A DNA stretch of 64,000 bases, from contig NZ_JAALCR010000001.1 of the NCBI RefSeq assembly GCF_011065895.1, positions 434,001 to 498,000 of the forward strand, in the 5' to 3' direction. Shown one piece after another: positions 1-64,000 of the stretch (its first letter is position 1; every line of letters begins with the position of its first letter). Source of the DNA: Paludisphaera rhizosphaerae. GTDB lineage: Bacteria; Planctomycetota; Planctomycetia; Isosphaerales; Isosphaeraceae. The notes under the pieces were generated by a model, which saw nothing but the letters and a program-made list of their open reading frames with translations, ran no database searches and was not told the DNA's origin. A program made the position numbers and the translations under genes.

Positions 1-396
1 CTCCCAGATTTGCTCCGGAGTCTCGAACGCCTTCTCGAAGGACCACTCGTCGTCGTACTCGCAGTCCTTGGTGGTGTATTCGCGGCAGATCTTGGGGCGA
101 TCCTCGTAGATCGCACATCGGTGGTCGGGGAGCAGATACTGGCAGTCCGACGAGACCAGCAGATACCAGGTCTCGTCATGAACGTAGATCATCGTCTGGC
201 CGTGGGCGAGATACCATCGAATCGCGTCGAAGTCGTCCCAGGTCGTCGGCTCGTCGATCGGAGTCGAGAAATAACGGCAGCATTTGCCGGTGCAGTAGTC
301 GCAGAGCGATTCCCCGGGCTTCAATTCGTCGCGCCGGGGTTTACGAGGGAGCGGGAGAAGAGGCGGTTTCGACTTCGTCTTGGGCTTCGTCTTCAA
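1..396 (-). CDS. YkgJ-family cysteine-cluster protein (C-terminus cut by window edge)
   Basis: The reading frame runs leftward off the window, so only the first ~132 residues are visible. After a Lys/Pro-rich head it carries a cysteine cluster of the YkgJ (CxxCxxxCC) type: CDYCTGKCC near residue 34, then single cysteines in the contexts SDCQYL, HRCAIY, KICREY and KDCEYD. Members of this family are thought to bind a metal (Zn or Fe-S); their reaction is generally unknown. No ATG exists in frame after the upstream stop near 482. I chose the TTG at 396 because a GGGAGAG-like ribosome site precedes it. The gene begins 16 bases after the M50 protease stop and points the same way, so the two are probably co-transcribed. 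The family call is firm; the exact start is not. Confidence 0.75.
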   Translation of the reverse strand, partial: MKTKPKTKSKPPLLPLPRKPRRDELKPGESLCDYCTGKCCRYFSTPIDEPTTWDDFDAIRWYLAHGQTMIYVHDETWYLLVSSDCQYLLPDHRCAIYEDRPKICREYTTKDCEYDDEWSFEKAFETPEQIWE

Positions 397-412
397 CGGC
401 GGCTCTCCCGGT

Positions 413-1495
413 TCAATCCCGGCTGTTCTGGCGGTTGCGGAAGCGGGCGCTGACGCGGACAAGGAAGCGGTTCTCCTCTTCGGTCAGAGCGGCGCGGCCC
501 TCGCGGTAGAGCTTGTCGAGGATTTCATCCATTCGACGCTCCTCGGCGATCTCCTGCATGATTCGGCGCTGGCGACGCTGGTCCGACCGCCGCCGCCGCC
601 ACCGCTTCAGGGCGCTCTCGCGGTACGGGCGGACCTTGGCGGCGCTGCTCTCCAGGCTGGTGTAGCCTTCGGAGAAATCATAGCCGAAGACGCCGTCGTC
701 GAAGTACCCGCCGTCCTCCAGAACGCGCGACTCCGACCGCACCACCAGTTCGATCAGCACGGCCAGCAGGATGATCGTCAGGCCGTCGAGCCGCTGATAG
801 AGCAGCAGCCGGGCTGCACCAATCACGAACAGGACCGCCGCCGTGGAGCGGGCCGTCCAGGGCGCGACCATGCTGTCCCGCGAAACGCCGACGGAGGTGT
901 TGGCCAGGAACCAGCGGAAGAGCCGACCGGCGTCGAACGGAAGGGCGGGGAGCAGGTTCGCCAGGAAGATCAGGTAGTTGACGTAACCGAACCAGCCGAC
1001 CAGCCAGGGGGCGGTCATCGCCTCGGCCTTGGTCGTCCCGTTGATCCAGGGAGCGCCGATGTCGGCCTCGCGACTGAACGGATTCCAGGCGAACTGGGCG
1101 TCCCAGCCGAATCCCAGCACGGCGGCGGCGAAGAGGGCCGTGGTTCCGCTGGCGAACGGCCCAGCGAGGACCGCCAGCATGTAGTTCGTGCCCCTTGGCG
1201 GATTGGTCGGACCCGCAAGGCTCCCCAGGGGCCAAAGGTGGACCTCCTCCAGATCGACGTCGGTCAACCAGGCGGTCAGGAGGTGGGCGGCCTCATGAAT
1301 CGCCAGAGCCAGCAGGAAGAGGGCGATCCAGGCGAGGGCCTGGCCCATGCGGAAGCCGAACGACGTCGTCGAATGCTGGAACGCTGCCCCGAGGAGCAGG
1401 GAACCGATGAAGAGGATCAGTGTGATGTGGACCTTGATCGTGGTCCCAAACCACCGCCCTAGACGAATTGGCGACCATGTCAGCAGATCGCTCAT
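413..1495 (-). CDS. M50 (site-2 protease) family intramembrane metalloprotease
   Basis: A 360-residue multi-spanning membrane protein. Hydrophobic segments fill roughly residues 20-260. The zinc site is complete: HEAAH at residues 67-71 gives the two His ligands and the catalytic Glu68, and NLLPALPFDAG around 180-190 gives the third ligand Asp188. Family members cut substrate helices inside the membrane, often to release membrane-held transcription or sigma factors. The soluble C-terminal arm (about 290-360) is very basic and then ends in a short domain reading ILDKLYREGRAALTEEENRFL. That tail resembles one seen after planctomycete rhomboid and M50 proteases (DUF6576-like, from memory). There is no PDZ domain. 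The gene starts opposite aroB across a 298-base divergent gap. The substrate cannot be read from the sequence. Confidence 0.88.
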   Translation of the reverse strand: MSDLLTWSPIRLGRWFGTTIKVHITLILFIGSLLLGAAFQHSTTSFGFRMGQALAWIALFLLALAIHEAAHLLTAWLTDVDLEEVHLWPLGSLAGPTNPPRGTNYMLAVLAGPFASGTTALFAAAVLGFGWDAQFAWNPFSREADIGAPWINGTTKAEAMTAPWLVGWFGYVNYLIFLANLLPALPFDAGRLFRWFLANTSVGVSRDSMVAPWTARSTAAVLFVIGAARLLLYQRLDGLTIILLAVLIELVVRSESRVLEDGGYFDDGVFGYDFSEGYTSLESSAAKVRPYRESALKRWRRRRSDQRRQRRIMQEIAEERRMDEILDKLYREGRAALTEEENRFLVRVSARFRNRQNSRD

Positions 1496-1793
1496 GTGCG
1501 GGGTGCTCGAAAGGTAATTCCGTCCTGCGGGTTGCGTGCCGTCGAGCTAACTCAACTTTAACAGTCCCGTCAAGCAGCGTCGAGGCCGCGCCTTTCAAGG
1601 TGATTGACGTAAACAGTCGACGCCAGCCCCCTTCGATTGAATCTGCATCCGCCATGCCGAGCGAGCTGGTCTTCCTCCTCAACGAGACGATCCGGTTGCA
1701 GGACCGGGAAAGCCGGCCGGCGCCTGTGATACACTGAGGGAGGCCGGACTCGCCGGCCGTTCATCCAACGTCCGAAGACCAGGCCCAGACCCC
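1496..1793. other. Divergent intergenic region between M50 protease and aroB
   Basis: 298 bases separating two divergently transcribed genes, so it must hold both promoters. I see no convincing reading frame. A TTGACG (on the minus strand near 1567-1573) is a weak -35 candidate for the protease gene, but no good -10 lies at the right spacing. No strong hairpin or repeat was noticed. Confidence 0.4.
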
Positions 1794-2942
1794 ATGTCAC
1801 GCAGCGACGAGGCGGCATCCACGACCGTGCCGGTGAGGCTCGGCGAACGCTCCTATGAGATCACCGTCTCCGAAGGAGGATGGGAAGCTCTCCCCGCCCG
1901 ACTGAAAGCGGCGATGGAGCGGACCTGGGCCGGCCGCGGCTGCCGCAAGGCCCTGATCCTGACCGACGACAACGTCGCCGGCCTCCCCTTTCCCGACCGC
2001 GTCCGCTCGGCGCTTGAATCGTTGGGAATCGAGGCGACGACCGCAGTCGTCCCCCACGGCGAGGCCAGCAAGGGGCTGACGACGGCCGCAACGCTCTACG
2101 AAAAGCTCGTCGCCATGGCTGCCGACCGCCACACGCTGGTCGTCGCCGTCGGCGGCGGGGTGATCGGCGACCTCGGCGGATTCGTCGCATCGACCTTCGC
2201 CCGCGGCCTCCCCTTGTTGATGGTCCCCACGACGCTCCTCGCCCAGGTGGACAGCTCGGTCGGGGGCAAGGTCGGGGTCAACCTGCCGAAGGTCAAGAAC
2301 ATCGTCGGCGCGTTCCATCAGCCGGTCGCCGTCTGGATCGACGTGGAGACTCTCAACGACCTCCCCGAGCGTGAGCTGCGCTGCGGGCTGGCGGAGGTGG
2401 TGAAGCACGGCGTCATCCTGGACGCCCCGTTCTTCGCCGAGTTGGAAGCCGACGTCGACGACATCCTCGCCCGGCGGCCCGCCAGTCTTCGCCGGATCGT
2501 CGCCCGGAGTTGCGAGATCAAGGCGGACGTCGTGTCGAAGGACGAGCGGGAGGAGACGGGGCTGCGAGCCGTCCTCAACTTCGGCCACACGATCGGCCAC
2601 GCCGTCGAGGCGACGGCCGGCTACGGGGGAGCCTTCCAGCACGGCGAGGCGGTGGCCGTGGGGATGGTCGCCGAGTCCCGCCTGGCCGAGCGCCTGGGAT
2701 GGGTCGATGCGGAATTTACGGCTCGGCTCGTTCGACTGCTGGAGCGGTTCGGCCTGCCGACTTCGATTGTCGGCCTCGATCCTGACGCCCTGCTGGAATC
2801 CATGGCCCGGGACAAGAAGAACAAGGGGGGACGCATCCGCCTGGTGCTCCCACGGCGGATGGGCGAAGTGGAACTTACCGACGCCGCGAGCGTCGACGAT
2901 CTCCGTTCCCTGCTCGTCGACCTCTGCCGTTCCGACGCCTGA
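1794..2942 (+). CDS. aroB: 3-dehydroquinate synthase
   Basis: This enzyme converts DAHP to 3-dehydroquinate, the second step of the shikimate pathway, in the cytoplasm. The 382-residue protein matches AroB along its length. The NAD-binding GGGVIGDLGGFVAS lies near residue 120. The substrate-binding PTTLLAQVDSSVGGK follows near 145. The metal-site segments are LAEVVKHG (~200), NFGHTIGHAVE (~265) and QHGEAVAVGM (~283), and they supply the Glu and two His ligands. The conserved DKKNKGG segment is near 340. The gene starts at an ATG; dprA follows 18 bases after its stop, so the two probably share a transcript. No feature suggests loss of function. Confidence 0.96.
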   Translation: MSRSDEAASTTVPVRLGERSYEITVSEGGWEALPARLKAAMERTWAGRGCRKALILTDDNVAGLPFPDRVRSALESLGIEATTAVVPHGEASKGLTTAATLYEKLVAMAADRHTLVVAVGGGVIGDLGGFVASTFARGLPLLMVPTTLLAQVDSSVGGKVGVNLPKVKNIVGAFHQPVAVWIDVETLNDLPERELRCGLAEVVKHGVILDAPFFAELEADVDDILARRPASLRRIVARSCEIKADVVSKDEREETGLRAVLNFGHTIGHAVEATAGYGGAFQHGEAVAVGMVAESRLAERLGWVDAEFTARLVRLLERFGLPTSIVGLDPDALLESMARDKKNKGGRIRLVLPRRMGEVELTDAASVDDLRSLLVDLCRSDA

Positions 2943-2960
2943 CCTGACCGAGGACCCTCC

Positions 2961-4085
2961 GTGGATCCCAGCCCGGCCGACCAATCGATTCGCGACCTCA
3001 TCGCCCTGATGCTCACGCCGGGCGTCGGGCCGCTCACCAGCCGGGCGCTGCTGGAGCATTTCGGCACGGCCGGTCGCGTCCTCGACGCGTCGCTCGCCCA
3101 CTTGAAGGAGGTCCCCGGAGTCGGCCCCAAGCTGGCCGACCGGATCCAGCACGCCCGGACGGACAACGACCCCGACCGCGAGTTGGACGAGTGCCGCCGC
3201 CACAACGTCGCGATCCTCCCCCGCGGCGACGACCGCTACCCCCCTCCACTGGAAGACATCCCCGATCCGCCGGCCCTGCTTTACGTCAGAGGGGCGTTCG
3301 AGCCCCGCGACCAACTGGCCATAGCGATCGTCGGCTCACGGAAGTGTACGCCTTACGGCATCCGCACCGCCGAGCGACTGGCGTCCTCGCTGGCCCGTAC
3401 GGGTTTCACCGTGGTCTCCGGCCTGGCCCGGGGCATCGACGCCGCGGCGCATCGCGGGGCGATGAAGTCGGGGGGACGCACGATCGCCGTGCTGGGCAAC
3501 GGCCTCTCCGCCATCTACCCGCCCGAGCACGAGGAGATGGCCGCCGAGATCGTCGCCGGGCGCGGGGCGATCGTCAGCGAACTGCCGATGACCCAGGGGC
3601 CGCTCGCGGGATTGTTCCCACAGCGAAACCGGATCATCTCGGGTCTGTGTCTTGGCGTCATCGTCGTCGAGGCCGCGCCTCGGAGCGGCTCGCTGTCGAC
3701 GGCCCATCACGCGATGGAGCAGAACCGCGAGGTCTTCGCCGTGCCGGGGCCGGTGGACAGCCTCGCGAGCCGGGGCTGTCATCGCCTGATCCGCGACGGA
3801 GCGCGGTTGGTGGAGACGGTCGACGACGTGCTTGAGGAACTCGGCCCGCTCGTCCGCGAAGTGAAACCCGCGGCCGACGAGCCGGCCGTGCGCCACCCAG
3901 CGGAACTGGCTCTGACCGACCAGGAACGGTCGCTGCTGGGCTGTCTCGACGACGCACCCAGCGGCGTCGACGTCCTCATCACGCGGACGGGCCTCACGGC
4001 CTCGCAGGTCATGGCCACGCTCAGCGTGCTGGAGTTGAAACGAATGGTCAAGCGGCTTCCCGGCCACCAGTTCGTCCGAGCCTGA
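2961..4085 (+). CDS. dprA: DNA-processing protein DprA/Smf
   Basis: DprA binds incoming single-stranded DNA and loads RecA during natural transformation. This copy is 374 residues and has three parts. An N-terminal helix-hairpin-helix region contains two PGVGP motifs (near 19 and 50). A Rossmann-like core carries GSRKCTPYG and SGLARGIDAAAHRGAM (about 125-170), plus the ENREVFAVPGP segment near 255. A C-terminal winged helix follows (about 310-374). All core DprA motifs are present. I used a GTG start at 2961 preceded by GAGGA, since it lies just after aroB and no ATG gives a full N-terminal domain. It ends 9 bases before the convergent hydrolase gene. No comEA, comEC or pilus genes are in the window, so competence cannot be inferred. 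Confidence 0.94.
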   Translation: MDPSPADQSIRDLIALMLTPGVGPLTSRALLEHFGTAGRVLDASLAHLKEVPGVGPKLADRIQHARTDNDPDRELDECRRHNVAILPRGDDRYPPPLEDIPDPPALLYVRGAFEPRDQLAIAIVGSRKCTPYGIRTAERLASSLARTGFTVVSGLARGIDAAAHRGAMKSGGRTIAVLGNGLSAIYPPEHEEMAAEIVAGRGAIVSELPMTQGPLAGLFPQRNRIISGLCLGVIVVEAAPRSGSLSTAHHAMEQNREVFAVPGPVDSLASRGCHRLIRDGARLVETVDDVLEELGPLVREVKPAADEPAVRHPAELALTDQERSLLGCLDDAPSGVDVLITRTGLTASQVMATLSVLELKRMVKRLPGHQFVRA

Positions 4086-4094
4086 CGCTGGATT

Positions 4095-4964
4095 TCAGCC
4101 GTAACCGCCCCCGACGGGCAGGCGAGACGCCAGCCAGCGGACGAGGTCATCCAGAACCCGCTCACGACCCAACTCGTTGAGGGGCTCGTGGTACATGCTC
4201 GGGTAGAGCATCAGAGTCTTGTCCTCGACGCCGACCTTGTCGAAGAACTCGCGAACCGACGTTGGATCGACAATCGGGTCGTCGCCACCGACGATCATGA
4301 GCAACGGAACGTGGAAGTCGCGGGCTCGCTTGAGGAGAAGCTCCCCCCCCTCGATCATGCCAAAGAAGAAGGCCGGATTGATCCGGTTGTGGCGAAGCTC
4401 GTCCCTCTTCATGGACTCGAATAGAACCGGGTCGCGGTTCCGAGCCGGTGACTCGTCGAAAGCGCGAAGGGTCGCCCAGGGAGCGAGCTTCTGCAGCAGC
4501 CGGCCCAGCTTCAGCTTCAAGGGCGCGACGCGCAGCGCCAGCCGGATGGACGGGTTGGAAACAACCACTCCGGCGAGCCCCTGGCCGTTCTCTAGGGCGT
4601 ATCGGAGCGCCACCTGACCGCCGTTCGAATGGCCGAGCAGGAAGACGGGGTGGTCCGCATAGTGAAGCCTCGCCCAAGAGGCGACGGCGTGCAGGTCGTC
4701 GATCAGATCCTCGTAACGCCGCACAACCCCGCGCCGGCCTGGGCTGCGACCGTGACCGTGGAAATCGTGCGCGACGACGTCCACGTTCAACTCGGCGCCC
4801 AGGTGCTCGGCGACGTGACCGTAGAGTCCGCCGTGTTCGCCGAATCCGTGCGAGACCACGATCACACCGTCGGGATGGGAACGACGCCACCACCATCCCC
4901 GAAGTCGCCTGCCTCCCGGCGTGGTCACGGTCAACTCGGACAAACGATGGTCGACCATGCTCAT
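4095..4964 (-). CDS. Alpha/beta hydrolase, monoacylglycerol lipase / lysophospholipase type
   Basis: A 289-residue cytoplasmic-looking alpha/beta hydrolase of the Hydrolase_4 type. The oxyanion-hole loop SHGFGEHGG is near residue 39, and the nucleophile elbow is GHSNGG near 110. The acid is the Asp in GGDDPIVDP (near 226), and the catalytic His sits in MYHEPLNE (near 255). The YEDLIDDLHA segment before the nucleophile is typical of monoacylglycerol lipases and bacterial lysophospholipase L2-like enzymes. No signal peptide is visible. Two in-frame ATGs lie six bases apart (4964 and 4958), and AAGG sits better for the second. The gene converges on dprA. The substrate, a glyceride or lysophospholipid, is inferred from the family only. 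Confidence 0.85.
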   Translation of the reverse strand: MSMVDHRLSELTVTTPGGRRLRGWWWRRSHPDGVIVVSHGFGEHGGLYGHVAEHLGAELNVDVVAHDFHGHGRSPGRRGVVRRYEDLIDDLHAVASWARLHYADHPVFLLGHSNGGQVALRYALENGQGLAGVVVSNPSIRLALRVAPLKLKLGRLLQKLAPWATLRAFDESPARNRDPVLFESMKRDELRHNRINPAFFFGMIEGGELLLKRARDFHVPLLMIVGGDDPIVDPTSVREFFDKVGVEDKTLMLYPSMYHEPLNELGRERVLDDLVRWLASRLPVGGGYG

Positions 4965-5067
4965 CCTTAACGACCCCGGCGTCCCTGAGAATCGACGACC
5001 GACATGCGCGTGGAGTCTAGCAGAGCCGGCCGGATCGGATCGAGGTCAATTCAAGCCCGTCACCCGA

Positions 5068-6207
5068 CTACGCGACCTCGCGTTCCAGGACGAGGAGAGT
5101 GACGTCGTCCTCGTGAGCCGTCCCCCCTGTGAACGCATGCAGGGCGTCGAGCACGGCATCGAGCCGGCCTCCCCCGGTGGGGTCGGATCGGAGAAACGCC
5201 TCCAGCATCCGCTCGGTTCCGAACATCCCCTCTGGCGCGCGCGCCTCCGTCACTCCGTCGGTGTAGAGCAGGAGCGATTCGCCGGACGCCAGATTCGCCG
5301 TCCGCTGGACGCAGGGGACGTCCGGCAGGGCCGAAGTCAGGATCGGCCCTGTCGATTCGAGCGGCCGTAATTCGCCGCCGACGCCTCGGATGTAAGCTTC
5401 GGGATGGCCCGCGTTGACGTATTCCAACTCGTCGCAATCCGGATGGAGTCGCGCCGAGAAGAGCGTGACGAACCGGCCCGGGTCGAAGTCGCGGATTCCT
5501 TCGCGAATCCGGTCGACCACCTTGCAGGGCTCGAAGTCGTCGACGTGGGAGGCCCGAAACGCGGCCTTGACGACGCCGGTGACCATCGCCGCCGAGGTCC
5601 CGTGCCCCGCGACGTCGGCGACGAGGATCGAGACGCCTCCGTCCTCCGTCTCAGCGTAATCGTAGATGTCGCCGGCCAACTCGTTGGAGGCCTGATACCG
5701 CGCCGCGATCGCCAGACCGCGGGCCTGATATTCCTGGGGCGGCAGGAGGCTGAGCTGAAACTGCCGGGCCTCCTCCAACTCGCGTTCGACCCGCTGCAAG
5801 AACATCTCACGCTCTTCCCGAAGCCGCCGCAGGTCCAGACAGCGCTGAACGAGAGCCAGGAGAACCCGCCGATCGAACGGTTTGTGGATGAAGTAATAGG
5901 CGCCCTCGTCGATGGCGCGAAGGAGGTTCTCGTCCGGATCTTCGACGTTCCCCGTCATGATGATGACGTCGAGATCGGAGCTTTCCTTCTTCAGGGCCCT
6001 CATGACGTCGAACCCGTTCATCTCGGGCATTCGGACGTCGACGATCGCGAGATCGAAAGCCTCCCGCCGCGCGGCTGCGATCGCCCCTTCGCCGCTCTTG
6101 GCCTCGACGACGCGGCCGTGCTTCTTGGACAGGATCCGCGACACCGCACGCAGCACTCCCTCGTCGTCGTCGACGACGAGGATCGCGGGCTCTTTCAGAT
6201 CGATCAC
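5068..6207 (-). CDS. Response regulator with PP2C/SpoIIE-type phosphatase output
   Basis: A 379-residue two-part regulator. Residues ~5-125 form a receiver: VVDDDEG acidic pocket, phospho-acceptor Asp57 in IVDVRMPEMNG, a Thr in IIMTGN and the Lys of HKPFD. A coiled linker (about 125-165) ends in QLSLLPP, as in RsbU-like proteins. Residues ~180-378 form a PP2C/SpoIIE phosphatase with GDIYDY, ADVAGHG, YTDGVTEA and EDDVTLLV metal motifs. Such proteins usually dephosphorylate an anti-sigma-factor antagonist (STAS protein). It starts with a GTG that overlaps the stop of the histidine kinase by four bases (GTGA), so the two are translationally coupled and probably partners. No STAS or RsbW-like gene is in the window. 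Confidence 0.9.
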   Translation of the reverse strand: MIDLKEPAILVVDDDEGVLRAVSRILSKKHGRVVEAKSGEGAIAAARREAFDLAIVDVRMPEMNGFDVMRALKKESSDLDVIIMTGNVEDPDENLLRAIDEGAYYFIHKPFDRRVLLALVQRCLDLRRLREEREMFLQRVERELEEARQFQLSLLPPQEYQARGLAIAARYQASNELAGDIYDYAETEDGGVSILVADVAGHGTSAAMVTGVVKAAFRASHVDDFEPCKVVDRIREGIRDFDPGRFVTLFSARLHPDCDELEYVNAGHPEAYIRGVGGELRPLESTGPILTSALPDVPCVQRTANLASGESLLLYTDGVTEARAPEGMFGTERMLEAFLRSDPTGGGRLDAVLDALHAFTGGTAHEDDVTLLVLEREVA

Positions 6208-7907
6208 GGCCCTTCCCCCCTTGCCCCGACGGGGAAACTCACCTTCACGGTGGTCCCCTCGCCGAGCACGCTGCGTATGTCGAAACGCCCCCGAAGCTGC
6301 GCCGCGATCGAGCGACAGATGGCGACGCCCAACCCGTGGCCGTTGGCCTTGGTGGTGAAGAACGGCTCCTGGAGCTTGGCCAGGTGCTCGTGCGCGATCC
6401 CGGTCCCGGTGTCCTCAACCTCCAACTTCAGCCAGCCGTCCTCATCATACGCTCGGATCGTCAGGGAATCCCCTGGGCCGGTGGCGTCCCGAGCATTGCT
6501 GATGAGGTTCAGGAGAAGCTGCTCGACGTCGGCCTGCACGGCGAACAGCCGAGGGAGATCGGCGGAGACGTCCACGGTCAGGGTGACTCCCCGCCGCTCC
6601 AGTCCCTCGCGGAAGATGACCAGGGCCGAATCAACCGCCTGACGCAAAGCGACGTCGCTCGGATTCCGCGCGGAACCCCTGGCGAAATTGAGCATGCCGC
6701 CGAAGATGCGCCGGCAGATCCGGATCGAACGCTCGACCTGGCGGAGATCGGCGAGCGCCGTCTCGGGGTCGAAGGCGTCCGTCTCCAGATCGTCGACGAC
6801 CTGCTGCACCAGCGGCAGAACCGATCCCATCGCGTTGTTCACGTCGTGCGCCACGCCGCGCGCCAGATCGGCCATCGCGTGTTTGCGCTCGGCGTCGATC
6901 ATCCGGCGTTCCAGGGATTCGGTCCGTCGGGCGTTCTGGAGGGCCACCGCCGCCTGGGGGAGGAACTGCGAGATCAGCTCGACCTCATAGGCGCAGAAAG
7001 AGCCCGGGTTGATCGAGGCGACTTTCAGAACTCCCAGCAGGCCTTCCCTCGTGATCAGGGAGGCGCAGAGCACGGCTCCTTCCGAAGGAACGAACGTGCC
7101 GCGGCGGGGGAGCCGCTCGTAGTCGAGCAACTCGGCGAGCGTCGTCGAGGCGTGGTCCGTCCAACCACTCCACCCTTTCACGTCGCGGTCGAAACCCAGG
7201 ACGACCGGTTGGGCGAGCACCTCTTGAAGCGACGACTTGAGGGGGAACTTGCGACCGACGTTTTCTCCCTTCGCCTTCCGCCAGGCGATCTGCTCGGCCA
7301 CCACCTCCAGCACGCCGAGTTCAGCATCGTGGATCAAAAGCGAGGCCGAATGGTCGTAGGCGATCAAGGAGCGGATGCCGTGCAGCACCTCGTAGGAGAG
7401 GTGCTTGGGATGGCTCTGCTCCATAACCTTGCGGTCGACGCGGGCGCGGACTTCGCGAATCCGGTGCAGGTCGGCCTGTTCAATCAACTCGTTAGCCAGT
7501 CCGCCGATCGTCGAGAACGCCTGGCGGGCGTCCCAGCGATACTCGCGATCTGGGCAGTGGACAGCCAAAACGCCCCACATGCGACCGTGGCGCCGGATCC
7601 GCGCGAGCATCAGATCGTGCGGCACGGCGACCTTCTCGCCCCGGAGGAAACCCGCCAGCAGACGACGGTCCCAGAACGAATCGTCGGGTGTTTGATGCTG
7701 GATGCGGGCCTCAAACGAGCCGGGATGAAAGGCGGCGACGCATCCTTCGCTCGCGCCGAACAGATCCATCCCCAGCCGCAGGGCCCCTCGCAGGATCTTC
7801 TCCGGGTCTTTGCCGTCGCGATACTGGATGCGGAAGCGCCAAAGGTGGTCGGTCAGTTCGGCCCAATCCTCGATAGGCTCAGGCGTGTTCTCGCCATCGT
7901 GCTTCAA
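6204..7907 (-). CDS. Soluble hybrid-free sensor histidine kinase with GAF-like sensing
   Basis: A 567-residue histidine kinase without membrane segments. The N-terminal ~330 residues look like one or two GAF domains; a segment ending CAYEVELISQFLPQAAVALQ is characteristic of the GAF C-terminus. The dimerisation/phosphotransfer helix contains GVAHDVNNAMG with the phospho-His near residue 353. The ATPase domain has an N box (NLISNARDAT, ~468), a G1 box (VEDTGTGIA), an F box (EPFFTTK) and a G2 box (GHGLGVA). The start is a TTG at 7907 with GGAGGAG just upstream; the next in-frame ATG would cut into the sensing region. It is coupled to the phosphatase regulator downstream and stands divergent to the macro-domain gene. 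It probably senses a cytoplasmic signal. Confidence 0.9.
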   Translation of the reverse strand: MKHDGENTPEPIEDWAELTDHLWRFRIQYRDGKDPEKILRGALRLGMDLFGASEGCVAAFHPGSFEARIQHQTPDDSFWDRRLLAGFLRGEKVAVPHDLMLARIRRHGRMWGVLAVHCPDREYRWDARQAFSTIGGLANELIEQADLHRIREVRARVDRKVMEQSHPKHLSYEVLHGIRSLIAYDHSASLLIHDAELGVLEVVAEQIAWRKAKGENVGRKFPLKSSLQEVLAQPVVLGFDRDVKGWSGWTDHASTTLAELLDYERLPRRGTFVPSEGAVLCASLITREGLLGVLKVASINPGSFCAYEVELISQFLPQAAVALQNARRTESLERRMIDAERKHAMADLARGVAHDVNNAMGSVLPLVQQVVDDLETDAFDPETALADLRQVERSIRICRRIFGGMLNFARGSARNPSDVALRQAVDSALVIFREGLERRGVTLTVDVSADLPRLFAVQADVEQLLLNLISNARDATGPGDSLTIRAYDEDGWLKLEVEDTGTGIAHEHLAKLQEPFFTTKANGHGLGVAICRSIAAQLRGRFDIRSVLGEGTTVKVSFPVGARGEGP

Positions 7908-8103
7908 CGCTCCTCCGTTTCGCCGGCGGCCCCGGCGTAGACGCCCCTCGGAAGAACGTGGATGAGCCCCAGGCTCATGCTCCCTGATTCAATCATGTCT
8001 TATAAGACTCGGGTTGTCCACGCGCCGATCTGGAAAGAAGTTGCGACGAGAATGGGGCGAAGTTATCCTCACCGCGCGTCGACCAGCCGAACGGGGTGAG
8101 ATC

Positions 8104-8796
8104 ATGCTGCACGGCCTGTGGGCCCGCGCGAGGCGGTTCCGGATGAAGACCCTCAAACCCTTCGGCCGATCGCGCGAGGAATTCCCGTTCCGCCTCCATC
8201 TCTGCGACTCCAACACAGACGTCTCGGCCTCGCTCGCCGCCTGGTTCCATGATGTGGACGAGGTGGAGGTGCTCGTCGGCGACCTCCTGGATCTCGAATG
8301 CGACGCCCTCGTCGCTCCAGCGAACAGCTTCGGCGACATGAGCGGCGGACTCGACAAGAGCATCGACGACTTCCACGGCGGGGAGGCCCAACGTCGCTTG
8401 ATGGAACGAATCGCCGAGCGCTGGCACGGCGAGCTGCCCGTCGGCTCCGCCGATATTCTGCACCTCGCAGCGCGACGATTCCCATTCCTGGTCGTCGCGC
8501 CGACAATGCGCGTCCCGGGCCGAGTTTCCGGGACTCTCAACGCCTATCTGGCCTTCCGAGCGGCGCTCGCCGCCGTGGTGGACCACAATCAGGGCGACGG
8601 TCGGCGGATCGCCGGGCTGGCCGCATCGGGCCTGGGGACGGGCGTGGGGGCGATGTCGGCCGAGGAGTCCGCAGGTCAGATGCGCGCCGCCTACGACATG
8701 ATCGTCGGCAAGGGCTGGAAACGAATGGCCCACCCATTCCAGGCCCCCTTCGCGCTCGGGGCGGAATATCGCGGCCGACGCGGCGAAATCCGTTAG
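8104..8796 (+). CDS. Macro-domain protein (ADP-ribose-type ligand binding)
   Basis: A 230-residue soluble protein whose body is a macro domain. The ligand-loop motif reads DALVAPANSFGDMSGGLDKSI, with the conserved Asn in the PANS segment and the Gly-Gly turn. The second loop reads SGLGTGVGAMSAEES, followed by the usual terminal helix. Macro domains bind or hydrolyse ADP-ribose and related nucleotides; which activity applies here is unknown. The open frame extends up to a TTG at 8014. I prefer the ATG at 8104, which has GGGGTGAG upstream and removes a tail with no family resemblance; a further ATG at 8143 is possible. The gene stands alone between the divergent kinase gene and the ABC exporter, with no ADP-ribosyltransferase nearby. 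Confidence 0.78.
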   Translation: MLHGLWARARRFRMKTLKPFGRSREEFPFRLHLCDSNTDVSASLAAWFHDVDEVEVLVGDLLDLECDALVAPANSFGDMSGGLDKSIDDFHGGEAQRRLMERIAERWHGELPVGSADILHLAARRFPFLVVAPTMRVPGRVSGTLNAYLAFRAALAAVVDHNQGDGRRIAGLAASGLGTGVGAMSAEESAGQMRAAYDMIVGKGWKRMAHPFQAPFALGAEYRGRRGEIR

Positions 8797-8882
8797 GTCA
8801 CGCTCATTTTCCTTGTAGGATGCGTGCAAGCCCCCCAAAATCGAGGGCTCTCGGACGAACGTCGTTGCCGCGAGGACGAAGA

Positions 8883-9812
8883 ATGCTCTCGATCCACGAC
8901 CTGCGGGTCGACTACGACGACTTCTGCGCCGTGCACGACCTGTCCCTGGAGGTCGGGCCTGGGGAGGTCTGCGGCTTGATCGGCCCGAACGGGGCAGGCA
9001 AGACCTCGACGATGCGGACGATCCTCGGCCTGATCGAGCCGACCTACGGCGAGATCAGGATCCTGGGAGCAAGCCTCCAGGAAGATCATGAGCTGGTCGG
9101 CCGCGCCGTGGGGTTCATGCCGGACTTCCCGCCGGTGTATGAAGACCTGAAGGTCTGGGAGTTCCTCGACCTGTTCGCGTCGAGCTACCGCATCCCCAGA
9201 CCGTTGCGGAAGGACGTCGTCGAGCGGCACCTGGATCTGGTGGGCTTGACGGAGAAGCGCGACGCGGCCGTCACGGGGCTCTCGCGGGGGATGCGCCAGC
9301 GGATGATGCTCGCCAAGACGCTCATCCCCGATCCGGCGGTCCTGCTGCTGGACGAGCCGGCCAGCGGCGTCGACCCACAGGGGCGGATCGACCTCAAGAA
9401 CATTCTCAAGAAGGTTTCGGCCGAGGGGAAAGCCGTGCTGATCTCGTCGCACATCCTCGCCGAGATGAACGAATTCTGCACGTCCGTCGCGATCATGGAG
9501 CGCGGGAGGCTGGTCGTCGGCGGCCGGATCGAGGAGGTCAACCGCCGGATCATGGGCGACGCGGTGATCTCCGTCGAGGTCCTCTCGGGTGCCGACGCCT
9601 TCCGTCGGGTCATCGCCGAGGACGGCCACGCCGCCGAACTCCACGCGAAGGAGGGAGGCGTTTTCGAGTTCCGTTACCGAGGCGACGCCGAGGCGGCCGG
9701 CGAGTTGCTGGCCAGGCTGATTGGCGCCGGCGTGCGGATCTCGTCGTTCTCTCGCCGCAAGGACAACCTGGAAGAACTGTTCCTCAAGGTCGGCGCCAAG
9801 GAGTTGTCTTGA
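8883..9812 (+). CDS. ABC transporter ATP-binding subunit (ABC-2 exporter type)
   Basis: A 309-residue ATPase of the CcmA/ABC-2 exporter class that would drive the permease encoded next. Motifs in order: Walker A GPNGAGKTS near residue 37, a Q-loop region in GRAVGFMPD, a modified signature LSRGMRQRM near 138 (in place of LSGGQ, a common variant in this class), Walker B VLLLDEPASGVD near 157 and the H-loop His in ISSHIL. A C-terminal extension (about 220-309) is typical of this class. The ATG at 8883 has GAGGACGAAG upstream. The stop TGA shares one base with the permease start (TGATG), so translation is coupled. The substrate is not evident. Confidence 0.92.
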   Translation: MLSIHDLRVDYDDFCAVHDLSLEVGPGEVCGLIGPNGAGKTSTMRTILGLIEPTYGEIRILGASLQEDHELVGRAVGFMPDFPPVYEDLKVWEFLDLFASSYRIPRPLRKDVVERHLDLVGLTEKRDAAVTGLSRGMRQRMMLAKTLIPDPAVLLLDEPASGVDPQGRIDLKNILKKVSAEGKAVLISSHILAEMNEFCTSVAIMERGRLVVGGRIEEVNRRIMGDAVISVEVLSGADAFRRVIAEDGHAAELHAKEGGVFEFRYRGDAEAAGELLARLIGAGVRISSFSRRKDNLEELFLKVGAKELS

Positions 9813-11320
9813 TGTTGCGCGACTGGCTGGACAACCCGATCTTCATCAAGCACGTCCGCTCGCGGCTTCGGCCCCAGGCGTTGGCGACCTCGGCCGCGGT
9901 CACGATCCTCATCTGCCTTTGCATCGTCGTCGGCGCCTACCAGTCGCGTTCGATCGGCGGTCCCGAGGGGTTCTCGGCGCTCATGGTCCTGCAGTTCATT
10001 CTGCTGGCGATCATGGGGTCGACGCAGGTAGGAGCTTCCATCGGCTCCGCGCGAGCGTCGGGCATCCTGGACTTCCACCGGGTCTCGCCGCAAAGCCCCT
10101 GGGAGTTGGCGCTCGGGTTCCTGTTGGGGGCCCCCGTCCGCGAGTATCTCCTGACCGCCCTGACCATTCCCTTCGCCCTCTTCTTCGTGATGATGGGCGA
10201 TCCCGACTTCCGCGGGCTCGTTCAGGCGGAGGTTCTCCTGGTGGCCGTGGCATTGTCGTTGCACGCCATGTCGCTGCTGGGCGGGCTGACGTTGAAGGGG
10301 GCGATGTCCGGCCAGAACGCGCTGGGGTTCACCGTGGTGATCGGCATCTTCGTCGTCGGCCCCCTCTTCGGCGCCTTCCGGCTGCTCTCCGGGCTTTTGA
10401 TCGCGGACGAACACCTGGAGTTGTTTTGGGTTCCGCTCCCCTGGCTGGCCTTCGTCCTGCTGCACCTCGCGGCCGTGTTTTACTTCTTCATGCTGGCGTC
10501 CACGCGGAAGATGGAGTCGGAGCGGAAGCATAGCCTGACCAAGCCCCAGGCGGTTGCGGCGATGGCCACGCTCTCTCTGCTCGCGATCGGCGGCATGTCG
10601 AACTGGAACATCGAGGGAGGCGTGCAGTTGGCCGCCCTTTACGTGTTGATGGTTGTCGGAATGGTCCTCGTCGGCCTGGCGACTCCGAGCCTGTCGGAAT
10701 ATGACAAGTGCCTGCGACGTGCGCGGAAGCAGGGTATCGCCCGGCTCCCGCTCTGGGACGACTTCGCGCCAAACCGCCCGACGGTCGCCGTGATCTGCGC
10801 GGTCTTGCTGGCCACGGCTTCGATCTTCGGCACAACGATCGAAAGCGTCCCTGGCCAGGGCAACGTCACGCGGGCCGGCTTTCCGCTCTCGGTGGCGGTG
10901 GCCGTGATGGTCGTGGCCTATTTCGGGCTGAGCTTTCAGTATTTCCTGCTGCGTTTCGGGAGAAGGGCGTCGAACTTCTTCGGCCTCTTCCTGTTCATCG
11001 CGTGGGCGTTGCCGCTGGTGCTGGGGATCATCACGTTTGCATCAGTCGGCCCCATGGGTCGGGACGCGCGGCCCGCGATGATCTTTTCGGCGACCCCGAT
11101 CGTCGGCGTGGCCGCGGCTTCTGGCATATTCGAGTCCGAAGCCGGCTCAGGCCCGGCGATGGTCGCGCTGACCCTGGCCCTGCTCTTCGCCTTCGTCTTC
11201 AACATGCTCTACACGAAGGCGATCCGCCGGGTCCGCATGGCCGTCGAGGAAAGCGATCCGCTCAAGCCCGAACCCGATCCCCTCGGCCTCGCCCCCGAGC
11301 CGGCTCCGGCGACGGGGTGA
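9812..11320 (+). CDS. ABC transporter permease
   Basis: A 502-residue integral membrane protein with roughly ten to twelve hydrophobic segments spread along its length. It begins with a short cytoplasmic stretch (DNPIFIKHVRSRLR) and ends in a Pro-rich cytoplasmic tail. It would form the membrane channel for the ATPase encoded immediately upstream, with which it overlaps by one base. The segment DFHRVSPQSPWELALGFLLG resembles the coupling region of ABC-2 type permeases. The open frame also contains a TTG three bases earlier; the ATG at 9812 is the more natural start. The gene converges on the TlpA-like gene with only 23 bases between stops. I cannot assign a substrate. Confidence 0.8.
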   Translation: MLRDWLDNPIFIKHVRSRLRPQALATSAAVTILICLCIVVGAYQSRSIGGPEGFSALMVLQFILLAIMGSTQVGASIGSARASGILDFHRVSPQSPWELALGFLLGAPVREYLLTALTIPFALFFVMMGDPDFRGLVQAEVLLVAVALSLHAMSLLGGLTLKGAMSGQNALGFTVVIGIFVVGPLFGAFRLLSGLLIADEHLELFWVPLPWLAFVLLHLAAVFYFFMLASTRKMESERKHSLTKPQAVAAMATLSLLAIGGMSNWNIEGGVQLAALYVLMVVGMVLVGLATPSLSEYDKCLRRARKQGIARLPLWDDFAPNRPTVAVICAVLLATASIFGTTIESVPGQGNVTRAGFPLSVAVAVMVVAYFGLSFQYFLLRFGRRASNFFGLFLFIAWALPLVLGIITFASVGPMGRDARPAMIFSATPIVGVAAASGIFESEAGSGPAMVALTLALLFAFVFNMLYTKAIRRVRMAVEESDPLKPEPDPLGLAPEPAPATG

Positions 11321-11343
11321 AGCGAGTTGATGATCCTGGCCGA

Positions 11344-12327
11344 TCAGCCGGCCGGCCGGAGCGTCCTGGAGAGGGCCTCGTCGAGCGCCCCGCCGCGAAG
11401 GTCCAGTCGAATGATCGTCCCCTGCGGATCGATCAGATAGGTGGCCGGGATCGAGCTGACGCCGAAGGCCTCCACCAGATCCGCGCCCGCCGTCGCGTTG
11501 TGGAGCTGGATCCAGGGCAACTTGCGGGTTTTCACGAAGTCGGCCACGGCCGTTCGCGTATCGTCCAGGCTGACGCTGACGATCTCGAAGCCGGAGCCGT
11601 GATACTTCTTGTAAGCCTCTTGAAGGCGGGGAAGTTCTGCGAGGTTGGGCATGCACCAGGTCGCCCAGAAGTCGACCAGAACGTACTTGCCGCGAAGGTC
11701 CGCCAGCCGAACGGTCTTCCCCTCGACGTCCTGAGCTTCCACCGCGGGCGCAGGCTTGCCGACGCGAGCCAGGCGGCCTAGCTCGGTCTCAACCTTCAGC
11801 TTGAGCGCCGCGCTATCGGGGAACTTGGCCGCGAGCGTCTGGTACACCTGGGCGGCGGTCTCGATCTCGCCGGCGGCGACGGCCGATGCGGCGAAGGTCT
11901 CGGAGAAGCTCGCGGCGAACTCCTCCTGCTCGGCCATCGTCAGGCCTTGCATCAGTTCCTTGTAACGCGACAGAGCCTCGGGAAACTGCTTGGCCTTTGC
12001 CTTCGCCATCACGGCGATGACCTGCGCCAGCGAGCGGACGGGCCCTTCAGGCTGTTCCTTGAGATAGCGCTCGGCGGATTCCTGATTCTCAACGAACCAG
12101 TCGTGTTCGATCGCCTTGTTGAAGAGTGCGGCGTAGGCCTGATCGCGGTCCTCCGCTTTCGGACTGCGGATCAGGTACTCGCTCAACTCGCGAACGAGGG
12201 TCCGGTCGTTGCGGTTGAGGATTTCGGCGACGCTCTCCGTCGCCGGAGCCTGGGCCCGCGACGTGGACGCCGACGCCAGAACCAACGACACGGCAATCAA
12301 TCCCATTCCGCGACGGCGAAAGTCCAC
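11344..12327 (-). CDS. TlpA-like thioredoxin-fold protein lacking the resolving cysteine
   Basis: A 327-residue exported protein: a signal peptide (cleavage probably after SRAQA, ~26), a helical region to about 185, then a TlpA/ResA-type thioredoxin domain. That domain keeps the beta strand VLVDFWATW and the cis-Pro loop SIPATYLID. The active site reads WCMPN instead of WCxPC: Cys225 is present but the second cysteine is Asn228 (codon AAC). A dithiol oxidoreductase normally needs both, so this copy cannot do ordinary disulfide exchange. It could be a monothiol, peroxiredoxin-like or binding protein. It lies between the convergent ABC permease and the glycosyltransferase; no cytochrome maturation genes are adjacent. 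Confidence 0.85.
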   Translation of the reverse strand: MDFRRRGMGLIAVSLVLASASTSRAQAPATESVAEILNRNDRTLVRELSEYLIRSPKAEDRDQAYAALFNKAIEHDWFVENQESAERYLKEQPEGPVRSLAQVIAVMAKAKAKQFPEALSRYKELMQGLTMAEQEEFAASFSETFAASAVAAGEIETAAQVYQTLAAKFPDSAALKLKVETELGRLARVGKPAPAVEAQDVEGKTVRLADLRGKYVLVDFWATWCMPNLAELPRLQEAYKKYHGSGFEIVSVSLDDTRTAVADFVKTRKLPWIQLHNATAGADLVEAFGVSSIPATYLIDPQGTIIRLDLRGGALDEALSRTLRPAG

Positions 12328-12376
12328 GGCGCATTCCTCCTGGAGTGCCTGCTCCCTCTTCCCTGCCGGACACGCT

Positions 12377-13783
12377 TCAGCCGACTTCCGCCGGCTCCAT
12401 CATCACGGTCACCGGCTGCCGGACCGCCGGACGAGCCGGGGCGGTCAGGCTGTGAAGCAGTTCATACCATTGGTAGCAGCAAGGCCCCATCTCGTGCGAG
12501 GCCAGAAACGCCTCTCGGCCGTTCTCGCCCATCCGCCGGGCCAGGTCGCGATCGTCGCGAAGTCGTTGGATCGCATCGACGACCCCCTCGGAGTCGCCGT
12601 ACTCGACGGTGAAGCCCCCCTCCGAGCGTCGGATCAGGTCCGCTGACTCGCAATGCGCGGGGCCGACGAACAGGGCCGGCCGCGAGGCCGACATGATGCC
12701 GTAGAGCTTCCCCGGCACCACGATCCCGGTCATCTCGGGTCGCATGGAGATCAGGTGGACGTCGGCCGTCGAGAGCGACAGATGAAGCTGTTCGCGAGGG
12801 ACGTAGTCGAGGATCCGGACGTTGTCGAGGCCGTCCTGCTCCTTGGCCGCCTTCACCTCAGCGAGCCTCGGCCCGCCGCCGACGAACAAGAAGACCACGT
12901 CCTTCTGGTCGCGGAGAGTCTTCGCCGCCGCCATGAACTCGTCAAAGGTGTGGGCCAGGCCCATGTTTCCGGAGTACATGCAGACGAGTTCGTCGCCGAA
13001 GCCCAGCGACTTCCTCAGCGAGTTCTCCGAGTGCGGAACGGGCCGAACCTCGTCCTCGCGGCTCCAGACGGGGATCGTGGCGATGCGATCGGGGCGGACC
13101 TTCTTCATCAAGATCCGGTCGGCCATGTACGGGCCCAGAACGACCACGCGGTCCGCCTGACGGAGAACGGCGTCGCTGAGCCAGGCGAGCGAACGGACGA
13201 TCGGGTTCTTCGGCGACATTCGCTTGAGTGCGAGGCTGGCGTCGGGGTGGAGGTCCATGCTCCAGCAGACGTGGGTCGAGCCCTTCATCTTCCGGAGGAT
13301 CGTCCCGACGAGGCCGATGATCGGCGGCGTCGTCAGGGTTACCACCAGATCGAACCGAGGGAGCCGAACCGCTCGGATGGCGGCTCGCGCGTAGAAACTC
13401 AAGTAGTCGGTCATCCGGCTCAGCGTGCTCTTGCGCCCCTTCGAGGTCGCGGGCACGCGATGGATGTGGACGCCGTTGTGAATTTCTTCCGCCGGAGGCG
13501 TGGGAGCGCCCGGCTTGTATCGCCCCTGCGAGCAGAGGACGTGGCACTCGAACCCGCGCGCAGCCAGCGACTCTGCAAGGTCGGTCAAATGCTGTGCGGT
13601 GGAGGCGTGGTCGGGCCAATAATACTGGTTGATGAAGAGGACCCGCCGGCCGGCCGCAGTCTCGGAGGAGGCGTCGTCGCCCTCGTCGTCGGGCTCAAGA
13701 CCGAAGGTGTGAGGGGGCTTTCCCAGCCCCGCCGCCCGCGCCGGTTCGGAGCGGCTGCGAAACCAGAGCTTCCGGTTCACCAT
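12377..13783 (-). CDS. Glycosyltransferase family 4, WcaI/WbuB-like
   Basis: A 468-residue GT-B glycosyltransferase. The N-terminal domain begins, after a ~47-residue low-complexity head, with VLFINQYYWPDHASTAQHL, the pattern of WcaI/WbuB-like enzymes. The C-terminal nucleotide-sugar domain carries MYSGNMGLAHTF near 265 and the donor-binding LISMRPEMTGIVVPGKLYG near 350. Such enzymes add a sugar to a lipid-linked glycan at the inner membrane face. The frame opens at 13831, but the ATG at 13783 has AGGTGG upstream and is the better start. The sugar epimerase gene lies upstream on the same strand, about 157 bases away behind a hairpin. The likely role is exopolysaccharide or cell-surface glycan synthesis. 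Confidence 0.87.
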   Translation of the reverse strand: MVNRKLWFRSRSEPARAAGLGKPPHTFGLEPDDEGDDASSETAAGRRVLFINQYYWPDHASTAQHLTDLAESLAARGFECHVLCSQGRYKPGAPTPPAEEIHNGVHIHRVPATSKGRKSTLSRMTDYLSFYARAAIRAVRLPRFDLVVTLTTPPIIGLVGTILRKMKGSTHVCWSMDLHPDASLALKRMSPKNPIVRSLAWLSDAVLRQADRVVVLGPYMADRILMKKVRPDRIATIPVWSREDEVRPVPHSENSLRKSLGFGDELVCMYSGNMGLAHTFDEFMAAAKTLRDQKDVVFLFVGGGPRLAEVKAAKEQDGLDNVRILDYVPREQLHLSLSTADVHLISMRPEMTGIVVPGKLYGIMSASRPALFVGPAHCESADLIRRSEGGFTVEYGDSEGVVDAIQRLRDDRDLARRMGENGREAFLASHEMGPCCYQWYELLHSLTAPARPAVRQPVTVMMEPAEVG

Positions 13784-13853
13784 GTCGTCGTCCACCTGGA
13801 CCGTCGCGGCCCGCCAGAAGGTGTGTCGCAAGTCGATGAGCGACGTAAGGACC

Positions 13854-13889
13854 GCCGCGCGGGGGAAGGGGAGTTTCCACCCGCGCGGC
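13854..13889 (-). terminator. Stem-loop between epimerase and glycosyltransferase genes
   Basis: A 10-bp perfect GC-rich stem (GCCGCGCGGG with its complement) with an inner GGAA/TTCC extension. It lies about 50 bases after the epimerase stop and 70 before the glycosyltransferase start. No T-run follows, so it may be a weak terminator or a transcript-processing hairpin. Confidence 0.45.
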
Positions 13890-13940
13890 GAGAAGCTTCG
13901 GGGGAGCCGTGATGCGGCGGCCCCCCCGCCGGATCGAGAC

Positions 13941-14870
13941 TCAGACGTTCGCGAACGGGTTCTGGAACGAGATGAGCTTGGCCGCGCGGACCAGCTCGGC
14001 GATGCCGCGGTCGAGGTCGATGGTGGTCTCGAACCCCTTGGCGCGGATCTTCTCGTAGGAGACCTCGTAGTTGCGCTGGTCGGCGTCGCTGCCGACTTCG
14101 GCGAAGTGGAGGTAGAAGTCCGTGTGCTCCAGGATCTTCCTGGCCACGTCTTCCTTGGTGAAGTTCATGCTCTCGTGGCCGACGTTGTAGACGTCGTCCT
14201 TCACGTCGTCCCAGCGCTCCAGGGCGAACATGAACGAGCGGCCCATGTCGCGAACGTGGACGAAGGTCCGCTTGAAGCCGCCCTCATAGACGATGAGGTT
14301 GCGGTTCTTCACGGCCTGGTAGGTGAAGTCGTTCGGCATCAGGTCGAGTCGCATCCGGTTGCTGACGCCGAAGGCGGTGGCGAACCGATAAGCGATGCCG
14401 TTGCCGGAATCCAGGACCATCTGCTCGGCCTCGGCCTTGGTCTCGCCGTAGAGCGTGATCGGGGCGCGGGGGGTGTCTTCGTTGCAGATGTAATCGGGGA
14501 TCGAGCCGTAGATCGAGCCCGTCGACGCGAACAGGAAGCGGGTGTCCTTGGACCGGGCGGCCAGCAGGTTGCGCGTCCCCTCGACGTTGATCTCGCGGGC
14601 GAGCTGCGGCTCCTTCTTGCACGCCGGGTAGCCGACGATCGCCGCCAGGTGGATGATCGCGTCGACGTCTTCAACGGCCTTCTTGACCGCGTTGGGGTCG
14701 CAGACGTCGCCCTGCTGAAGCTCGAAGTAGCGATGCTGGCAGCAAGGGAGCAGGCCCTGGCCGGAGAACTTGAGGTTGTCGAGGACTCGGACGCGGTGGC
14801 CCTGCTCGAGCAGCATCGGGACCAACGTGGAGCCGACGTAGCCGGCTCCGCCGGTGACGAGGATACGCAT
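13941..14870 (-). CDS. NAD-dependent sugar epimerase/dehydratase (extended SDR)
   Basis: A 309-residue extended short-chain dehydrogenase. The NAD-binding TGGAGYVGST sits at the N-terminus, the acidic cofactor loop in GDVCDP follows, the catalytic Ser/Thr lies in FASTGSIYG, and the YxxxK pair in LYGETKAE. It resembles nucleotide-sugar epimerases and 4,6-dehydratases acting on UDP- or GDP-sugars; the sequence does not settle which. The frame begins four codons earlier (14882), but the ATG at 14870 starts directly at the conserved MRILVTGG and has AAGGATGG upstream. It is followed on the same strand by the glycosyltransferase gene, so it may supply that enzyme's sugar donor. Confidence 0.86.
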   Translation of the reverse strand: MRILVTGGAGYVGSTLVPMLLEQGHRVRVLDNLKFSGQGLLPCCQHRYFELQQGDVCDPNAVKKAVEDVDAIIHLAAIVGYPACKKEPQLAREINVEGTRNLLAARSKDTRFLFASTGSIYGSIPDYICNEDTPRAPITLYGETKAEAEQMVLDSGNGIAYRFATAFGVSNRMRLDLMPNDFTYQAVKNRNLIVYEGGFKRTFVHVRDMGRSFMFALERWDDVKDDVYNVGHESMNFTKEDVARKILEHTDFYLHFAEVGSDADQRNYEVSYEKIRAKGFETTIDLDRGIAELVRAAKLISFQNPFANV

Positions 14871-15366
14871 GGCGGGTTCCATCCTTGGTGAGGTTGCGAC
14901 GCGCCTGGGGCGTCGTCTTGTCGTCGGTGACGGATAGCAGGGCCGACAAGTAACGGGCTAACGATGCGTCGGCGTCGCGCGCCAGGCCCCCGTCCTTGTG
15001 GGCTTGTCCATGGGTTGCGAAACAGCGTCCTGGTACGGACTGGGCGATCGTGAAATCAATGAAGTCGAATCTTCCTGGGTCGGCCCCGAGTAACCTTAGA
15101 ACCTGCGGTTCGTTGGTCGGGGAGCCGGCTCGCCGGTCCGTGGGCGAGAGTATCGGCGGACTTGACGCTGGTGTCAATCGCACTTCCGCCAGGTTTTTCG
15201 CGTCGGCCCATCGGGGCCTGCTCGGGGCAGAGCGCGACGTCCCGGCGCCGCGGCTGGACGACCGACCGCTCCCCATTGCGTTGACGGATCGAGGTCGGGA
15301 TCGGTATAGGGTCAGGAGAGGGCCGGCCGTCGACGGCCGCCGAGACGCCAGGCGGAGGTGTCGCCC
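14871..15366. other. Intergenic region upstream of glmS
   Basis: A 496-base divergent gap between the epimerase and glmS. It contains the glmS promoter (15281-15310) and a short inverted repeat TTGAC/GTCAA at 15162-15177. No reading frame is convincing, and I see no glmS-ribozyme-like core before the start. Confidence 0.5.
15281..15310 (+). promoter_or_regulatory. Sigma-70-like promoter of glmS
   Basis: TTGACG at 15281-15286 and TATAGG at 15305-15310, separated by 18 bases. This would start transcription near 15317 and give a leader of about 50 bases before the ATG at 15367. Confidence 0.6.
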
Positions 15367-17208
<1,842 letters not shown>

Positions 17209-17225
17209 CGGGCTTCGAAACAAGG

Positions 17226-17262
17226 CGGGCGTCGCCCGGCCGGATTCGGCCGTCGACGCCCG
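17226..17262. terminator. Shared hairpin between convergent glmS and LTxxQ genes
   Basis: A 9-bp outer stem (CGGGCGTCG with its complement) encloses a second CGGCCG/CGGCCG stem. It sits 17 bases after the glmS stop and before the stop of the opposing gene, so it could serve both. No T-run follows. Confidence 0.5.
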
Positions 17263-17290
17263 TCCGATGACTCAACGAGTCGCAGTCGGC

Positions 17291-17995
17291 TCAGTTATTG
17301 GGGCGACGGCCGCCGCCGGGGCCGCCAGGACCGCCCATGCGGACCTCGAAGGGAGCGCCAAGGATCTTGGCGAATTCGGCCTTCTGCTCGGAGGTCAGCT
17401 TGGTTTCAGCCTTGGCGATGCCGTCCTTGCGGATGTCGCGCATCTTGGCCATGGCGCCTTCACGGTCGTCCTGGAAGCCCTGCATGGCCTCGCGGTTCTT
17501 CTCCATGGTGTCGCGGGCGATCGAGGCGAGCTCGGACTTCTGAGCGTCGGTCAGCTTCAGGGCCTTCTGAAGTTCTTCGTTCTCGAAGGCGGCCACGCCC
17601 ATGGCCTGATACTGGATGCCCTTGAGGCGAGCGACCTGCTCCGGCTTGAGGATGTCGGCGAGGGCCTTCTGGGCGTCGGCGTTGGCTTCGCGGTTGAGCT
17701 CGCGCATCTTGGTCATGCGCTCTTCGCCTTCGAGGTTCTGGAGCGACTCGCGGGCCGACGCCATCTTCTCGCGGGCCTTCTCGGCGAGGTCGCCGACCTT
17801 GGACTTCTGGTCCTCGGTCAGCTTCAACTCGTCCTGAACGCCGGGGGCCGCCAGCAGCATGGCGACGTTGCCGCCGCCGCCCATCATCCCGCCGCCGAAG
17901 CCGCGGCCGCCGCCGCCGCGCTGCTGAGCCAGGGCCGGAGAGGCCGTCACGGCCACCAGGGCCAGGGCCAGAAGAGACTTGCTCAGAGTGTTCAT
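17291..17995 (-). CDS. Exported LTxxQ-repeat (Spy/CpxP-like) protein
   Basis: A 234-residue secreted protein. The signal peptide ends in SPALAQQ near residue 24. A Gly-rich stretch (about 25-45) and a Gly-rich tail flank a charged, all-helical core. That core contains three LTxxQ-type motifs: LTEDQ near 61, LTDAQ near 148 and LTSEQ near 203, and a related KPEQ variant near 118. LTxxQ repeats mark the Spy/CpxP family of periplasmic chaperones and metal/stress sensors. In planctomycetes many small proteins of this kind exist with unknown roles. The start ATG has GGAGACG upstream. The leader holds a stem-loop at 18061-18090. No partner two-component genes are adjacent. Confidence 0.75.
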   Translation of the reverse strand: MNTLSKSLLALALVAVTASPALAQQRGGGGRGFGGGMMGGGGNVAMLLAAPGVQDELKLTEDQKSKVGDLAEKAREKMASARESLQNLEGEERMTKMRELNREANADAQKALADILKPEQVARLKGIQYQAMGVAAFENEELQKALKLTDAQKSELASIARDTMEKNREAMQGFQDDREGAMAKMRDIRKDGIAKAETKLTSEQKAEFAKILGAPFEVRMGGPGGPGGGRRPNN

Positions 17996-18060
17996 CGCGT
18001 TCGTCTCCGAATTCTGTTTCGATGCGTGTGAAGGCGCCGCCCGTCTGGAACTCGGGGCTG

Positions 18061-18090
18061 CGTCGCCCTCCTAAAGGAGATAAGGCGACG
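18061..18090 (-). terminator. Stem-loop between FHA and LTxxQ genes
   Basis: CGTCGCC at 18061-18067 pairs with GGCGACG at 18084-18090, and CTCCT/AGGAG pairs inside it. It lies about 50 bases beyond the FHA gene stop and about 65 bases ahead of the LTxxQ start. It is either a terminator or a leader hairpin. Confidence 0.45.
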
Positions 18091-18141
18091 TCCCCAATCG
18101 GTCCGACCGTCCTTTTCTCGGTCTGCCGTTCGGATTCCGGA

Positions 18142-18747
18142 TCATTCCGGCTTCTTCACGACTTCGTCCTCAATCAGCTTGAGGAAGTCGTCCTCTTCCG
18201 CCTTCTTGTTCGGCTTTTGCGCGGGTTTGGGCTTGAAGTGCTTGGGGACCGCGTCTTCGAACTCGGCCTCGTCGGCGGAGAGGCGTTCGATGACCTTGGG
18301 CGCCGAGTGCGGCCTGGGCTCTGAGATTGCCTTGCCGTCGGTGTCGAGCCCCGCCAGCTCCATCAGCGAGTGGTGCCGCCTGCGTTCGTCGTGCACCTCC
18401 TCTTCCAGCGTTTGATGGCCGCTGACAAGCGACTCTGGGCCGCTGGGCGTGTAATCAATCGTGTACAGGTGATCGGCGAACCCGAGTTCGTCTTCGGGAA
18501 GGACCGTATGCGGGCTGCTCAATCGGGCTCCGTTGACATGGGTGCCGTTGGTGCTCCCCATGTCCTTGACGTGCCAGAGCCCGTTCATGAGGGTCAAGGT
18601 CGCATGCTTGCCCGAGACGTTCTCGAACTCCAGGCGGATGTCGCACGAAGGCCTCCGGCCGACGAGCAACTGGGTCTTGATCAGCGGGATCGGGTCACCA
18701 CCGCCGACGGGGACCAAGGTCCCATAGATCTCGCGAGAGGGTCCCAT
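18142..18747 (-). CDS. FHA-domain protein
   Basis: A 201-residue cytoplasmic protein. A forkhead-associated domain occupies roughly residues 10-105, with the phosphothreonine-binding GRRPSCDIRL, the SGKHATL segment and DMGSTNGTHVNG all intact. FHA domains bind phosphothreonine and commonly serve Ser/Thr kinase signalling, which is abundant in planctomycetes. The remaining half is charged, probably disordered, and ends in a Lys/Glu-rich segment. The open frame extends to 18834, but the ATG at 18747 has GGAGG upstream and starts right before the domain. No Ser/Thr kinase is encoded nearby, so the partner is unknown. Confidence 0.88.
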   Translation of the reverse strand: MGPSREIYGTLVPVGGGDPIPLIKTQLLVGRRPSCDIRLEFENVSGKHATLTLMNGLWHVKDMGSTNGTHVNGARLSSPHTVLPEDELGFADHLYTIDYTPSGPESLVSGHQTLEEEVHDERRRHHSLMELAGLDTDGKAISEPRPHSAPKVIERLSADEAEFEDAVPKHFKPKPAQKPNKKAEEDDFLKLIEDEVVKKPE

Positions 18748-19010
18748 GTGGTTCCTCCACACTCGAAAGCCGGCGCAGACGAAGAAGTGTACCGGCGCAA
18801 AACGGGATCCTACCCGAGCCCCACGATACACCACAAGCGAGCGCGGTCTAAAATCGTCAGACGACCTCGCCCGGCCGACTAGCCCCTGGCGGGTCGGTCG
18901 GGCCTGGGTTAGCCTCGCAAACGAGCGGCAAGGCGACGGCGATCACCGTCCCAACCGTCCGACGGACGGCTCGGCCGTTCCAGGGACCACCACTCATCCG
19001 ACGAGACACG

Positions 19011-19865
19011 ATGATGACGACGCGATCCGACGCGATCCTCTCCCGACGCACGCTGCTGGGCGGCGGCCTGGCGGCCCTGGGCGTGCTGGCCGTCGGCCGC
19101 CCCTCCTTCGCGGCCGCCCTCGCCAAGGCTCCGTTCCGCCTCGGCCTGCAAAGCTACTCGCTGCGGGGCTACAAGGAAGGGGGCAAGTCCAGTTTCGAGA
19201 AGGCGCTGGGCGTCGCCAACGGGCTGGGGGTCCATTATCTGGAAGCCTATCCCGGCCACATCCCCACGACCGAAGACGCCGGCGCGATCGCGCACGCCAA
19301 GGACATGCTCAAGAAAGCGGACGCCGAGGTGGTCGGCTATGGCGTCGTCCACTTCAAGAAGGGCGACCCGGCCAACCGCAAGACGTTCGAGTTCGCCAAG
19401 GCGATGGGGATCGAGTACATCTCGGCCGACCCCGATCCGGACAGCTTTGACGAGCTGGACAGGCTGACCGAAGAGTTCAAGATCGGCGTGGGCATCCACA
19501 ACCACGGCCCCGGCCACCGCTACGACCTGATCGACGTCGTCGCCAAGGCGATCAAGGGACACAGCGAGTTGATCGGCTGCTGCATCGACTGCGGCCACTT
19601 CCTCCGATCCAAGGAAGATCCCGTCCGCGCCGCCGAGGTTTTCGGCAAGCGCGTCTTCGGCGTCCATCTGAAGGACGTGAAGGACGCCAAGACCTTCACC
19701 GTCCTGGGCAAGGGAGACCTCAACTACCCTGGCCTGTTCAAGGTCCTGAAGGCCGACGACTACCGGGGCCTCGTCGCCCTCGAATACGAAGAGAATGAGA
19801 GCAACCCGGCCGACGACATCCGCGTCTGCCTGGAAGAAGCCTACAAGGCCCTTGAAGCTCTCTAA
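19011..19865 (+). CDS. Tat-exported sugar phosphate isomerase/epimerase (TIM barrel)
   Basis: A 284-residue protein with a twin-arginine signal (SRRTLLGGG at residues 11-19, cleavage after about 34) and an AP-endonuclease-2-like TIM barrel. Metal-ligand-type motifs are visible: YLEAYPGH (~80), IHNHGPGH (~163), IDCGHF (~192), VHLKDVKD (~220) and ALEYEENE (~257). The family includes xylose-isomerase-like epimerases and inosose dehydratases. Planctomycetes have many exported versions whose substrates are unknown. The methyltransferase gene follows after 18 bases. Two ATGs are adjacent at the start; either could be used. Confidence 0.85.
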   Translation: MMTTRSDAILSRRTLLGGGLAALGVLAVGRPSFAAALAKAPFRLGLQSYSLRGYKEGGKSSFEKALGVANGLGVHYLEAYPGHIPTTEDAGAIAHAKDMLKKADAEVVGYGVVHFKKGDPANRKTFEFAKAMGIEYISADPDPDSFDELDRLTEEFKIGVGIHNHGPGHRYDLIDVVAKAIKGHSELIGCCIDCGHFLRSKEDPVRAAEVFGKRVFGVHLKDVKDAKTFTVLGKGDLNYPGLFKVLKADDYRGLVALEYEENESNPADDIRVCLEEAYKALEAL

Positions 19866-19883
19866 TCCTCAGGAGTCCGCCCG

Positions 19884-20555
19884 ATGATCCCGCGCATCCT
19901 CGAACCCGAGTCGATGGACGGCCCCGAGGAAGTCGCCCAGTACGATGCGATGGACCATCGGGCGGTCAACGACGTCTTCGTCAAGGATTTCCTCGCCGCG
20001 CACGGCCCATGCCGAGGAGGGGAAATCCTCGACATCGGCACCGGCACCGCCCGGATCCCGATCGCCCTGGCCCTCGCGGACCCCAAGGCCCGCATCGTGG
20101 GCTTCGACCTCGCCCCTGCCATGATCGAGCGGGCAAGGCAGAACGTCGACGAGGCCGACCTTTCCAACCGCATCGGCTTCATCCTGGGCGACGCCAAATC
20201 CCCTTCGGCGCTCGGCGACGTCCGCTACGAGGCCGTTATCTCGAACACGATCATCCACCACATCCCCGAGCCGCTGGCGGCCCTCCGCGCGATCGTCGAA
20301 CGACTCGCCCCCGGCGGGACGCTCTTCGTCCGCGACCTCTACCGCCCCAACGACCAGCCGACCCTGGCCGCCCTCGTCCAGCAATACGCCGGCGAGGAAT
20401 CCCCCGAAGCCCGCGAGCTGTTCCGCGCCTCGCTCCACGCCGCACTCACCGTCCCCGAAGCGTCCAGACTCTGCGCGGAGATCGGCCTCCCCGCCGACAG
20501 CGTTAAGATGACGTCCGACCGTCACTGGACGATCGTCTGGAAGAAGCCGGCCTGA
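19884..20555 (+). CDS. Class I SAM-dependent methyltransferase
   Basis: A 223-residue soluble methyltransferase. Motif I reads ILDIGTGTARIP near residue 48, and the acidic residue ending strand 2 is in IVGFDLAPAM near 72. A post-II segment VISNTIIHHIP lies near 118, and the LAPGGTLFVRDLYRP strand near 148. The N-terminal YDAMDHRAVNDVFV helix is typical of Methyltransf_25-type enzymes. It probably forms an operon with the isomerase gene upstream (18-base gap, AGGAG before the ATG). The substrate cannot be inferred. Confidence 0.85.
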   Translation: MIPRILEPESMDGPEEVAQYDAMDHRAVNDVFVKDFLAAHGPCRGGEILDIGTGTARIPIALALADPKARIVGFDLAPAMIERARQNVDEADLSNRIGFILGDAKSPSALGDVRYEAVISNTIIHHIPEPLAALRAIVERLAPGGTLFVRDLYRPNDQPTLAALVQQYAGEESPEARELFRASLHAALTVPEASRLCAEIGLPADSVKMTSDRHWTIVWKKPA

Positions 20556-20574
20556 GTTTGAAGTAACAGCGGGA

Positions 20575-21027
20575 CTACCGCCAATTCTCCGGCAGTCGGC
20601 TGAGAAACCGGCACATGCAGCTTCGCGCGGAGGAGATGGAGACCTTCGTCGTTTCGATCTCTCGCTCGTGCATCAGGGAGTTGCGGAACTCCCTCGCAAC
20701 GTGAACCTCCGTAGTCAGGTCGACGGGAATCCGCCGCATCGCAGCCACGCCGTCGACCAAATCGCGCATCGGTGGATGGGTCGTTCGCACCTTACTCCAG
20801 AACAACCGAAGTGCCGTTTCGAACTCGGCGAAGAGACGAGTGACATACGTCCCTTCCAGGTGCTCGACCGCGACGCCAATGTCTCGATGTCGAACATCGT
20901 CGCGTACCAGTATCGTCGCATCGAGGCTGACCTGAGTCCTCAACCGAGTGACGGCCAGCCTCAAGACCGTGTATTCTCGTTCAACCGCCTTCAGTCTCGA
21001 CGGCCATACATCGAGATCACGCGGCAT
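20575..21027 (-). CDS. HEPN-like small protein, candidate RNase toxin
   Basis: A 150-residue, mostly helical soluble protein that I do not recognise as a named family. Its C-terminal third contains EFRNSLMHERE, an RX4H motif (Arg-Asn-Ser-Leu-Met-His). Together with the upstream helix RLFAEFETALRLFW, it matches the pattern of HEPN ribonuclease domains found in toxins and CRISPR/Abi effectors. It starts 11 bases inside the end of the gene at 21511, so the pair is translationally coupled, as in many toxin-antitoxin modules. The local base composition looks less GC-rich than the flanks, hinting at acquisition. The fold assignment is inference from one short motif and helical pattern; a non-catalytic role is possible. 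Confidence 0.6.
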   Translation of the reverse strand: MPRDLDVWPSRLKAVEREYTVLRLAVTRLRTQVSLDATILVRDDVRHRDIGVAVEHLEGTYVTRLFAEFETALRLFWSKVRTTHPPMRDLVDGVAAMRRIPVDLTTEVHVAREFRNSLMHEREIETTKVSISSARSCMCRFLSRLPENWR

Positions 21028-21511
21028 TCTCGACCATCGCTCTCAGGACGCCGTCAAACCTCTCGCGGGTGAACGGCTCAGGATCCGCCTCATCCTCGAC
21101 GGCCTCAGTAAATGGATACTGAATCATCCACTTACCCGAGTGGCCGTAAACGGTCGCAATGTCGTCGTAGGCGGGTAGGAGATAGAGGTCGACCACACCT
21201 TCCGCCCCCGGAGCTGAACGCGCGATCGGCTCCAGGATGATTCGCGTGGTGGCCTCTTGCATCAGGAGCGCCGGTGCCTGATAGGAGCCGACCTCAGAGT
21301 CGCTCATCTTCTTCTCGACGCGCTTTGTCGACCAGCCAAGCTGTTTCGCCCATCCCTCGACTTCATCAATGAGTCGGGACAATCGTGCTAGCCAATCCGA
21401 TCGCACTTCATCGATGTCTTTCGACTTCGCGTCGGTTTTGCCGAGTGAGTCTGCCACGAATGTTTCTCCCTCGGGAAGCTCGTAAGGCGTGTCCTGACCT
21501 AACCTCCTCAT
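21017..21511 (-). CDS. Hypothetical protein paired with HEPN-like gene
   Basis: A 164-residue soluble protein of no family I recognise. It has an acidic N-terminal half (DAKSKDIDEVRSDWLARLSR, about 27-46) that looks helical. The C-terminal half looks like mixed alpha/beta (VVDLYLLPAYDDIATVYG, GKWMIQYPF), ending in an acidic helix. No transmembrane or signal segment is visible. The frame extends to 21604 inside mfd, but the ATG at 21511 lies 14 bases after the mfd stop and avoids the Arg-rich overlap. Its end overlaps the HEPN-like gene by 11 bases. As the upstream member of a coupled pair it may be the antitoxin or regulator, but that is only positional inference. Confidence 0.6.
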   Translation of the reverse strand: MRRLGQDTPYELPEGETFVADSLGKTDAKSKDIDEVRSDWLARLSRLIDEVEGWAKQLGWSTKRVEKKMSDSEVGSYQAPALLMQEATTRIILEPIARSAPGAEGVVDLYLLPAYDDIATVYGHSGKWMIQYPFTEAVEDEADPEPFTRERFDGVLRAMVENAA

Positions 21512-21524
21512 TCTACGCCGACGC

Positions 21525-24797
<3,273 letters not shown>

Positions 24798-24884
24798 CGG
24801 TCGCTCGTCTGGGTGGACGTCGCCGCCGTCCCCCTCGGGTCCGGCCGGTCTCTTGAGAATTTTAGGCTGGCGGACGCCGTTCGC

Positions 24885-25751
24885 CTACTCGGCTGCCGCG
24901 TGTCGTTCCGCGATGGCCAGTCGACCGCGATACGAGCGCGACGGCGGCGGCGGGGTTGCATGGGCCGTCTGGGCTCGCGGGCGGAGCGTCTCCTCCCGAG
25001 CCATCCGATCCACGGCGTCGATCAGATCGTCCATGGCGCAGGGGAGATCCAGGCAGGCGGAAGCCCCAGCCTCTCGGGCGTGCGTCACCGCCGTGCGATC
25101 GGCGAAGCCGAGCAGCGCCAGGACCGGCCCCTGTTTGCTGCGACGCTCCAGCCGTTCCTCCCAGCGAGGCTCCAGGACGGGGACGTCCCAGACGGTCAGC
25201 CGGCGGCCGTCAACAGGGTCGGCCAGGAGTTCGGCCGAGTCGGACGCCCGATAGCCCGCCCGCGTGCAGGCCTCGCAGAGCACCTGCCGAAGCTCATAGT
25301 CCGTGCTGACCACTTCCACGGGCGAGGCCTCTCGCGCCGTCCGGCTCGCGACGCCCGGTGTCTTCAGCATTCGCTCGATCTGCCGGGGAAGCGTCTCAGC
25401 GGCCGTGGCCTCCGGCGTCACGATTTCCACCAGCCCGGCGCAGCGCTCGATCTCCGCATACCGAACGTACGGGCTGACGCACAGGACGATCCGAGGCCAG
25501 TTCTCCACGCCGAGCCCGCGGCGAAGCTCTTCCAACTGGGAAACGTCGGCGGCGGACAATCGCGAGCGGTGGAGGATCAGGATCCCCCTCGACCCTCCCA
25601 CGGCCTGAAAGGCCCGACAAGGCAACTCCGCCCCATATTGCTCGCAGGGGACGACAGCGAGACCGGAAAGCGCCTGGGCGATCCCCTCGACCCAGGGGTC
25701 GGTCAGGTCGCCCGCGAAGCCGATCGCCGTCGGAGAGGTCGTGTCCATCAT
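24885..25751 (-). CDS. Pseudo-receiver-like regulatory protein
   Basis: A 288-residue soluble protein with two alternating alpha/beta halves. The second half (about 145-265) reads like a response-regulator receiver in which the catalytic residues have been lost. The strand carrying the phospho-Asp reads LTVWDVPVLEPRW, and the Lys-Pro switch is replaced by CLDLPCAMDDLID. The first half has a similar alpha/beta pattern (GILILHRSRLSAAD, IVLCVSPYVR). It therefore looks like a tandem degenerate receiver, probably acting by protein contact, not phosphorylation. A Pro-rich and basic tail follows. The ATG has GGGAGGGA upstream. It precedes mfd by 87 bases on the same strand; a functional link is only possible, not shown. 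Confidence 0.55.
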   Translation of the reverse strand: MMDTTSPTAIGFAGDLTDPWVEGIAQALSGLAVVPCEQYGAELPCRAFQAVGGSRGILILHRSRLSAADVSQLEELRRGLGVENWPRIVLCVSPYVRYAEIERCAGLVEIVTPEATAAETLPRQIERMLKTPGVASRTAREASPVEVVSTDYELRQVLCEACTRAGYRASDSAELLADPVDGRRLTVWDVPVLEPRWEERLERRSKQGPVLALLGFADRTAVTHAREAGASACLDLPCAMDDLIDAVDRMAREETLRPRAQTAHATPPPPSRSYRGRLAIAERHAAAE

Positions 25752-25860
25752 CGGCTGTCCCTCCCTGGATGCCCCCGCCTGATCTCGACGCGCGACCGAA
25801 AAGCCGGGCGCGGAGCGTGGTCATCCCTACCAGATCACGTCGCCGTCGGCAATCGAAATC

Positions 25861-25914
25861 CGCAATTCCGATGAACGCATGTTCGGCGGCGAATCGTGCC
25901 ATCGCAATTCCGAT
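25861..25914. repeat. 12-bp direct repeat upstream of ECF sigma gene
   Basis: CGCAATTCCGAT occurs at 25861-25872 and again, identically, at 25903-25914. The copies are 42 bases apart, about four helical turns. They lie in the divergent gap between the pseudo-receiver gene and the ECF gene that starts at 25985, so they are candidate binding sites for a regulator of either gene. Confidence 0.6.
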
Positions 25915-25984
25915 TTTTTTCGTATCCAGACTCTCCGGTCCCGGCATGATGAGCTTGGTGTTCGAGAGCATAGAGGAGTCGTCG

Positions 25985-27826
25985 ATGAGCACCCGCCGGG
26001 TCGCCTCGCAATTCCAGACGCTGTTCGATTCAGGGGTCCTGAGCGCGTTGCCGGACCCTCAGTTGCTCGACCGGTTCACGCGGCTCGGCGATCGCGAGGC
26101 CTTCGAAGCGCTCGTCGGTCGGCACGGTCCGATGGTCATGGGAATCTGCCGACGCGTGCTGGGGGACGCTTCCGACGCCGACGACGCCTTCCAGGCCACG
26201 TTCCTGGTCCTCATCCGACGCGCCCCGGCTCTCCGTTCGGACGTCGTTCTGGCGGCCTGGCTGCACGGGGTCGCCTCGAAGGTTGCCCGGCGGGCCCGAT
26301 CGGACCGGGCGCGGCGATCGGCTCGCGAGCGAACGGCCATGGACGTCGAACCAGCCGTCGAACAGACGACGGCCGATTTCGCGCTCAAGGCGGTCGTGGA
26401 CGAGGAGGTCGAAAGGCTGCCGTGGAAGTACCGCGTCCCGGTCGCCCTCTGTTACCTGGAAGGTTTGACCCACGAGGAGGCCGCCCGCCGGCTGGAATGG
26501 CCGATCGGTTCGGTCAAGGGACGCCTGGCGCGGGCGAAAACCCTGCTCGGATCACGCCTGGCCCGCCGTGGCGTAACCGCGGGCGTCGCCGCGGCAGCCG
26601 TTGACGGACTGACCGAGGCCGCCGTTTCCGAAGCCTCTCGCCGCGCCCTGGTCCGCGCCGCGGAGCGGATCGCCTGGGGCGGATCGTGGAAATCCGTCGT
26701 TTCCGATCGCGTCGTCCACCTGACCGGGGAGGTCCTTACTTCGATGCTACTAACCAAACTGAAAGCCGCCGCATTGCTCGTCGCCGCCATCGGCCTGACC
26801 GCGACGGGCGTGGGCTTCGCCGCTCGCGAAGGTGACGCGGGCCCCTCGGAAATTCCTCCCGCTTCCCTTCTTCCTCCGGGTGCGCAGGCAAGGAACGAGT
26901 CCGAGCAAAACGTAGACGCTCGTCAACCCAACAAACAGAAGAGAATCAACGCGCCCGCATCACCCGAAGATCGCTACGTTGATGCCGCCCGCCGAGCGTA
27001 CCTGACCGTGAGCGAGTGGCACCCGCAGACACTGGATCTGATCGATATCGTCTACCGCGCTTCGCGGCGACTTCTCGACGCCCAGACCACAGCGGCGAGA
27101 ACGCCGGAGGCTCGGAGAACAGCCCTGACGGCACACTTGGACCGTATGAGGACCTTGTCCCACAAAGCCAACGAGAAGGGCGGCGTCGAGGCGATGCCAA
27201 TCGCAGCCGAGGCACACGCGATGGTCGCCGAGGCTGAACTGTGGCTGGCCCGCGGCGGCGAAGCTCCCCGTGAAGTCGACCCGCCAATGCCAGGCTCCGG
27301 CGATACGGGCGCGAACGAGGGCGATCGAAATCCCCGGTCGAAGATGATGCTGAAGAAGCTCGAAGAGCCGATCGCGATGATCTTCCCGAACGAGACGCCT
27401 CTGGAGGACATTCTCAAGTACGTCAAGCAGGCCACCGACGCGCCCAACGACGATGGTCTTGAGCTCTATGTTGATCCCCAGGGACTCCAGGAGGCTGACA
27501 AGACTCTCACTTCCCCCGTCGCGCTTGAAGTCGAGGGCGTCCCCCTGCGACGAACGTTGCAACTGCTCCTGGATCAGCTCGGCCTGGTTTACTTCGTCGA
27601 GGACGGCATGGTCGTCATCACCGCCGCCGGAAGGAATTCCTACGGTCTGAAGCCAACCATGGCCAAAAGCACTCCGCTGGACGAGGAGGTTGGTCGGGCG
27701 AAGCGCGGGGAGTTGAGCACAGAGGAATTGAACGCCCTGATCGAGAAGATGAAGCTCATTCAGCAGGTGGCCGAACTCCACCATCCGACCGCCTCGCGAC
27801 CGACTGAAACGCCGAAATCCCCCTGA
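25985..27826 (+). CDS. ECF sigma factor fused to membrane anchor and STN/secretin-like domain
   Basis: A 613-residue protein. Residues ~30-105 are sigma region 2 (FEALVGRHGPMVMGICRRVL, DADDAFQATFLVL). Residues ~140-195 are region 4 (LPWKYRVPVALCYLEGLTH, GSVKGRLARAK). A hydrophobic segment (KLKAAALLVAAIGLTATG, ~262) probably spans the membrane. The distal part ends in a small domain (about 455-545) reading NETPLEDILKYVKQ, LYVDPQGLQ, PLRRTLQLLLDQLGL and GMVVIT, the pattern of STN/secretin N0 domains. That arrangement places the sensory domain outside and the sigma part inside. The ATG has AGAGGAG upstream. A second, similar gene follows after 151 bases. No separate anti-sigma factor is present. 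Confidence 0.85.
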   Translation: MSTRRVASQFQTLFDSGVLSALPDPQLLDRFTRLGDREAFEALVGRHGPMVMGICRRVLGDASDADDAFQATFLVLIRRAPALRSDVVLAAWLHGVASKVARRARSDRARRSARERTAMDVEPAVEQTTADFALKAVVDEEVERLPWKYRVPVALCYLEGLTHEEAARRLEWPIGSVKGRLARAKTLLGSRLARRGVTAGVAAAAVDGLTEAAVSEASRRALVRAAERIAWGGSWKSVVSDRVVHLTGEVLTSMLLTKLKAAALLVAAIGLTATGVGFAAREGDAGPSEIPPASLLPPGAQARNESEQNVDARQPNKQKRINAPASPEDRYVDAARRAYLTVSEWHPQTLDLIDIVYRASRRLLDAQTTAARTPEARRTALTAHLDRMRTLSHKANEKGGVEAMPIAAEAHAMVAEAELWLARGGEAPREVDPPMPGSGDTGANEGDRNPRSKMMLKKLEEPIAMIFPNETPLEDILKYVKQATDAPNDDGLELYVDPQGLQEADKTLTSPVALEVEGVPLRRTLQLLLDQLGLVYFVEDGMVVITAAGRNSYGLKPTMAKSTPLDEEVGRAKRGELSTEELNALIEKMKLIQQVAELHHPTASRPTETPKSP

Positions 27827-27977
27827 TGCGGCGTCGCCCGAATTCTTGATTGAGTTTCATCCTCTTCCCTGAATGCGATCTACGCTTCGAATGGAGCCCC
27901 GGGTGGATGGACTCGGGACGAACTCGATGAAGCGCCTTAGTCGACGGCGACGGGCGCGGATCGCGGGAGGTGGAAGA

Positions 27978-29246
27978 ATGGTCGATGCAAGCGATCGACG
28001 AAACCTGGAAGCCGCCTCGACCGGGGATCGAGAAGCCTGCGCGGCCCTGGTCACGCTCTATGGGCCGCTCGCCCTGGGCGTCTGTCGCCGAGTCCTCGGC
28101 GCTGGGGTCGACGCCGACTCGGTGTTTCAGACGGTCTTTCTGGACTTCCTGAAGCGTGGTCCTCGACTAAGTCGTCGCGTCGATCCAGCCCTCTGGCTGC
28201 ACCGTTCCGCCTGTCGAGCCGCCCGGCGGGCTCGGGGCGGGGCCAGCGCCGAAGCCACGGTCGATTCACGATCCCGGGGGAGACTGGACCTAAGGCGGAT
28301 GATCGACGACGACATCGACGACCTCTGGCGTGCGCGTGGCCCCGTGATCCTCTGCGCTCTGATGAACCTTTCGCCGGAGAAAGCCGCCGAGCGGTTGGGA
28401 TTGTCGATCGATCAGGTCGAGCGTCGGCTGGACCGAGGCTTCGGCGTGATCGACGCCCGTCTCCGCCGCCGGGTTGAACGTGCCGCGCCGGGGACGATCG
28501 CTCCGTTCCTCTCATGGCAGGACCTCGGCGACGTTCCGGTTCCATCATCGCTGTTCGAGGAGATCCTCCACGCTGCGGCGAAAGGCGTCCGAACCCGATG
28601 GTCGGCCGCTTTCGCTGCGGACTCGTCCGAAGAATTGAACCCGCCGAGAGTCGCCGTGACGGCTATCTCGCGACTTCGAAGCTTCACGACCTCGAGCATC
28701 CTGGTCGTCGGCATGGGAGCGGGGGCCAGCTACGCCGCGCTCATGGGGCCTGAGGCCCTGAAGGCCGGGGTCGCCGAGCGACAGGTCGAGGTCGCAACTC
28801 CGGCCCCCTCGGTTCAGACCTCAGGCGTCGCTGGGGCAAGGATCGCGATCATCGCCAGACTCAACGAACCGTTCTCCCTCAAGACCGCCGAGCCGATCCA
28901 GCTTGACGAATTCCTGGATCGAGTCCGCGAGGCGACTCAAACGCCTGAGGGCGTCCTCCTGATCCACGTCGACCTGGCGGGCCTAAAGCGAGTCGGGGCC
29001 TCGCTTTCCTCGCCCGTCGCGCTGGACACCAACGGTGCGACGCTCGGCGAGACCCTCCGGCGCACTCTGGCGCAGGCGGGCCTGGCCTATGAGGTCGACG
29101 GCGGACGACTCGTCGTCACCGCCGCCAAACCGGAGCCTGAGGAATTCTTGAAGGAACTCAGTGCCGCGGACGCACGAAAGCTTAAGGAGAAGCTGCGCCT
29201 CCTGGGTCACTTCGATCCGTCCATCGCCTTCAGCCGAGACCGTTGA
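27978..29246 (+). CDS. Divergent ECF-sigma-like protein with STN-like C-terminal domain
   Basis: A 422-residue relative of the preceding gene, shorter and more diverged. The region-2-like segment (LVTLYGPLALGVCRRVLGAG, then DADSVFQTVFLDF) has lost the usual acidic DDAFQ pattern. Region 4 (LSPEKAAERLGLSIDQVERRL) is recognisable. A hydrophobic stretch (SILVVGMGAGASYAALMG, ~237) could be an anchor. The C-terminal STN-like domain (about 290-385) has EPIQLDEFLDRVREAT, LIHVDLAGLK, GATLGETLRRTL and GGRLVVT. The ATG at 27978 follows GGGAGGTGGAAG; the frame's earlier starts have no ribosome site. Whether it still binds promoters or RNA polymerase is uncertain. Confidence 0.75.
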   Translation: MVDASDRRNLEAASTGDREACAALVTLYGPLALGVCRRVLGAGVDADSVFQTVFLDFLKRGPRLSRRVDPALWLHRSACRAARRARGGASAEATVDSRSRGRLDLRRMIDDDIDDLWRARGPVILCALMNLSPEKAAERLGLSIDQVERRLDRGFGVIDARLRRRVERAAPGTIAPFLSWQDLGDVPVPSSLFEEILHAAAKGVRTRWSAAFAADSSEELNPPRVAVTAISRLRSFTTSSILVVGMGAGASYAALMGPEALKAGVAERQVEVATPAPSVQTSGVAGARIAIIARLNEPFSLKTAEPIQLDEFLDRVREATQTPEGVLLIHVDLAGLKRVGASLSSPVALDTNGATLGETLRRTLAQAGLAYEVDGGRLVVTAAKPEPEEFLKELSAADARKLKEKLRLLGHFDPSIAFSRDR

Positions 29247-29253
29247 GGCGCGA

Positions 29254-30195
29254 TCAGGCGGCCTCGACTTCGATCTCGATCTCGGACTCCAACCGGGCGA
29301 CGAGTTCCGGATCGATCGCGCCGGCGTCCCAGACCGACGCATTGGCCGCCGCGCAGGCGACGGCACGACGCAGGGCCGACTCGGGATCCATTCCGCGCAG
29401 GCGGGCGTCGACCAGGCCGGCTAGCATCGAATCTCCCGAACCGATCGGGTTCTTGACCTCGATCTGGGGAGGAGTCGCCCCGAGGAGGACGTCCCCCATC
29501 CGAGCGAAGACCGCGCCTGGGCCGTCGGTGACGACCCCCCACGCGACGCCGCGGCGACTCCATTCCCGAAGCAGGCCGAAGACGTCCTCGTCGCTCGCGG
29601 CAGGCTTGCGCAAACGCATCGCGGCCTCGCGACGGTTCATCTGAACGACGGTCGGCCAGAAGCCCCAGATTGCGTCGAGCGACGGACCGTAGGTGTCCAG
29701 GAAAACGGGGACCCGTCGCGCGCCGGCTATCGAGATCAACTCGCTGTAAACGCCATGCGTCGCCGGAGAGGGGCTTGATCCTGAGAGCGTCAGCGCCTCG
29801 ACGCCCGGCTGCCTCAAGGCGGCGTCAGCCTTCGCGATCAACTCGTCGGCCTCAGTCGGCGTGATCGCCGGATCGGGGTCGAAGAAGGCCGATTGGTCGG
29901 CCGTCCCCTCGGTCGAAACGGTCAGGATCTCCCGCGTCGGCGCAGCCGTTGCGACGGCGATCGGCTCCATCCCCTCTTCGCCGAACAGTTGCCGGCATCT
30001 TTCGCCCACGGCCCCGCCGAGGAACGTCACCGGCGCAGCCGACTGGCCCAGTCGCTTCAACGCCCGAACGACGTTGTTCCCCTTGCCGCCGACAACCTCG
30101 CGAACAGACCGGCCTCGGACGGAATCGCCCGGCTTCCAGGCAGGAACCGTCAGTGTCTTATCGAGGCACGGATTGAGAGTCACGCACAGGATCAT
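29254..30195 (-). CDS. PfkB-family sugar-phosphate kinase (1-phosphofructokinase / LacC type)
   Basis: A 313-residue soluble ribokinase-fold kinase. It begins MILCVTLNPCLDKT, the pattern of 1-phosphofructokinase and tagatose-6-phosphate kinase. The substrate-binding GGKGNNVVRALKRLG follows near 37. The catalytic-base region NPIGSGDSMLAG carries the Asp of the GxGD motif near 252. It would phosphorylate a fructose- or tagatose-phosphate. The open frame extends to 30279, but the ATG at 30195 begins the conserved domain; its ribosome site is weak. No PTS or bisphosphate aldolase gene is near. Its stop is 8 bases from that of the convergent ECF-like gene. Confidence 0.85.
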   Translation of the reverse strand: MILCVTLNPCLDKTLTVPAWKPGDSVRGRSVREVVGGKGNNVVRALKRLGQSAAPVTFLGGAVGERCRQLFGEEGMEPIAVATAAPTREILTVSTEGTADQSAFFDPDPAITPTEADELIAKADAALRQPGVEALTLSGSSPSPATHGVYSELISIAGARRVPVFLDTYGPSLDAIWGFWPTVVQMNRREAAMRLRKPAASDEDVFGLLREWSRRGVAWGVVTDGPGAVFARMGDVLLGATPPQIEVKNPIGSGDSMLAGLVDARLRGMDPESALRRAVACAAANASVWDAGAIDPELVARLESEIEIEVEAA

Positions 30196-30354
30196 ATGAT
30201 TCCGAACCACCGCGGGACGGGCCGCGAGGCGGCGAACCCGGCGGACCCGTTCCGCCTGATCGTCCACGCCTTCGCACAAGGTTCGGCCACCCCGTCATGA
30301 CCGCATGATAAAACGGCGGGGAGGTCGATTCCAGGCCGAGTCGCGACAGACCGT

Positions 30355-31677
30355 TTAGGCCGTCGCCTTGCGTCTTTGGTCCCAGTAGAACAGCAGGGCG
30401 ACGTAAGCCGTCGCCAGCGCCACCGCCGCCAGCAAAGCGAACGCGCCCGACCAGCCGAACGTGTCGGAGATCTTGGCCATCAGCCAGCCGGAGAGCATCG
30501 CTCCGATGTAGCTGACGCCGTCGATGATGCCGGCCGCCGCCGCCGCCCCCTTCTTGCCGCCGAAGTCGAGCGCAACCGCTCCCGCCGGGAATGAATACGG
30601 ACCGACGATCAAAAAGCCGATCAACGCGACGACCGCCGCGGGTCCGAACGCCGAACCGTGGGGAACCTTCATCGCCAGGAGGAGGAGGGCGCTCGCCGCG
30701 GCAAGCAGCCCGCCGAGGATTACCAGCGCCCGCCCGCCTCGGCCCAGTCGATCACTGAGGAAGCCCACCAGCAAAACCGACACCCCGCCGAAGAACGGGA
30801 ACCACGCGCTGCGGTCGGCCGCTTCGGCGACAGAGAGGCCAAGGTCCTCCTGAAAGTAGGTCGGCGTCCAGTTCTGGAAGGTCTCGCGCAACAGGGTCAG
30901 GCCGATCGAGAGCAGGCAGGCGTAGACGAAGACCCGGCTCCGAAGGAGAGTTCCCAGCACGTCGCCAAGCCCCGTCGAGACCGCTCCCCCCTCAGCTGCG
31001 AAGAGGTTGTCCGGATTGGGCTCGGGTTCGATCTCGCCGGCGTCGGCCGGGCTTTCTCGGAGCAGTAGAAGGTTGACGACGAACAGGGCGGCTAGCACGC
31101 CGGCCGTCGTGTAATAGATCTCGCGCCATGCGAAGCCGCGCTCCAGCAAGAGCTTCATGAACTTGCGCGAGAGCGCGTCGCCAAACAGGTAGCTCAGGCT
31201 GACGAACCCCATCACCGTGCCGAACCGTTTGTGTGGGAACCAGCGGGAGACGACTCGGACGACCCCCACCCAGCCCAGCGACTGGACGAATCGATTCCCC
31301 ACCGCGGCGGCCGTGAAGAACGGCAGCGTCTTCCCCAGCGTGAACAGCAGCGTACAGGCTATCGAGCCGACCATCCCGGCCAGGAAGATCCGCCTGCCGC
31401 CGATCCGGTCGGTGATCCCGCCTCCCAGGAACTTGCCCGCGGCGTAGGCCAGCGCCCCCATCGTGATGATCGCGCCGAGTCCCAGCTTCGCCTGTTCCGG
31501 GGTCATCCCGCGCGTCGCCAGCTCGTCCTGAATCATTGTCAGGCAGACGGGGAAATTGGACCGGCAGAAGTAATAGCCTGTGTAGCCGGTCATCAACAGC
31601 GCGAGCGTCGCGATCTGCAAGCGTCGCATGCGGGGCGATGGGGCGTCGACGACGGCGTCGGGCGGGATATCGCTCAT
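30355..31677 (-). CDS. MFS transporter, organophosphate:phosphate antiporter (OPA) type
   Basis: A 440-residue transporter with about twelve hydrophobic segments. The N-terminal GYTGYYFCRSNFPVCL segment, with Tyr and Arg in the first helix, is characteristic of the OPA family (GlpT, UhpT relatives). The loop after helix 3 has GITDRIGGRR and the second half repeats it as FLSDRLGRGGR, the MFS signature. Family members exchange inorganic phosphate for sugar phosphates or glycerol-3-phosphate; the specificity here is unknown. Its ATG overlaps the stop of the thioesterase gene by four bases (ATGA), so the two are coupled. The sugar-phosphate kinase gene next to it is a plausible metabolic partner. 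Confidence 0.88.
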   Translation of the reverse strand: MSDIPPDAVVDAPSPRMRRLQIATLALLMTGYTGYYFCRSNFPVCLTMIQDELATRGMTPEQAKLGLGAIITMGALAYAAGKFLGGGITDRIGGRRIFLAGMVGSIACTLLFTLGKTLPFFTAAAVGNRFVQSLGWVGVVRVVSRWFPHKRFGTVMGFVSLSYLFGDALSRKFMKLLLERGFAWREIYYTTAGVLAALFVVNLLLLRESPADAGEIEPEPNPDNLFAAEGGAVSTGLGDVLGTLLRSRVFVYACLLSIGLTLLRETFQNWTPTYFQEDLGLSVAEAADRSAWFPFFGGVSVLLVGFLSDRLGRGGRALVILGGLLAAASALLLLAMKVPHGSAFGPAAVVALIGFLIVGPYSFPAGAVALDFGGKKGAAAAAGIIDGVSYIGAMLSGWLMAKISDTFGWSGAFALLAAVALATAYVALLFYWDQRRKATA

Positions 31678-32117
31678 GATCGGGGGAACTCGCGTCCTTC
31701 CATCGCCTCGATGGCCGCTCGGATCGCGTCGGGGACGCGCGTCGGCTTCTGGGCGTTGTAGTCGAAGACGACCAGCGTCGAGGTCCCCTCGGCGGCGAGG
31801 GCCCGTTGCGATCGACTGAAAATTTTATGTTCGAGCGAGATGCTCGCCACGCCGATTCGCGTCACGCGGACGCCGACGTGGACTGTGTCCGGGAAGACGA
31901 GCTGACGGCGATAGTCGTTGGCCACCGACGCCAGAATGGGACCGACCCGCTCGCCCCGATGCAGGTCCATCAGGCCGACCTTCTCCGCATAGACGATCCG
32001 GGACGTCTCATACCATCGGAAGTAGTTGACGTGGTTGACGTGGCCAAGCGCGTCCTGCTCGCCCCATTGAACAGGAAGTTCGACGACGACGCGATAGTCC
32101 GCCAGCAGCTCCGCCAT
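31674..32117 (-). CDS. Acyl-CoA thioesterase, 4HBT hotdog fold
   Basis: A 147-residue hotdog-fold thioesterase of the YbgC/4-hydroxybenzoyl-CoA type. The active-site segment QWGEQDALGHVNHVNYFRWYE near residue 15-35 contains the catalytic Asp and the usual HVNH pattern. A helix-strand layout RIVYAEKVGL, then SVANDYRRQLVF and ALAAEGTSTLVVFD, completes the fold. Family members hydrolyse short-chain or aromatic acyl-CoA esters. The frame opens six codons earlier (32135), but the ATG at 32117 precedes the domain directly. It is coupled to the downstream MFS transporter; a functional link is not evident. Confidence 0.85.
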   Translation of the reverse strand: MAELLADYRVVVELPVQWGEQDALGHVNHVNYFRWYETSRIVYAEKVGLMDLHRGERVGPILASVANDYRRQLVFPDTVHVGVRVTRIGVASISLEHKIFSRSQRALAAEGTSTLVVFDYNAQKPTRVPDAIRAAIEAMEGREFPRS

Positions 32118-32913
32118 GACCCCGTCTTCGCCCATACGTCGATCCCGCCCCCAGGCACCTCTTCTCGGCTCGCCCGCGAGGCACGATCATAACGCACCGA
32201 CCGACCGCCGTCGACGCAGGCGTATTCGAGGTCCGACGTCTTCACTCGCGAGGAAATACAGATCACGGAGCGAGCCGATGACGGGGACGACGGACGAGCA
32301 CCGAGCAGCCGATCCAGCGATTCCAAGGCGATAACGATCCCCCCGAGCCGCTTTCCGCTGGAAGGCATGGGTCTGGCCGTAGGTGAGAGGTTGTGGCGGG
32401 ATCGATGCCCTGCGGGAGAGGGGGACTGAACCGAAACTTCGGTTGGCCGACGATCGAACAGACCCCTCGGATTCCCATCCGAAGGCTCTCGTCGTACCCA
32501 TCTCGCGTGCACCCGATCGCGCATGAACACGAGGTGGACGACGATTTCGGGAACCTCGCTTCCCCTCCTGCGGCGGAGGCCGAGAAACCGTGATTTCCCT
32601 GGGATTCTCCTTGAAATCGCGCGGTGAAGCCGGCTAGACTCCACCCGCCTTGAACGCTCGGCCCATGGATGGGGACGCGGAGTCAGGACAGACTCGACCT
32701 CATCCTTCCGGGTCCTCCGGCAAACTACCAAGCGACCTCCCAAGGTCCTTCGCCCTGAGCCACGGTCGCCTCACGACCACGGCTGCGACACGAGTTCGTC
32801 GATCTGCTCCGAAGAGAATCCCCGGGCGCCCCCCGGCTGGTCTAGGACCCGCTGCGCCGCTCGGGGGATGGGAACGGATTCTGCCAAGCCTCAACAACGG
32901 AAAGGACTCCGCC
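32118..32913. other. Long non-coding stretch upstream of the glutamine-amidotransferase-like gene
   Basis: About 800 bases without a convincing gene. The only frames, about 104 residues on the minus strand at 32187-32501 and 66 on the plus strand at 32393-32593, lack ribosome sites and recognisable composition. It contains a good promoter (32611-32640), which implies a leader of about 270 bases before the ATG at 32914. No riboswitch class was recognised in that leader. Confidence 0.45.
32611..32640 (+). promoter_or_regulatory. Sigma-70-like promoter upstream of 32914 gene
   Basis: TTGAAA at 32611-32616 and TAGACT at 32635-32640 with an 18-base spacer. Transcription would begin near 32647. 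Confidence 0.5.
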
Positions 32914-33666
32914 ATGAACAACCGACCCCTCATCGGCATCAACATGGATCTCCGGGCTTCGGTCAAGAGCCGCACTCCTCACAGCCTCACGCCGACGGGC
33001 TACTACGACGCCCTGCTGACCGCCGGCGCCCTACCGATCATGATCCCGCCGTTCACGCGGGAGAGCGACATGCTGCCGATCCTGGACAGGCTCGACGGCG
33101 TGGTCCTCACCGGCGGCGACGACCTTGACCCTCGCAAAATGGGCCTGGCGCCGCATCCGTCCGTCAACGTCATGTGCGAGCGCCGGGAGCTGTCCGACCG
33201 GCTCCTCTGCAAGCTCATCCAGCAGGAGAAGGTTCCGACCCTGGGCATCGGCCTGGGGATGCAGGAATTGAACGTGGTGGCCGGCGGCGGCCTCTTCGTC
33301 CACCTGCCGGAAGACCTGCCGAAGTGCATCCCTCACTTCGACCCCCACGGCGGCGCCCACCGGCACACCGTGGTGATGCGGCCCAAGACCCGCCTGGCCG
33401 AGATCTACGGCCCCGGGGAGATCCGCGTCAGCAGCTACCACCACATGGGCGTCCGCAAGCTCGCCCAGCCGTTCCGGATCTCGGCCCTCGCCCCGGACGG
33501 CCTGATCGAGGCTTACGAAGGCAAGGACCCGAGCTGGTGGGTCGTCGGCGTCCAGTGGCACCCTGAGAACGAGGGTCACATCTCCCTCGACATGCAGCTC
33601 ATCGAGGCCTTCGTTGAGGCTTCGGTCGGCTTCCGCAGCGCCCCGACGCTCTCCCGCGTCGGCTGA
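32914..33666 (+). CDS. Class I glutamine-amidotransferase-like (PuuD/C26) protein without nucleophile cysteine
   Basis: A 250-residue protein of the gamma-glutamyl-gamma-aminobutyrate hydrolase (PuuD, peptidase C26) family. Conserved parts are present: PLIGINMDL at the start, GVVLTGGDDLDP near 66, and the His-Glu pair in VQWHPENEGH near 212. The nucleophile elbow is altered: it reads LGIGLGMQELNV where the family has GICRGMQ, so Cys is Gly113 and the following Arg is Leu. The enzyme therefore should not form the thioester intermediate. It may bind a glutamyl compound or act structurally. The frame begins upstream, but the ATG at 32914 has GGAAAGGA before it and starts the domain. A strong hairpin terminator follows. 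Confidence 0.85.
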   Translation: MNNRPLIGINMDLRASVKSRTPHSLTPTGYYDALLTAGALPIMIPPFTRESDMLPILDRLDGVVLTGGDDLDPRKMGLAPHPSVNVMCERRELSDRLLCKLIQQEKVPTLGIGLGMQELNVVAGGGLFVHLPEDLPKCIPHFDPHGGAHRHTVVMRPKTRLAEIYGPGEIRVSSYHHMGVRKLAQPFRISALAPDGLIEAYEGKDPSWWVVGVQWHPENEGHISLDMQLIEAFVEASVGFRSAPTLSRVG

Positions 33667-33697
33667 TTCGTCGAGCCGATCGATCGCACAAATCCCA

Positions 33698-33731
33698 CGG
33701 CCCCGCGCCTCGACTTCGAGGCGCGGGGCCG
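33698..33731 (+). terminator. Strong hairpin terminator after 32914 gene
   Basis: A 16-bp perfect GC-rich stem with a minimal loop, starting about 30 bases after the stop, followed by CCGTGTTTCG. The T-run is short, but stem strength and position support a terminator. Confidence 0.7.
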
Positions 33732-33797
33732 CCGTGTTTCGAACGCTCGGCCGCGGCACGCAGGTTGCATCCTCCATGAAGTTGGGAGGGTCGGGGC

Positions 33798-33826
33798 TTG
33801 GACGGCGTCGTCTTGCGTCCTAAGAT
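33798..33826 (+). promoter_or_regulatory. Possible promoter of the DevBCCA operon
   Basis: TTGGAC at 33798-33803 and TAAGAT at 33821-33826, spaced 17 bases, lie about 95 bases before the first ATG of the operon. The -35 match is poor, the -10 good. Confidence 0.4.
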
Positions 33827-33920
33827 CACACCATTCGCAGGGTGCGGTCGAGCCCGACCCCGTCCAGGATTCCCGGGCTCGTCGTCCCGAGCCCTCTTCC
33901 GACTCGGAGACGCTTCGGAC

Positions 33921-35051
33921 ATGACGCTTGTCGACCTCTTGCGCGATCCCGGACCTCCTGCGCGGCTCGCGACGGTGCTCATCGTCGGCCTCGCTTTCGC
34001 GGCCCTTTCGCCGACTCTCTCCGCGCAGTCCTCGTCGGGATCACCCGCGAACGGCGGAATCCACGCGCTGGGCCGATTGGAGCCGGCGACCGGGTTGATC
34101 ACCGTCGGCTCGCGACCCGGTCAACGGATCGACGAGATCAAGGTCGCCGCCGGGGATCAGGTGGCAGCCGGCCAAGTGCTGGCGATCCTCGAGGGCCGCA
34201 AGCAGGCCGAGGCTCAACTCGCCCTGGCCGAACTCCAGAAGAAGAAGTCCGACTTCGAGAAGCAGTCCCACCGAGGCGACGCCTCCTTCCAGACGAGCCA
34301 GGCCCGCGACCAACTCGTCCTGGAGCGTGAAACGTTCGACCGTACGAACAGCCTGCGGCTCGAATCCGCAACCAAGGTAGCCGACCTCTTAAGAAAGACG
34401 CTCGACCAGGCCACGAAGCTCCACGACACGCTCGGCGGCATGATCCCCGACCGCGAGAAGATCGAGGCCGAGGGCCGCTTCGTCGAGCTCCAGGCGAAGA
34501 CGCATCAGGCCGAGCTCGACAAGCAACTGTTGATCGTGGAGAAGGAGCAAACGCTCAAGAAGCGGTCCATCGAGGACGCCCGGCTCGCCTATGAGAACCC
34601 CGAGTTGGGAGACGATAACCCGGACTTTCAGATGGCGGATGCCCAACTGACGCTCGCGAAAGCCGCGCTGGCCGATACGCAGGTCGTCGCACCGCGGGCT
34701 GGCAAGGTTCTGGAGGTGATCGCCCACGCCGGCGAGGTCGGCACGGGGCAACTGATGTTGCTGGGGGACGTCTCGGCGATGGTTGCGGTCGCGGAGGTCT
34801 TCCAGTCGGACGTGCTGCGGGTGAAGGTCGGCGACCCGGCGACGGTGTCGATCCTCGGCCAGAGCTTTGCGGGGAAGGTTGAGGCGATCGGAACGGTCGT
34901 CGGCCGGAACCAGGCGATGAACATGGATCCTCGCGCCTTGAAGGACGTGCGCGTGGTGAAGGTCCGCGTGACGCTTGACGATCCGAAGACGGCGGCTCGG
35001 CTCGTCAGCATGGAAGCCGAGGTCGCCATCACCCCGAGCGGGGGCGGCTGA
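33921..35051 (+). CDS. DevB-like membrane-fusion (periplasmic adaptor) protein
   Basis: A 376-residue HlyD/DevB-type adaptor. An N-terminal hydrophobic signal/anchor (about 13-35) is followed by a biotinyl-lipoyl half-motif near 65 (GQRIDEIKVAAGDQVAAGQVLA), a long coiled coil (about 90-225), the second lipoyl half (VVAPRAGKVLEVIAHAGEVG, ~258) and a beta-barrel domain (VAEVFQSDVLRVKVGDPATV). Adaptors of this kind bridge an inner-membrane ABC exporter to an outer-membrane channel. The ATG at 33921 was chosen over the longer frame since it starts just before the hydrophobic segment. The next gene begins two bases after the stop, so it forms an operon with two permeases and an ATPase. No outer-membrane TolC-like gene is in the window. 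Confidence 0.88.
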   Translation: MTLVDLLRDPGPPARLATVLIVGLAFAALSPTLSAQSSSGSPANGGIHALGRLEPATGLITVGSRPGQRIDEIKVAAGDQVAAGQVLAILEGRKQAEAQLALAELQKKKSDFEKQSHRGDASFQTSQARDQLVLERETFDRTNSLRLESATKVADLLRKTLDQATKLHDTLGGMIPDREKIEAEGRFVELQAKTHQAELDKQLLIVEKEQTLKKRSIEDARLAYENPELGDDNPDFQMADAQLTLAKAALADTQVVAPRAGKVLEVIAHAGEVGTGQLMLLGDVSAMVAVAEVFQSDVLRVKVGDPATVSILGQSFAGKVEAIGTVVGRNQAMNMDPRALKDVRVVKVRVTLDDPKTAARLVSMEAEVAITPSGGG

Positions 35052-35053
35052 CC

Positions 35054-36304
35054 GTGGCGGGCTCGTTCCTTGGGATGCGAAATCCGCCGCTGGCGTTTCG
35101 GAACGTCGTCCATGGCGGCAAGCGGTCGCTCGCGGCGATTTCGGGCGCGGCGTTCTCACTGGTGATGGTCTTGCTCCAGCTTGGCTTTCTCCAGGCCGTC
35201 AAGATCACGGCGACGAACAACTTCGAAGTGCTGGACTTCGACGTGCTTCTGACCTCGAAACGATTCGAGCAGTTCTATGGGCCGGGGTTCCTGCCGCTGG
35301 AACGTTTGCGGCAGGCTCGGAACGTGTCGGCCGTTGAGTCGGCGGCGCCGCTTTACGCGACGTTCGTCCTCTGGCGCTGTCCCCCGTTCCCGCTCGACCA
35401 CCCGCCGGACGATACGGCCCCCAAGCCGGGCGCATTCGCCCGCTGGTTGGGCGGAGCGCGGACGCCGAGGGCCCTCCAGCGTCGGCAGCTTTACGCGATG
35501 GGCTTCGACCTCGATCAGATCCCGTTCAAGTCGCCGATCCGCGACTCGATCGAAGCGAATCGGGCCAAGCTGCGCATGGAAAATCGAGTCCTGCTCAACT
35601 CGCGTTCGCACCCCGACTTTGGTTGGGAGCTTCGCGACCGCTATCACGACTGGGAACTTGAGGACACCGCGGTTTCAGTCGTCGGCGGCTTCGACATGCT
35701 CAGAGGCTTCGCGGCGGATTCGGTCGTGCTTCTCAAAGCCGACGACTTCGTTCGAATCTGCGGCTACGACTCGCGCGAAACGACGAACTTCGGCCTGCTG
35801 AAGGTGAAGCCCGGGACCATCGACGAGGCCGTGGCGAGCCTTCGGCAGGCGCTTCCGGACGACGTGCTGGTCACCTCCCGCGACGATGCGCTGGCGCGCG
35901 AGGTGGACCACTGGGTGAACCAGACCTCGACCGGCAAGCTGTTCGCGATCGGAGTCCTGGTGGCGATGATCGTGGCGGCGGTGGTCGTCTATCAGGTCCT
36001 CTCGAACGACGTCCGCGAGCACATGCCCGAATATGCGACGTTGCGAGCGATGGGCTATTCAACGCTCCGACTGGCGGGAATTCTCATCTTCCAGGCGGTT
36101 CTCTACATGCTGATCTCGTTTGTGATCGCAGTCCTGATCAGCCTGATGGTCTACGCGGCGACCGAATCACTGGCCGGCATCCCCATGGTGCTGACCTATC
36201 GCAACCTGGGGCTCACCTTCGGGCTGGCGATGGCGGTCGGCCTGATCTCGGGCGCCCTCACGGTGAACCGACTCCGGCTCGCCGATCCGGCCGAACTCTT
36301 CTGA
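35054..36304 (+). CDS. DevC-like ABC exporter permease (first copy)
   Basis: A 416-residue permease of the MacB/DevC (FtsX) type: one membrane helix near residues 22-45, a large extracytoplasmic domain (about 50-290), then three C-terminal helices (about 297-325, 345-375 and 385-405). The first segment reads NPPLAFRNVVHGGKRSLAAISG, similar to DevC. It ends RLADPAELF, matching the tail of the second permease (ISADPAQLF). The frame starts with GTG at 35054, two bases after the devB-like stop; an ATG seven codons later is an alternative. It probably forms a heterodimer with the second permease. The extracytoplasmic domain is longer than in the second copy. Confidence 0.85.
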   Translation: MAGSFLGMRNPPLAFRNVVHGGKRSLAAISGAAFSLVMVLLQLGFLQAVKITATNNFEVLDFDVLLTSKRFEQFYGPGFLPLERLRQARNVSAVESAAPLYATFVLWRCPPFPLDHPPDDTAPKPGAFARWLGGARTPRALQRRQLYAMGFDLDQIPFKSPIRDSIEANRAKLRMENRVLLNSRSHPDFGWELRDRYHDWELEDTAVSVVGGFDMLRGFAADSVVLLKADDFVRICGYDSRETTNFGLLKVKPGTIDEAVASLRQALPDDVLVTSRDDALAREVDHWVNQTSTGKLFAIGVLVAMIVAAVVVYQVLSNDVREHMPEYATLRAMGYSTLRLAGILIFQAVLYMLISFVIAVLISLMVYAATESLAGIPMVLTYRNLGLTFGLAMAVGLISGALTVNRLRLADPAELF

Positions 36305-36329
36305 CAACCGACCTGACGGACCCAGACGC

Positions 36330-37499
36330 ATGCCAATCGGCGGTAAAGTCCCCCTCGCCTGGAAGAACCTGACCGAGCACAAGTTCCGGCTGCTCGCGTC
36401 GGTGGCGGGGGTCGCCTTCGCGACGACGCTGATGTTCATGGAGAACGGCTTCCGCAAGGCGATCCTCGACAGCATGGTCAACATCATCGAGCACATCGAC
36501 GGCCAGGTGGTTCTGGTCAGCCGAACGCTCTATACGCTGTCAGTCCCGTTCTCGTTCCCGATGGAGCGAGTCGTCCAGGCCGGCGGCGTGGAGGGGGTTG
36601 AGTCCGTAAAGCCCTTTTACACAGTCACGCGTTCCTCGTTCTGGCGGAATCCGGCGACCGGCGTGGAGGAGCGCATCTGCGTGGTCGGCTACGCGCCTGA
36701 GGACGACCTGCTGGACCTCCCCGAGTTGAAGGAGACGCGCGAGCTTTGGAGCCGTCCCAACACGGCGATGGCCGACGAGCTTTCGCGTGAGCAGCAGTTT
36801 GGGATTTTCGAGAAAGGGCAAGCCTCTGAACTAGGAGGCAAGCGGTTCGAGATCGTCGGCACCTTCTCGCTGGGGATCAACGTCCAGACCAACGGCAATC
36901 TCGTCGTCAGCGATCGAAACATGATGACAGCTTTTCCAGAGCTGGACGGGCCGTCGCTCCTCGATCGCAAGGTTCAGGTCGGGGTCGTCCGGACGAAACC
37001 GGGGTACGACCCGATCCGTGTCCGCAACGCGCTAACGGCCGTGATGCCTCCCGACGTCCGGGTGCTGACCCTTGACCAGTTCATGGAACGCGAGCGCGAC
37101 TTCTGGGACAAGGTCGCGCCCATCGGGACGGTATTCTACATCGGCGTGGTGATGGGTTTCATCGTCGGCTCGGTGATCTGCTACCAGGTGCTTTACTCGG
37201 ACGTCAGCGACCGGCTCGCGGAGTTCGCTACGCTCAAGGCGATCGGCTACTCGAACTTCGACCTTTTCCGCGTCGTGCTGACGCAGGCCCTCTACCTGGC
37301 GCTCATGGGATATGCGGCGGGATTGGCGGTGAGCCACTTCCTCTTCCAGGGCGTCCATCGCATGACCGGGCTGCCGATGGACGTGCAGAGAAACGATCCG
37401 CTCGTGATTTTGTTGCTGACGGTTCTGATGTGTCTGGGGTCGGGGGCCTATGCGGCGCGTCGGCTGATCTCGGCCGACCCGGCGCAGCTCTTCGCTTGA
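36330..37499 (+). CDS. DevC-like ABC exporter permease (second copy)
   Basis: A 389-residue permease homologous to the preceding gene. The N-terminus (VPLAWKNLTEHKFRLLASVAGVAFA) is close to DevC of cyanobacterial glycolipid exporters. One membrane helix near 20-40, an extracytoplasmic domain (about 60-260), and three C-terminal helices including FYIGVVMGFIVGSVICYQVL (~267) fit the FtsX/MacB fold. It lies 25 bases after the first permease and 25 before the ATPase gene. The two permeases differ clearly in the extracytoplasmic domain, so the exporter is probably heterodimeric. The cargo is not evident; by analogy with DevBCA it may be a lipid or glycolipid. Confidence 0.87.
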   Translation: MPIGGKVPLAWKNLTEHKFRLLASVAGVAFATTLMFMENGFRKAILDSMVNIIEHIDGQVVLVSRTLYTLSVPFSFPMERVVQAGGVEGVESVKPFYTVTRSSFWRNPATGVEERICVVGYAPEDDLLDLPELKETRELWSRPNTAMADELSREQQFGIFEKGQASELGGKRFEIVGTFSLGINVQTNGNLVVSDRNMMTAFPELDGPSLLDRKVQVGVVRTKPGYDPIRVRNALTAVMPPDVRVLTLDQFMERERDFWDKVAPIGTVFYIGVVMGFIVGSVICYQVLYSDVSDRLAEFATLKAIGYSNFDLFRVVLTQALYLALMGYAAGLAVSHFLFQGVHRMTGLPMDVQRNDPLVILLLTVLMCLGSGAYAARRLISADPAQLFA

Positions 37500-37524
37500 G
37501 AATTGAAGCTGGAGGAGATTCAGC

Positions 37525-38688
37525 ATGAGTTCGGCCACCCTGACGACGACTCTAACGAGAGCCGTAAACCTGCCGGCCGGAAGCGACGTCGTCATCCGCG
37601 CCGTGGGGGTCAACTACGCCTACGGCGCGGGCGAGACCCGAACCCAGGTGCTGTTCGACAACCACCTTGAAATCAGCCGCGGCGAGGTCGTTATCATGAC
37701 CGGCCCGTCAGGGTCGGGGAAATCGACGCTGCTCACGCTGATCGGCGCCCTGCGGCGGATGCAGGAAGGCTACCTGGAAGTCCTCCACAAGAACCTCTCC
37801 AAGGCCGGCGAGGCGGCGCAGGTTGATCTGCGTAAGGACGTCGGGTTCATCTTCCAGCAGCACAATCTGTTCACGTCGCTCTCGGCGCTGGAAAACGTCC
37901 GGATGGCCACGGCGCTGAAGCCGGCTTCGATCGCCGCGATGAACAAGCGCAGCACCGACATGCTGACTCAGCTCGGCTTGGGCGAGCGGATCAACCATCT
38001 GCCGGCGGAGCTTTCCGGCGGCCAGAAGCAGCGGGTGGCGATCGCGCGTGCCCTCGTCAATGAGCCCAAGCTGATCCTGGCCGACGAGCCCACGGCGTCT
38101 CTCGACGCCCAGTCGAGCCAGGTCGTCCTCGACCTCCTGCGCGGCCTGGCCGACGGCCCGACCAGGACGACGGTTCTTCTGGTCACGCACGACCAGCGGG
38201 TCATCGACAAGGCCGACCGGATCGTCAACATGGTCGGCGGTCGGATCGTCACGAACTCGCTGACGAAGGTCGCCGTGCGGATCGTCCGGGCCCTGGCGGC
38301 CAGCCAGATCCTGGAGGGGCTCAGCGAGGCAACGCTCTCGCGAGTGGCGAACTACATGACCGTCGAAACCCGACGCGCCGGCGAGACGATCGTCAACCAG
38401 GGCGAAGAGTGCGACCGCTTCTACGTCATCGGCTCCGGCGTGGCGGACTCGTACAAGGACGGCCAGTTCGATGAGGAGAAATGCTACGGCGAGAGCTTCG
38501 GCATGATCTCCTCCTACTTCAAGACGACCGTCCCCGAGACCGTCAAGGCCCGCACCGACATGGAGCTTTACGTCCTGGACAAGGACGACTTTCTCCACGC
38601 CCTCGCCGACGACCAGTCCTTCGAAGCCCGCATCCGCAGCTTCCTTGCGGGCGCCGCTCCCGTCGTCAACGCCCCGACCTCACCCTGA
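37525..38688 (+). CDS. DevA-like ABC ATPase fused to cyclic-nucleotide-binding-like domain
   Basis: A 387-residue fusion. Residues ~22-250 are a MacB/DevA-type ATPase with Walker A GPSGSGKST, Q-loop FIFQQHN, signature LSGGQKQRVAIARAL, Walker B LILADEPTASLD and the H-loop in LLVTHD. Residues ~255-375 form a cNMP-binding-like beta roll (LSEATLSRVANYMTVETRRAG, GEECDRFYVIGSGVADSY, YGESFGMISSYF, MELYVLDKDDFLHAL). In the phosphate cassette the canonical Arg is missing (the position reads in the PETVKA stretch), so classic cAMP binding is doubtful. The domain may sense another ligand or dock a partner. GGAGGAG precedes the ATG. It ends the four-gene exporter operon; the next gene follows after a 20-base gap. 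Confidence 0.87.
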   Translation: MSSATLTTTLTRAVNLPAGSDVVIRAVGVNYAYGAGETRTQVLFDNHLEISRGEVVIMTGPSGSGKSTLLTLIGALRRMQEGYLEVLHKNLSKAGEAAQVDLRKDVGFIFQQHNLFTSLSALENVRMATALKPASIAAMNKRSTDMLTQLGLGERINHLPAELSGGQKQRVAIARALVNEPKLILADEPTASLDAQSSQVVLDLLRGLADGPTRTTVLLVTHDQRVIDKADRIVNMVGGRIVTNSLTKVAVRIVRALAASQILEGLSEATLSRVANYMTVETRRAGETIVNQGEECDRFYVIGSGVADSYKDGQFDEEKCYGESFGMISSYFKTTVPETVKARTDMELYVLDKDDFLHALADDQSFEARIRSFLAGAAPVVNAPTSP

Positions 38689-38708
38689 CTCCATCCGGAG
38701 GCCCGCCG

Positions 38709-40115
38709 ATGCGCCGAACGATCCTGCCGCTTCTCGTACTCCTGGGCGTTTCCTCGGCCCAAGCCGCCGTCCCCGTGGGAGTCGCGAAGATCGACGTCAC
38801 CCCCTCGCGCCCCGTGCTGCTGGCGGGGTACGGGCATCGCGTGGGCGAGTCGCTGGGGATCGACGTGGGGCTCTCGGCCCGGGCGCTGGCGATCGGGGAA
38901 GACCCGGTGGTGCTCGTGGCCGTCGAGAACTGCGGCATGCCGGCGGAATTCATCGCCGAGGTCCGTCGCCGCGTCACCGAGCGGGGCGGGTTCGACCCGT
39001 CGAAGCTGACGATCTCCTGCACCCACACGCACAATTCGCCGACCCTGGAAGGCTACGCCCCATTCATCTGGGAGGGCCGCGATACGCCCGAACAACGCGA
39101 GCACACGGCCGCCTACACGAAGGACCTGGCCGGGAAGATCGTCGACGTCGCCCTCGCGGCCGTCGCCGACCGCAAGCCGGCCGACCTTTCCTGGGGGCAG
39201 GGACGGGCGACGTTCGGCGGCAATCGTCGCGTCATGGTGAACGGCCAATGGAAGGGCTTCGGCTTCGCCGAGAAAGCGCCCGTCGATCACAGCCTTCCGG
39301 CGCTCTTCGCTCACCGGGACGGTAAGGTCGTCGCCGTCTGGGCGAACTACGCCTGCCACTGCACGAGCGCCGGCAGCGAGAACCGCGTCGGCGGCGACTG
39401 GGCGGGCTTCGCGGCGACGGAGATCGAACAGGCCAACCCCGGCGCGACGGCTCTCGTCACCATTGGCTGCGGCGCGGACGTTGGGCCTCAGCCGACGGGC
39501 AACCTGGACTTCTCCCGCCGCCACGGTAAAGCCCTGTCTGAGGCCGTCGGTCGAATCGCGTCGTCAACGCTCACGCCGCTGAAGAGTGCCCCGGAACTGA
39601 TCGTCAAGGAGATCGACCTGCCGCTGGCGACTCTCCCCACGCGCGAGCACTGGGAGAAGGAAGCGAAGCGGACCGATTTCCAGGGACGACACGCCCAGCG
39701 GATGATCCGCCAACTCGAAAGCGGCGGCAAACTGCCGACGGTCGTGCCTTACCCCGTCACCGTCTGGCGGTTCGGCGACGACCTGGCCATCGTCTTCCTC
39801 CCGGGAGAGGTCACGGTGGACTACGCCGTCCGCCTGAAGAACGAGATGGATTGGACACGCCTCTGGATCAACGGCTGGTCGAACGGCGTCCCCGGCTACA
39901 TCCCCTCGCGTCGGATCCTCGCCGAAGGCGGCTACGAGGCCGACTTCTCCCAGATCTACTATGCGTGGCCCACGAAGTACGACCCGGCCGTCGAGGATCT
40001 CATCGTGTCGACCGTCGAGGGCCTCATCGGCGAGCCCTTCCGACGCAAGGCCGACACCCCCACCCCCGATTTCCTGAGCGTCCCCGAGGCGTTGATCCCG
40101 TCGATGAAAAAGTGA
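38709..40115 (+). CDS. Exported neutral/alkaline ceramidase N-terminal-like protein
   Basis: A 468-residue secreted protein. A signal peptide (cleavage after SSAQAA, ~19) is followed by a domain related to the N-terminal region of neutral/alkaline non-lysosomal ceramidases. Conserved patterns include AKIDVTPSRPVLLAGYG near 27, SCTHTHNSP near 103 with two metal-ligand-type His residues, ANYACHCTSAGS near 218 and GCGADVGPQP near 255. In true ceramidases these His residues bind zinc at the active site. Similar domains are frequent in planctomycetes as stand-alone proteins with unknown substrate. It begins 20 bases after the exporter ATPase stop, so it may be read through from that operon. Confidence 0.82.
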   Translation: MRRTILPLLVLLGVSSAQAAVPVGVAKIDVTPSRPVLLAGYGHRVGESLGIDVGLSARALAIGEDPVVLVAVENCGMPAEFIAEVRRRVTERGGFDPSKLTISCTHTHNSPTLEGYAPFIWEGRDTPEQREHTAAYTKDLAGKIVDVALAAVADRKPADLSWGQGRATFGGNRRVMVNGQWKGFGFAEKAPVDHSLPALFAHRDGKVVAVWANYACHCTSAGSENRVGGDWAGFAATEIEQANPGATALVTIGCGADVGPQPTGNLDFSRRHGKALSEAVGRIASSTLTPLKSAPELIVKEIDLPLATLPTREHWEKEAKRTDFQGRHAQRMIRQLESGGKLPTVVPYPVTVWRFGDDLAIVFLPGEVTVDYAVRLKNEMDWTRLWINGWSNGVPGYIPSRRILAEGGYEADFSQIYYAWPTKYDPAVEDLIVSTVEGLIGEPFRRKADTPTPDFLSVPEALIPSMKK

Positions 40116-40332
40116 CTCGGTGAGCCGCTGATCGACTCATTTCGAGCGTCAAACTCGATGGAGCGGGTGGTCCTGGCGGGCCACCCCTCCCTCTCGGTCA
40201 TCCCTGAAGCCTCGCGGGCGACACCGACGGGCTTCGCATGCCGCCGGTCGAGAATCGTCGATCAAGAGCGTCCTGTAAATCGAGGACGGCTTCGCGGCGG
40301 CGTGTGATCGCCCCCAATCGGAGCCAAGCTCC

Positions 40333-41364
40333 TCAATCGGCGAACTCCCTGGCCAGGAAGGCGGCGGCGCGGTCCCAGGCGTCGGCGGCGGCCTGGAAGT
40401 CGGCGGGCATGGCGTGGACGGTGGCTGGGGTTTCGACCCGAGCGGGGCGGGCGGCGGTTTTCAGGAGTGGGATCTGGGCGCTCGGGCCATCGGCCAGGCG
40501 GTTCTCGACCCCCGGCGAAACGATCGCGTCGGCCAGCTTCCTGGCGGCCTCGGGGTGGGGGGCGTTCTTGATCAGGCAAAGCGTGTTGGGGATAAACAGG
40601 GTCCCCATCTGGTCGGGGTTCCGGTCGGGGTAGATGATCGCCACCGGCGCGCCGGCCTCGAACTCGCCCATGGCGTCGTCGGTGTCGGTCATGCCGAAGG
40701 CGATCTGGCCGGATGAGACAGCCTGGGCCACCTGTTTGTTCCCCGAGAGGACCTGTACGCCGTTCGCCTTCAGACGCTGAAAGTAGTCCTTGGCCTTGTC
40801 GTCGCCCCACGAGGCGAAGAGGCAAGCGGCGTGGGTGGCCGTTGTGCCGAAGAGCGGCTTGGCGATACCGATCTTCCCCTTCCAACGTGGGTCCAGGAGA
40901 TCCTGAATCCCCTTCGGCCTCTCAGCCTCCGGGACGAGGTTCTTGTTGACGATCAGAATTCGAGCCCGCGCCGCGAAGCCGTACCAGGTGCCGTCGGAGT
41001 CGACGAAGGTCGGCGGCAACTCCCCCGCGGCGCTGGGGTGAAACGGCTGCAACAGCCCCTTGCGCTTGAGCCGGATCGTATTGAGGATCTCGTTGTTCCA
41101 GAAAAGGTCGCAGCGAGTGTTGACCGACTCCGCCATGATCGTGTTCACCAGGCCGACCGTCTTGGTGCTCTCGACGTCGTACTTGGGCCGAAGCGTCAGG
41201 CCCGCGCGTTTAGCCAGGTCCCTCAAGACGGGGTCTGAGAACTCGCGGTCGAGAGACGCATAAACGACGACGGTCCCATCCTCGGCCTTCGCGGTCGGCG
41301 CGGCGGATGCGCCCAGCAGCAGCGCAAGGCCGAGGAGGCCCGTGGTGGTCGTCATTCGGATCAT
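40333..41364 (-). CDS. Periplasmic iron(III)/type-1 ABC solute-binding protein, orphan
   Basis: A 343-residue exported binding protein of the Fe(III)-transport (SBP_bac_6/FbpA-like) family. The signal peptide ends near APTAKA (~27). Typical segments are VVVYASLDREFS, LFWNNEILNTIRLKRKGLLQ, PKGIQDLLDPRWKGKIGIAKP and IIYPDRNPDQMGTLFIPN. In FbpA the metal-binding Tyr pair lies near the C-terminus; I do not see it clearly here, so the ligand may be organic or phosphonate-like. The ATG at 41364 has GAGGAG upstream; the frame's earlier starts lack one. Neither a permease nor an ATPase gene of the same system is adjacent, so it is an orphan. It is divergent from the oxidoreductase gene. Confidence 0.82.
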   Translation of the reverse strand: MIRMTTTTGLLGLALLLGASAAPTAKAEDGTVVVYASLDREFSDPVLRDLAKRAGLTLRPKYDVESTKTVGLVNTIMAESVNTRCDLFWNNEILNTIRLKRKGLLQPFHPSAAGELPPTFVDSDGTWYGFAARARILIVNKNLVPEAERPKGIQDLLDPRWKGKIGIAKPLFGTTATHAACLFASWGDDKAKDYFQRLKANGVQVLSGNKQVAQAVSSGQIAFGMTDTDDAMGEFEAGAPVAIIYPDRNPDQMGTLFIPNTLCLIKNAPHPEAARKLADAIVSPGVENRLADGPSAQIPLLKTAARPARVETPATVHAMPADFQAAADAWDRAAAFLAREFAD

Positions 41365-41456
41365 GGCGTTTCTCCTCATCGCGGCCGGTCTCTGACAGAA
41401 GTCATCGAGAGTAGGGCCGTGACGACGGCGAGTCAAGCGTTGGGGGGAGTGGGTCG

Positions 41457-41485
41457 TTGCCCCGGCCTTTCCGGCGCGCTAGAGT
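41457..41485 (+). promoter_or_regulatory. Promoter of the Gfo/Idh/MocA gene
   Basis: TTGCCC at 41457-41462 and TAGAGT at 41480-41485 with a 17-base spacer; start near 41492, leaving a leader of about 50 bases to the ATG at 41545. Confidence 0.45.
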
Positions 41486-41544
41486 CGGCGCTGTGCGAGA
41501 ACGGTCCGAGACGAAAGCGTCTCTCCCACCCCAAGGACCCCGCC

Positions 41545-42873
41545 ATGAAGAATCCGTCCGACGAACGAGGCGGCTCCAGCCGCCGAGGCTTTCTCAACAC
41601 AGCCGCGAGCCTGGGCGCCGCCGCGGCCTTCCCGACGGTCATCCCCGGTTCCGCGCTGGGCAAGGGGGGCGTCGTCGCCCCCAGCGAGCGGATCAACCTG
41701 GGCGTGATCGGCTACGGCCCACGCTGCAAGTACGACATGGGGCCGATGCTGGCCCAGCCCGACGTTCGCTGCGTCGCCATGTGCGACGTTCAGACCCAGC
41801 GCCGCGAGGAGGGTAAGGAACGCGTCGACAAGCACTACGGCGACCAGAAGTGCGACGCGATCGTCGACTTTCGTGAGCTGCTGGACCGCAAAGACGTCGA
41901 CGCCGTCCTGATCGCCACGGGCGACCGCTGGCACGGACACGCCTCGATCCTGGCCGCGAGGGCCGGCAAGGACGTGTACAGCGAAAAGCCCTGCGCCATG
42001 ACGATCGACCTGGCGATCAAGCTGGCCGACACGTTCAAGGAGACCGGCCGCGTCTTCCAGGCCGGCACCCAGCGGCGCAGCGTTCCCAACTTTGAGTACG
42101 CCGTGAACCTGGCCCAGTCCGGGAAGCTAGGCAAGCTCAAGACGCTGTTCGCCTCGGTCTACACGCCGGCGCTGGTGACCCAGTGGCTCCCCTCCCAACC
42201 GACGCCCAAGAAGGACGTCATCGACTGGGACCTCTGGCTCGGCCCCGCGCCCTGGCGGACGTTCAACGAGGCCTACGCCGCAGGCCGCTGGCGCGACCAC
42301 TTCGACCTCGACGCCGGCGTCCGGCTGCTGGACTGGGGCGTCCACACCGTCGATCTCTGCCAGTGGGCCAACGGCGCCGATGAGACGACCCCGATCTTGT
42401 TCGAGCCGGCCGAGACCCGCATCACCGCCAAGTACGCCAACGGCGTCGAACTGGTCCTCGACTTCCTCAAGACGCCGTTCGGCGAGCGCACGGGCTGGAT
42501 CACCGCCCTGGGGACTTGCCCCGTCCGGTACGTCGGCACCGACGGCTGGGTCGAAACGGGCGACAACGGCGGCCTGGAACTCCAGCCCGAGCCGCTCAAG
42601 GCCGGCCTGAAAGACCTGCCGACGGTCGCCCACAACAGCGGCCTGGACGTGGGCGCCCACGCACGCAACTGGCTGGATTGCATCAAGACCCGTGGCAAGC
42701 CGGCCGCCAACGTGGAGGTCATGCGGAACTCCCACATCGCCTGCCACGCCGCCGCACTCTCCTGGCTGCTGGGCCGCAAGCTGGAGTTCGACCCGACCAA
42801 GTTCGCCTTCGTCAACGACGACGAGGCCAACAGCCTGCGCTCCCGGCCGGTCCGGGAACAGTGGAGAATATGA
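41545..42873 (+). CDS. Tat-exported Gfo/Idh/MocA family oxidoreductase
   Basis: A 442-residue NAD(P)-dependent oxidoreductase with a twin-arginine signal (SSRRGFLNTAAS, Arg13-Arg14; cleavage near 40). The Rossmann part contains LGVIGYGPRCKYDMGP near 53 and the conserved catalytic-site motif SEKPCAM near 150. The C-terminal half has the usual alpha/beta domain (WDLWLGPAPWRTFNEAY, GVHTVDLCQWANG). Such exported enzymes are numerous in planctomycetes and probably act on sugars or inositols. The ATG at 41545 follows CCAAGGACC. It stands divergent from the orphan binding protein across a 180-base gap. The substrate is not known. Confidence 0.9.
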   Translation: MKNPSDERGGSSRRGFLNTAASLGAAAAFPTVIPGSALGKGGVVAPSERINLGVIGYGPRCKYDMGPMLAQPDVRCVAMCDVQTQRREEGKERVDKHYGDQKCDAIVDFRELLDRKDVDAVLIATGDRWHGHASILAARAGKDVYSEKPCAMTIDLAIKLADTFKETGRVFQAGTQRRSVPNFEYAVNLAQSGKLGKLKTLFASVYTPALVTQWLPSQPTPKKDVIDWDLWLGPAPWRTFNEAYAAGRWRDHFDLDAGVRLLDWGVHTVDLCQWANGADETTPILFEPAETRITAKYANGVELVLDFLKTPFGERTGWITALGTCPVRYVGTDGWVETGDNGGLELQPEPLKAGLKDLPTVAHNSGLDVGAHARNWLDCIKTRGKPAANVEVMRNSHIACHAAALSWLLGRKLEFDPTKFAFVNDDEANSLRSRPVREQWRI

Positions 42874-43168
42874 TTCGCTGAACGCTCGGCGGGTCGATTC
42901 GGAATCCCCGATCGGCCCGTCGATCGACCTTGCCTCCATCCGGGATTCGGATATCTTGCTCGGCGCGAGATTCCGCGAACCCCTCGTTTCGAACCGATGG
43001 TGCGGACGAGGACCAGGCCGGCTCTGGCATATCTGTAGTGAAGAGGCCGGCCTGGGAGCGATCAGAGAGGGACGCGACGCGTCGCGATCGGCTCCTGCGG
43101 GTCGATCGAACGCGGCTTCCGGTCGCTTGCGCGCCGGAGCCGCGGCTCTCCAAGGATGGAGACGAAGC
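42874..43168. other. Intergenic region upstream of PpiC-like lipoprotein gene
   Basis: 295 bases. CCAGGCCGGC at 43013-43022 is the exact complement of 43046-43055, giving a 10-bp stem with a 23-base loop. A TTGCCT (42930-42935) and TATCTT (42952-42957) pair, 16 bases apart, is a weak promoter candidate for the downstream gene. Confidence 0.4.
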
Positions 43169-44899
43169 ATGAAGAGACTGACCCTCGCCGCGGCCCTGGC
43201 CGGACTCGCTTTCGCCGGCTGCGCGCAATCCCGATCCGCCAAGCTGCCGGACGAGCCGGACGCGCAGCCCGTCGGGCTGGTGCCGGTGCCGTCGATCCAC
43301 GAGACGATCAACCGTGGCTCGAACCCCGCGGTCGCCCGAACAACCCTCCCCGACCCGTCGAACCCCAACTGGTCGGGCGCGCCGTTGGTTTCGCCCCGAG
43401 CGGCGACGGGCCTTGCGCCAAGCGTGGCCTCGTCCGACGGCCGGACCGGCCCCATGCCGACCCGGGACGCCTCCGCCGTGGCAACCCGCTTGAGCGAGCC
43501 GCCTCGCGAGCTGCCCAACGCGCCGACCGCCGCCGAACCGGCCGATGCCGGGCCGAGTCTCCCCCCGATCATCGAGGCCGCCCCCGCCGCCGAGCCCGCG
43601 CCGGCCGAACCGCCCCCCGAGATGACCCTATCCCCGGCGGCCGAGGCGACCCCAGCCCCTGAGCCCGTCGGCGATCCGCTCCTGGGCCCGAATCCCCAGT
43701 TGATGCCGGATATGAAGCCCGCGCCCGCGGCCTCACCGGTTGGCGAGCCCTTGCAACCGTCGGCCTCCACCCTGGAACCCGCCCCGGAGCCGGACCCGGA
43801 ACCGGCCCCCGCCCCGGGCAGCGGCAGTCCCTCCGCCTCGTTGAGTCCCGCTCCGCGCGGAGATTCTGCCGTTCAACAGGTCTCCACGGCGTCGGCCCCG
43901 GTTGTGGCCGACGTCGTCGACACGAACTGGAAGCAGGCCACTCGCGCCGCCGCCCGCGTCGGCGACGAGGTCATCACCCTTGGCGAGCTGGTCACGGCGG
44001 TCAAGGACACGGTCCGCAAGCAGGGAGGCGACGTCGGCCGGCTCTCCAGGCAGGAGAAGAACCTCGTCGCCCAGCACATCCTCAACGCCCTCATCGAGCG
44101 GTCGCTGATGGTCCAGGAAGCCAAGCACCAGTTGAAAACCAAGGACAAGCAATTGGTGAAGATCCAGGAAGCCGCGGACACCGTCTGGCGAGAGACCGAA
44201 CTCCCCCCTTTGCTCCGCCAGTACAGCGTCGAGAACGAGCAGCAGCTCGCCCACAAGCTTGAAGAAGAGCGCCGCTCGCTGGGCGCGATGAGACAGAACT
44301 TCCGCCAGGAGTTCCTCGCCTACGCCTTCATGGAGCAGAAGCTCGGCAAGGTTGAGGTCGCCCTCCCCGAGATGCTCAAGTACTACGAGGCCCACCGCGA
44401 CGACAAGGCAAACCAGCGGCCCCCGGCCATCGTCTGGCGCGAGATCCTGATCGACAAGCGCCGGCACGCCTCGCCTGAAGAAGCCCGCCGCAAGGCCGAC
44501 GTCCTGCTCGATCGCCTCCGCCGAGGCGAGGACTTCGCCGCTCTCGCCGCCGCCGAGAGCGAGGCGCCGGCCAAATTCAAGGCCAACGGCGGCCTCATGG
44601 AGACAGCGCCCGGCAGCTACATCGTCGCCGCAGTCAATCAAGCCATCGAGACCCTCCCCCTGAACGCCGTCGGCGACGTCGTCGAAGGCCCCGAGAGCCT
44701 CCACATCCTCCGCGTCCAGGAACGTCGCGCCGGCGGGCCCGCCACCTTCGCTGAGCTGCAAGACTCGATCCGAGCCGCCCTCCGCGCTGAGAAGGGGGAA
44801 GGCCGACGTAAAGTCCTCGTCGAGGGCCTCCGCAAGAAGACCCTGATCACGACGATCTTTGACGGGACCGAGAGCGACCCGAACCTGGTCCGCCGCTGA
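43169..44899 (+). CDS. PpiC/SurA-type peptidylprolyl isomerase lipoprotein
   Basis: A 576-residue secreted chaperone-like protein. A lipoprotein signal ends at Cys18 (LAFAGC). Residues ~35-250 are Pro/Ala/Glu-rich and probably disordered, a spacer that could cross a thick envelope. A SurA-like N-terminal helical domain follows (about 262-395, EVITLGELVTAVKDTVR). Next comes a parvulin rotamase region (about 405-520: IVWREILIDKRRH, KADVLLDRLRRGEDFAAL). A helical tail closes the protein. Such proteins help fold outer-membrane or surface proteins. The rotamase core is short and lacks a clear copy of every catalytic residue, so it may act mainly as a chaperone. The start has AAGGATGGAG upstream. 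Confidence 0.85.
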   Translation: MKRLTLAAALAGLAFAGCAQSRSAKLPDEPDAQPVGLVPVPSIHETINRGSNPAVARTTLPDPSNPNWSGAPLVSPRAATGLAPSVASSDGRTGPMPTRDASAVATRLSEPPRELPNAPTAAEPADAGPSLPPIIEAAPAAEPAPAEPPPEMTLSPAAEATPAPEPVGDPLLGPNPQLMPDMKPAPAASPVGEPLQPSASTLEPAPEPDPEPAPAPGSGSPSASLSPAPRGDSAVQQVSTASAPVVADVVDTNWKQATRAAARVGDEVITLGELVTAVKDTVRKQGGDVGRLSRQEKNLVAQHILNALIERSLMVQEAKHQLKTKDKQLVKIQEAADTVWRETELPPLLRQYSVENEQQLAHKLEEERRSLGAMRQNFRQEFLAYAFMEQKLGKVEVALPEMLKYYEAHRDDKANQRPPAIVWREILIDKRRHASPEEARRKADVLLDRLRRGEDFAALAAAESEAPAKFKANGGLMETAPGSYIVAAVNQAIETLPLNAVGDVVEGPESLHILRVQERRAGGPATFAELQDSIRAALRAEKGEGRRKVLVEGLRKKTLITTIFDGTESDPNLVRR

Positions 44900-44929
44900 T
44901 CCGGCCGACCGCCCCTCCCGCGGTCGCCG

Positions 44930-44958
44930 TTGCCCCGAAAGCCCTCCAAGGGTATTCT
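44930..44958 (+). promoter_or_regulatory. Promoter of small Cys-containing protein gene
   Basis: TTGCCC at 44930-44935 and TATTCT at 44953-44958, spaced 17 bases, 56 bases before the ATG at 45014. Confidence 0.45.
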
Positions 44959-45013
44959 GACCCCGCCCGGCCTCTTCCTGCGAAAGGCCGCCCTCAGAAC
45001 GGGAGTCGACCCG

Positions 45014-45310
45014 ATGGAGCCCCCCCGACGCTTCCACTACCGGCCGATCTGCTCGGCCGTCGGCTGCACCGAGACGGCCGTCTACAAGGTCGGCGCTCCC
45101 TGGAGCGACGGGACCCGCCGCGAGTTGAAGAACTACGGCCTCGCCTGCCCCGCCCACTGCGACCCCCAGCTCGAACGCGCCCGCATCAACCGCAACGGCC
45201 TGAAGCTGGAGCCCGGCGAAACCATGGGCGACGTCCGCCTCTTCCTCCTCGACCCCGACCGCCGTGATACCGACTTGCAGAGCGTCGGCGAGGACGCCGC
45301 CACCGCTTGA
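45014..45310 (+). CDS. Small conserved cysteine-containing protein, function unknown
   Basis: A 98-residue soluble protein. Two cysteine pairs are visible: CSAVGC near residue 12-17 and CPAHC near 46-50. They could form a single zinc site. Between them is a mixed-charge segment (VYKVGAPWSDGTRRELKNYG), and the C-terminal half is acidic. I recognise no family. The open frame begins at 44930 on the promoter, so the ATG at 45014 is preferred. It is followed within 37 bases by the heparinase-like gene on the same strand and may share its transcript. Confidence 0.55.
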   Translation: MEPPRRFHYRPICSAVGCTETAVYKVGAPWSDGTRRELKNYGLACPAHCDPQLERARINRNGLKLEPGETMGDVRLFLLDPDRRDTDLQSVGEDAATA

Positions 45311-45347
45311 AACCCGCCCCCGGGACGGAATCCGGAGCCGATCCAGG

Positions 45348-49573
<4,226 letters not shown>

Positions 49574-49614
49574 TCCGACCTTCCGGGTCTCGTAGAACGG
49601 GCGAAACGAATGCA

Positions 49615-49650
49615 GGCGTCGGCGCGCGGGGAGAACCCCGCGCCGACGCC
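49615..49650 (+). terminator. Terminator hairpin after thiC
   Basis: A stem of about 16 bp (with one bulged base) around an AGAA loop, about 40 bases after the thiC stop, followed by CTGTCTTG. Confidence 0.7.
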
Positions 49651-49693
49651 CTGTCTTGCGCCCCTCGAACGGCCCCGGGCCGGAAGGCATTCC

Positions 49694-51136
49694 ATGAGTC
49701 GCCTCCGCGGGTTCCTCCCCCTCGCGACGTTGGCCGCACTGAGCTTCGCCACCGCCAGGGCCGAGGAGCCGAAGCACCGCTTTCCGACCGGGGTCAGCCC
49801 GGACGGCCGTTACCTGACGGGTAAGGACGGCGAGCCCTTCTTCTACCTGGGGGACACGGCCTGGGAACTCTTTCACCGCAGCACTCGCGAGGAGGCTGAT
49901 CGCTACCTCGCCGACCGCGCCCGCAAGGAGTTCACCGTCGTCCAGGTCGTTGCGCTGGCCGAATTCGACGGACATTCCGTCCCGAACGCCTACGGCCACC
50001 TGCCGCTCGTCGACCTCGACCCAACGCGGCCCGACGTGAAGGACGGCCCGGCGAACGACTACTGGGATCACGTCGACTTCGTGGTCGACCGCGCCAACGC
50101 TCTTGGGCTGACCATCGGCCTCTTGCCCACATGGGGCCGTTACTGGCACGACCCGATCAAGGACGGCAAGCCCCTGTTCAACGCGGCCAACGCCGAGACT
50201 TACGGCCAATGGATCGGCCGCCGCTATGGCGGCAAGGGAGTGATCTGGATCCTGGGCGGCGACCGGAAGGTTGAGAACGACGAGCAGCGAGCCGTGATCG
50301 AGGCGATGGCCCGTGGACTTCGCGCCGGCGAAGGCGGGCATCCTCTGATCACCTTCCACCCTCGCGGCGGCGGCGGATCGTCGGAGTATTTCCACAAGGC
50401 CGACTGGCTATCGTTCAACATGCGTCAGAACGGTCACAACACCGATTTCACGGGCTCGTATGAGAACACCCGCAAGGACTACGACCTCCAGCCCGCCAAG
50501 CCGGTGATCGACGGAGAGCCCATCTATGAGGCTCACCCGATCTCGTTCAACGCCGCTCGCAACGGCCACTCGATCGCCGCCGACGTGCGCCGGCCGCTCT
50601 ACTGGGATCTGTTCACCGGGGCCTGCGGCCATACCTATGGCCACCACTCCATCTGGCAGATGTGGCAACCCGACCGCAAGCCGATCAACAACCCGCTCGT
50701 CCCGTGGACCGAGGCCCTCGACGCCCCCGGCGCAGCTCAAATGAAGTATGGTCGTCGGCTGATCGAATCCCGGCCGATCACCAGCCGGATCCCCGATGAC
50801 TCGCTGATCGTCGTCGACCGCGTGCCGACGTCCGTCCCAGGCGCGGGCCGCTACCGATTCGTCGCCACCCGCGACCGCGAAGGGACCTTCGCCATGATCT
50901 ACGCCCCCATCGGCCGGGCGTTCTCCGTAAACCTGAAGGCGATCAAAGGGCCTCGAATCCACGTGTGGTGGTTCGATCCCCGGTCGGGCCTGGTCGTGGA
51001 CGACGGGGAGATCGCCAACACCGGCGAATCTCGGTTCGAGCCGATGCCCTGGGGCGAGGCATTGGATTCAGTGTTAGTTCTGGACGACGCTTCGAAGAAC
51101 TACCCGCCGCCGGGGCAACCGCTCTCAAAGGACTGA
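49694..51136 (+). CDS. Exported DUF4038 glycoside-hydrolase-like (apiosidase-type) protein
   Basis: A 480-residue secreted TIM-barrel enzyme. A signal peptide (cleavage after TARAEE, ~23) precedes a DUF4038 barrel typical of GH140 apiosidases. Its conserved segments are [12 protein letters not shown] near 55, [15 protein letters not shown] near 85 and [14 protein letters not shown] near 185, where the Asp in GGDR is the acid/base candidate. The [13 protein letters not shown] segment near 275 supplies the second carboxylate. The C-terminal portion (about 385-480) is a beta-sandwich of the DUF5060/4038 partner type. It probably cleaves a branched plant or algal glycan. It follows the thiC terminator, so it needs its own promoter, which I could not place. 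Confidence 0.82.
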
Positions 51137-51383
51137 GATACACACAAAACATATGCGAAAATGTTCCGCAACCACTCTTGAAGGGCCATGAACCTGAGTC
51201 GAGTCGGTCCGCGCTCGATCCCATGGAGGGGTTCCCGAACAGAGCAACTGAAGGCCGAGCGAGGCCTCTTCAAGCCAGGGGCTGCTCCTTTCGGACTGGA
51301 TATGCAGCCTTCCCAGAGGGACGGCCTGCGATCGCTCGTGGTGCCGACACGTGCTCAGGGATCTCCGATTCCCTCAGGCGTTC

Positions 51384-52916
51384 TCAGGGTCGTCTGAGGT
51401 ATGTGCGATCCTCCGGAACGAAGAGGCGTCCATCCGGCGACTCTTGGAGCGAGGTAATCATGTCGGACCGGGTACTTCCTTTGGACGTGGAATGGTTCAA
51501 GGAACGATTCGGCGTTGAATCGCTTGCTTTTGCCGGCCCTCTTCGTGCTCCTGGAGGGGCGGGAGCTGGAGACGCGGTCGATGCTGGAACTTCCAGTTTC
51601 TTGATCAGGGCGTCCAACTTCTCTTCAAGGCGGTCCAGTCGTTGTTCAACGGCCCCGGTGTGGGAATCGATCATGAGGAAACCGTCTCTCACGCAATAGC
51701 CGAGCTTCGCAATCGCCAGGCTCTCGCGCAGCGATGCAGACAGCGGCTGATTCTTGCCGTGGAAGGAGACGCGCGAGGTCATCGTGAGGTCGGCAATGAA
51801 CAGCCCCAGCGGATTGACGTAGATCGGGATGCCGGGGGCGTCCTCGATGCTGGAGACCTCCTTGATCCTCTTGAGGAGCGTTTCGAGTTCGATGCCGTCG
51901 GTATCCAGATCGAACGGCCTGGCCAGGAAGGCGCGAATTCGCTCATCTCTCGTTTCGGGCCCTTCCTTCGTCGGCATCTTCGGTTGCGGTGGAGCGTCGA
52001 CCGAGACCATCGGTTTGGCCTCCGAGGGAGTAGGCTTCGGCGCGGCTTCTTGAGCAGGCTCCTGGTACGTCTCCGCCTGTCGGGCGAGCACGGCGGCCGA
52101 GCCGATGACGCCGAGCGTCGCCAGCGACGAGAAAACCACGGGCTTCAAAGAAGACAGGGTCATGGCGAATATCGCTCCTTTCGCGAGGTGTGAGGCGGAG
52201 ATCGTGGACGTCGCTCCGGCGGCCAGCGACTGGGCGGCGTTCAGCAGGGCGAGGGGCAGCGGGACCGGGGTGAGGGAGTCGGGCGAGTCGATGACCCCCT
52301 GAGCCTTCAATCGCTCCTCGAGTCGCTTGCGCGCCCGATGCAGCCGGCCGCGGAGTGTCGGCTCCGGAACACCCAGCGCCCGGGCGGCCCGCTCATAGGT
52401 CAGGCCCTCCAGTCGGCAGAGAACAAGCGGCGCACGCTCGCGTTCGGGGAGTCGATCGATCTCGGCGTGGATCAGGGCGGAAGCGTCGGGCGTCGACCGA
52501 CTGCCACGGACTGCGTCTTCGAGAGTGGTTGGATCGACGAGCCTCAGCCGGCCGGCTCGCGAACGAGAGCGACGTCGCGCCGCCTTCGCCACCCGGAGGG
52601 CGACGCCGTACAGCCAGGGGCCGAGCGAATCCCCCTTGCGGATTGAGCTCGCCCGCTGGATCAGCACGAGAAAGACCGCCTGAAAGGCGTCGTCCGCCTC
52701 GGCCGGATCGGCGACGAGGCTCCGGCAGACCGAGAGCACCATCGGCCCGTGACGTTCGACGAGGAGTCGGAAAGCCTCCTCGGCGCCGGTTCGCCTGCCC
52801 CGGTAGACGTCCAGCAGCCGGGCGTCCGTTTCCTCGCCGACCACGCCCAGCGTGAGCAAGGTTTGCAATGGGCCTGCGGGAGAACGTCGGGCGGGCTTTT
52901 GCATGATGTGTTTCAT
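51384..52916 (-). CDS. ECF sigma factor with membrane anchor, STN-like domain and coiled coil
   Basis: A 510-residue protein of the same design as the two genes at 25985 and 27978. Region 2 reads FRLLVERHGPMVLSVCRSLV then EADDAFQAVFLVLIQ; region 4 reads LPERERAPLVLCRLEGLTY and ERAARALGVPEPTLRGRLHRA. An anchor follows (VVFSSLATLGVIGSAAVLA, ~262), then a Pro-rich linker and an STN-like domain (about 340-420: IELETLLKRIKEVS, IYVNPLGL, ASLRESLAIAKLGY, DGFLMIDS). The last ~90 residues start as a coiled coil (QRLDRLEEKLDALIKKLE) and end Ser/Pro-rich. There is no anti-sigma gene beside it. Its ATG stands divergent from the thioredoxin gene across 372 bases. Confidence 0.85.
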   Translation of the reverse strand: MKHIMQKPARRSPAGPLQTLLTLGVVGEETDARLLDVYRGRRTGAEEAFRLLVERHGPMVLSVCRSLVADPAEADDAFQAVFLVLIQRASSIRKGDSLGPWLYGVALRVAKAARRRSRSRAGRLRLVDPTTLEDAVRGSRSTPDASALIHAEIDRLPERERAPLVLCRLEGLTYERAARALGVPEPTLRGRLHRARKRLEERLKAQGVIDSPDSLTPVPLPLALLNAAQSLAAGATSTISASHLAKGAIFAMTLSSLKPVVFSSLATLGVIGSAAVLARQAETYQEPAQEAAPKPTPSEAKPMVSVDAPPQPKMPTKEGPETRDERIRAFLARPFDLDTDGIELETLLKRIKEVSSIEDAPGIPIYVNPLGLFIADLTMTSRVSFHGKNQPLSASLRESLAIAKLGYCVRDGFLMIDSHTGAVEQRLDRLEEKLDALIKKLEVPASTASPAPAPPGARRGPAKASDSTPNRSLNHSTSKGSTRSDMITSLQESPDGRLFVPEDRTYLRRP

Positions 52917-53288
52917 CCTGTCGAAACGACGACGACCCTCTCGTCTCTCACGGACGACCAGACACCTATTCGGCGGCGACGATCAAGACGTCTTCCCCCC
53001 TGGAGGGGGAAGGCTGTTATGGTCGCTGCTCCTGAAAAAGCGTCGGTTCGTCAGCGTCTCCAAGGAGGGGAGAGCAGTCGACGTCAGCGGCTTCGATCGA
53101 GAGAAAGCTTCACACTCTCGTTCACCTTCATAGTGCCCGTGAAGCCGGGATCCTCACACGGTTCGCCGCTGAACCTGAGGAATTCGTTTCGGCCGCCGCT
53201 CCAGGGCCGTTACAGTCGTACGAGAGGAGGGATGGCCCGCGTCGGCGTCCGGCGCAGCGTCCAACAAGCCTCAACAAGGGAGTCGGCC
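52917..53288. other. Divergent region between ECF and double-thioredoxin genes
   Basis: 372 bases with no gene. A small hairpin (CTTCCCCC...GGGGGAAG) is near 52993-53012. AT content rises slightly near 53100-53150. No promoter pair was convincing. Confidence 0.35.
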
Positions 53289-54242
53289 ATGCGATCGGTG
53301 ACGATGTTCGCGGCGCTTTGCGGGGGGCTGGTGCTGGTCGGGGCGGCCCGGGGCGAGGAAGCGAAGCCGGCGAAGAAGTCGATCTACGACGCGACGGCCG
53401 ACGCTCGCGCGCAGGTCGAAAAGGCCGCGGCGCAGGCGAAGAAGGACGGCACGCGGGTCCTCCTGATGTTCGGCGGCGACTGGTGCGGCTGGTGCCATAA
53501 GCTCCACACCCTCTTCCGCGAGGACAAGGAGATCGCGACTATCCTCTCCAACGAATATGAGCTGGTGATGATCGACACGAAGGCGCCCAACGCGGAGACC
53601 TACCTGTCGGAGGCCTCCAAGGGCCTCGATGGCGTCGGCTATCCGTTCCTCGCCGTCTACGACGCCGACGGCAAACTCTTGAAGGGCCAGAAGACCGATC
53701 CCCTGGAAGAAGGCGACCACCACGACCCAGCCAAGGTCAAGGCGTTCCTCGAAGAGTGGAAGGTCGCCGCCAAGGACGCCGACGCAGTCGTGAGCGAGGC
53801 CCTCGCGAAGGCCTCGTCGGAGGGCAAACGCGTCTTCCTCCGCTTCGGCGCGCCGTGGTGCGGCTGGTGCCACAAGCTGGACGACTACCTTGCGCGGCCG
53901 GAAGTCGCCAAGGCCTTCGCCGACGATTTCGTGCTCGTCAAGGTCGACGTCGACCGCATGACCCGCGGCCAGGACGTGATGAAGAAGTATCGCCCCGAGG
54001 CGACCAGCGGCATCCCCTGGTTCGTCGTGCTCGACGGTCAGGGCAAGGCCCACGGCACGGCCGACGCCTCGTTCGGCAACATCGGCTATCCCTTCGAGCC
54101 CAAGGAGATCGACGCCTTCGTCAAGCTGATGGAATCACAGGGGACGCTTGACCGAGGCCAACTCGAAACGCTCCGCAAGAACCTGGAATCAGCCGCCGAC
54201 GAGATCCGGTCCCAACAGGCGAAACGGAAGGCAGCGGGCTGA
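53289..54242 (+). CDS. Exported tandem thioredoxin-domain protein
   Basis: A 317-residue secreted protein with a signal peptide (cleavage after GAARGEE, ~23). Two thioredoxin-like domains follow, each with an identical WCGWCHKL active site: FGGDWCGWCHKL near residue 64 and FGAPWCGWCHKL near 192. They share the same flanks (RVLLMFGG/RVFLRFGA) and a cis-Pro loop (GYPFLAVYD, SGIPWFVVLD). This suggests an internal duplication. The CGWC pattern occurs in DsbD-gamma-like and thioredoxin_7 domains. It could reduce disulfides of exported proteins. AAGGGAG lies upstream of the ATG. A helical, Lys/Gln-rich tail closes the protein. Confidence 0.87.
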   Translation: MRSVTMFAALCGGLVLVGAARGEEAKPAKKSIYDATADARAQVEKAAAQAKKDGTRVLLMFGGDWCGWCHKLHTLFREDKEIATILSNEYELVMIDTKAPNAETYLSEASKGLDGVGYPFLAVYDADGKLLKGQKTDPLEEGDHHDPAKVKAFLEEWKVAAKDADAVVSEALAKASSEGKRVFLRFGAPWCGWCHKLDDYLARPEVAKAFADDFVLVKVDVDRMTRGQDVMKKYRPEATSGIPWFVVLDGQGKAHGTADASFGNIGYPFEPKEIDAFVKLMESQGTLDRGQLETLRKNLESAADEIRSQQAKRKAAG

Positions 54243-54453
54243 GCGCCGAGTGTTTGAAGCCACGGCTGATCCGAACGACGGCCCTCCCCCCTCGCGACAC
54301 AGGCATGGCCACAACTTCTTAACGGGAGAAGAGAGGGCGGCTGCTCGCCAACGTCCGTGCCGACCAGGCCGGCACCGCCCTAAACTCTTCCCTCGCGTGA
54401 GCAGTCAACTCAAATCGTTGCGGCCATGCCCATGTCCGCCGAGAGGGGGGAAT

Positions 54454-56232
54454 TCACGGCGCATTCGGCTTCAAGTAATCGCCCTTGAGGTATCGAATGA
54501 TCATCGAAACATCACTGTCCGGCATCTCATCGACGGGCGATGCGGGCATCCGCTGCTTGTCTTCCAGGTAGCCGTACAGAGCGGCGTCGCCGGGCTTGCG
54601 GATCATCCGCTTCATCCACTGGGGAGAGCCCCAGGCGAAGAGGTCGGGGGCGTCCTGGACGCCACCTTCGGTATAGCCGTCGATGAGATGGCACTTGCCG
54701 CAATCCTTCTGGAACAGTTCATTCCCCGGATGGTCGGCGACGCCCGGCGTATTCAGCCAGTCGTCGACCGTCTGGCCCTCGGGGATCTTGGCGAAGCTCG
54801 CGACGAACTGAGCCACCTGATCGAGCTGCTTGGCGTCGAGCTTGGAACTCTTCTTCCAACTCGTCATGCCGTCGCACTCGGGGGTCTTGCCGAAGTAGGT
54901 CGGCGAGTCAGGCTTCTCCAGCAGGCCGCGGATCCAGGCAAGCGAGCCGAAGTCCTTCAGGTCGGGCGCCGACTGCTGGTCGGTCCCCTGCTCGCCCAGG
55001 CGGTGACAGCCGAGGCACTTCTTCTCCAGCAGGGCTGAGCCGCGCGTGAGCGGGTCCAGCCTCATCAGGTAACCCGCCCCCTCCGGCGGGATGCCGAAGT
55101 CGGGGTGGGAGGCCAGGAAAAGTGCCCGTTCGTTGGCCTTGTCGGCCTTCTCGCGGGCGAGGTGGAACGCCGGATTCTGGGCGTCCTCGCGGAACGAGGA
55201 GAGCGTCAGGTAGCCCGCGCCGCCGGCGATGGTGAAGGCCATCGCGCAAACGAAGAAGTGCAAGATCTTCGACGGAATCACCTTGTCCAGCAGCGGCAGC
55301 AACGCCAGCGTCGTCATCAACGCGCCGGGGACCGCAATCGAGCCGACCCACTCCAGACGGCCCGGGAAGGCCTTCAACATCTGGAAAAGAAACCGGAAAT
55401 ACCACTCCGGACGCGCGGGGTAGTCCGCGCTCGACGGGTCGGCCGGGGCGTCGAGCGGCGCTCCGCCTTCCCAGAAGACCAGGCCGAGCATCACGCCCAG
55501 GACCGCCGTGACGGCCAGCGCATTACGGAAGGTCTGGTCGGGGAAGTAGGTGGAGGGCACGGCCTTCGGCTTCTCAGCGGCGTCGGCGGGGGGCTTGAGG
55601 CCGTGACGATACCGGAGCGCCAGGTGGGCCCCGAGCGTCAGGGCCAGCAGCACGGGCAGGATGCCGACGTGCAGGCCGTAAAACCGCGTGACGGTCTGGT
55701 TGCCGTACTCATTGCCGCCGACGACCACGGTCTTGATGTACGGTCCGATCACCGGCGCTCCGCCGGCGATGTTGGTGGAAACCTTCGTCGCCCAGTAGCC
55801 CTTCTGATCCCAGGGCAGTTGATAGCCCGTGTGGCCGAAGCCCACGAGCAGCCCCAGCAGGATCAGCCCGAGCCACCAGTTGACCTCGCGAGGCGCCCGG
55901 TAGGCGGCGGCGAAGAGGACCTGCAGCAGGTGGACGACCGCCAGCACCATCACCGTCTGGGCGCCGAAGTGGTGGAGCCCTCGGATGAGCCAGCCCATCC
56001 ACATTTGTTTTTCGATGTAATAGACGCTCCCCCACGCAGTGGAGGAAGAAGCGCTGTACGCCGTCATCATCATCAGGCCGGTGAAGGCCTGAATGAGCAG
56101 GATGGCCAGCAGCGCGGAGCCGCAGACGTACCCCCAGCGAGGCCCCGCGGGAAGGGGCTCGTCGCGCATCGACTGGAGTCGGCTGGGGAGTCCGGTGCGG
56201 TTTTCGAACCAGTCGGCTAGGAGATTACGCAA
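54454..56232 (-). CDS. Cytochrome b fused to diheme cytochrome c (complex III-type)
   Basis: A 592-residue fusion. Residues ~1-345 form cytochrome b: about eight hydrophobic helices, heme-ligand His residues in LHHFGAQTVMVLAVVHLLQ and the second b-type pair in GLHVGILPVLLALTLGAH, and the quinone-site PEWY motif in RPEWYFRFLFQ. Residues ~385-592 carry two c-type heme sites, CLGCH near 405 and CGKCH near 511. It would transfer electrons from menaquinol through Rieske to its own c hemes, replacing a separate cytochrome c1. The Rieske gene overlaps its start by eight bases. No other complex subunit is encoded beside it. Confidence 0.93.
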   Translation of the reverse strand: MRNLLADWFENRTGLPSRLQSMRDEPLPAGPRWGYVCGSALLAILLIQAFTGLMMMTAYSASSSTAWGSVYYIEKQMWMGWLIRGLHHFGAQTVMVLAVVHLLQVLFAAAYRAPREVNWWLGLILLGLLVGFGHTGYQLPWDQKGYWATKVSTNIAGGAPVIGPYIKTVVVGGNEYGNQTVTRFYGLHVGILPVLLALTLGAHLALRYRHGLKPPADAAEKPKAVPSTYFPDQTFRNALAVTAVLGVMLGLVFWEGGAPLDAPADPSSADYPARPEWYFRFLFQMLKAFPGRLEWVGSIAVPGALMTTLALLPLLDKVIPSKILHFFVCAMAFTIAGGAGYLTLSSFREDAQNPAFHLAREKADKANERALFLASHPDFGIPPEGAGYLMRLDPLTRGSALLEKKCLGCHRLGEQGTDQQSAPDLKDFGSLAWIRGLLEKPDSPTYFGKTPECDGMTSWKKSSKLDAKQLDQVAQFVASFAKIPEGQTVDDWLNTPGVADHPGNELFQKDCGKCHLIDGYTEGGVQDAPDLFAWGSPQWMKRMIRKPGDAALYGYLEDKQRMPASPVDEMPDSDVSMIIRYLKGDYLKPNAP

Positions 56233-56755
56233 GGGGGATCTTCTCCTCGGCGAGAGTCCGGAAGCGCTGGAATCGAACGCGGACGATGGGATCGGCGTCC
56301 TTGCTCAGCTCGACGTCGAGCCGGTCCATGGGGCGGGGAGGAACCTGATTCTGCGGCTTCCCTTCGATGTCGAAGGCGCTGGTGTGGCACGGGCAGACGA
56401 AATGCTTGCCGTCGTCGCCCATGTTGATGGCGCAGCCCAGGTGCGGGCACTCGGCGGAGAACGCGACGACCGCCGGTTCGACCCCTTCGGGCTGGCGAAC
56501 CAGCCAGACGGATCCGGCGGGTTCCTTCGGGTACTTCACCCAGCCGTCGATCTGGTCGCGGACGATCCCGAACGACTTGGGGACGCCGACCGGAAGCTGG
56601 CTCAGCGGCACCAGCGATTCGAAGGTCTCACTTCCGCCGTCGCCCTTGCGGCGGAGCGGGTTGAGCAGGAATGCGGCGGCGGGTACGGCGACCGCCAGCT
56701 TGACCAGCGCGCCGAGGACTCGGGTCCCCAGGCGGTGGAAATCGCGTCGATTCAT
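56225..56755 (-). CDS. Rieske iron-sulfur protein of the cytochrome bc complex
   Basis: A 176-residue Rieske protein. It starts MNRRDFHRLG, a Tat-like twin-arginine signal, followed by one hydrophobic segment that likely stays as the membrane anchor (about 13-33). The cluster motifs are CPHLGC (Cys103, His105, Cys108) and CPCHTS (Cys121, Cys123, His124); the 2Fe-2S ligands are C103, H105, C121 and H124, and C108-C123 form the disulfide. It passes electrons from quinol to the cytochrome c hemes of the fusion encoded next, with which its end overlaps by eight bases. The frame opens at 56881, but the ATG at 56755 begins at the signal. It follows nrnA on the same strand. Confidence 0.93.
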   Translation of the reverse strand: MNRRDFHRLGTRVLGALVKLAVAVPAAAFLLNPLRRKGDGGSETFESLVPLSQLPVGVPKSFGIVRDQIDGWVKYPKEPAGSVWLVRQPEGVEPAVVAFSAECPHLGCAINMGDDGKHFVCPCHTSAFDIEGKPQNQVPPRPMDRLDVELSKDADPIVRVRFQRFRTLAEEKIPLA

Positions 56756-56867
56756 ACGGGGCCTCGACAAGGTTGTAGCGGGACGACGCGGGCGGGGGCG
56801 TCGACGGAGCCGCGGAGACCGCGCAGGCGCAAGCGCCCGGCGGTCGGCGTCTATCCTGACGCGGCCG

Positions 56868-57854
56868 TCAGGCCGGATCAAGGGCCTTGCGGATCGCCGC
56901 CAGAACCCGGTCCACGGCGACCGGCAGCGGGGCGTCGATGGTCAGCCCGGCCGCCGCCTTGTGGCCGCCGCCGCCGAACTCGGCCGCGATCTTGGCGCAG
57001 TCGACCCCCGACCGCGTCCGCAGCGAGCCCTTCACGCCCCCACGGGCCAGTTCCATCAGCAGGAAGCCGATCTCCACGCCTCGGACGCTCACCGTGTAAT
57101 CGACGAGATCCTCGGTGTCGTGCGGGATCGCGCCGGTCCGCTCCAGGTCGGCCAGCGAGACGGTCGAATAGATGATCCGACCGTTCAGGTCGGTCTTCAT
57201 CTTGGAGAGGAACTCGCCGGTCAGTTGAAGCCGGGCCAGCGTATTCCGCTCGAAGAGGTCGCGATAGATCTGGTCGATCTCCGCGCCGGCTTCGATCAAC
57301 TCGGAGGCGGCGCCGAGCGTCGAGGGCTTGGTGTTGGGGTGGCGGAACCAGCCGGTGTCCATGGAGATCGCCGTGAACAGGCCGGTGGCGACCTCCTTCG
57401 TGAGCGATCCCCCGAGCGCCTTCACCGCCCGCATGACCAGCGTGCCGGCGGCCTCGGCGGAGGTGTCCTTGAGGAAGACGGCCCCCAGATCGTCCTGGCT
57501 GACATGGTGGTCGACGACGACCTTCGGCCCGGGGAACGCGCGGACGAAATCAGCCATGTCGCCAAGCTGCGACCAGGCCGAGAGGTCCAGAATCACGAGC
57601 ACCTCGCGGTCGTCGAGCGCCCCGGCGGGGAGCGCGGAGAAGTGCTCGAAGAACGTGCCGTCGGGGTCGAGGTAGTCGTATCGCGGCGGGGTCCGGCTGG
57701 TGTTCACCACCCGAACGTCCTTCCCCTTCTGGCGGAGCAGCCCCGCCATGCCGACCTCGGAGCCGAGCGCGTCGCCGTCGGGGCGGATGTGGGTCGTCAG
57801 CAAGAAGCGGTCGTGCTTCTCCACGAGGTCGGCCAGCGGCGTCCAGTCGATCAT
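56868..57854 (-). CDS. DHH-family phosphoesterase, NrnA-type oligoribonuclease/pAp phosphatase
   Basis: A 328-residue DHH/DHHA1 enzyme of the NrnA/RecJ-like type. The N-terminal DHH domain has motif I TTHIRPDGDALGSE near 20, motif II LVILDLSAW near 86 and the signature VVVDHHVSQDD near 112. The DHHA1 domain has FGGGGHKAAAGLTID near 297, the substrate-binding glycine loop. NrnA degrades short RNA oligomers and 3'-phosphoadenosine 5'-phosphate. It sits between the LegB-like gene (54 bases upstream) and the Rieske gene (112 bases downstream) on the same strand. The link between them is probably positional only. Confidence 0.9.
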   Translation of the reverse strand: MIDWTPLADLVEKHDRFLLTTHIRPDGDALGSEVGMAGLLRQKGKDVRVVNTSRTPPRYDYLDPDGTFFEHFSALPAGALDDREVLVILDLSAWSQLGDMADFVRAFPGPKVVVDHHVSQDDLGAVFLKDTSAEAAGTLVMRAVKALGGSLTKEVATGLFTAISMDTGWFRHPNTKPSTLGAASELIEAGAEIDQIYRDLFERNTLARLQLTGEFLSKMKTDLNGRIIYSTVSLADLERTGAIPHDTEDLVDYTVSVRGVEIGFLLMELARGGVKGSLRTRSGVDCAKIAAEFGGGGHKAAAGLTIDAPLPVAVDRVLAAIRKALDPA

Positions 57855-57908
57855 GTCGGGCTCGATTCAGGGGCTTTCGGAGGGAAGTACGTTCTTGGTT
57901 CGATGGAA

Positions 57909-58892
57909 TCAGGTCGTGTATTCGTCGGGGCGGAAGCGGTCGAGGTTCTTCTTGATCCATTCGACGGTCTCGGCCAGCCCTTCGTCCAGGCTGTATCGCG
58001 GCCGCCACTTCCAGAGGGTTTGGGCCAGCGACGTCCCGGCGAGCAGCCGCTCGACCTCGCTGGCGGGGGGACGGAGCCGGTCGGACTCGGTCTGAACCTC
58101 GATCGTCTTGCCGAGGATCGCGCCCACCTTCTCGACGAGGTCGCCGATGCTCACATCGGAGCCTCTTCCCACATTCACGACCCGGCCCAGGGCGGCGTCG
58201 CAGGCGGCGATGGCGATGAAAGCCTCGGCCGTATCCTTGACGTAGGTCAGGTCGCGGCGAGGGTCGAGCCGGCCGAGCTTCACCACCGGCCGGGTGAGCG
58301 CCTGGCTGATGATCGTGGGGATGATCGCCCGCGCCGATTGTCTCGGCCCGAACGTGTTGAATGGGCGAAGGACGCAGACCGGCGTGCTGAACGAGCGGAA
58401 GTAACTCTCGCCCAGCGCGTCCGAGGCGATCTTGGTCGCGGCGTAGGGAGACTGGCCCCGCAGCGGGTGCTTCTCGTCGATGGGAACGTATTGAGCGGTG
58501 CCATAAACCTCGGAGGTCGAGGTCAGCACCACGCGCTCCAGCTTCTTCGAGCGCCGGCAGGCGTCCAGAATGTGCGCCGTGCCGTTGACGTTCGTCTGCA
58601 CCACGTCGTACGGGTTCTGGTACGAGTAGGGGATGGCGATCAGGGCGCCGAGGTGGAAGACCTGTTCGCGGCCCTCAACGGCCCGATGAACGGCGTCCGG
58701 GTCTTTGAGATCGCCGCGGTGGACCTCGATCTCGGCCTGAACGTCGCGCGGAAGGTCGTCCAGATGACCGCGATCGTCCCGGCCGTTGTAGCGGACGAGA
58801 ACGCGGACGTGATGCCCCAGGTGCACCAGGCGTTCCGTCAGGTGACTGCCGATGAACCCGCCCGCGCCCGTCACCAGGACCGCCTTGCCCAT
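57909..58892 (-). CDS. LegB-like nucleotide-sugar 4,6-dehydratase
   Basis: A 327-residue extended SDR. NAD binding is at VTGAGGFIGSHLTERLV (residues 6-22). The catalytic region has TSTSEVYGTAQYVPIDE and YAATKIASD (YxxxK), and the C-terminal half has GPRQSARAIIPTIISQAL, then GRGSDVSIGDLVEKVG and RLRPPASEVERLLA. These segments are close to LegB, the UDP-GlcNAc 4,6-dehydratase that starts legionaminic (nonulosonic) acid or bacillosamine synthesis. The frame opens at 59063, but the ATG at 58892 has GAGGAGGAACGGGAG upstream and starts at the domain. No other nonulosonic-acid gene lies in the window, so the product may be used elsewhere. Confidence 0.87.
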   Translation of the reverse strand: MGKAVLVTGAGGFIGSHLTERLVHLGHHVRVLVRYNGRDDRGHLDDLPRDVQAEIEVHRGDLKDPDAVHRAVEGREQVFHLGALIAIPYSYQNPYDVVQTNVNGTAHILDACRRSKKLERVVLTSTSEVYGTAQYVPIDEKHPLRGQSPYAATKIASDALGESYFRSFSTPVCVLRPFNTFGPRQSARAIIPTIISQALTRPVVKLGRLDPRRDLTYVKDTAEAFIAIAACDAALGRVVNVGRGSDVSIGDLVEKVGAILGKTIEVQTESDRLRPPASEVERLLAGTSLAQTLWKWRPRYSLDEGLAETVEWIKKNLDRFRPDEYTT

Positions 58893-59234
58893 CTCCCGTT
58901 CCTCCTCGCCCTCAGCCCGGGGGCCTCCTCGAAAACCCGATCGGGAAGCCATCTTAGAGTCAACCGCCCGTCTTGGCCACGCGAACCGTCGCGCAATCCC
59001 CCCAATCGGCAAGCCGAAGGGCTTCATCCTTAGCCATGCCGATCTTTCACCGCAAAGCACCAAAGCTTCTCAGATTGACCAAAAACGCTATTTTCCCAAT
59101 AGGACGTAAAGCGTTGACTCCACCCTGTCGATACCTTTTCACCAGGAGGCATCATCAGCCAAAGCGAGGATCACATTCCGAATCCTACGGTACAAAGACG
59201 ATCGATGAAATCGTCACGACTGGGAGATACCCCC
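58893..59234. other. Divergent region between LegB-like and Pro/Ala-rich protein genes
   Basis: 342 bases without a gene. A comparatively AT-rich patch (about 59075-59130) holds TTGACC and TTGACT hexamers that are -35 candidates for the plus-strand gene, but neither has a good -10 at standard spacing. Confidence 0.4.
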
Positions 59235-60320
59235 ATGACGCTGCGACTGTTCCTGATCGGCCTGGTGGCGGGTGTGGGCCTTGGCCTGCCCGCATGGCCG
59301 ACGATCGAGGGCTGGACCGGCGGCGTGCAGAATTGGATGAACCATCAACTTGCGTCCCTGGACTCTCGTGCCGGGCGTGAGAAGAAATACGTCGTAATCC
59401 GCGACCTCCTGGACGAGGAGATGCAGCGCGTTCACGCGGCCCGCCTGGCCCGCCGTTCGACGCCGAACGCACGGATCGGGGCCCCCCGCATCCAGCTCGT
59501 CTCGATGCCGCACGAGATCTCCCAGGAGGAGATCACCCGCGCCGCAATCGCCCGGTCCAGCGTCGCGATCACCCTGCCCCGGCTCGAAGGCGCCATGCTC
59601 GCAGCGCCCGTAGCGGCGATGTCGATGCCAGCACCCGTCCCGGCCGTCGCAGCCCCGCCCGTCGCCCCCCCCGCCGTCATCGCCCCCGCCCGATCTGCCG
59701 TCCGTCCCGATGAGTTGGCGACACTCGCCTGGAATCGCCTGCGACCGCTCGGCGAGCGTCTCGCCGCCGACCTGGCCGAAGGTCTTCGCCTCGCCGCCGA
59801 GCAAGACCGCAACGCCCGCGCGTTTATCGCGATGGAGGCGTCCAAGGACCTCTACTTCGACGACGCCTTCGTCCTCGACGCCGTCCACGATCCCGAACCG
59901 CCGCCGGCCGCCGTCGTCGCGGTGGTCGAGCCGCAACCCGAACCTGCCGCGTCGCCGACCGACCGCGAGTTCACCCCTCTGCCCGGCTTCGAGGGCCTCG
60001 ACCCCAGCGCCGTTGTGGAAGACGTCGCTCTAGCCGAGGACGACCTGCTGCCGGCCCCCGAAGCAGTCACGGATTCCACGATGTCGTACGCCGAGGCCGT
60101 CGCCGCGATGAACGACCTGCCCGACAATGTCTTCGCCCCGTTCGACGAAGTTCCGGCCGAGCCCGTCGTCGTCGAGACGGCTCCCGCCGCCGAGCCAGTC
60201 GCCGGCCGAGACGTCAATCGAGCCGTCAAGCTGACTCGCGAGGCTCTTTCCGCCTGGTTCAACGTTCTGACCGGGCCCGCGTTGGTCACCGTCTCGCGAC
60301 CGACGCCGACCGTGCGCTGA
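59235..60320 (+). CDS. Pro/Ala-rich anchored protein, function unknown
   Basis: A 361-residue protein with an N-terminal hydrophobic signal or anchor (LFLIGLVAGVGLGLPAW, ~5-21). A helical charged segment follows (about 45-75). Then comes a Pro/Ala/Val-rich stretch (about 120-155). Two acidic, probably disordered regions lie beyond it, followed by a short C-terminal helix (NRAVKLTREALSAWFNVL). I recognise no domain. Composition and layout suggest an exported or membrane-linked protein, perhaps structural. Its ATG follows GGGAGATACC. A strong terminator follows at 60352-60378. Confidence 0.65.
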   Translation: MTLRLFLIGLVAGVGLGLPAWPTIEGWTGGVQNWMNHQLASLDSRAGREKKYVVIRDLLDEEMQRVHAARLARRSTPNARIGAPRIQLVSMPHEISQEEITRAAIARSSVAITLPRLEGAMLAAPVAAMSMPAPVPAVAAPPVAPPAVIAPARSAVRPDELATLAWNRLRPLGERLAADLAEGLRLAAEQDRNARAFIAMEASKDLYFDDAFVLDAVHDPEPPPAAVVAVVEPQPEPAASPTDREFTPLPGFEGLDPSAVVEDVALAEDDLLPAPEAVTDSTMSYAEAVAAMNDLPDNVFAPFDEVPAEPVVVETAPAAEPVAGRDVNRAVKLTREALSAWFNVLTGPALVTVSRPTPTVR

Positions 60321-60351
60321 TCCGAGGGACTCGAACCGATAAATCGACCCG

Positions 60352-60378
60352 CGCGACGGCCCCACCACGGCCGTCGCG
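60352..60378 (+). terminator. Terminator hairpin after the Pro/Ala-rich protein gene
   Basis: A 10-bp perfect stem (CGCGACGGCC with its complement) around a 7-base loop, directly followed by TTTCGCGTTTCG. This is the most standard-looking intrinsic terminator in the window. Confidence 0.75.
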
Positions 60379-60398
60379 TTTCGCGTTTCGAATTCAGG

Positions 60399-60497
60399 TG
60401 TAGGGGCGTCCCTTGTGGGCGCCCCGATCGCCATCGGATGTCCGGTCGATGTCGGATGTCCAAAGCGATCGGGGCGCCCACAAGGGACGCCCCTACA
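60399..60497. repeat. Perfect 32-bp inverted repeat with 35-base loop
   Basis: The left arm 60399-60430 (beginning TGTAGGGGCGTCCCTTG) is an exact reverse complement of the right arm 60466-60497. The 35-base loop holds CGGATGTCC twice. It sits in the 350-base gap between a terminator and the GH2 gene. Its form fits a REP- or MITE-like palindrome, not a gene-specific signal. No target-site duplication is obvious. Confidence 0.85.
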
Positions 60498-60670
60498 AGT
60501 CCGGGCAATGCGCCAGAGGAATCACTCTGCTGTTCCAGCCCAGTGGTCACCTTTCCCATGCAGATGCCAAAGCTCTACAATCGGGATGAATGCGGCCTCA
60601 GATTAGCCGCCGTCCGGTCGTGCAGACGGCGGAACAACCAGCCGCGCCTCCTGACTCTTGATCGGCGATC

Positions 60671-62932
60671 ATGAAACGAACAAGCCTCCGCCTCAGCCTT
60701 GCGCTGGGGCTCGCGGCCGGCGTCGCGGCGTCGGCGACGGCCGAGGAATGGTCGATGAAACAGGGCCCGCTGATGACGCGGTGGGCAGCGCAGGTCGACC
60801 CCAACGCCCCCCTGCCGGACTACCCCCGGCCTCAGCTCACTCGGGCCGACTGGCTCAACCTCAACGGCGTCTGGGAGTTCCAGCCCGGCGCTGAGTCCGA
60901 CGCCGCCCCCGCGGGCAAAACGCTCTCCCGCAAGATCCTGGTTCCGTTCCCCGTCGAATCGGCGATCTCGGGCGTGATGGAGCACCACAAGCGGCTCTGG
61001 TACCGCCGCACCTTCAACGTCCCCACGTCCTGGGCGGGCCGTCGGGTCATCCTGCACTTCGGCGCTGTGGATTATGAGAGCGAGGCTTTCGTCAACGGTC
61101 GAAGCCTGGGCGTGCATCGCGGCGGATACGACCCGTTCCAGTACGACGTCACCGACTTTCTCCAGGGAGAAGGCCCCCAGGAGTTGATCGTCCGGGTCTT
61201 CGACCCCACCGTCGAGGGGGGCCAACCACGCGGTAAGCAGACGACCCGGCAGGGCGGCATCATGTACACGCCGACCACCGGCATCTGGCAGACCGTCTGG
61301 CTCGAACCGGTCGCCGCCGAGGGGATCCGCAGCCTCAAAATCACTCCCGACGTCGATTCCGGGTGCGTCTGGGTGGCCGTCGATGCGCCGGGGGTGACGC
61401 CTCACTCCCGCATCGCGCTGACCGTCAAGGACGGGGCCGAGATCGTCACGACCGTCGAGGGCGCTCCGGGACCGGAGATCCGCATCCCGATCCGCGACGC
61501 CAAGCTCTGGTCGCCCGATCGGCCCTTCCTCTACGACCTGGAGGTGAAGCTTGCCGTCGCTGGCAAGGAGGTCGACCGGGTCGGCAGCTACTTCGGCATG
61601 CGGAAGATTGCGATCGGCGACGTGGGGGGACTCAAGAAGCTGCTGCTCAACGGGAAGTTCGTCTTCCAGATCGGCCCCCTCGACCAGGGATTCTGGCCCG
61701 ACGGCCTCTACACCGCCCCCACCGACGCGGCCCTGAAGTTCGACATTCAGGCCACGAAGGAGATGGGCTTCAACATGATCCGCAAGCACATCAAGGTCGA
61801 GCCCGCCCGGTGGTACTACTGGGCGGACCGGATCGGCCTGATGATCTGGCAGGACATGCCTTCCGCCAACTCCTACCGAGGCGCCGAAGACCCCCAGCCA
61901 GAGGTCGACCGCGCCGCGTATGAGCACGAGCTGACCCGGATGATCGCCACGCTCTACAACGTGCCGTCGATCATCATGTGGGAGACGTACAACGAGGGCC
62001 AGGGCCAGTACGACACGCCTCGGCTGGTGAACCTGGTCAAGCGGCTCGACCCGACCCGCCTGGTCAACGAGGCCAGCGGCGGCGGCTACACGGGGTCGGG
62101 CGATGTGATGGACGTTCACAGCTATCCGCCGCCGGCCTGCCCCGAGCCCAGCAAGAACCAGGCGCTCGCCTGCGGAGAATACGGCGGGATCGGCTTCCGG
62201 GTCGAGGGCCACAACTGGGCCCCGGGCGGCGGCGGTTACACCAACGTCCAGTCGCCCCAGGACCTGGTCGACCTCTACACCGAGTTCGCGGCCATGCTCA
62301 AGGGCTTCCGCGATGAGAAAGGGCTGAGCGCGGCGGTCTATACCCAGATCACCGACGTCGAGACCGAGATCAACGGCCTGCTCACCTACGATCGCGTCCC
62401 CAAGATGGACGTCGGCAAGATCGCCCGAGCGAACAGCCTGGAAATGAGGCTGCCGAAGTTCACCACCGTGCTGGCGACCTCCGAGAAGGAGTCGCAAACG
62501 TGGAAGTACACTCTCAGTCGCCCGGCTGATGGCTGGGAGCAGCCCGGCTTCAACGACTCGGCCTGGCAGACGGGCCCGGGCGGCTTCGGCTCGCACGGGA
62601 CGCCCGGCACGGGGAAGATCGGAACGGAGTGGACTTCCAATAACGTCTGGATGCGCCGGACGTTCAACCCCGGAAACCTGACGCCCGACCAGATCGCCCG
62701 ACTGCTCGTCCGCGACAACCACGACGAGGACGTGCAGGTCTACATCAACGGCGTGCTGGCCTATCAGGTCGGCGGCTACTTCAACGGCTATGAAAACCGC
62801 CCCATCACGGCCGAGGCCCGCAAAGCCCTGAAGCCGAACGCCGAGAACGTGCTGGCCGTCCACTGTCGCCAGTCCGCCGGCGGGCAGTACGTCGACGTCG
62901 GCTTCGTCATCCGCGAACCCGACGAGAATTGA
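60671..62932 (+). CDS. Exported glycoside hydrolase family 2 enzyme
   Basis: A 753-residue secreted GH2 protein. Signal peptide ends near ATAEE (~25). The jelly-roll sugar-binding domain (about 45-215) is recognised by WLNLNGVWEFQPG and LWYRRTFNVP. An immunoglobulin-like domain follows (about 215-315). The TIM barrel (about 315-600) has the acid/base Glu442 in ETYNEGQGQY and the probable nucleophile Glu503 in ACGEYGG. The ~130 residues beyond add a second beta-domain (TWKYTLSRPADGWEQPG, VWMRRTFNPGN). Likely a beta-galactosidase, beta-glucuronidase or related exoglycosidase; the precise sugar is not evident. TACAAT at 60576-60581 is a possible -10. Confidence 0.9.
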   Translation: MKRTSLRLSLALGLAAGVAASATAEEWSMKQGPLMTRWAAQVDPNAPLPDYPRPQLTRADWLNLNGVWEFQPGAESDAAPAGKTLSRKILVPFPVESAISGVMEHHKRLWYRRTFNVPTSWAGRRVILHFGAVDYESEAFVNGRSLGVHRGGYDPFQYDVTDFLQGEGPQELIVRVFDPTVEGGQPRGKQTTRQGGIMYTPTTGIWQTVWLEPVAAEGIRSLKITPDVDSGCVWVAVDAPGVTPHSRIALTVKDGAEIVTTVEGAPGPEIRIPIRDAKLWSPDRPFLYDLEVKLAVAGKEVDRVGSYFGMRKIAIGDVGGLKKLLLNGKFVFQIGPLDQGFWPDGLYTAPTDAALKFDIQATKEMGFNMIRKHIKVEPARWYYWADRIGLMIWQDMPSANSYRGAEDPQPEVDRAAYEHELTRMIATLYNVPSIIMWETYNEGQGQYDTPRLVNLVKRLDPTRLVNEASGGGYTGSGDVMDVHSYPPPACPEPSKNQALACGEYGGIGFRVEGHNWAPGGGGYTNVQSPQDLVDLYTEFAAMLKGFRDEKGLSAAVYTQITDVETEINGLLTYDRVPKMDVGKIARANSLEMRLPKFTTVLATSEKESQTWKYTLSRPADGWEQPGFNDSAWQTGPGGFGSHGTPGTGKIGTEWTSNNVWMRRTFNPGNLTPDQIARLLVRDNHDEDVQVYINGVLAYQVGGYFNGYENRPITAEARKALKPNAENVLAVHCRQSAGGQYVDVGFVIREPDEN

Positions 62933-62940
62933 CCCCTACG

Positions 62941-62973
62941 CTCCCCGGCCGACGTTTCCGCGTCGGCCGGGAG
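62941..62973 (+). terminator. Terminator hairpin after GH2 gene
   Basis: A 10-bp perfect stem (CCGGCCGACG and its complement) with a TTTCCG loop and an outer CTC/GAG extension, directly followed by ATTCCTT, eight bases after the stop. Confidence 0.65.
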
Positions 62974-63159
62974 ATTCCTTGGCCGGGCCACCAAAGGCTA
63001 GAGGTCCGATTATGACGGCGCGCCAGCGCGTGGATGCGTCGACTTTCGAAGCTCGATCTCGGCTGTCGACGCCATGATCTTAGATAGAGCGTTCCTGGCG
63101 ACGCGGATCTTTGATAACTCGGCCGACTTGATCGGCACGCGGGGATCGGGTGAGACAAT

Positions 63160-63447
63160 CGCTCGAACGAAGCCAACCGTGCGTGCCTTAATATATTGCA
63201 GTACAACGACTTAACATCCAGAACCCGACTGGGTCCGTTTGAGATCGAACCCGATTTCGATGGGGATGAGTCGGCGACCGGCTCTCGAAGGCCCCAGTCG
63301 ATGCAAGACATCCTCGCTACAGGGTCCAATCGGAAACGACGCGAAGAGCGCGCGAACGAACCCACAACCTTGACGACGCAAAACCATCGAGATAAACGAT
63401 TTAACCTCGATCACGCGATTGGCTCCCTTTGCAATCAAACCCATTGG
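63160..63447. repeat. Eroded tandem duplication of a ~100-base unit
   Basis: The segments 63160-63259 and 63349-63447 resemble each other with a period of 189 bases; over the last 50 bases they are about three-quarters identical by eye. Read on the minus strand both encode versions of RV(I/L)(E/D)VKS followed by LR, and further on GFVRA, but one copy is frameshifted. They look like remnants of a duplicated reading frame or repeat family. The rest of the gap (62974-63534) shows no intact gene. Confidence 0.55.
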
Positions 63448-63534
63448 GGCGGATGCCTGGGCGCAAACGAAAACCGCCGGGAGGGTGTGCTCCGGGCGGT
63501 TCAGACCGACCTGCCAGGTTCGGGGGAGTCGGGA

Positions 63535-63966
63535 TCAGGCGTCCTGCTCAACCCGCGAGAAGAGGAGGAGGCTGGCGTTCTCGTCGAAGACCGGGGGCGG
63601 CGAGTCGTCGACCGCCTTGCGGTAGCCCAGGCCGACGGCGACCTTGATCACCTCGGCGTAGGAGGGGAACGACTTGCCCGAGAGTTCCTTGAACCGCTGC
63701 ATGGCGTTCATGAACTCCAGCTCATCTTCGGTGTACTGCTTCTCAAAGGTCGTGGGGTCGATGCGCTTTCGGCGTTCCTTCTTCTCCCGGCGTTCGACGT
63801 TGCGGGGAGGACGGGGTTCGCCAGGGGCGTCGAATCGTCCCGGCCGGCCGCCGAAGCCGCGACGGTCCTTGCCGAGCCGTCGTTCGTGGAAAACCGTGTT
63901 GGCCGGATAGGCGGAGAAGTCGAAGGAGCCGGAGTCAGGCTTGGAGTCGTCGCGGACGTCGTTCAT
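63535..63966 (-). CDS. Small conserved basic protein, function unknown
   Basis: A 143-residue soluble protein. The first half is highly charged and Arg/Gly/Pro-rich (RRLGKDRRGFGGRPGRF, then NVERREKKERRKRIDP) and probably disordered, which could bind nucleic acid. The second half (about 75-120) is helical with the pattern YTEDELEFMNAMQRFKE, then SYAEVIKVAVGLGYRK, and looks like a small compact domain. I recognise no family, though such proteins seem widespread in planctomycetes from memory. GGAGG lies 10 bases upstream of the ATG. It is complete within the window. Confidence 0.6.
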   Translation of the reverse strand: MNDVRDDSKPDSGSFDFSAYPANTVFHERRLGKDRRGFGGRPGRFDAPGEPRPPRNVERREKKERRKRIDPTTFEKQYTEDELEFMNAMQRFKELSGKSFPSYAEVIKVAVGLGYRKAVDDSPPPVFDENASLLLFSRVEQDA

Positions 63967-64000
63967 GTTGGAAGGCCTCCGGCCGCTTGGGGGCGGCGAT

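Follow-up and report, generated by a model that had tools for sequence, protein, structure and literature searches.

Known ECF sigma factors with membrane-spanning extensions

The STN domain is chiefly associated with TonB receptors, secretins and FecR-type proteins, and to our knowledge few planctomycete ECF sigma factors have a known input. Extensions that cross the membrane have been described before in ECF factors, and the one reported here, a helical bundle followed by an STN-type domain, is a variant of them. In one of the closest systems, IutY of Pseudomonas putida (ECF243), a cytoplasmic ECF sigma domain, a single transmembrane (TM) segment and an extracytoplasmic regulatory domain are joined in one polypeptide, according to excerpts of the published accounts (PMC5411451, PMC8999054), and cutting by Prc and RseP yields a free sigma domain (PMC5411451, in excerpt). 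Proteolysis is expected, in the part of PMC8999054 drawn on here, to activate other ECFs with C-terminal TM extensions. In PupR, which spans the membrane once and regulates an ECF sigma factor, the STN subdomain lies at the extreme C terminus and is preceded by an all-beta juxtamembrane subdomain (PMC7186176, in excerpt). RsiV of Bacillus subtilis, a single-pass regulator of an ECF sigma factor with AxA just after its TM segment, acts as an anti-sigma factor in a chain of its own and binds lysozyme (PMC4183432, in excerpt), and planctomycetes hold expanded ECF paralogues with added C-terminal domains such as WD40 (PMC8567305, in excerpt).

The protein P0001 resembles IutY in its one-chain layout and probable topology, PupR in its C-terminal STN-type domain, and the planctomycete paralogues in its added C-terminal domains. 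Compared by description, it differs from IutY in that its sigma domain comes from an expanded planctomycete ECF family and its STN-type domain follows a helical bundle; moreover, IutY has the outer-membrane receptor IutA as its partner, whereas the genome encoding P0001 has no TonB plug match. Unlike FecR/PupR-type proteins and RsiV, P0001 carries the sigma factor in the same chain; its bundle takes the place of the all-beta subdomain of PupR, and its extension differs from the WD40 domains of other planctomycete ECFs.

Domain organization of P0001

The window analysed is a stretch of 64,000 nucleotides from Paludisphaera rhizosphaerae. P0001 and the element upstream of it comprise the following features.

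25921..25951, + strand: promoter-like element CGTATCC-N16-GCATGATG upstream of P0001
25985..27826, + strand: P0001, an ECF sigma–TM–helical bundle–STN-type protein of 613 aa
26111..26317, + strand: sigma-70 region 2 (Pfam PF04542, Sigma70_r2; 45.5 bits, above the Pfam cut-off)
26396..26545, + strand: sigma-70 region 4 (Pfam PF08281, Sigma70_r4_2; 47.3 bits, above the Pfam cut-off)
26579..26674, + strand: two extra predicted helices leading from region 4 to the TM helix (AlphaFold2 N-terminal model, pLDDT 91.6, pTM 0.84)
26768..26824, + strand: TM segment, residues 262-280, with the small-residue end GFAA (Kyte-Doolittle 1.95)
26963..27253, + strand: predicted four-helix bundle (AlphaFold2 C-terminal model, pLDDT 79-96 per ten-residue block)
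27317..27637, + strand: STN-type domain (PF07660 below cut-off; superposition on 4m0h_A)

With regions 2 and 4 both above the Pfam cut-off, P0001 is an ECF sigma-70 factor, and structure comparison matched ECF sigma structures to its sigma model across about model residues 20-199. KLK, a pattern common among relatives, precedes its one clear hydrophobic segment, and the charge bias around it is slight (2 K/R and 1 D/E in the 15 residues before, 1 K/R and 3 D/E in the 15 after). The first-pass annotation had proposed an STN-like C-terminal domain, a membrane anchor and an ECF sigma factor in one polypeptide, and this was borne out: the TM segment was found, and no significant match to a cytoplasmic family was obtained. 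The linker after the TM segment has low model confidence and is probably exposed. In structural alignments, the hits of the helical bundle were 14-3-3 proteins, designed proteins and further helical chains, all with Z under 10, and the pTM of the C-terminal model (0.47) makes the relative placing of bundle and STN-type domain unreliable.

No anti-sigma family was found among the Pfam matches of P0001 and P0002, the adjacent second copy, or among the 25 families listed, out of 37, for 59 relatives; the FecR-type anti-sigma N domain in particular had no match in either protein at E up to 1, nor among those 25 families. In the AlphaFold2 model, the pair of helices lying between region 4 and the TM segment is a candidate built-in anti-sigma element. 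The sigma model is compact, lying 7.7 Å from SigW-RsiW over 156 residues and 6.5 Å from CnrH-CnrY over 153, as against 26.5 Å (152 residues) and 28.3 Å (126 residues) from the RNA polymerase-bound forms of SigL and SigH, respectively. Against a closed sigma domain, the anti-sigma-bound ECF BldN differs from the model by 13.3 Å over 130 residues. The top row by Z is RNA polymerase-bound SigL (11.7), tied with the next rows, and the closed shape may reflect a habit of the prediction tool.

Sequence and fold of the STN-type domain

The Pfam STN cut-off (PF07660, 28.4 bits) was reached neither by whole P0001 (16.9 bits) nor by whole P0002 (15.1 bits), and the isolated domain of P0001 also stayed below it (21.5 bits, E 2e-4); we therefore use the label "STN-type". 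At E up to 1, 22 of the 28 STN domains compared matched PF07660 (best 1.3e-8) and only two matched FecR_C. A search of PDB sequences with our STN profile gave a PilQ as the best row (E 0.021), with no stretch passing alone.

The AlphaFold2 model of the domain, compared by structural alignment, is consistent with an STN fold, as had been suggested. It superposes on 4m0h_A (Z 9.1, 1.6 Å over 73 residues) and on the secretin N0 domains of EscC (3gr5, Z 8.7) and PilQ (4av2, Z 8.2). The structures it fits include the putative anti-sigma protein BDI_1681, which we take to be FecR-type. Z values of 8.0-8.4 were also reached, across the same range, by unrelated phage baseplate and spike chains (9qgm, 6j0m, 9vzk and 1wru); the STN and N0 rows are tied with these, and the model is consistent with an STN or secretin N0 fold without being exclusive to it. 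With the C-terminal model as query, no Foldseek match fell below E 0.001; the leading rows (E 0.097-0.27) comprised LspD, PupA, EscC, PilQ and BDI_1681 together with two designed proteins, the match to the PupA signalling domain having E 0.11 and probability 0.99.

One iterated profile matches P0001, P0002 and a third ECF protein of the window at 51387-52982 (− strand), which confirms the proposal of a common C-terminal domain. The motifs proposed as its hallmarks fared less well. VDPxGL is looser than stated, reading VDLAGL in P0002, as is G-x-V-V-T, which reads GMVVIT in P0001 and GRLVVT in P0002. LRRTL was rejected as a shared motif, since it occurs in both proteins but out of register, LRRTL of P0001 standing opposite LGETL of P0002 in the alignment.

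P0002 is a diverged tandem duplicate

27978..29246, + strand: P0002, a diverged tandem duplicate of 422 aa from its likely start
28047..28232, + strand: sigma region 2, partly degraded (PF04542, 29.0 bits against a cut-off of 24, which it passes)
28341..28439, + strand: sigma region 4, degraded (PF08281, 15.2 bits against a cut-off of 25.7, which it fails)
28692..28748, + strand: weak hydrophobic segment (Kyte-Doolittle 1.38)
28845..29120, + strand: STN-type domain (91.8 bits to the STN profile built in this analysis)

The longest frame of P0002 starts at 27873; this is probably too early, and we placed the start at 27978 because the ATG there is preceded by the ribosome-binding-like GGGAGGTGG and aligns with the start of the ortholog in the same-genus genome G001. 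The combination of sigma regions, hydrophobic segment and C-terminal domain that had been assigned to both copies holds for P0001, whereas in P0002 region 4 is below the cut-off and the TM segment is borderline: its score of 1.38 compares with 1.37 for the best stretch in its own sigma domain and with a median of 1.91 over 78 sigma-bearing frames, and 2 of 78 sigma domains contain a stretch that scores this high. Region 2 is indeed degraded, as had been noted, but so are region 4, the TM segment and the STN-type domain, with region 4 the worse of the two sigma regions by Pfam score. P0002 keeps 26 of 41 near-invariant positions and has lost 15, and it lacks the helical bundle that is present in its G001 ortholog, the only one found in the five same-genus relatives examined.

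By sequence comparison, P0002 is a fast-evolving tandem duplicate. A plain pseudogene is not favored: the reading frame has stayed open, and against the G001 ortholog pN (0.37) is below pS (0.54) (simple counts; dS near 1). P0002 is a relaxed duplicate that has probably lost normal sigma-factor function.

Conservation and genomic context

51384..52916, − strand: third ECF–TM–STN protein of the window (STN profile match; synteny)

P0001 adjoins the gene at 24885 and mfd in all five same-genus relatives examined. The counterpart of the third ECF lies on the opposite side of mfd from P0001 in G001-G004, with the gene at 52749 between, and on a contig other than that of mfd in G005. Between P0001 and its G001 counterpart, dN is 0.09 for sigma region 4, 0.25 for the STN-type domain (69% identity) and 0.35-0.45 for the juxtamembrane part, bundle and TM segment (bundle 0.41), which places the STN-type domain among the better conserved parts of the aligned sequences. 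The genome and its relatives encode dozens of ECF sigma factors of this planctomycete family (47 matches, part of which were retrieved for the counts), and 25 of 34 sigma-bearing frames retrieved from the genome have a comparable hydrophobic segment. Sigma–TM–STN proteins recur in relatives, some with two or three STN domains each; judged from these sequences, the architecture is not peculiar to the P0001/P0002 pair.

The promoter-like element occurs upstream of P0001 in all six aligned genomes with identical 16-base spacing; the core GTATCC-N16-GCATGAT is exact in five and has one mismatch in G004. Within the genome, the full pattern has a single perfect match, and 222 sites, that of P0001 included, lie within three mismatches, compared with 61 for the reversed control. 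The context of the one-mismatch site (L189) was inspected and showed no clear link. No copy of the element was seen upstream of the third ECF in four aligned sequences, L032 and L035 having been left out because no start was found. In another genome, the core occurs once in L017, about 870 bases upstream of that frame.

Possible signal relay and alternatives

No Plug domain was found in the genome by a search that detected it in 3 of 14 genomes as a control; a TonB receptor was accordingly rejected as a partner here, and the partner must differ from that of IutY. STN domains matching the same profile occur in this genome in a 1460-aa secretin and in a TPR protein whose start looks, by eye, like a signal peptide, so that secreted TPR-STN proteins and secretins are candidate partners. 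The M50, S41 and S26 (signal peptidase) families are all present, which would permit two-step proteolysis.

At roughly even confidence, we regard P0001 as a one-component ECF sigma factor that is tethered to the membrane, inhibits itself and is freed by proteolysis after an STN signal. From its architecture, fold predictions, conservation and synteny we infer a topology, autoinhibition, partner, cleavage and release as follows. The sigma domain would lie in the cytoplasm and be kept inactive by the tether, probably with help from the helices between region 4 and the TM segment, while the bundle and STN-type domain would be on the outer side of that membrane's barrier to the cytoplasm. A partner protein, for which a secretin or another secreted protein with an STN domain is the most likely choice, would alter how far the STN part is exposed. 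Cleavage of the extracytoplasmic part by a site-1 protease would follow, after which a site-2 (M50) protease would release the sigma domain for action on RNA polymerase, as experiments have shown for IutY. Points against this release include the slight charge bias at the TM segment, the lack of a Pfam match to a FecR-type anti-sigma N domain and, by the Plug search, of an IutY-type receptor, and the probably exposed linker, which does not account for how cleavage is held off.

That linker equally burdens the possibility that signal peptidase makes the first cut, in which case the TM segment would behave like an internal signal peptide ending in AxA, after the precedent of RsiV (PMC4183432, in excerpt), and the outer part would block or expose the site, since an open-looking linker predicts constant cutting. 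The enzyme family is present, and of 31 STN-bearing ECFs, 15 have [AV]xA exactly where the TM segment ends (shuffle mean 3.7; 15 was reached in none of 5000 shuffles), compared with 3 of 39 other ECFs (shuffle mean 3.9); sigma frames whose TM score was below 1.35 and duplicate 28-residue stretches had been left out. However, the rows are related: a tree of 67 rows, built with a slightly laxer AxA rule than the count of 15 of 31 and without the long branches L059 and L056 2562-3845, duplicates, TM scores under 1.35 and rows under 150 residues, gave at most four independent pairs and one on well-supported branches (sign test p 1). Convergent selection for AxA is thus unsupported once the tree is considered, and P0001 and P0002 themselves both fail the rule. 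We regard such a first cut as quite improbable.

It is also unlikely, though worth weighing, that the tethered sigma factor is active without proteolysis, the STN signal changing its shape or oligomeric state across the membrane so that transcription occurs there. The STN model fits the N0 domains of EscC and PilQ, which sit in rings, and the two or three STN domains of some relatives would suit assembly; against this, the excerpted literature names no tethered ECF acting from the membrane, and IutY requires release (PMC5411451, in excerpt). The conserved promoter-like element would agree with an extension that is a structural anchor without sensing, regulation taking place at the level of transcription, but the conservation of the STN-type domain relative to the bundle speaks against it, and we consider such an anchor decidedly doubtful.

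Significance for planctomycete signalling

Beyond proteolytic release of P0001 itself, a broader and highly speculative scheme would be TonB-free cell-surface signalling in Isosphaeraceae, in which a sigma-borne STN receptor pairs, STN to STN, with secreted TPR-STN proteins or secretins, signal-peptidase cutting of the TM segment as an internal signal peptide starts release, and P0002 acts as a decoy for the same STN partner. A tethered sigma factor with a recognizable extracytoplasmic docking domain offers a concrete, testable hypothesis of how such a factor is wired to its input. If true, it would mean that the STN domain can take part in controlling sigma factors even in a genome in which no TonB receptor is found.

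Domain architecture of the tandem sigma factors

The genes and elements of the window that concern this analysis are as follows.

25985-27826 (+): P0001, ECF sigma factor with a transmembrane (TM) segment and an STN-type domain
27873-29246 (+): open frame of P0002, its diverged tandem duplicate
25921-25951 (+): CGTATCC-N16-GCATGATG element upstream of P0001, from an alignment of six genomes
24885-25751 (-): divergent neighbour of P0001, 288 aa, kept beside mfd, with a weak receiver-domain match (14.9 bits)
51384-52916 (-): third ECF-TM-STN protein, from a profile search
52749-54242 (+): thioredoxin-like protein beside the third ECF-STN gene
413-1495 (-): M50 family (site-2 type) protease

The first-pass annotation described both proteins as sigma regions 2 and 4 joined to a hydrophobic segment. 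This was borne out for P0001, in which a Pfam scan of the translation placed both regions above the cut-off (the STN match was sub-threshold) and a single clear hydrophobic segment, with KLK just before it, scored 1.95. For P0002, the description held for region 2, which was above the cut-off; region 4 fell below it, and the hydrophobic segment scored only 1.38, compared with 1.37 for the protein's own soluble sigma part. The ortholog of P0002 in G001, a relative of the same genus, has a segment scoring 1.93. ATG 27978 is the likelier start of P0002 than 27873, because GGGAGGTGG precedes it and it aligns with the start of the G001 ortholog. An LRRTL motif said to be common to both copies falls in different alignment columns of the two and was dropped. 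Third-position GC within 25985-29246 was 0.76 for P0001 and 0.75 for P0002, lower than that of mfd (0.90) and of the G001 orthologs (0.92 and 0.95, respectively).

Conservation of P0001 and divergence of P0002

P0001 adjoins the 24885 gene and mfd in five of five relatives (L031-L034, L036), in which identity was 86-91% for mfd and 48-65% for pieces of P0001. Against G001, the identity of P0001 was 86% in sigma4, 68% in sigma2, 69% in the STN domain and 49-52% in the juxtamembrane and bundle parts. The 24885-25751 protein is a possible functional partner of P0001. The 52749 gene likewise adjoins the third ECF-STN gene, in the window and in each of the five relatives found to carry the latter (L031-L035). 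The spacing of the upstream element is fixed in six genomes, with single-base variants in G003 and G004, and the full pattern has one perfect match in the P. rhizosphaerae genome; it is possibly an autoregulatory promoter.

Among the five relatives, only G001 carries an ortholog of P0002 at the same place. The end branch of P0002 measured 1.51 and that of P0001 0.35; the tree program cautions, however, that long branches are placed with uncertainty. Of the 41 near-invariant positions in the sigma-to-TM alignment, P0002 retains 26; among the 59 rows, only the distant L059 retains fewer. The G001 ortholog of P0002 retains 33 of 40, and the median row 97.5%. The dN of region 4 against G001 was 0.34 for P0002 and 0.09 for P0001. 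Region 2 of P0002 had been called degraded; however, the positions Q, W and A, invariant in 59 of 59 rows, are retained in P0002, and region 2 is therefore damaged rather than erased.

Predicted structures and the C-terminal domain

The AlphaFold2 model of P0001 residues 2-297 (alignment of 59 sequences; pLDDT 91.6, pTM 0.84) shows two helices past region 4, followed by a single long helix containing the TM segment. The placing of sigma2 and sigma4 deviated by 7.7 A over 156 residues from SigW-RsiW, 6.5 A over 153 from CnrH-CnrY and 13.3 A over 130 from BldN with RsbN (all anti-sigma-bound), compared with 26.5 A over 152 for SigL and 28.3 A over 126 for SigH, both RNAP-bound. In this model the arrangement is thus closer to some anti-sigma-bound ECFs than to RNAP-bound ones, which is suggestive only; the structure-comparison rows were tied by Z, with RNAP-bound SigL topmost.

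The model of residues 286-613 (40 sequences; pLDDT 82.5, pTM 0.47) contains a four-helix bundle at about 327-423 (blocks at 79-96) and an alpha/beta domain at about 445-547 (mostly 94-97). Structures on which the alpha/beta domain superposes include BDI_1681, a putative anti-sigma factor (4m0h_A, Z 9.1, 1.6 A, 73 residues), EscC (3gr5, Z 8.7) and PilQ (4av2, Z 8.2). Chains from phage or PVC baseplates scored Z 8.0-8.4 over the same range, and therefore the structural ranking alone does not choose a family. The best Foldseek rows for the C-terminal model had E values of at least 0.097, and LspD, PupA, EscC and PilQ were within the first six (probabilities 0.96-1.00). At E up to 1, PF07660 matched 22 of 28 STN domains and FecR_C matched two; the best PDB sequence match of the STN profile, a PilQ secretin, was non-significant (E 0.021). 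Taken together, sequence, fold and the finding of this domain in a secretin as well make STN-type the best label.

Distribution of the STN-type domain

A scan with patterns from P0001-type STN stretches, which detect close relatives only, against a contig database described as covering 84,980 species (one genome each) returned 53 loci, titled Isosphaeraceae, its genera, planctomycete MAGs and, in one case, just 'bacterium'. These carry 63 STN-bearing frames: 15 sigma-TM-STN (two with two STN domains) and 48 without sigma, several of which end at a locus boundary. Sigma-free frames with P0001-type STN are common among these loci, and ECF-TM proteins with two or three tandem STN domains occur in related genomes (L007 946-3789, L012 108-2492, L005 1084-2790).

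Within the window's family, the domain was present in 45 of 45 genomes searched, P. rhizosphaerae included, and sigma-TM-STN proteins made up 17 of 44 STN frames in 40 hand-chosen stretches, some duplicating loci of the P0001 search or pattern scan. Singulisphaera acidiphila has one such protein (L105). For another family of the class, the domain was recorded in 56 of 61 genomes, and sigma was absent from all 30 STN frames in the 30 best-scoring loci. Because these loci held chiefly long frames of secretin size, less frequent fusions may have escaped detection.

Possible release, placement and partner

One precedent for release is IutY, a sigma/anti-sigma protein with a single membrane pass, which Prc and RseP set free (PMC5411451); another, for site-1 cutting by signal peptidase, is RsiV (PMC4183432). 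S41, M50 and S26 proteases are present in the P. rhizosphaerae genome. An [AV]xA end to the TM segment, with Q or R next, was seen in 15 of 31 STN-bearing ECFs compared with 3 of 39 lacking STN (shuffles averaged 3.7 and 3.9, respectively, and 0 of 5000 reached 15); the rows are related, however, and the link was non-significant once the tree was considered. P0001, whose TM segment ends GFAA, lies outside this pattern.

The STN domain of P0001 is probably outside the membrane, to judge from homology and a slight charge bias rather than a topology program. Three sigma-free STN proteins of the same genome (L054, L056, L061), one a secretin, have a signal-peptide-like start by eye. Among the STN domains of this genome that were compared, the one nearest to that of P0001 (61-63% identity) is in the first of these three proteins, a TPR-STN protein (L054 2506-4206) that lies on the same contig (C1) about 38 kb downstream, past the window end. 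The periplasmic region of PupR, ending in an STN subdomain, binds the signalling domain of PupB, which has a similar fold (PMC7186176); by analogy, we hypothesize that the STN domain of P0001 might pair similarly. A family search of the genome found no TonB plug; one FecR-domain frame and two secretins are present.

Membrane tethering in the ECF family

The genome (8.05 Mb, 110 contigs) yielded 47 matches to P0001. In 28 fetched stretches plus the window, the sigma profile was found in 34 open frames, 25 with a hydrophobic segment scoring 1.6 or more, an upper figure because one segment (L057) overlaps region 4 and one protein (L059) is multi-TM. STN occurs in four of the 34: P0001, P0002, the 51387 protein (the third) and L039. 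ECFs with regulatory extensions, proteolysis-activated ones included, are a recognised class (PMC8999054, PMC8103513). The literature covered, two main papers excepted, contained no account of a planctomycete ECF-TM-STN protein, which is a weak negative. We rate the architecture of P0001 as a variation on this known class, and the counts indicate that membrane tethering is common in its ECF family, with STN one among several extensions.
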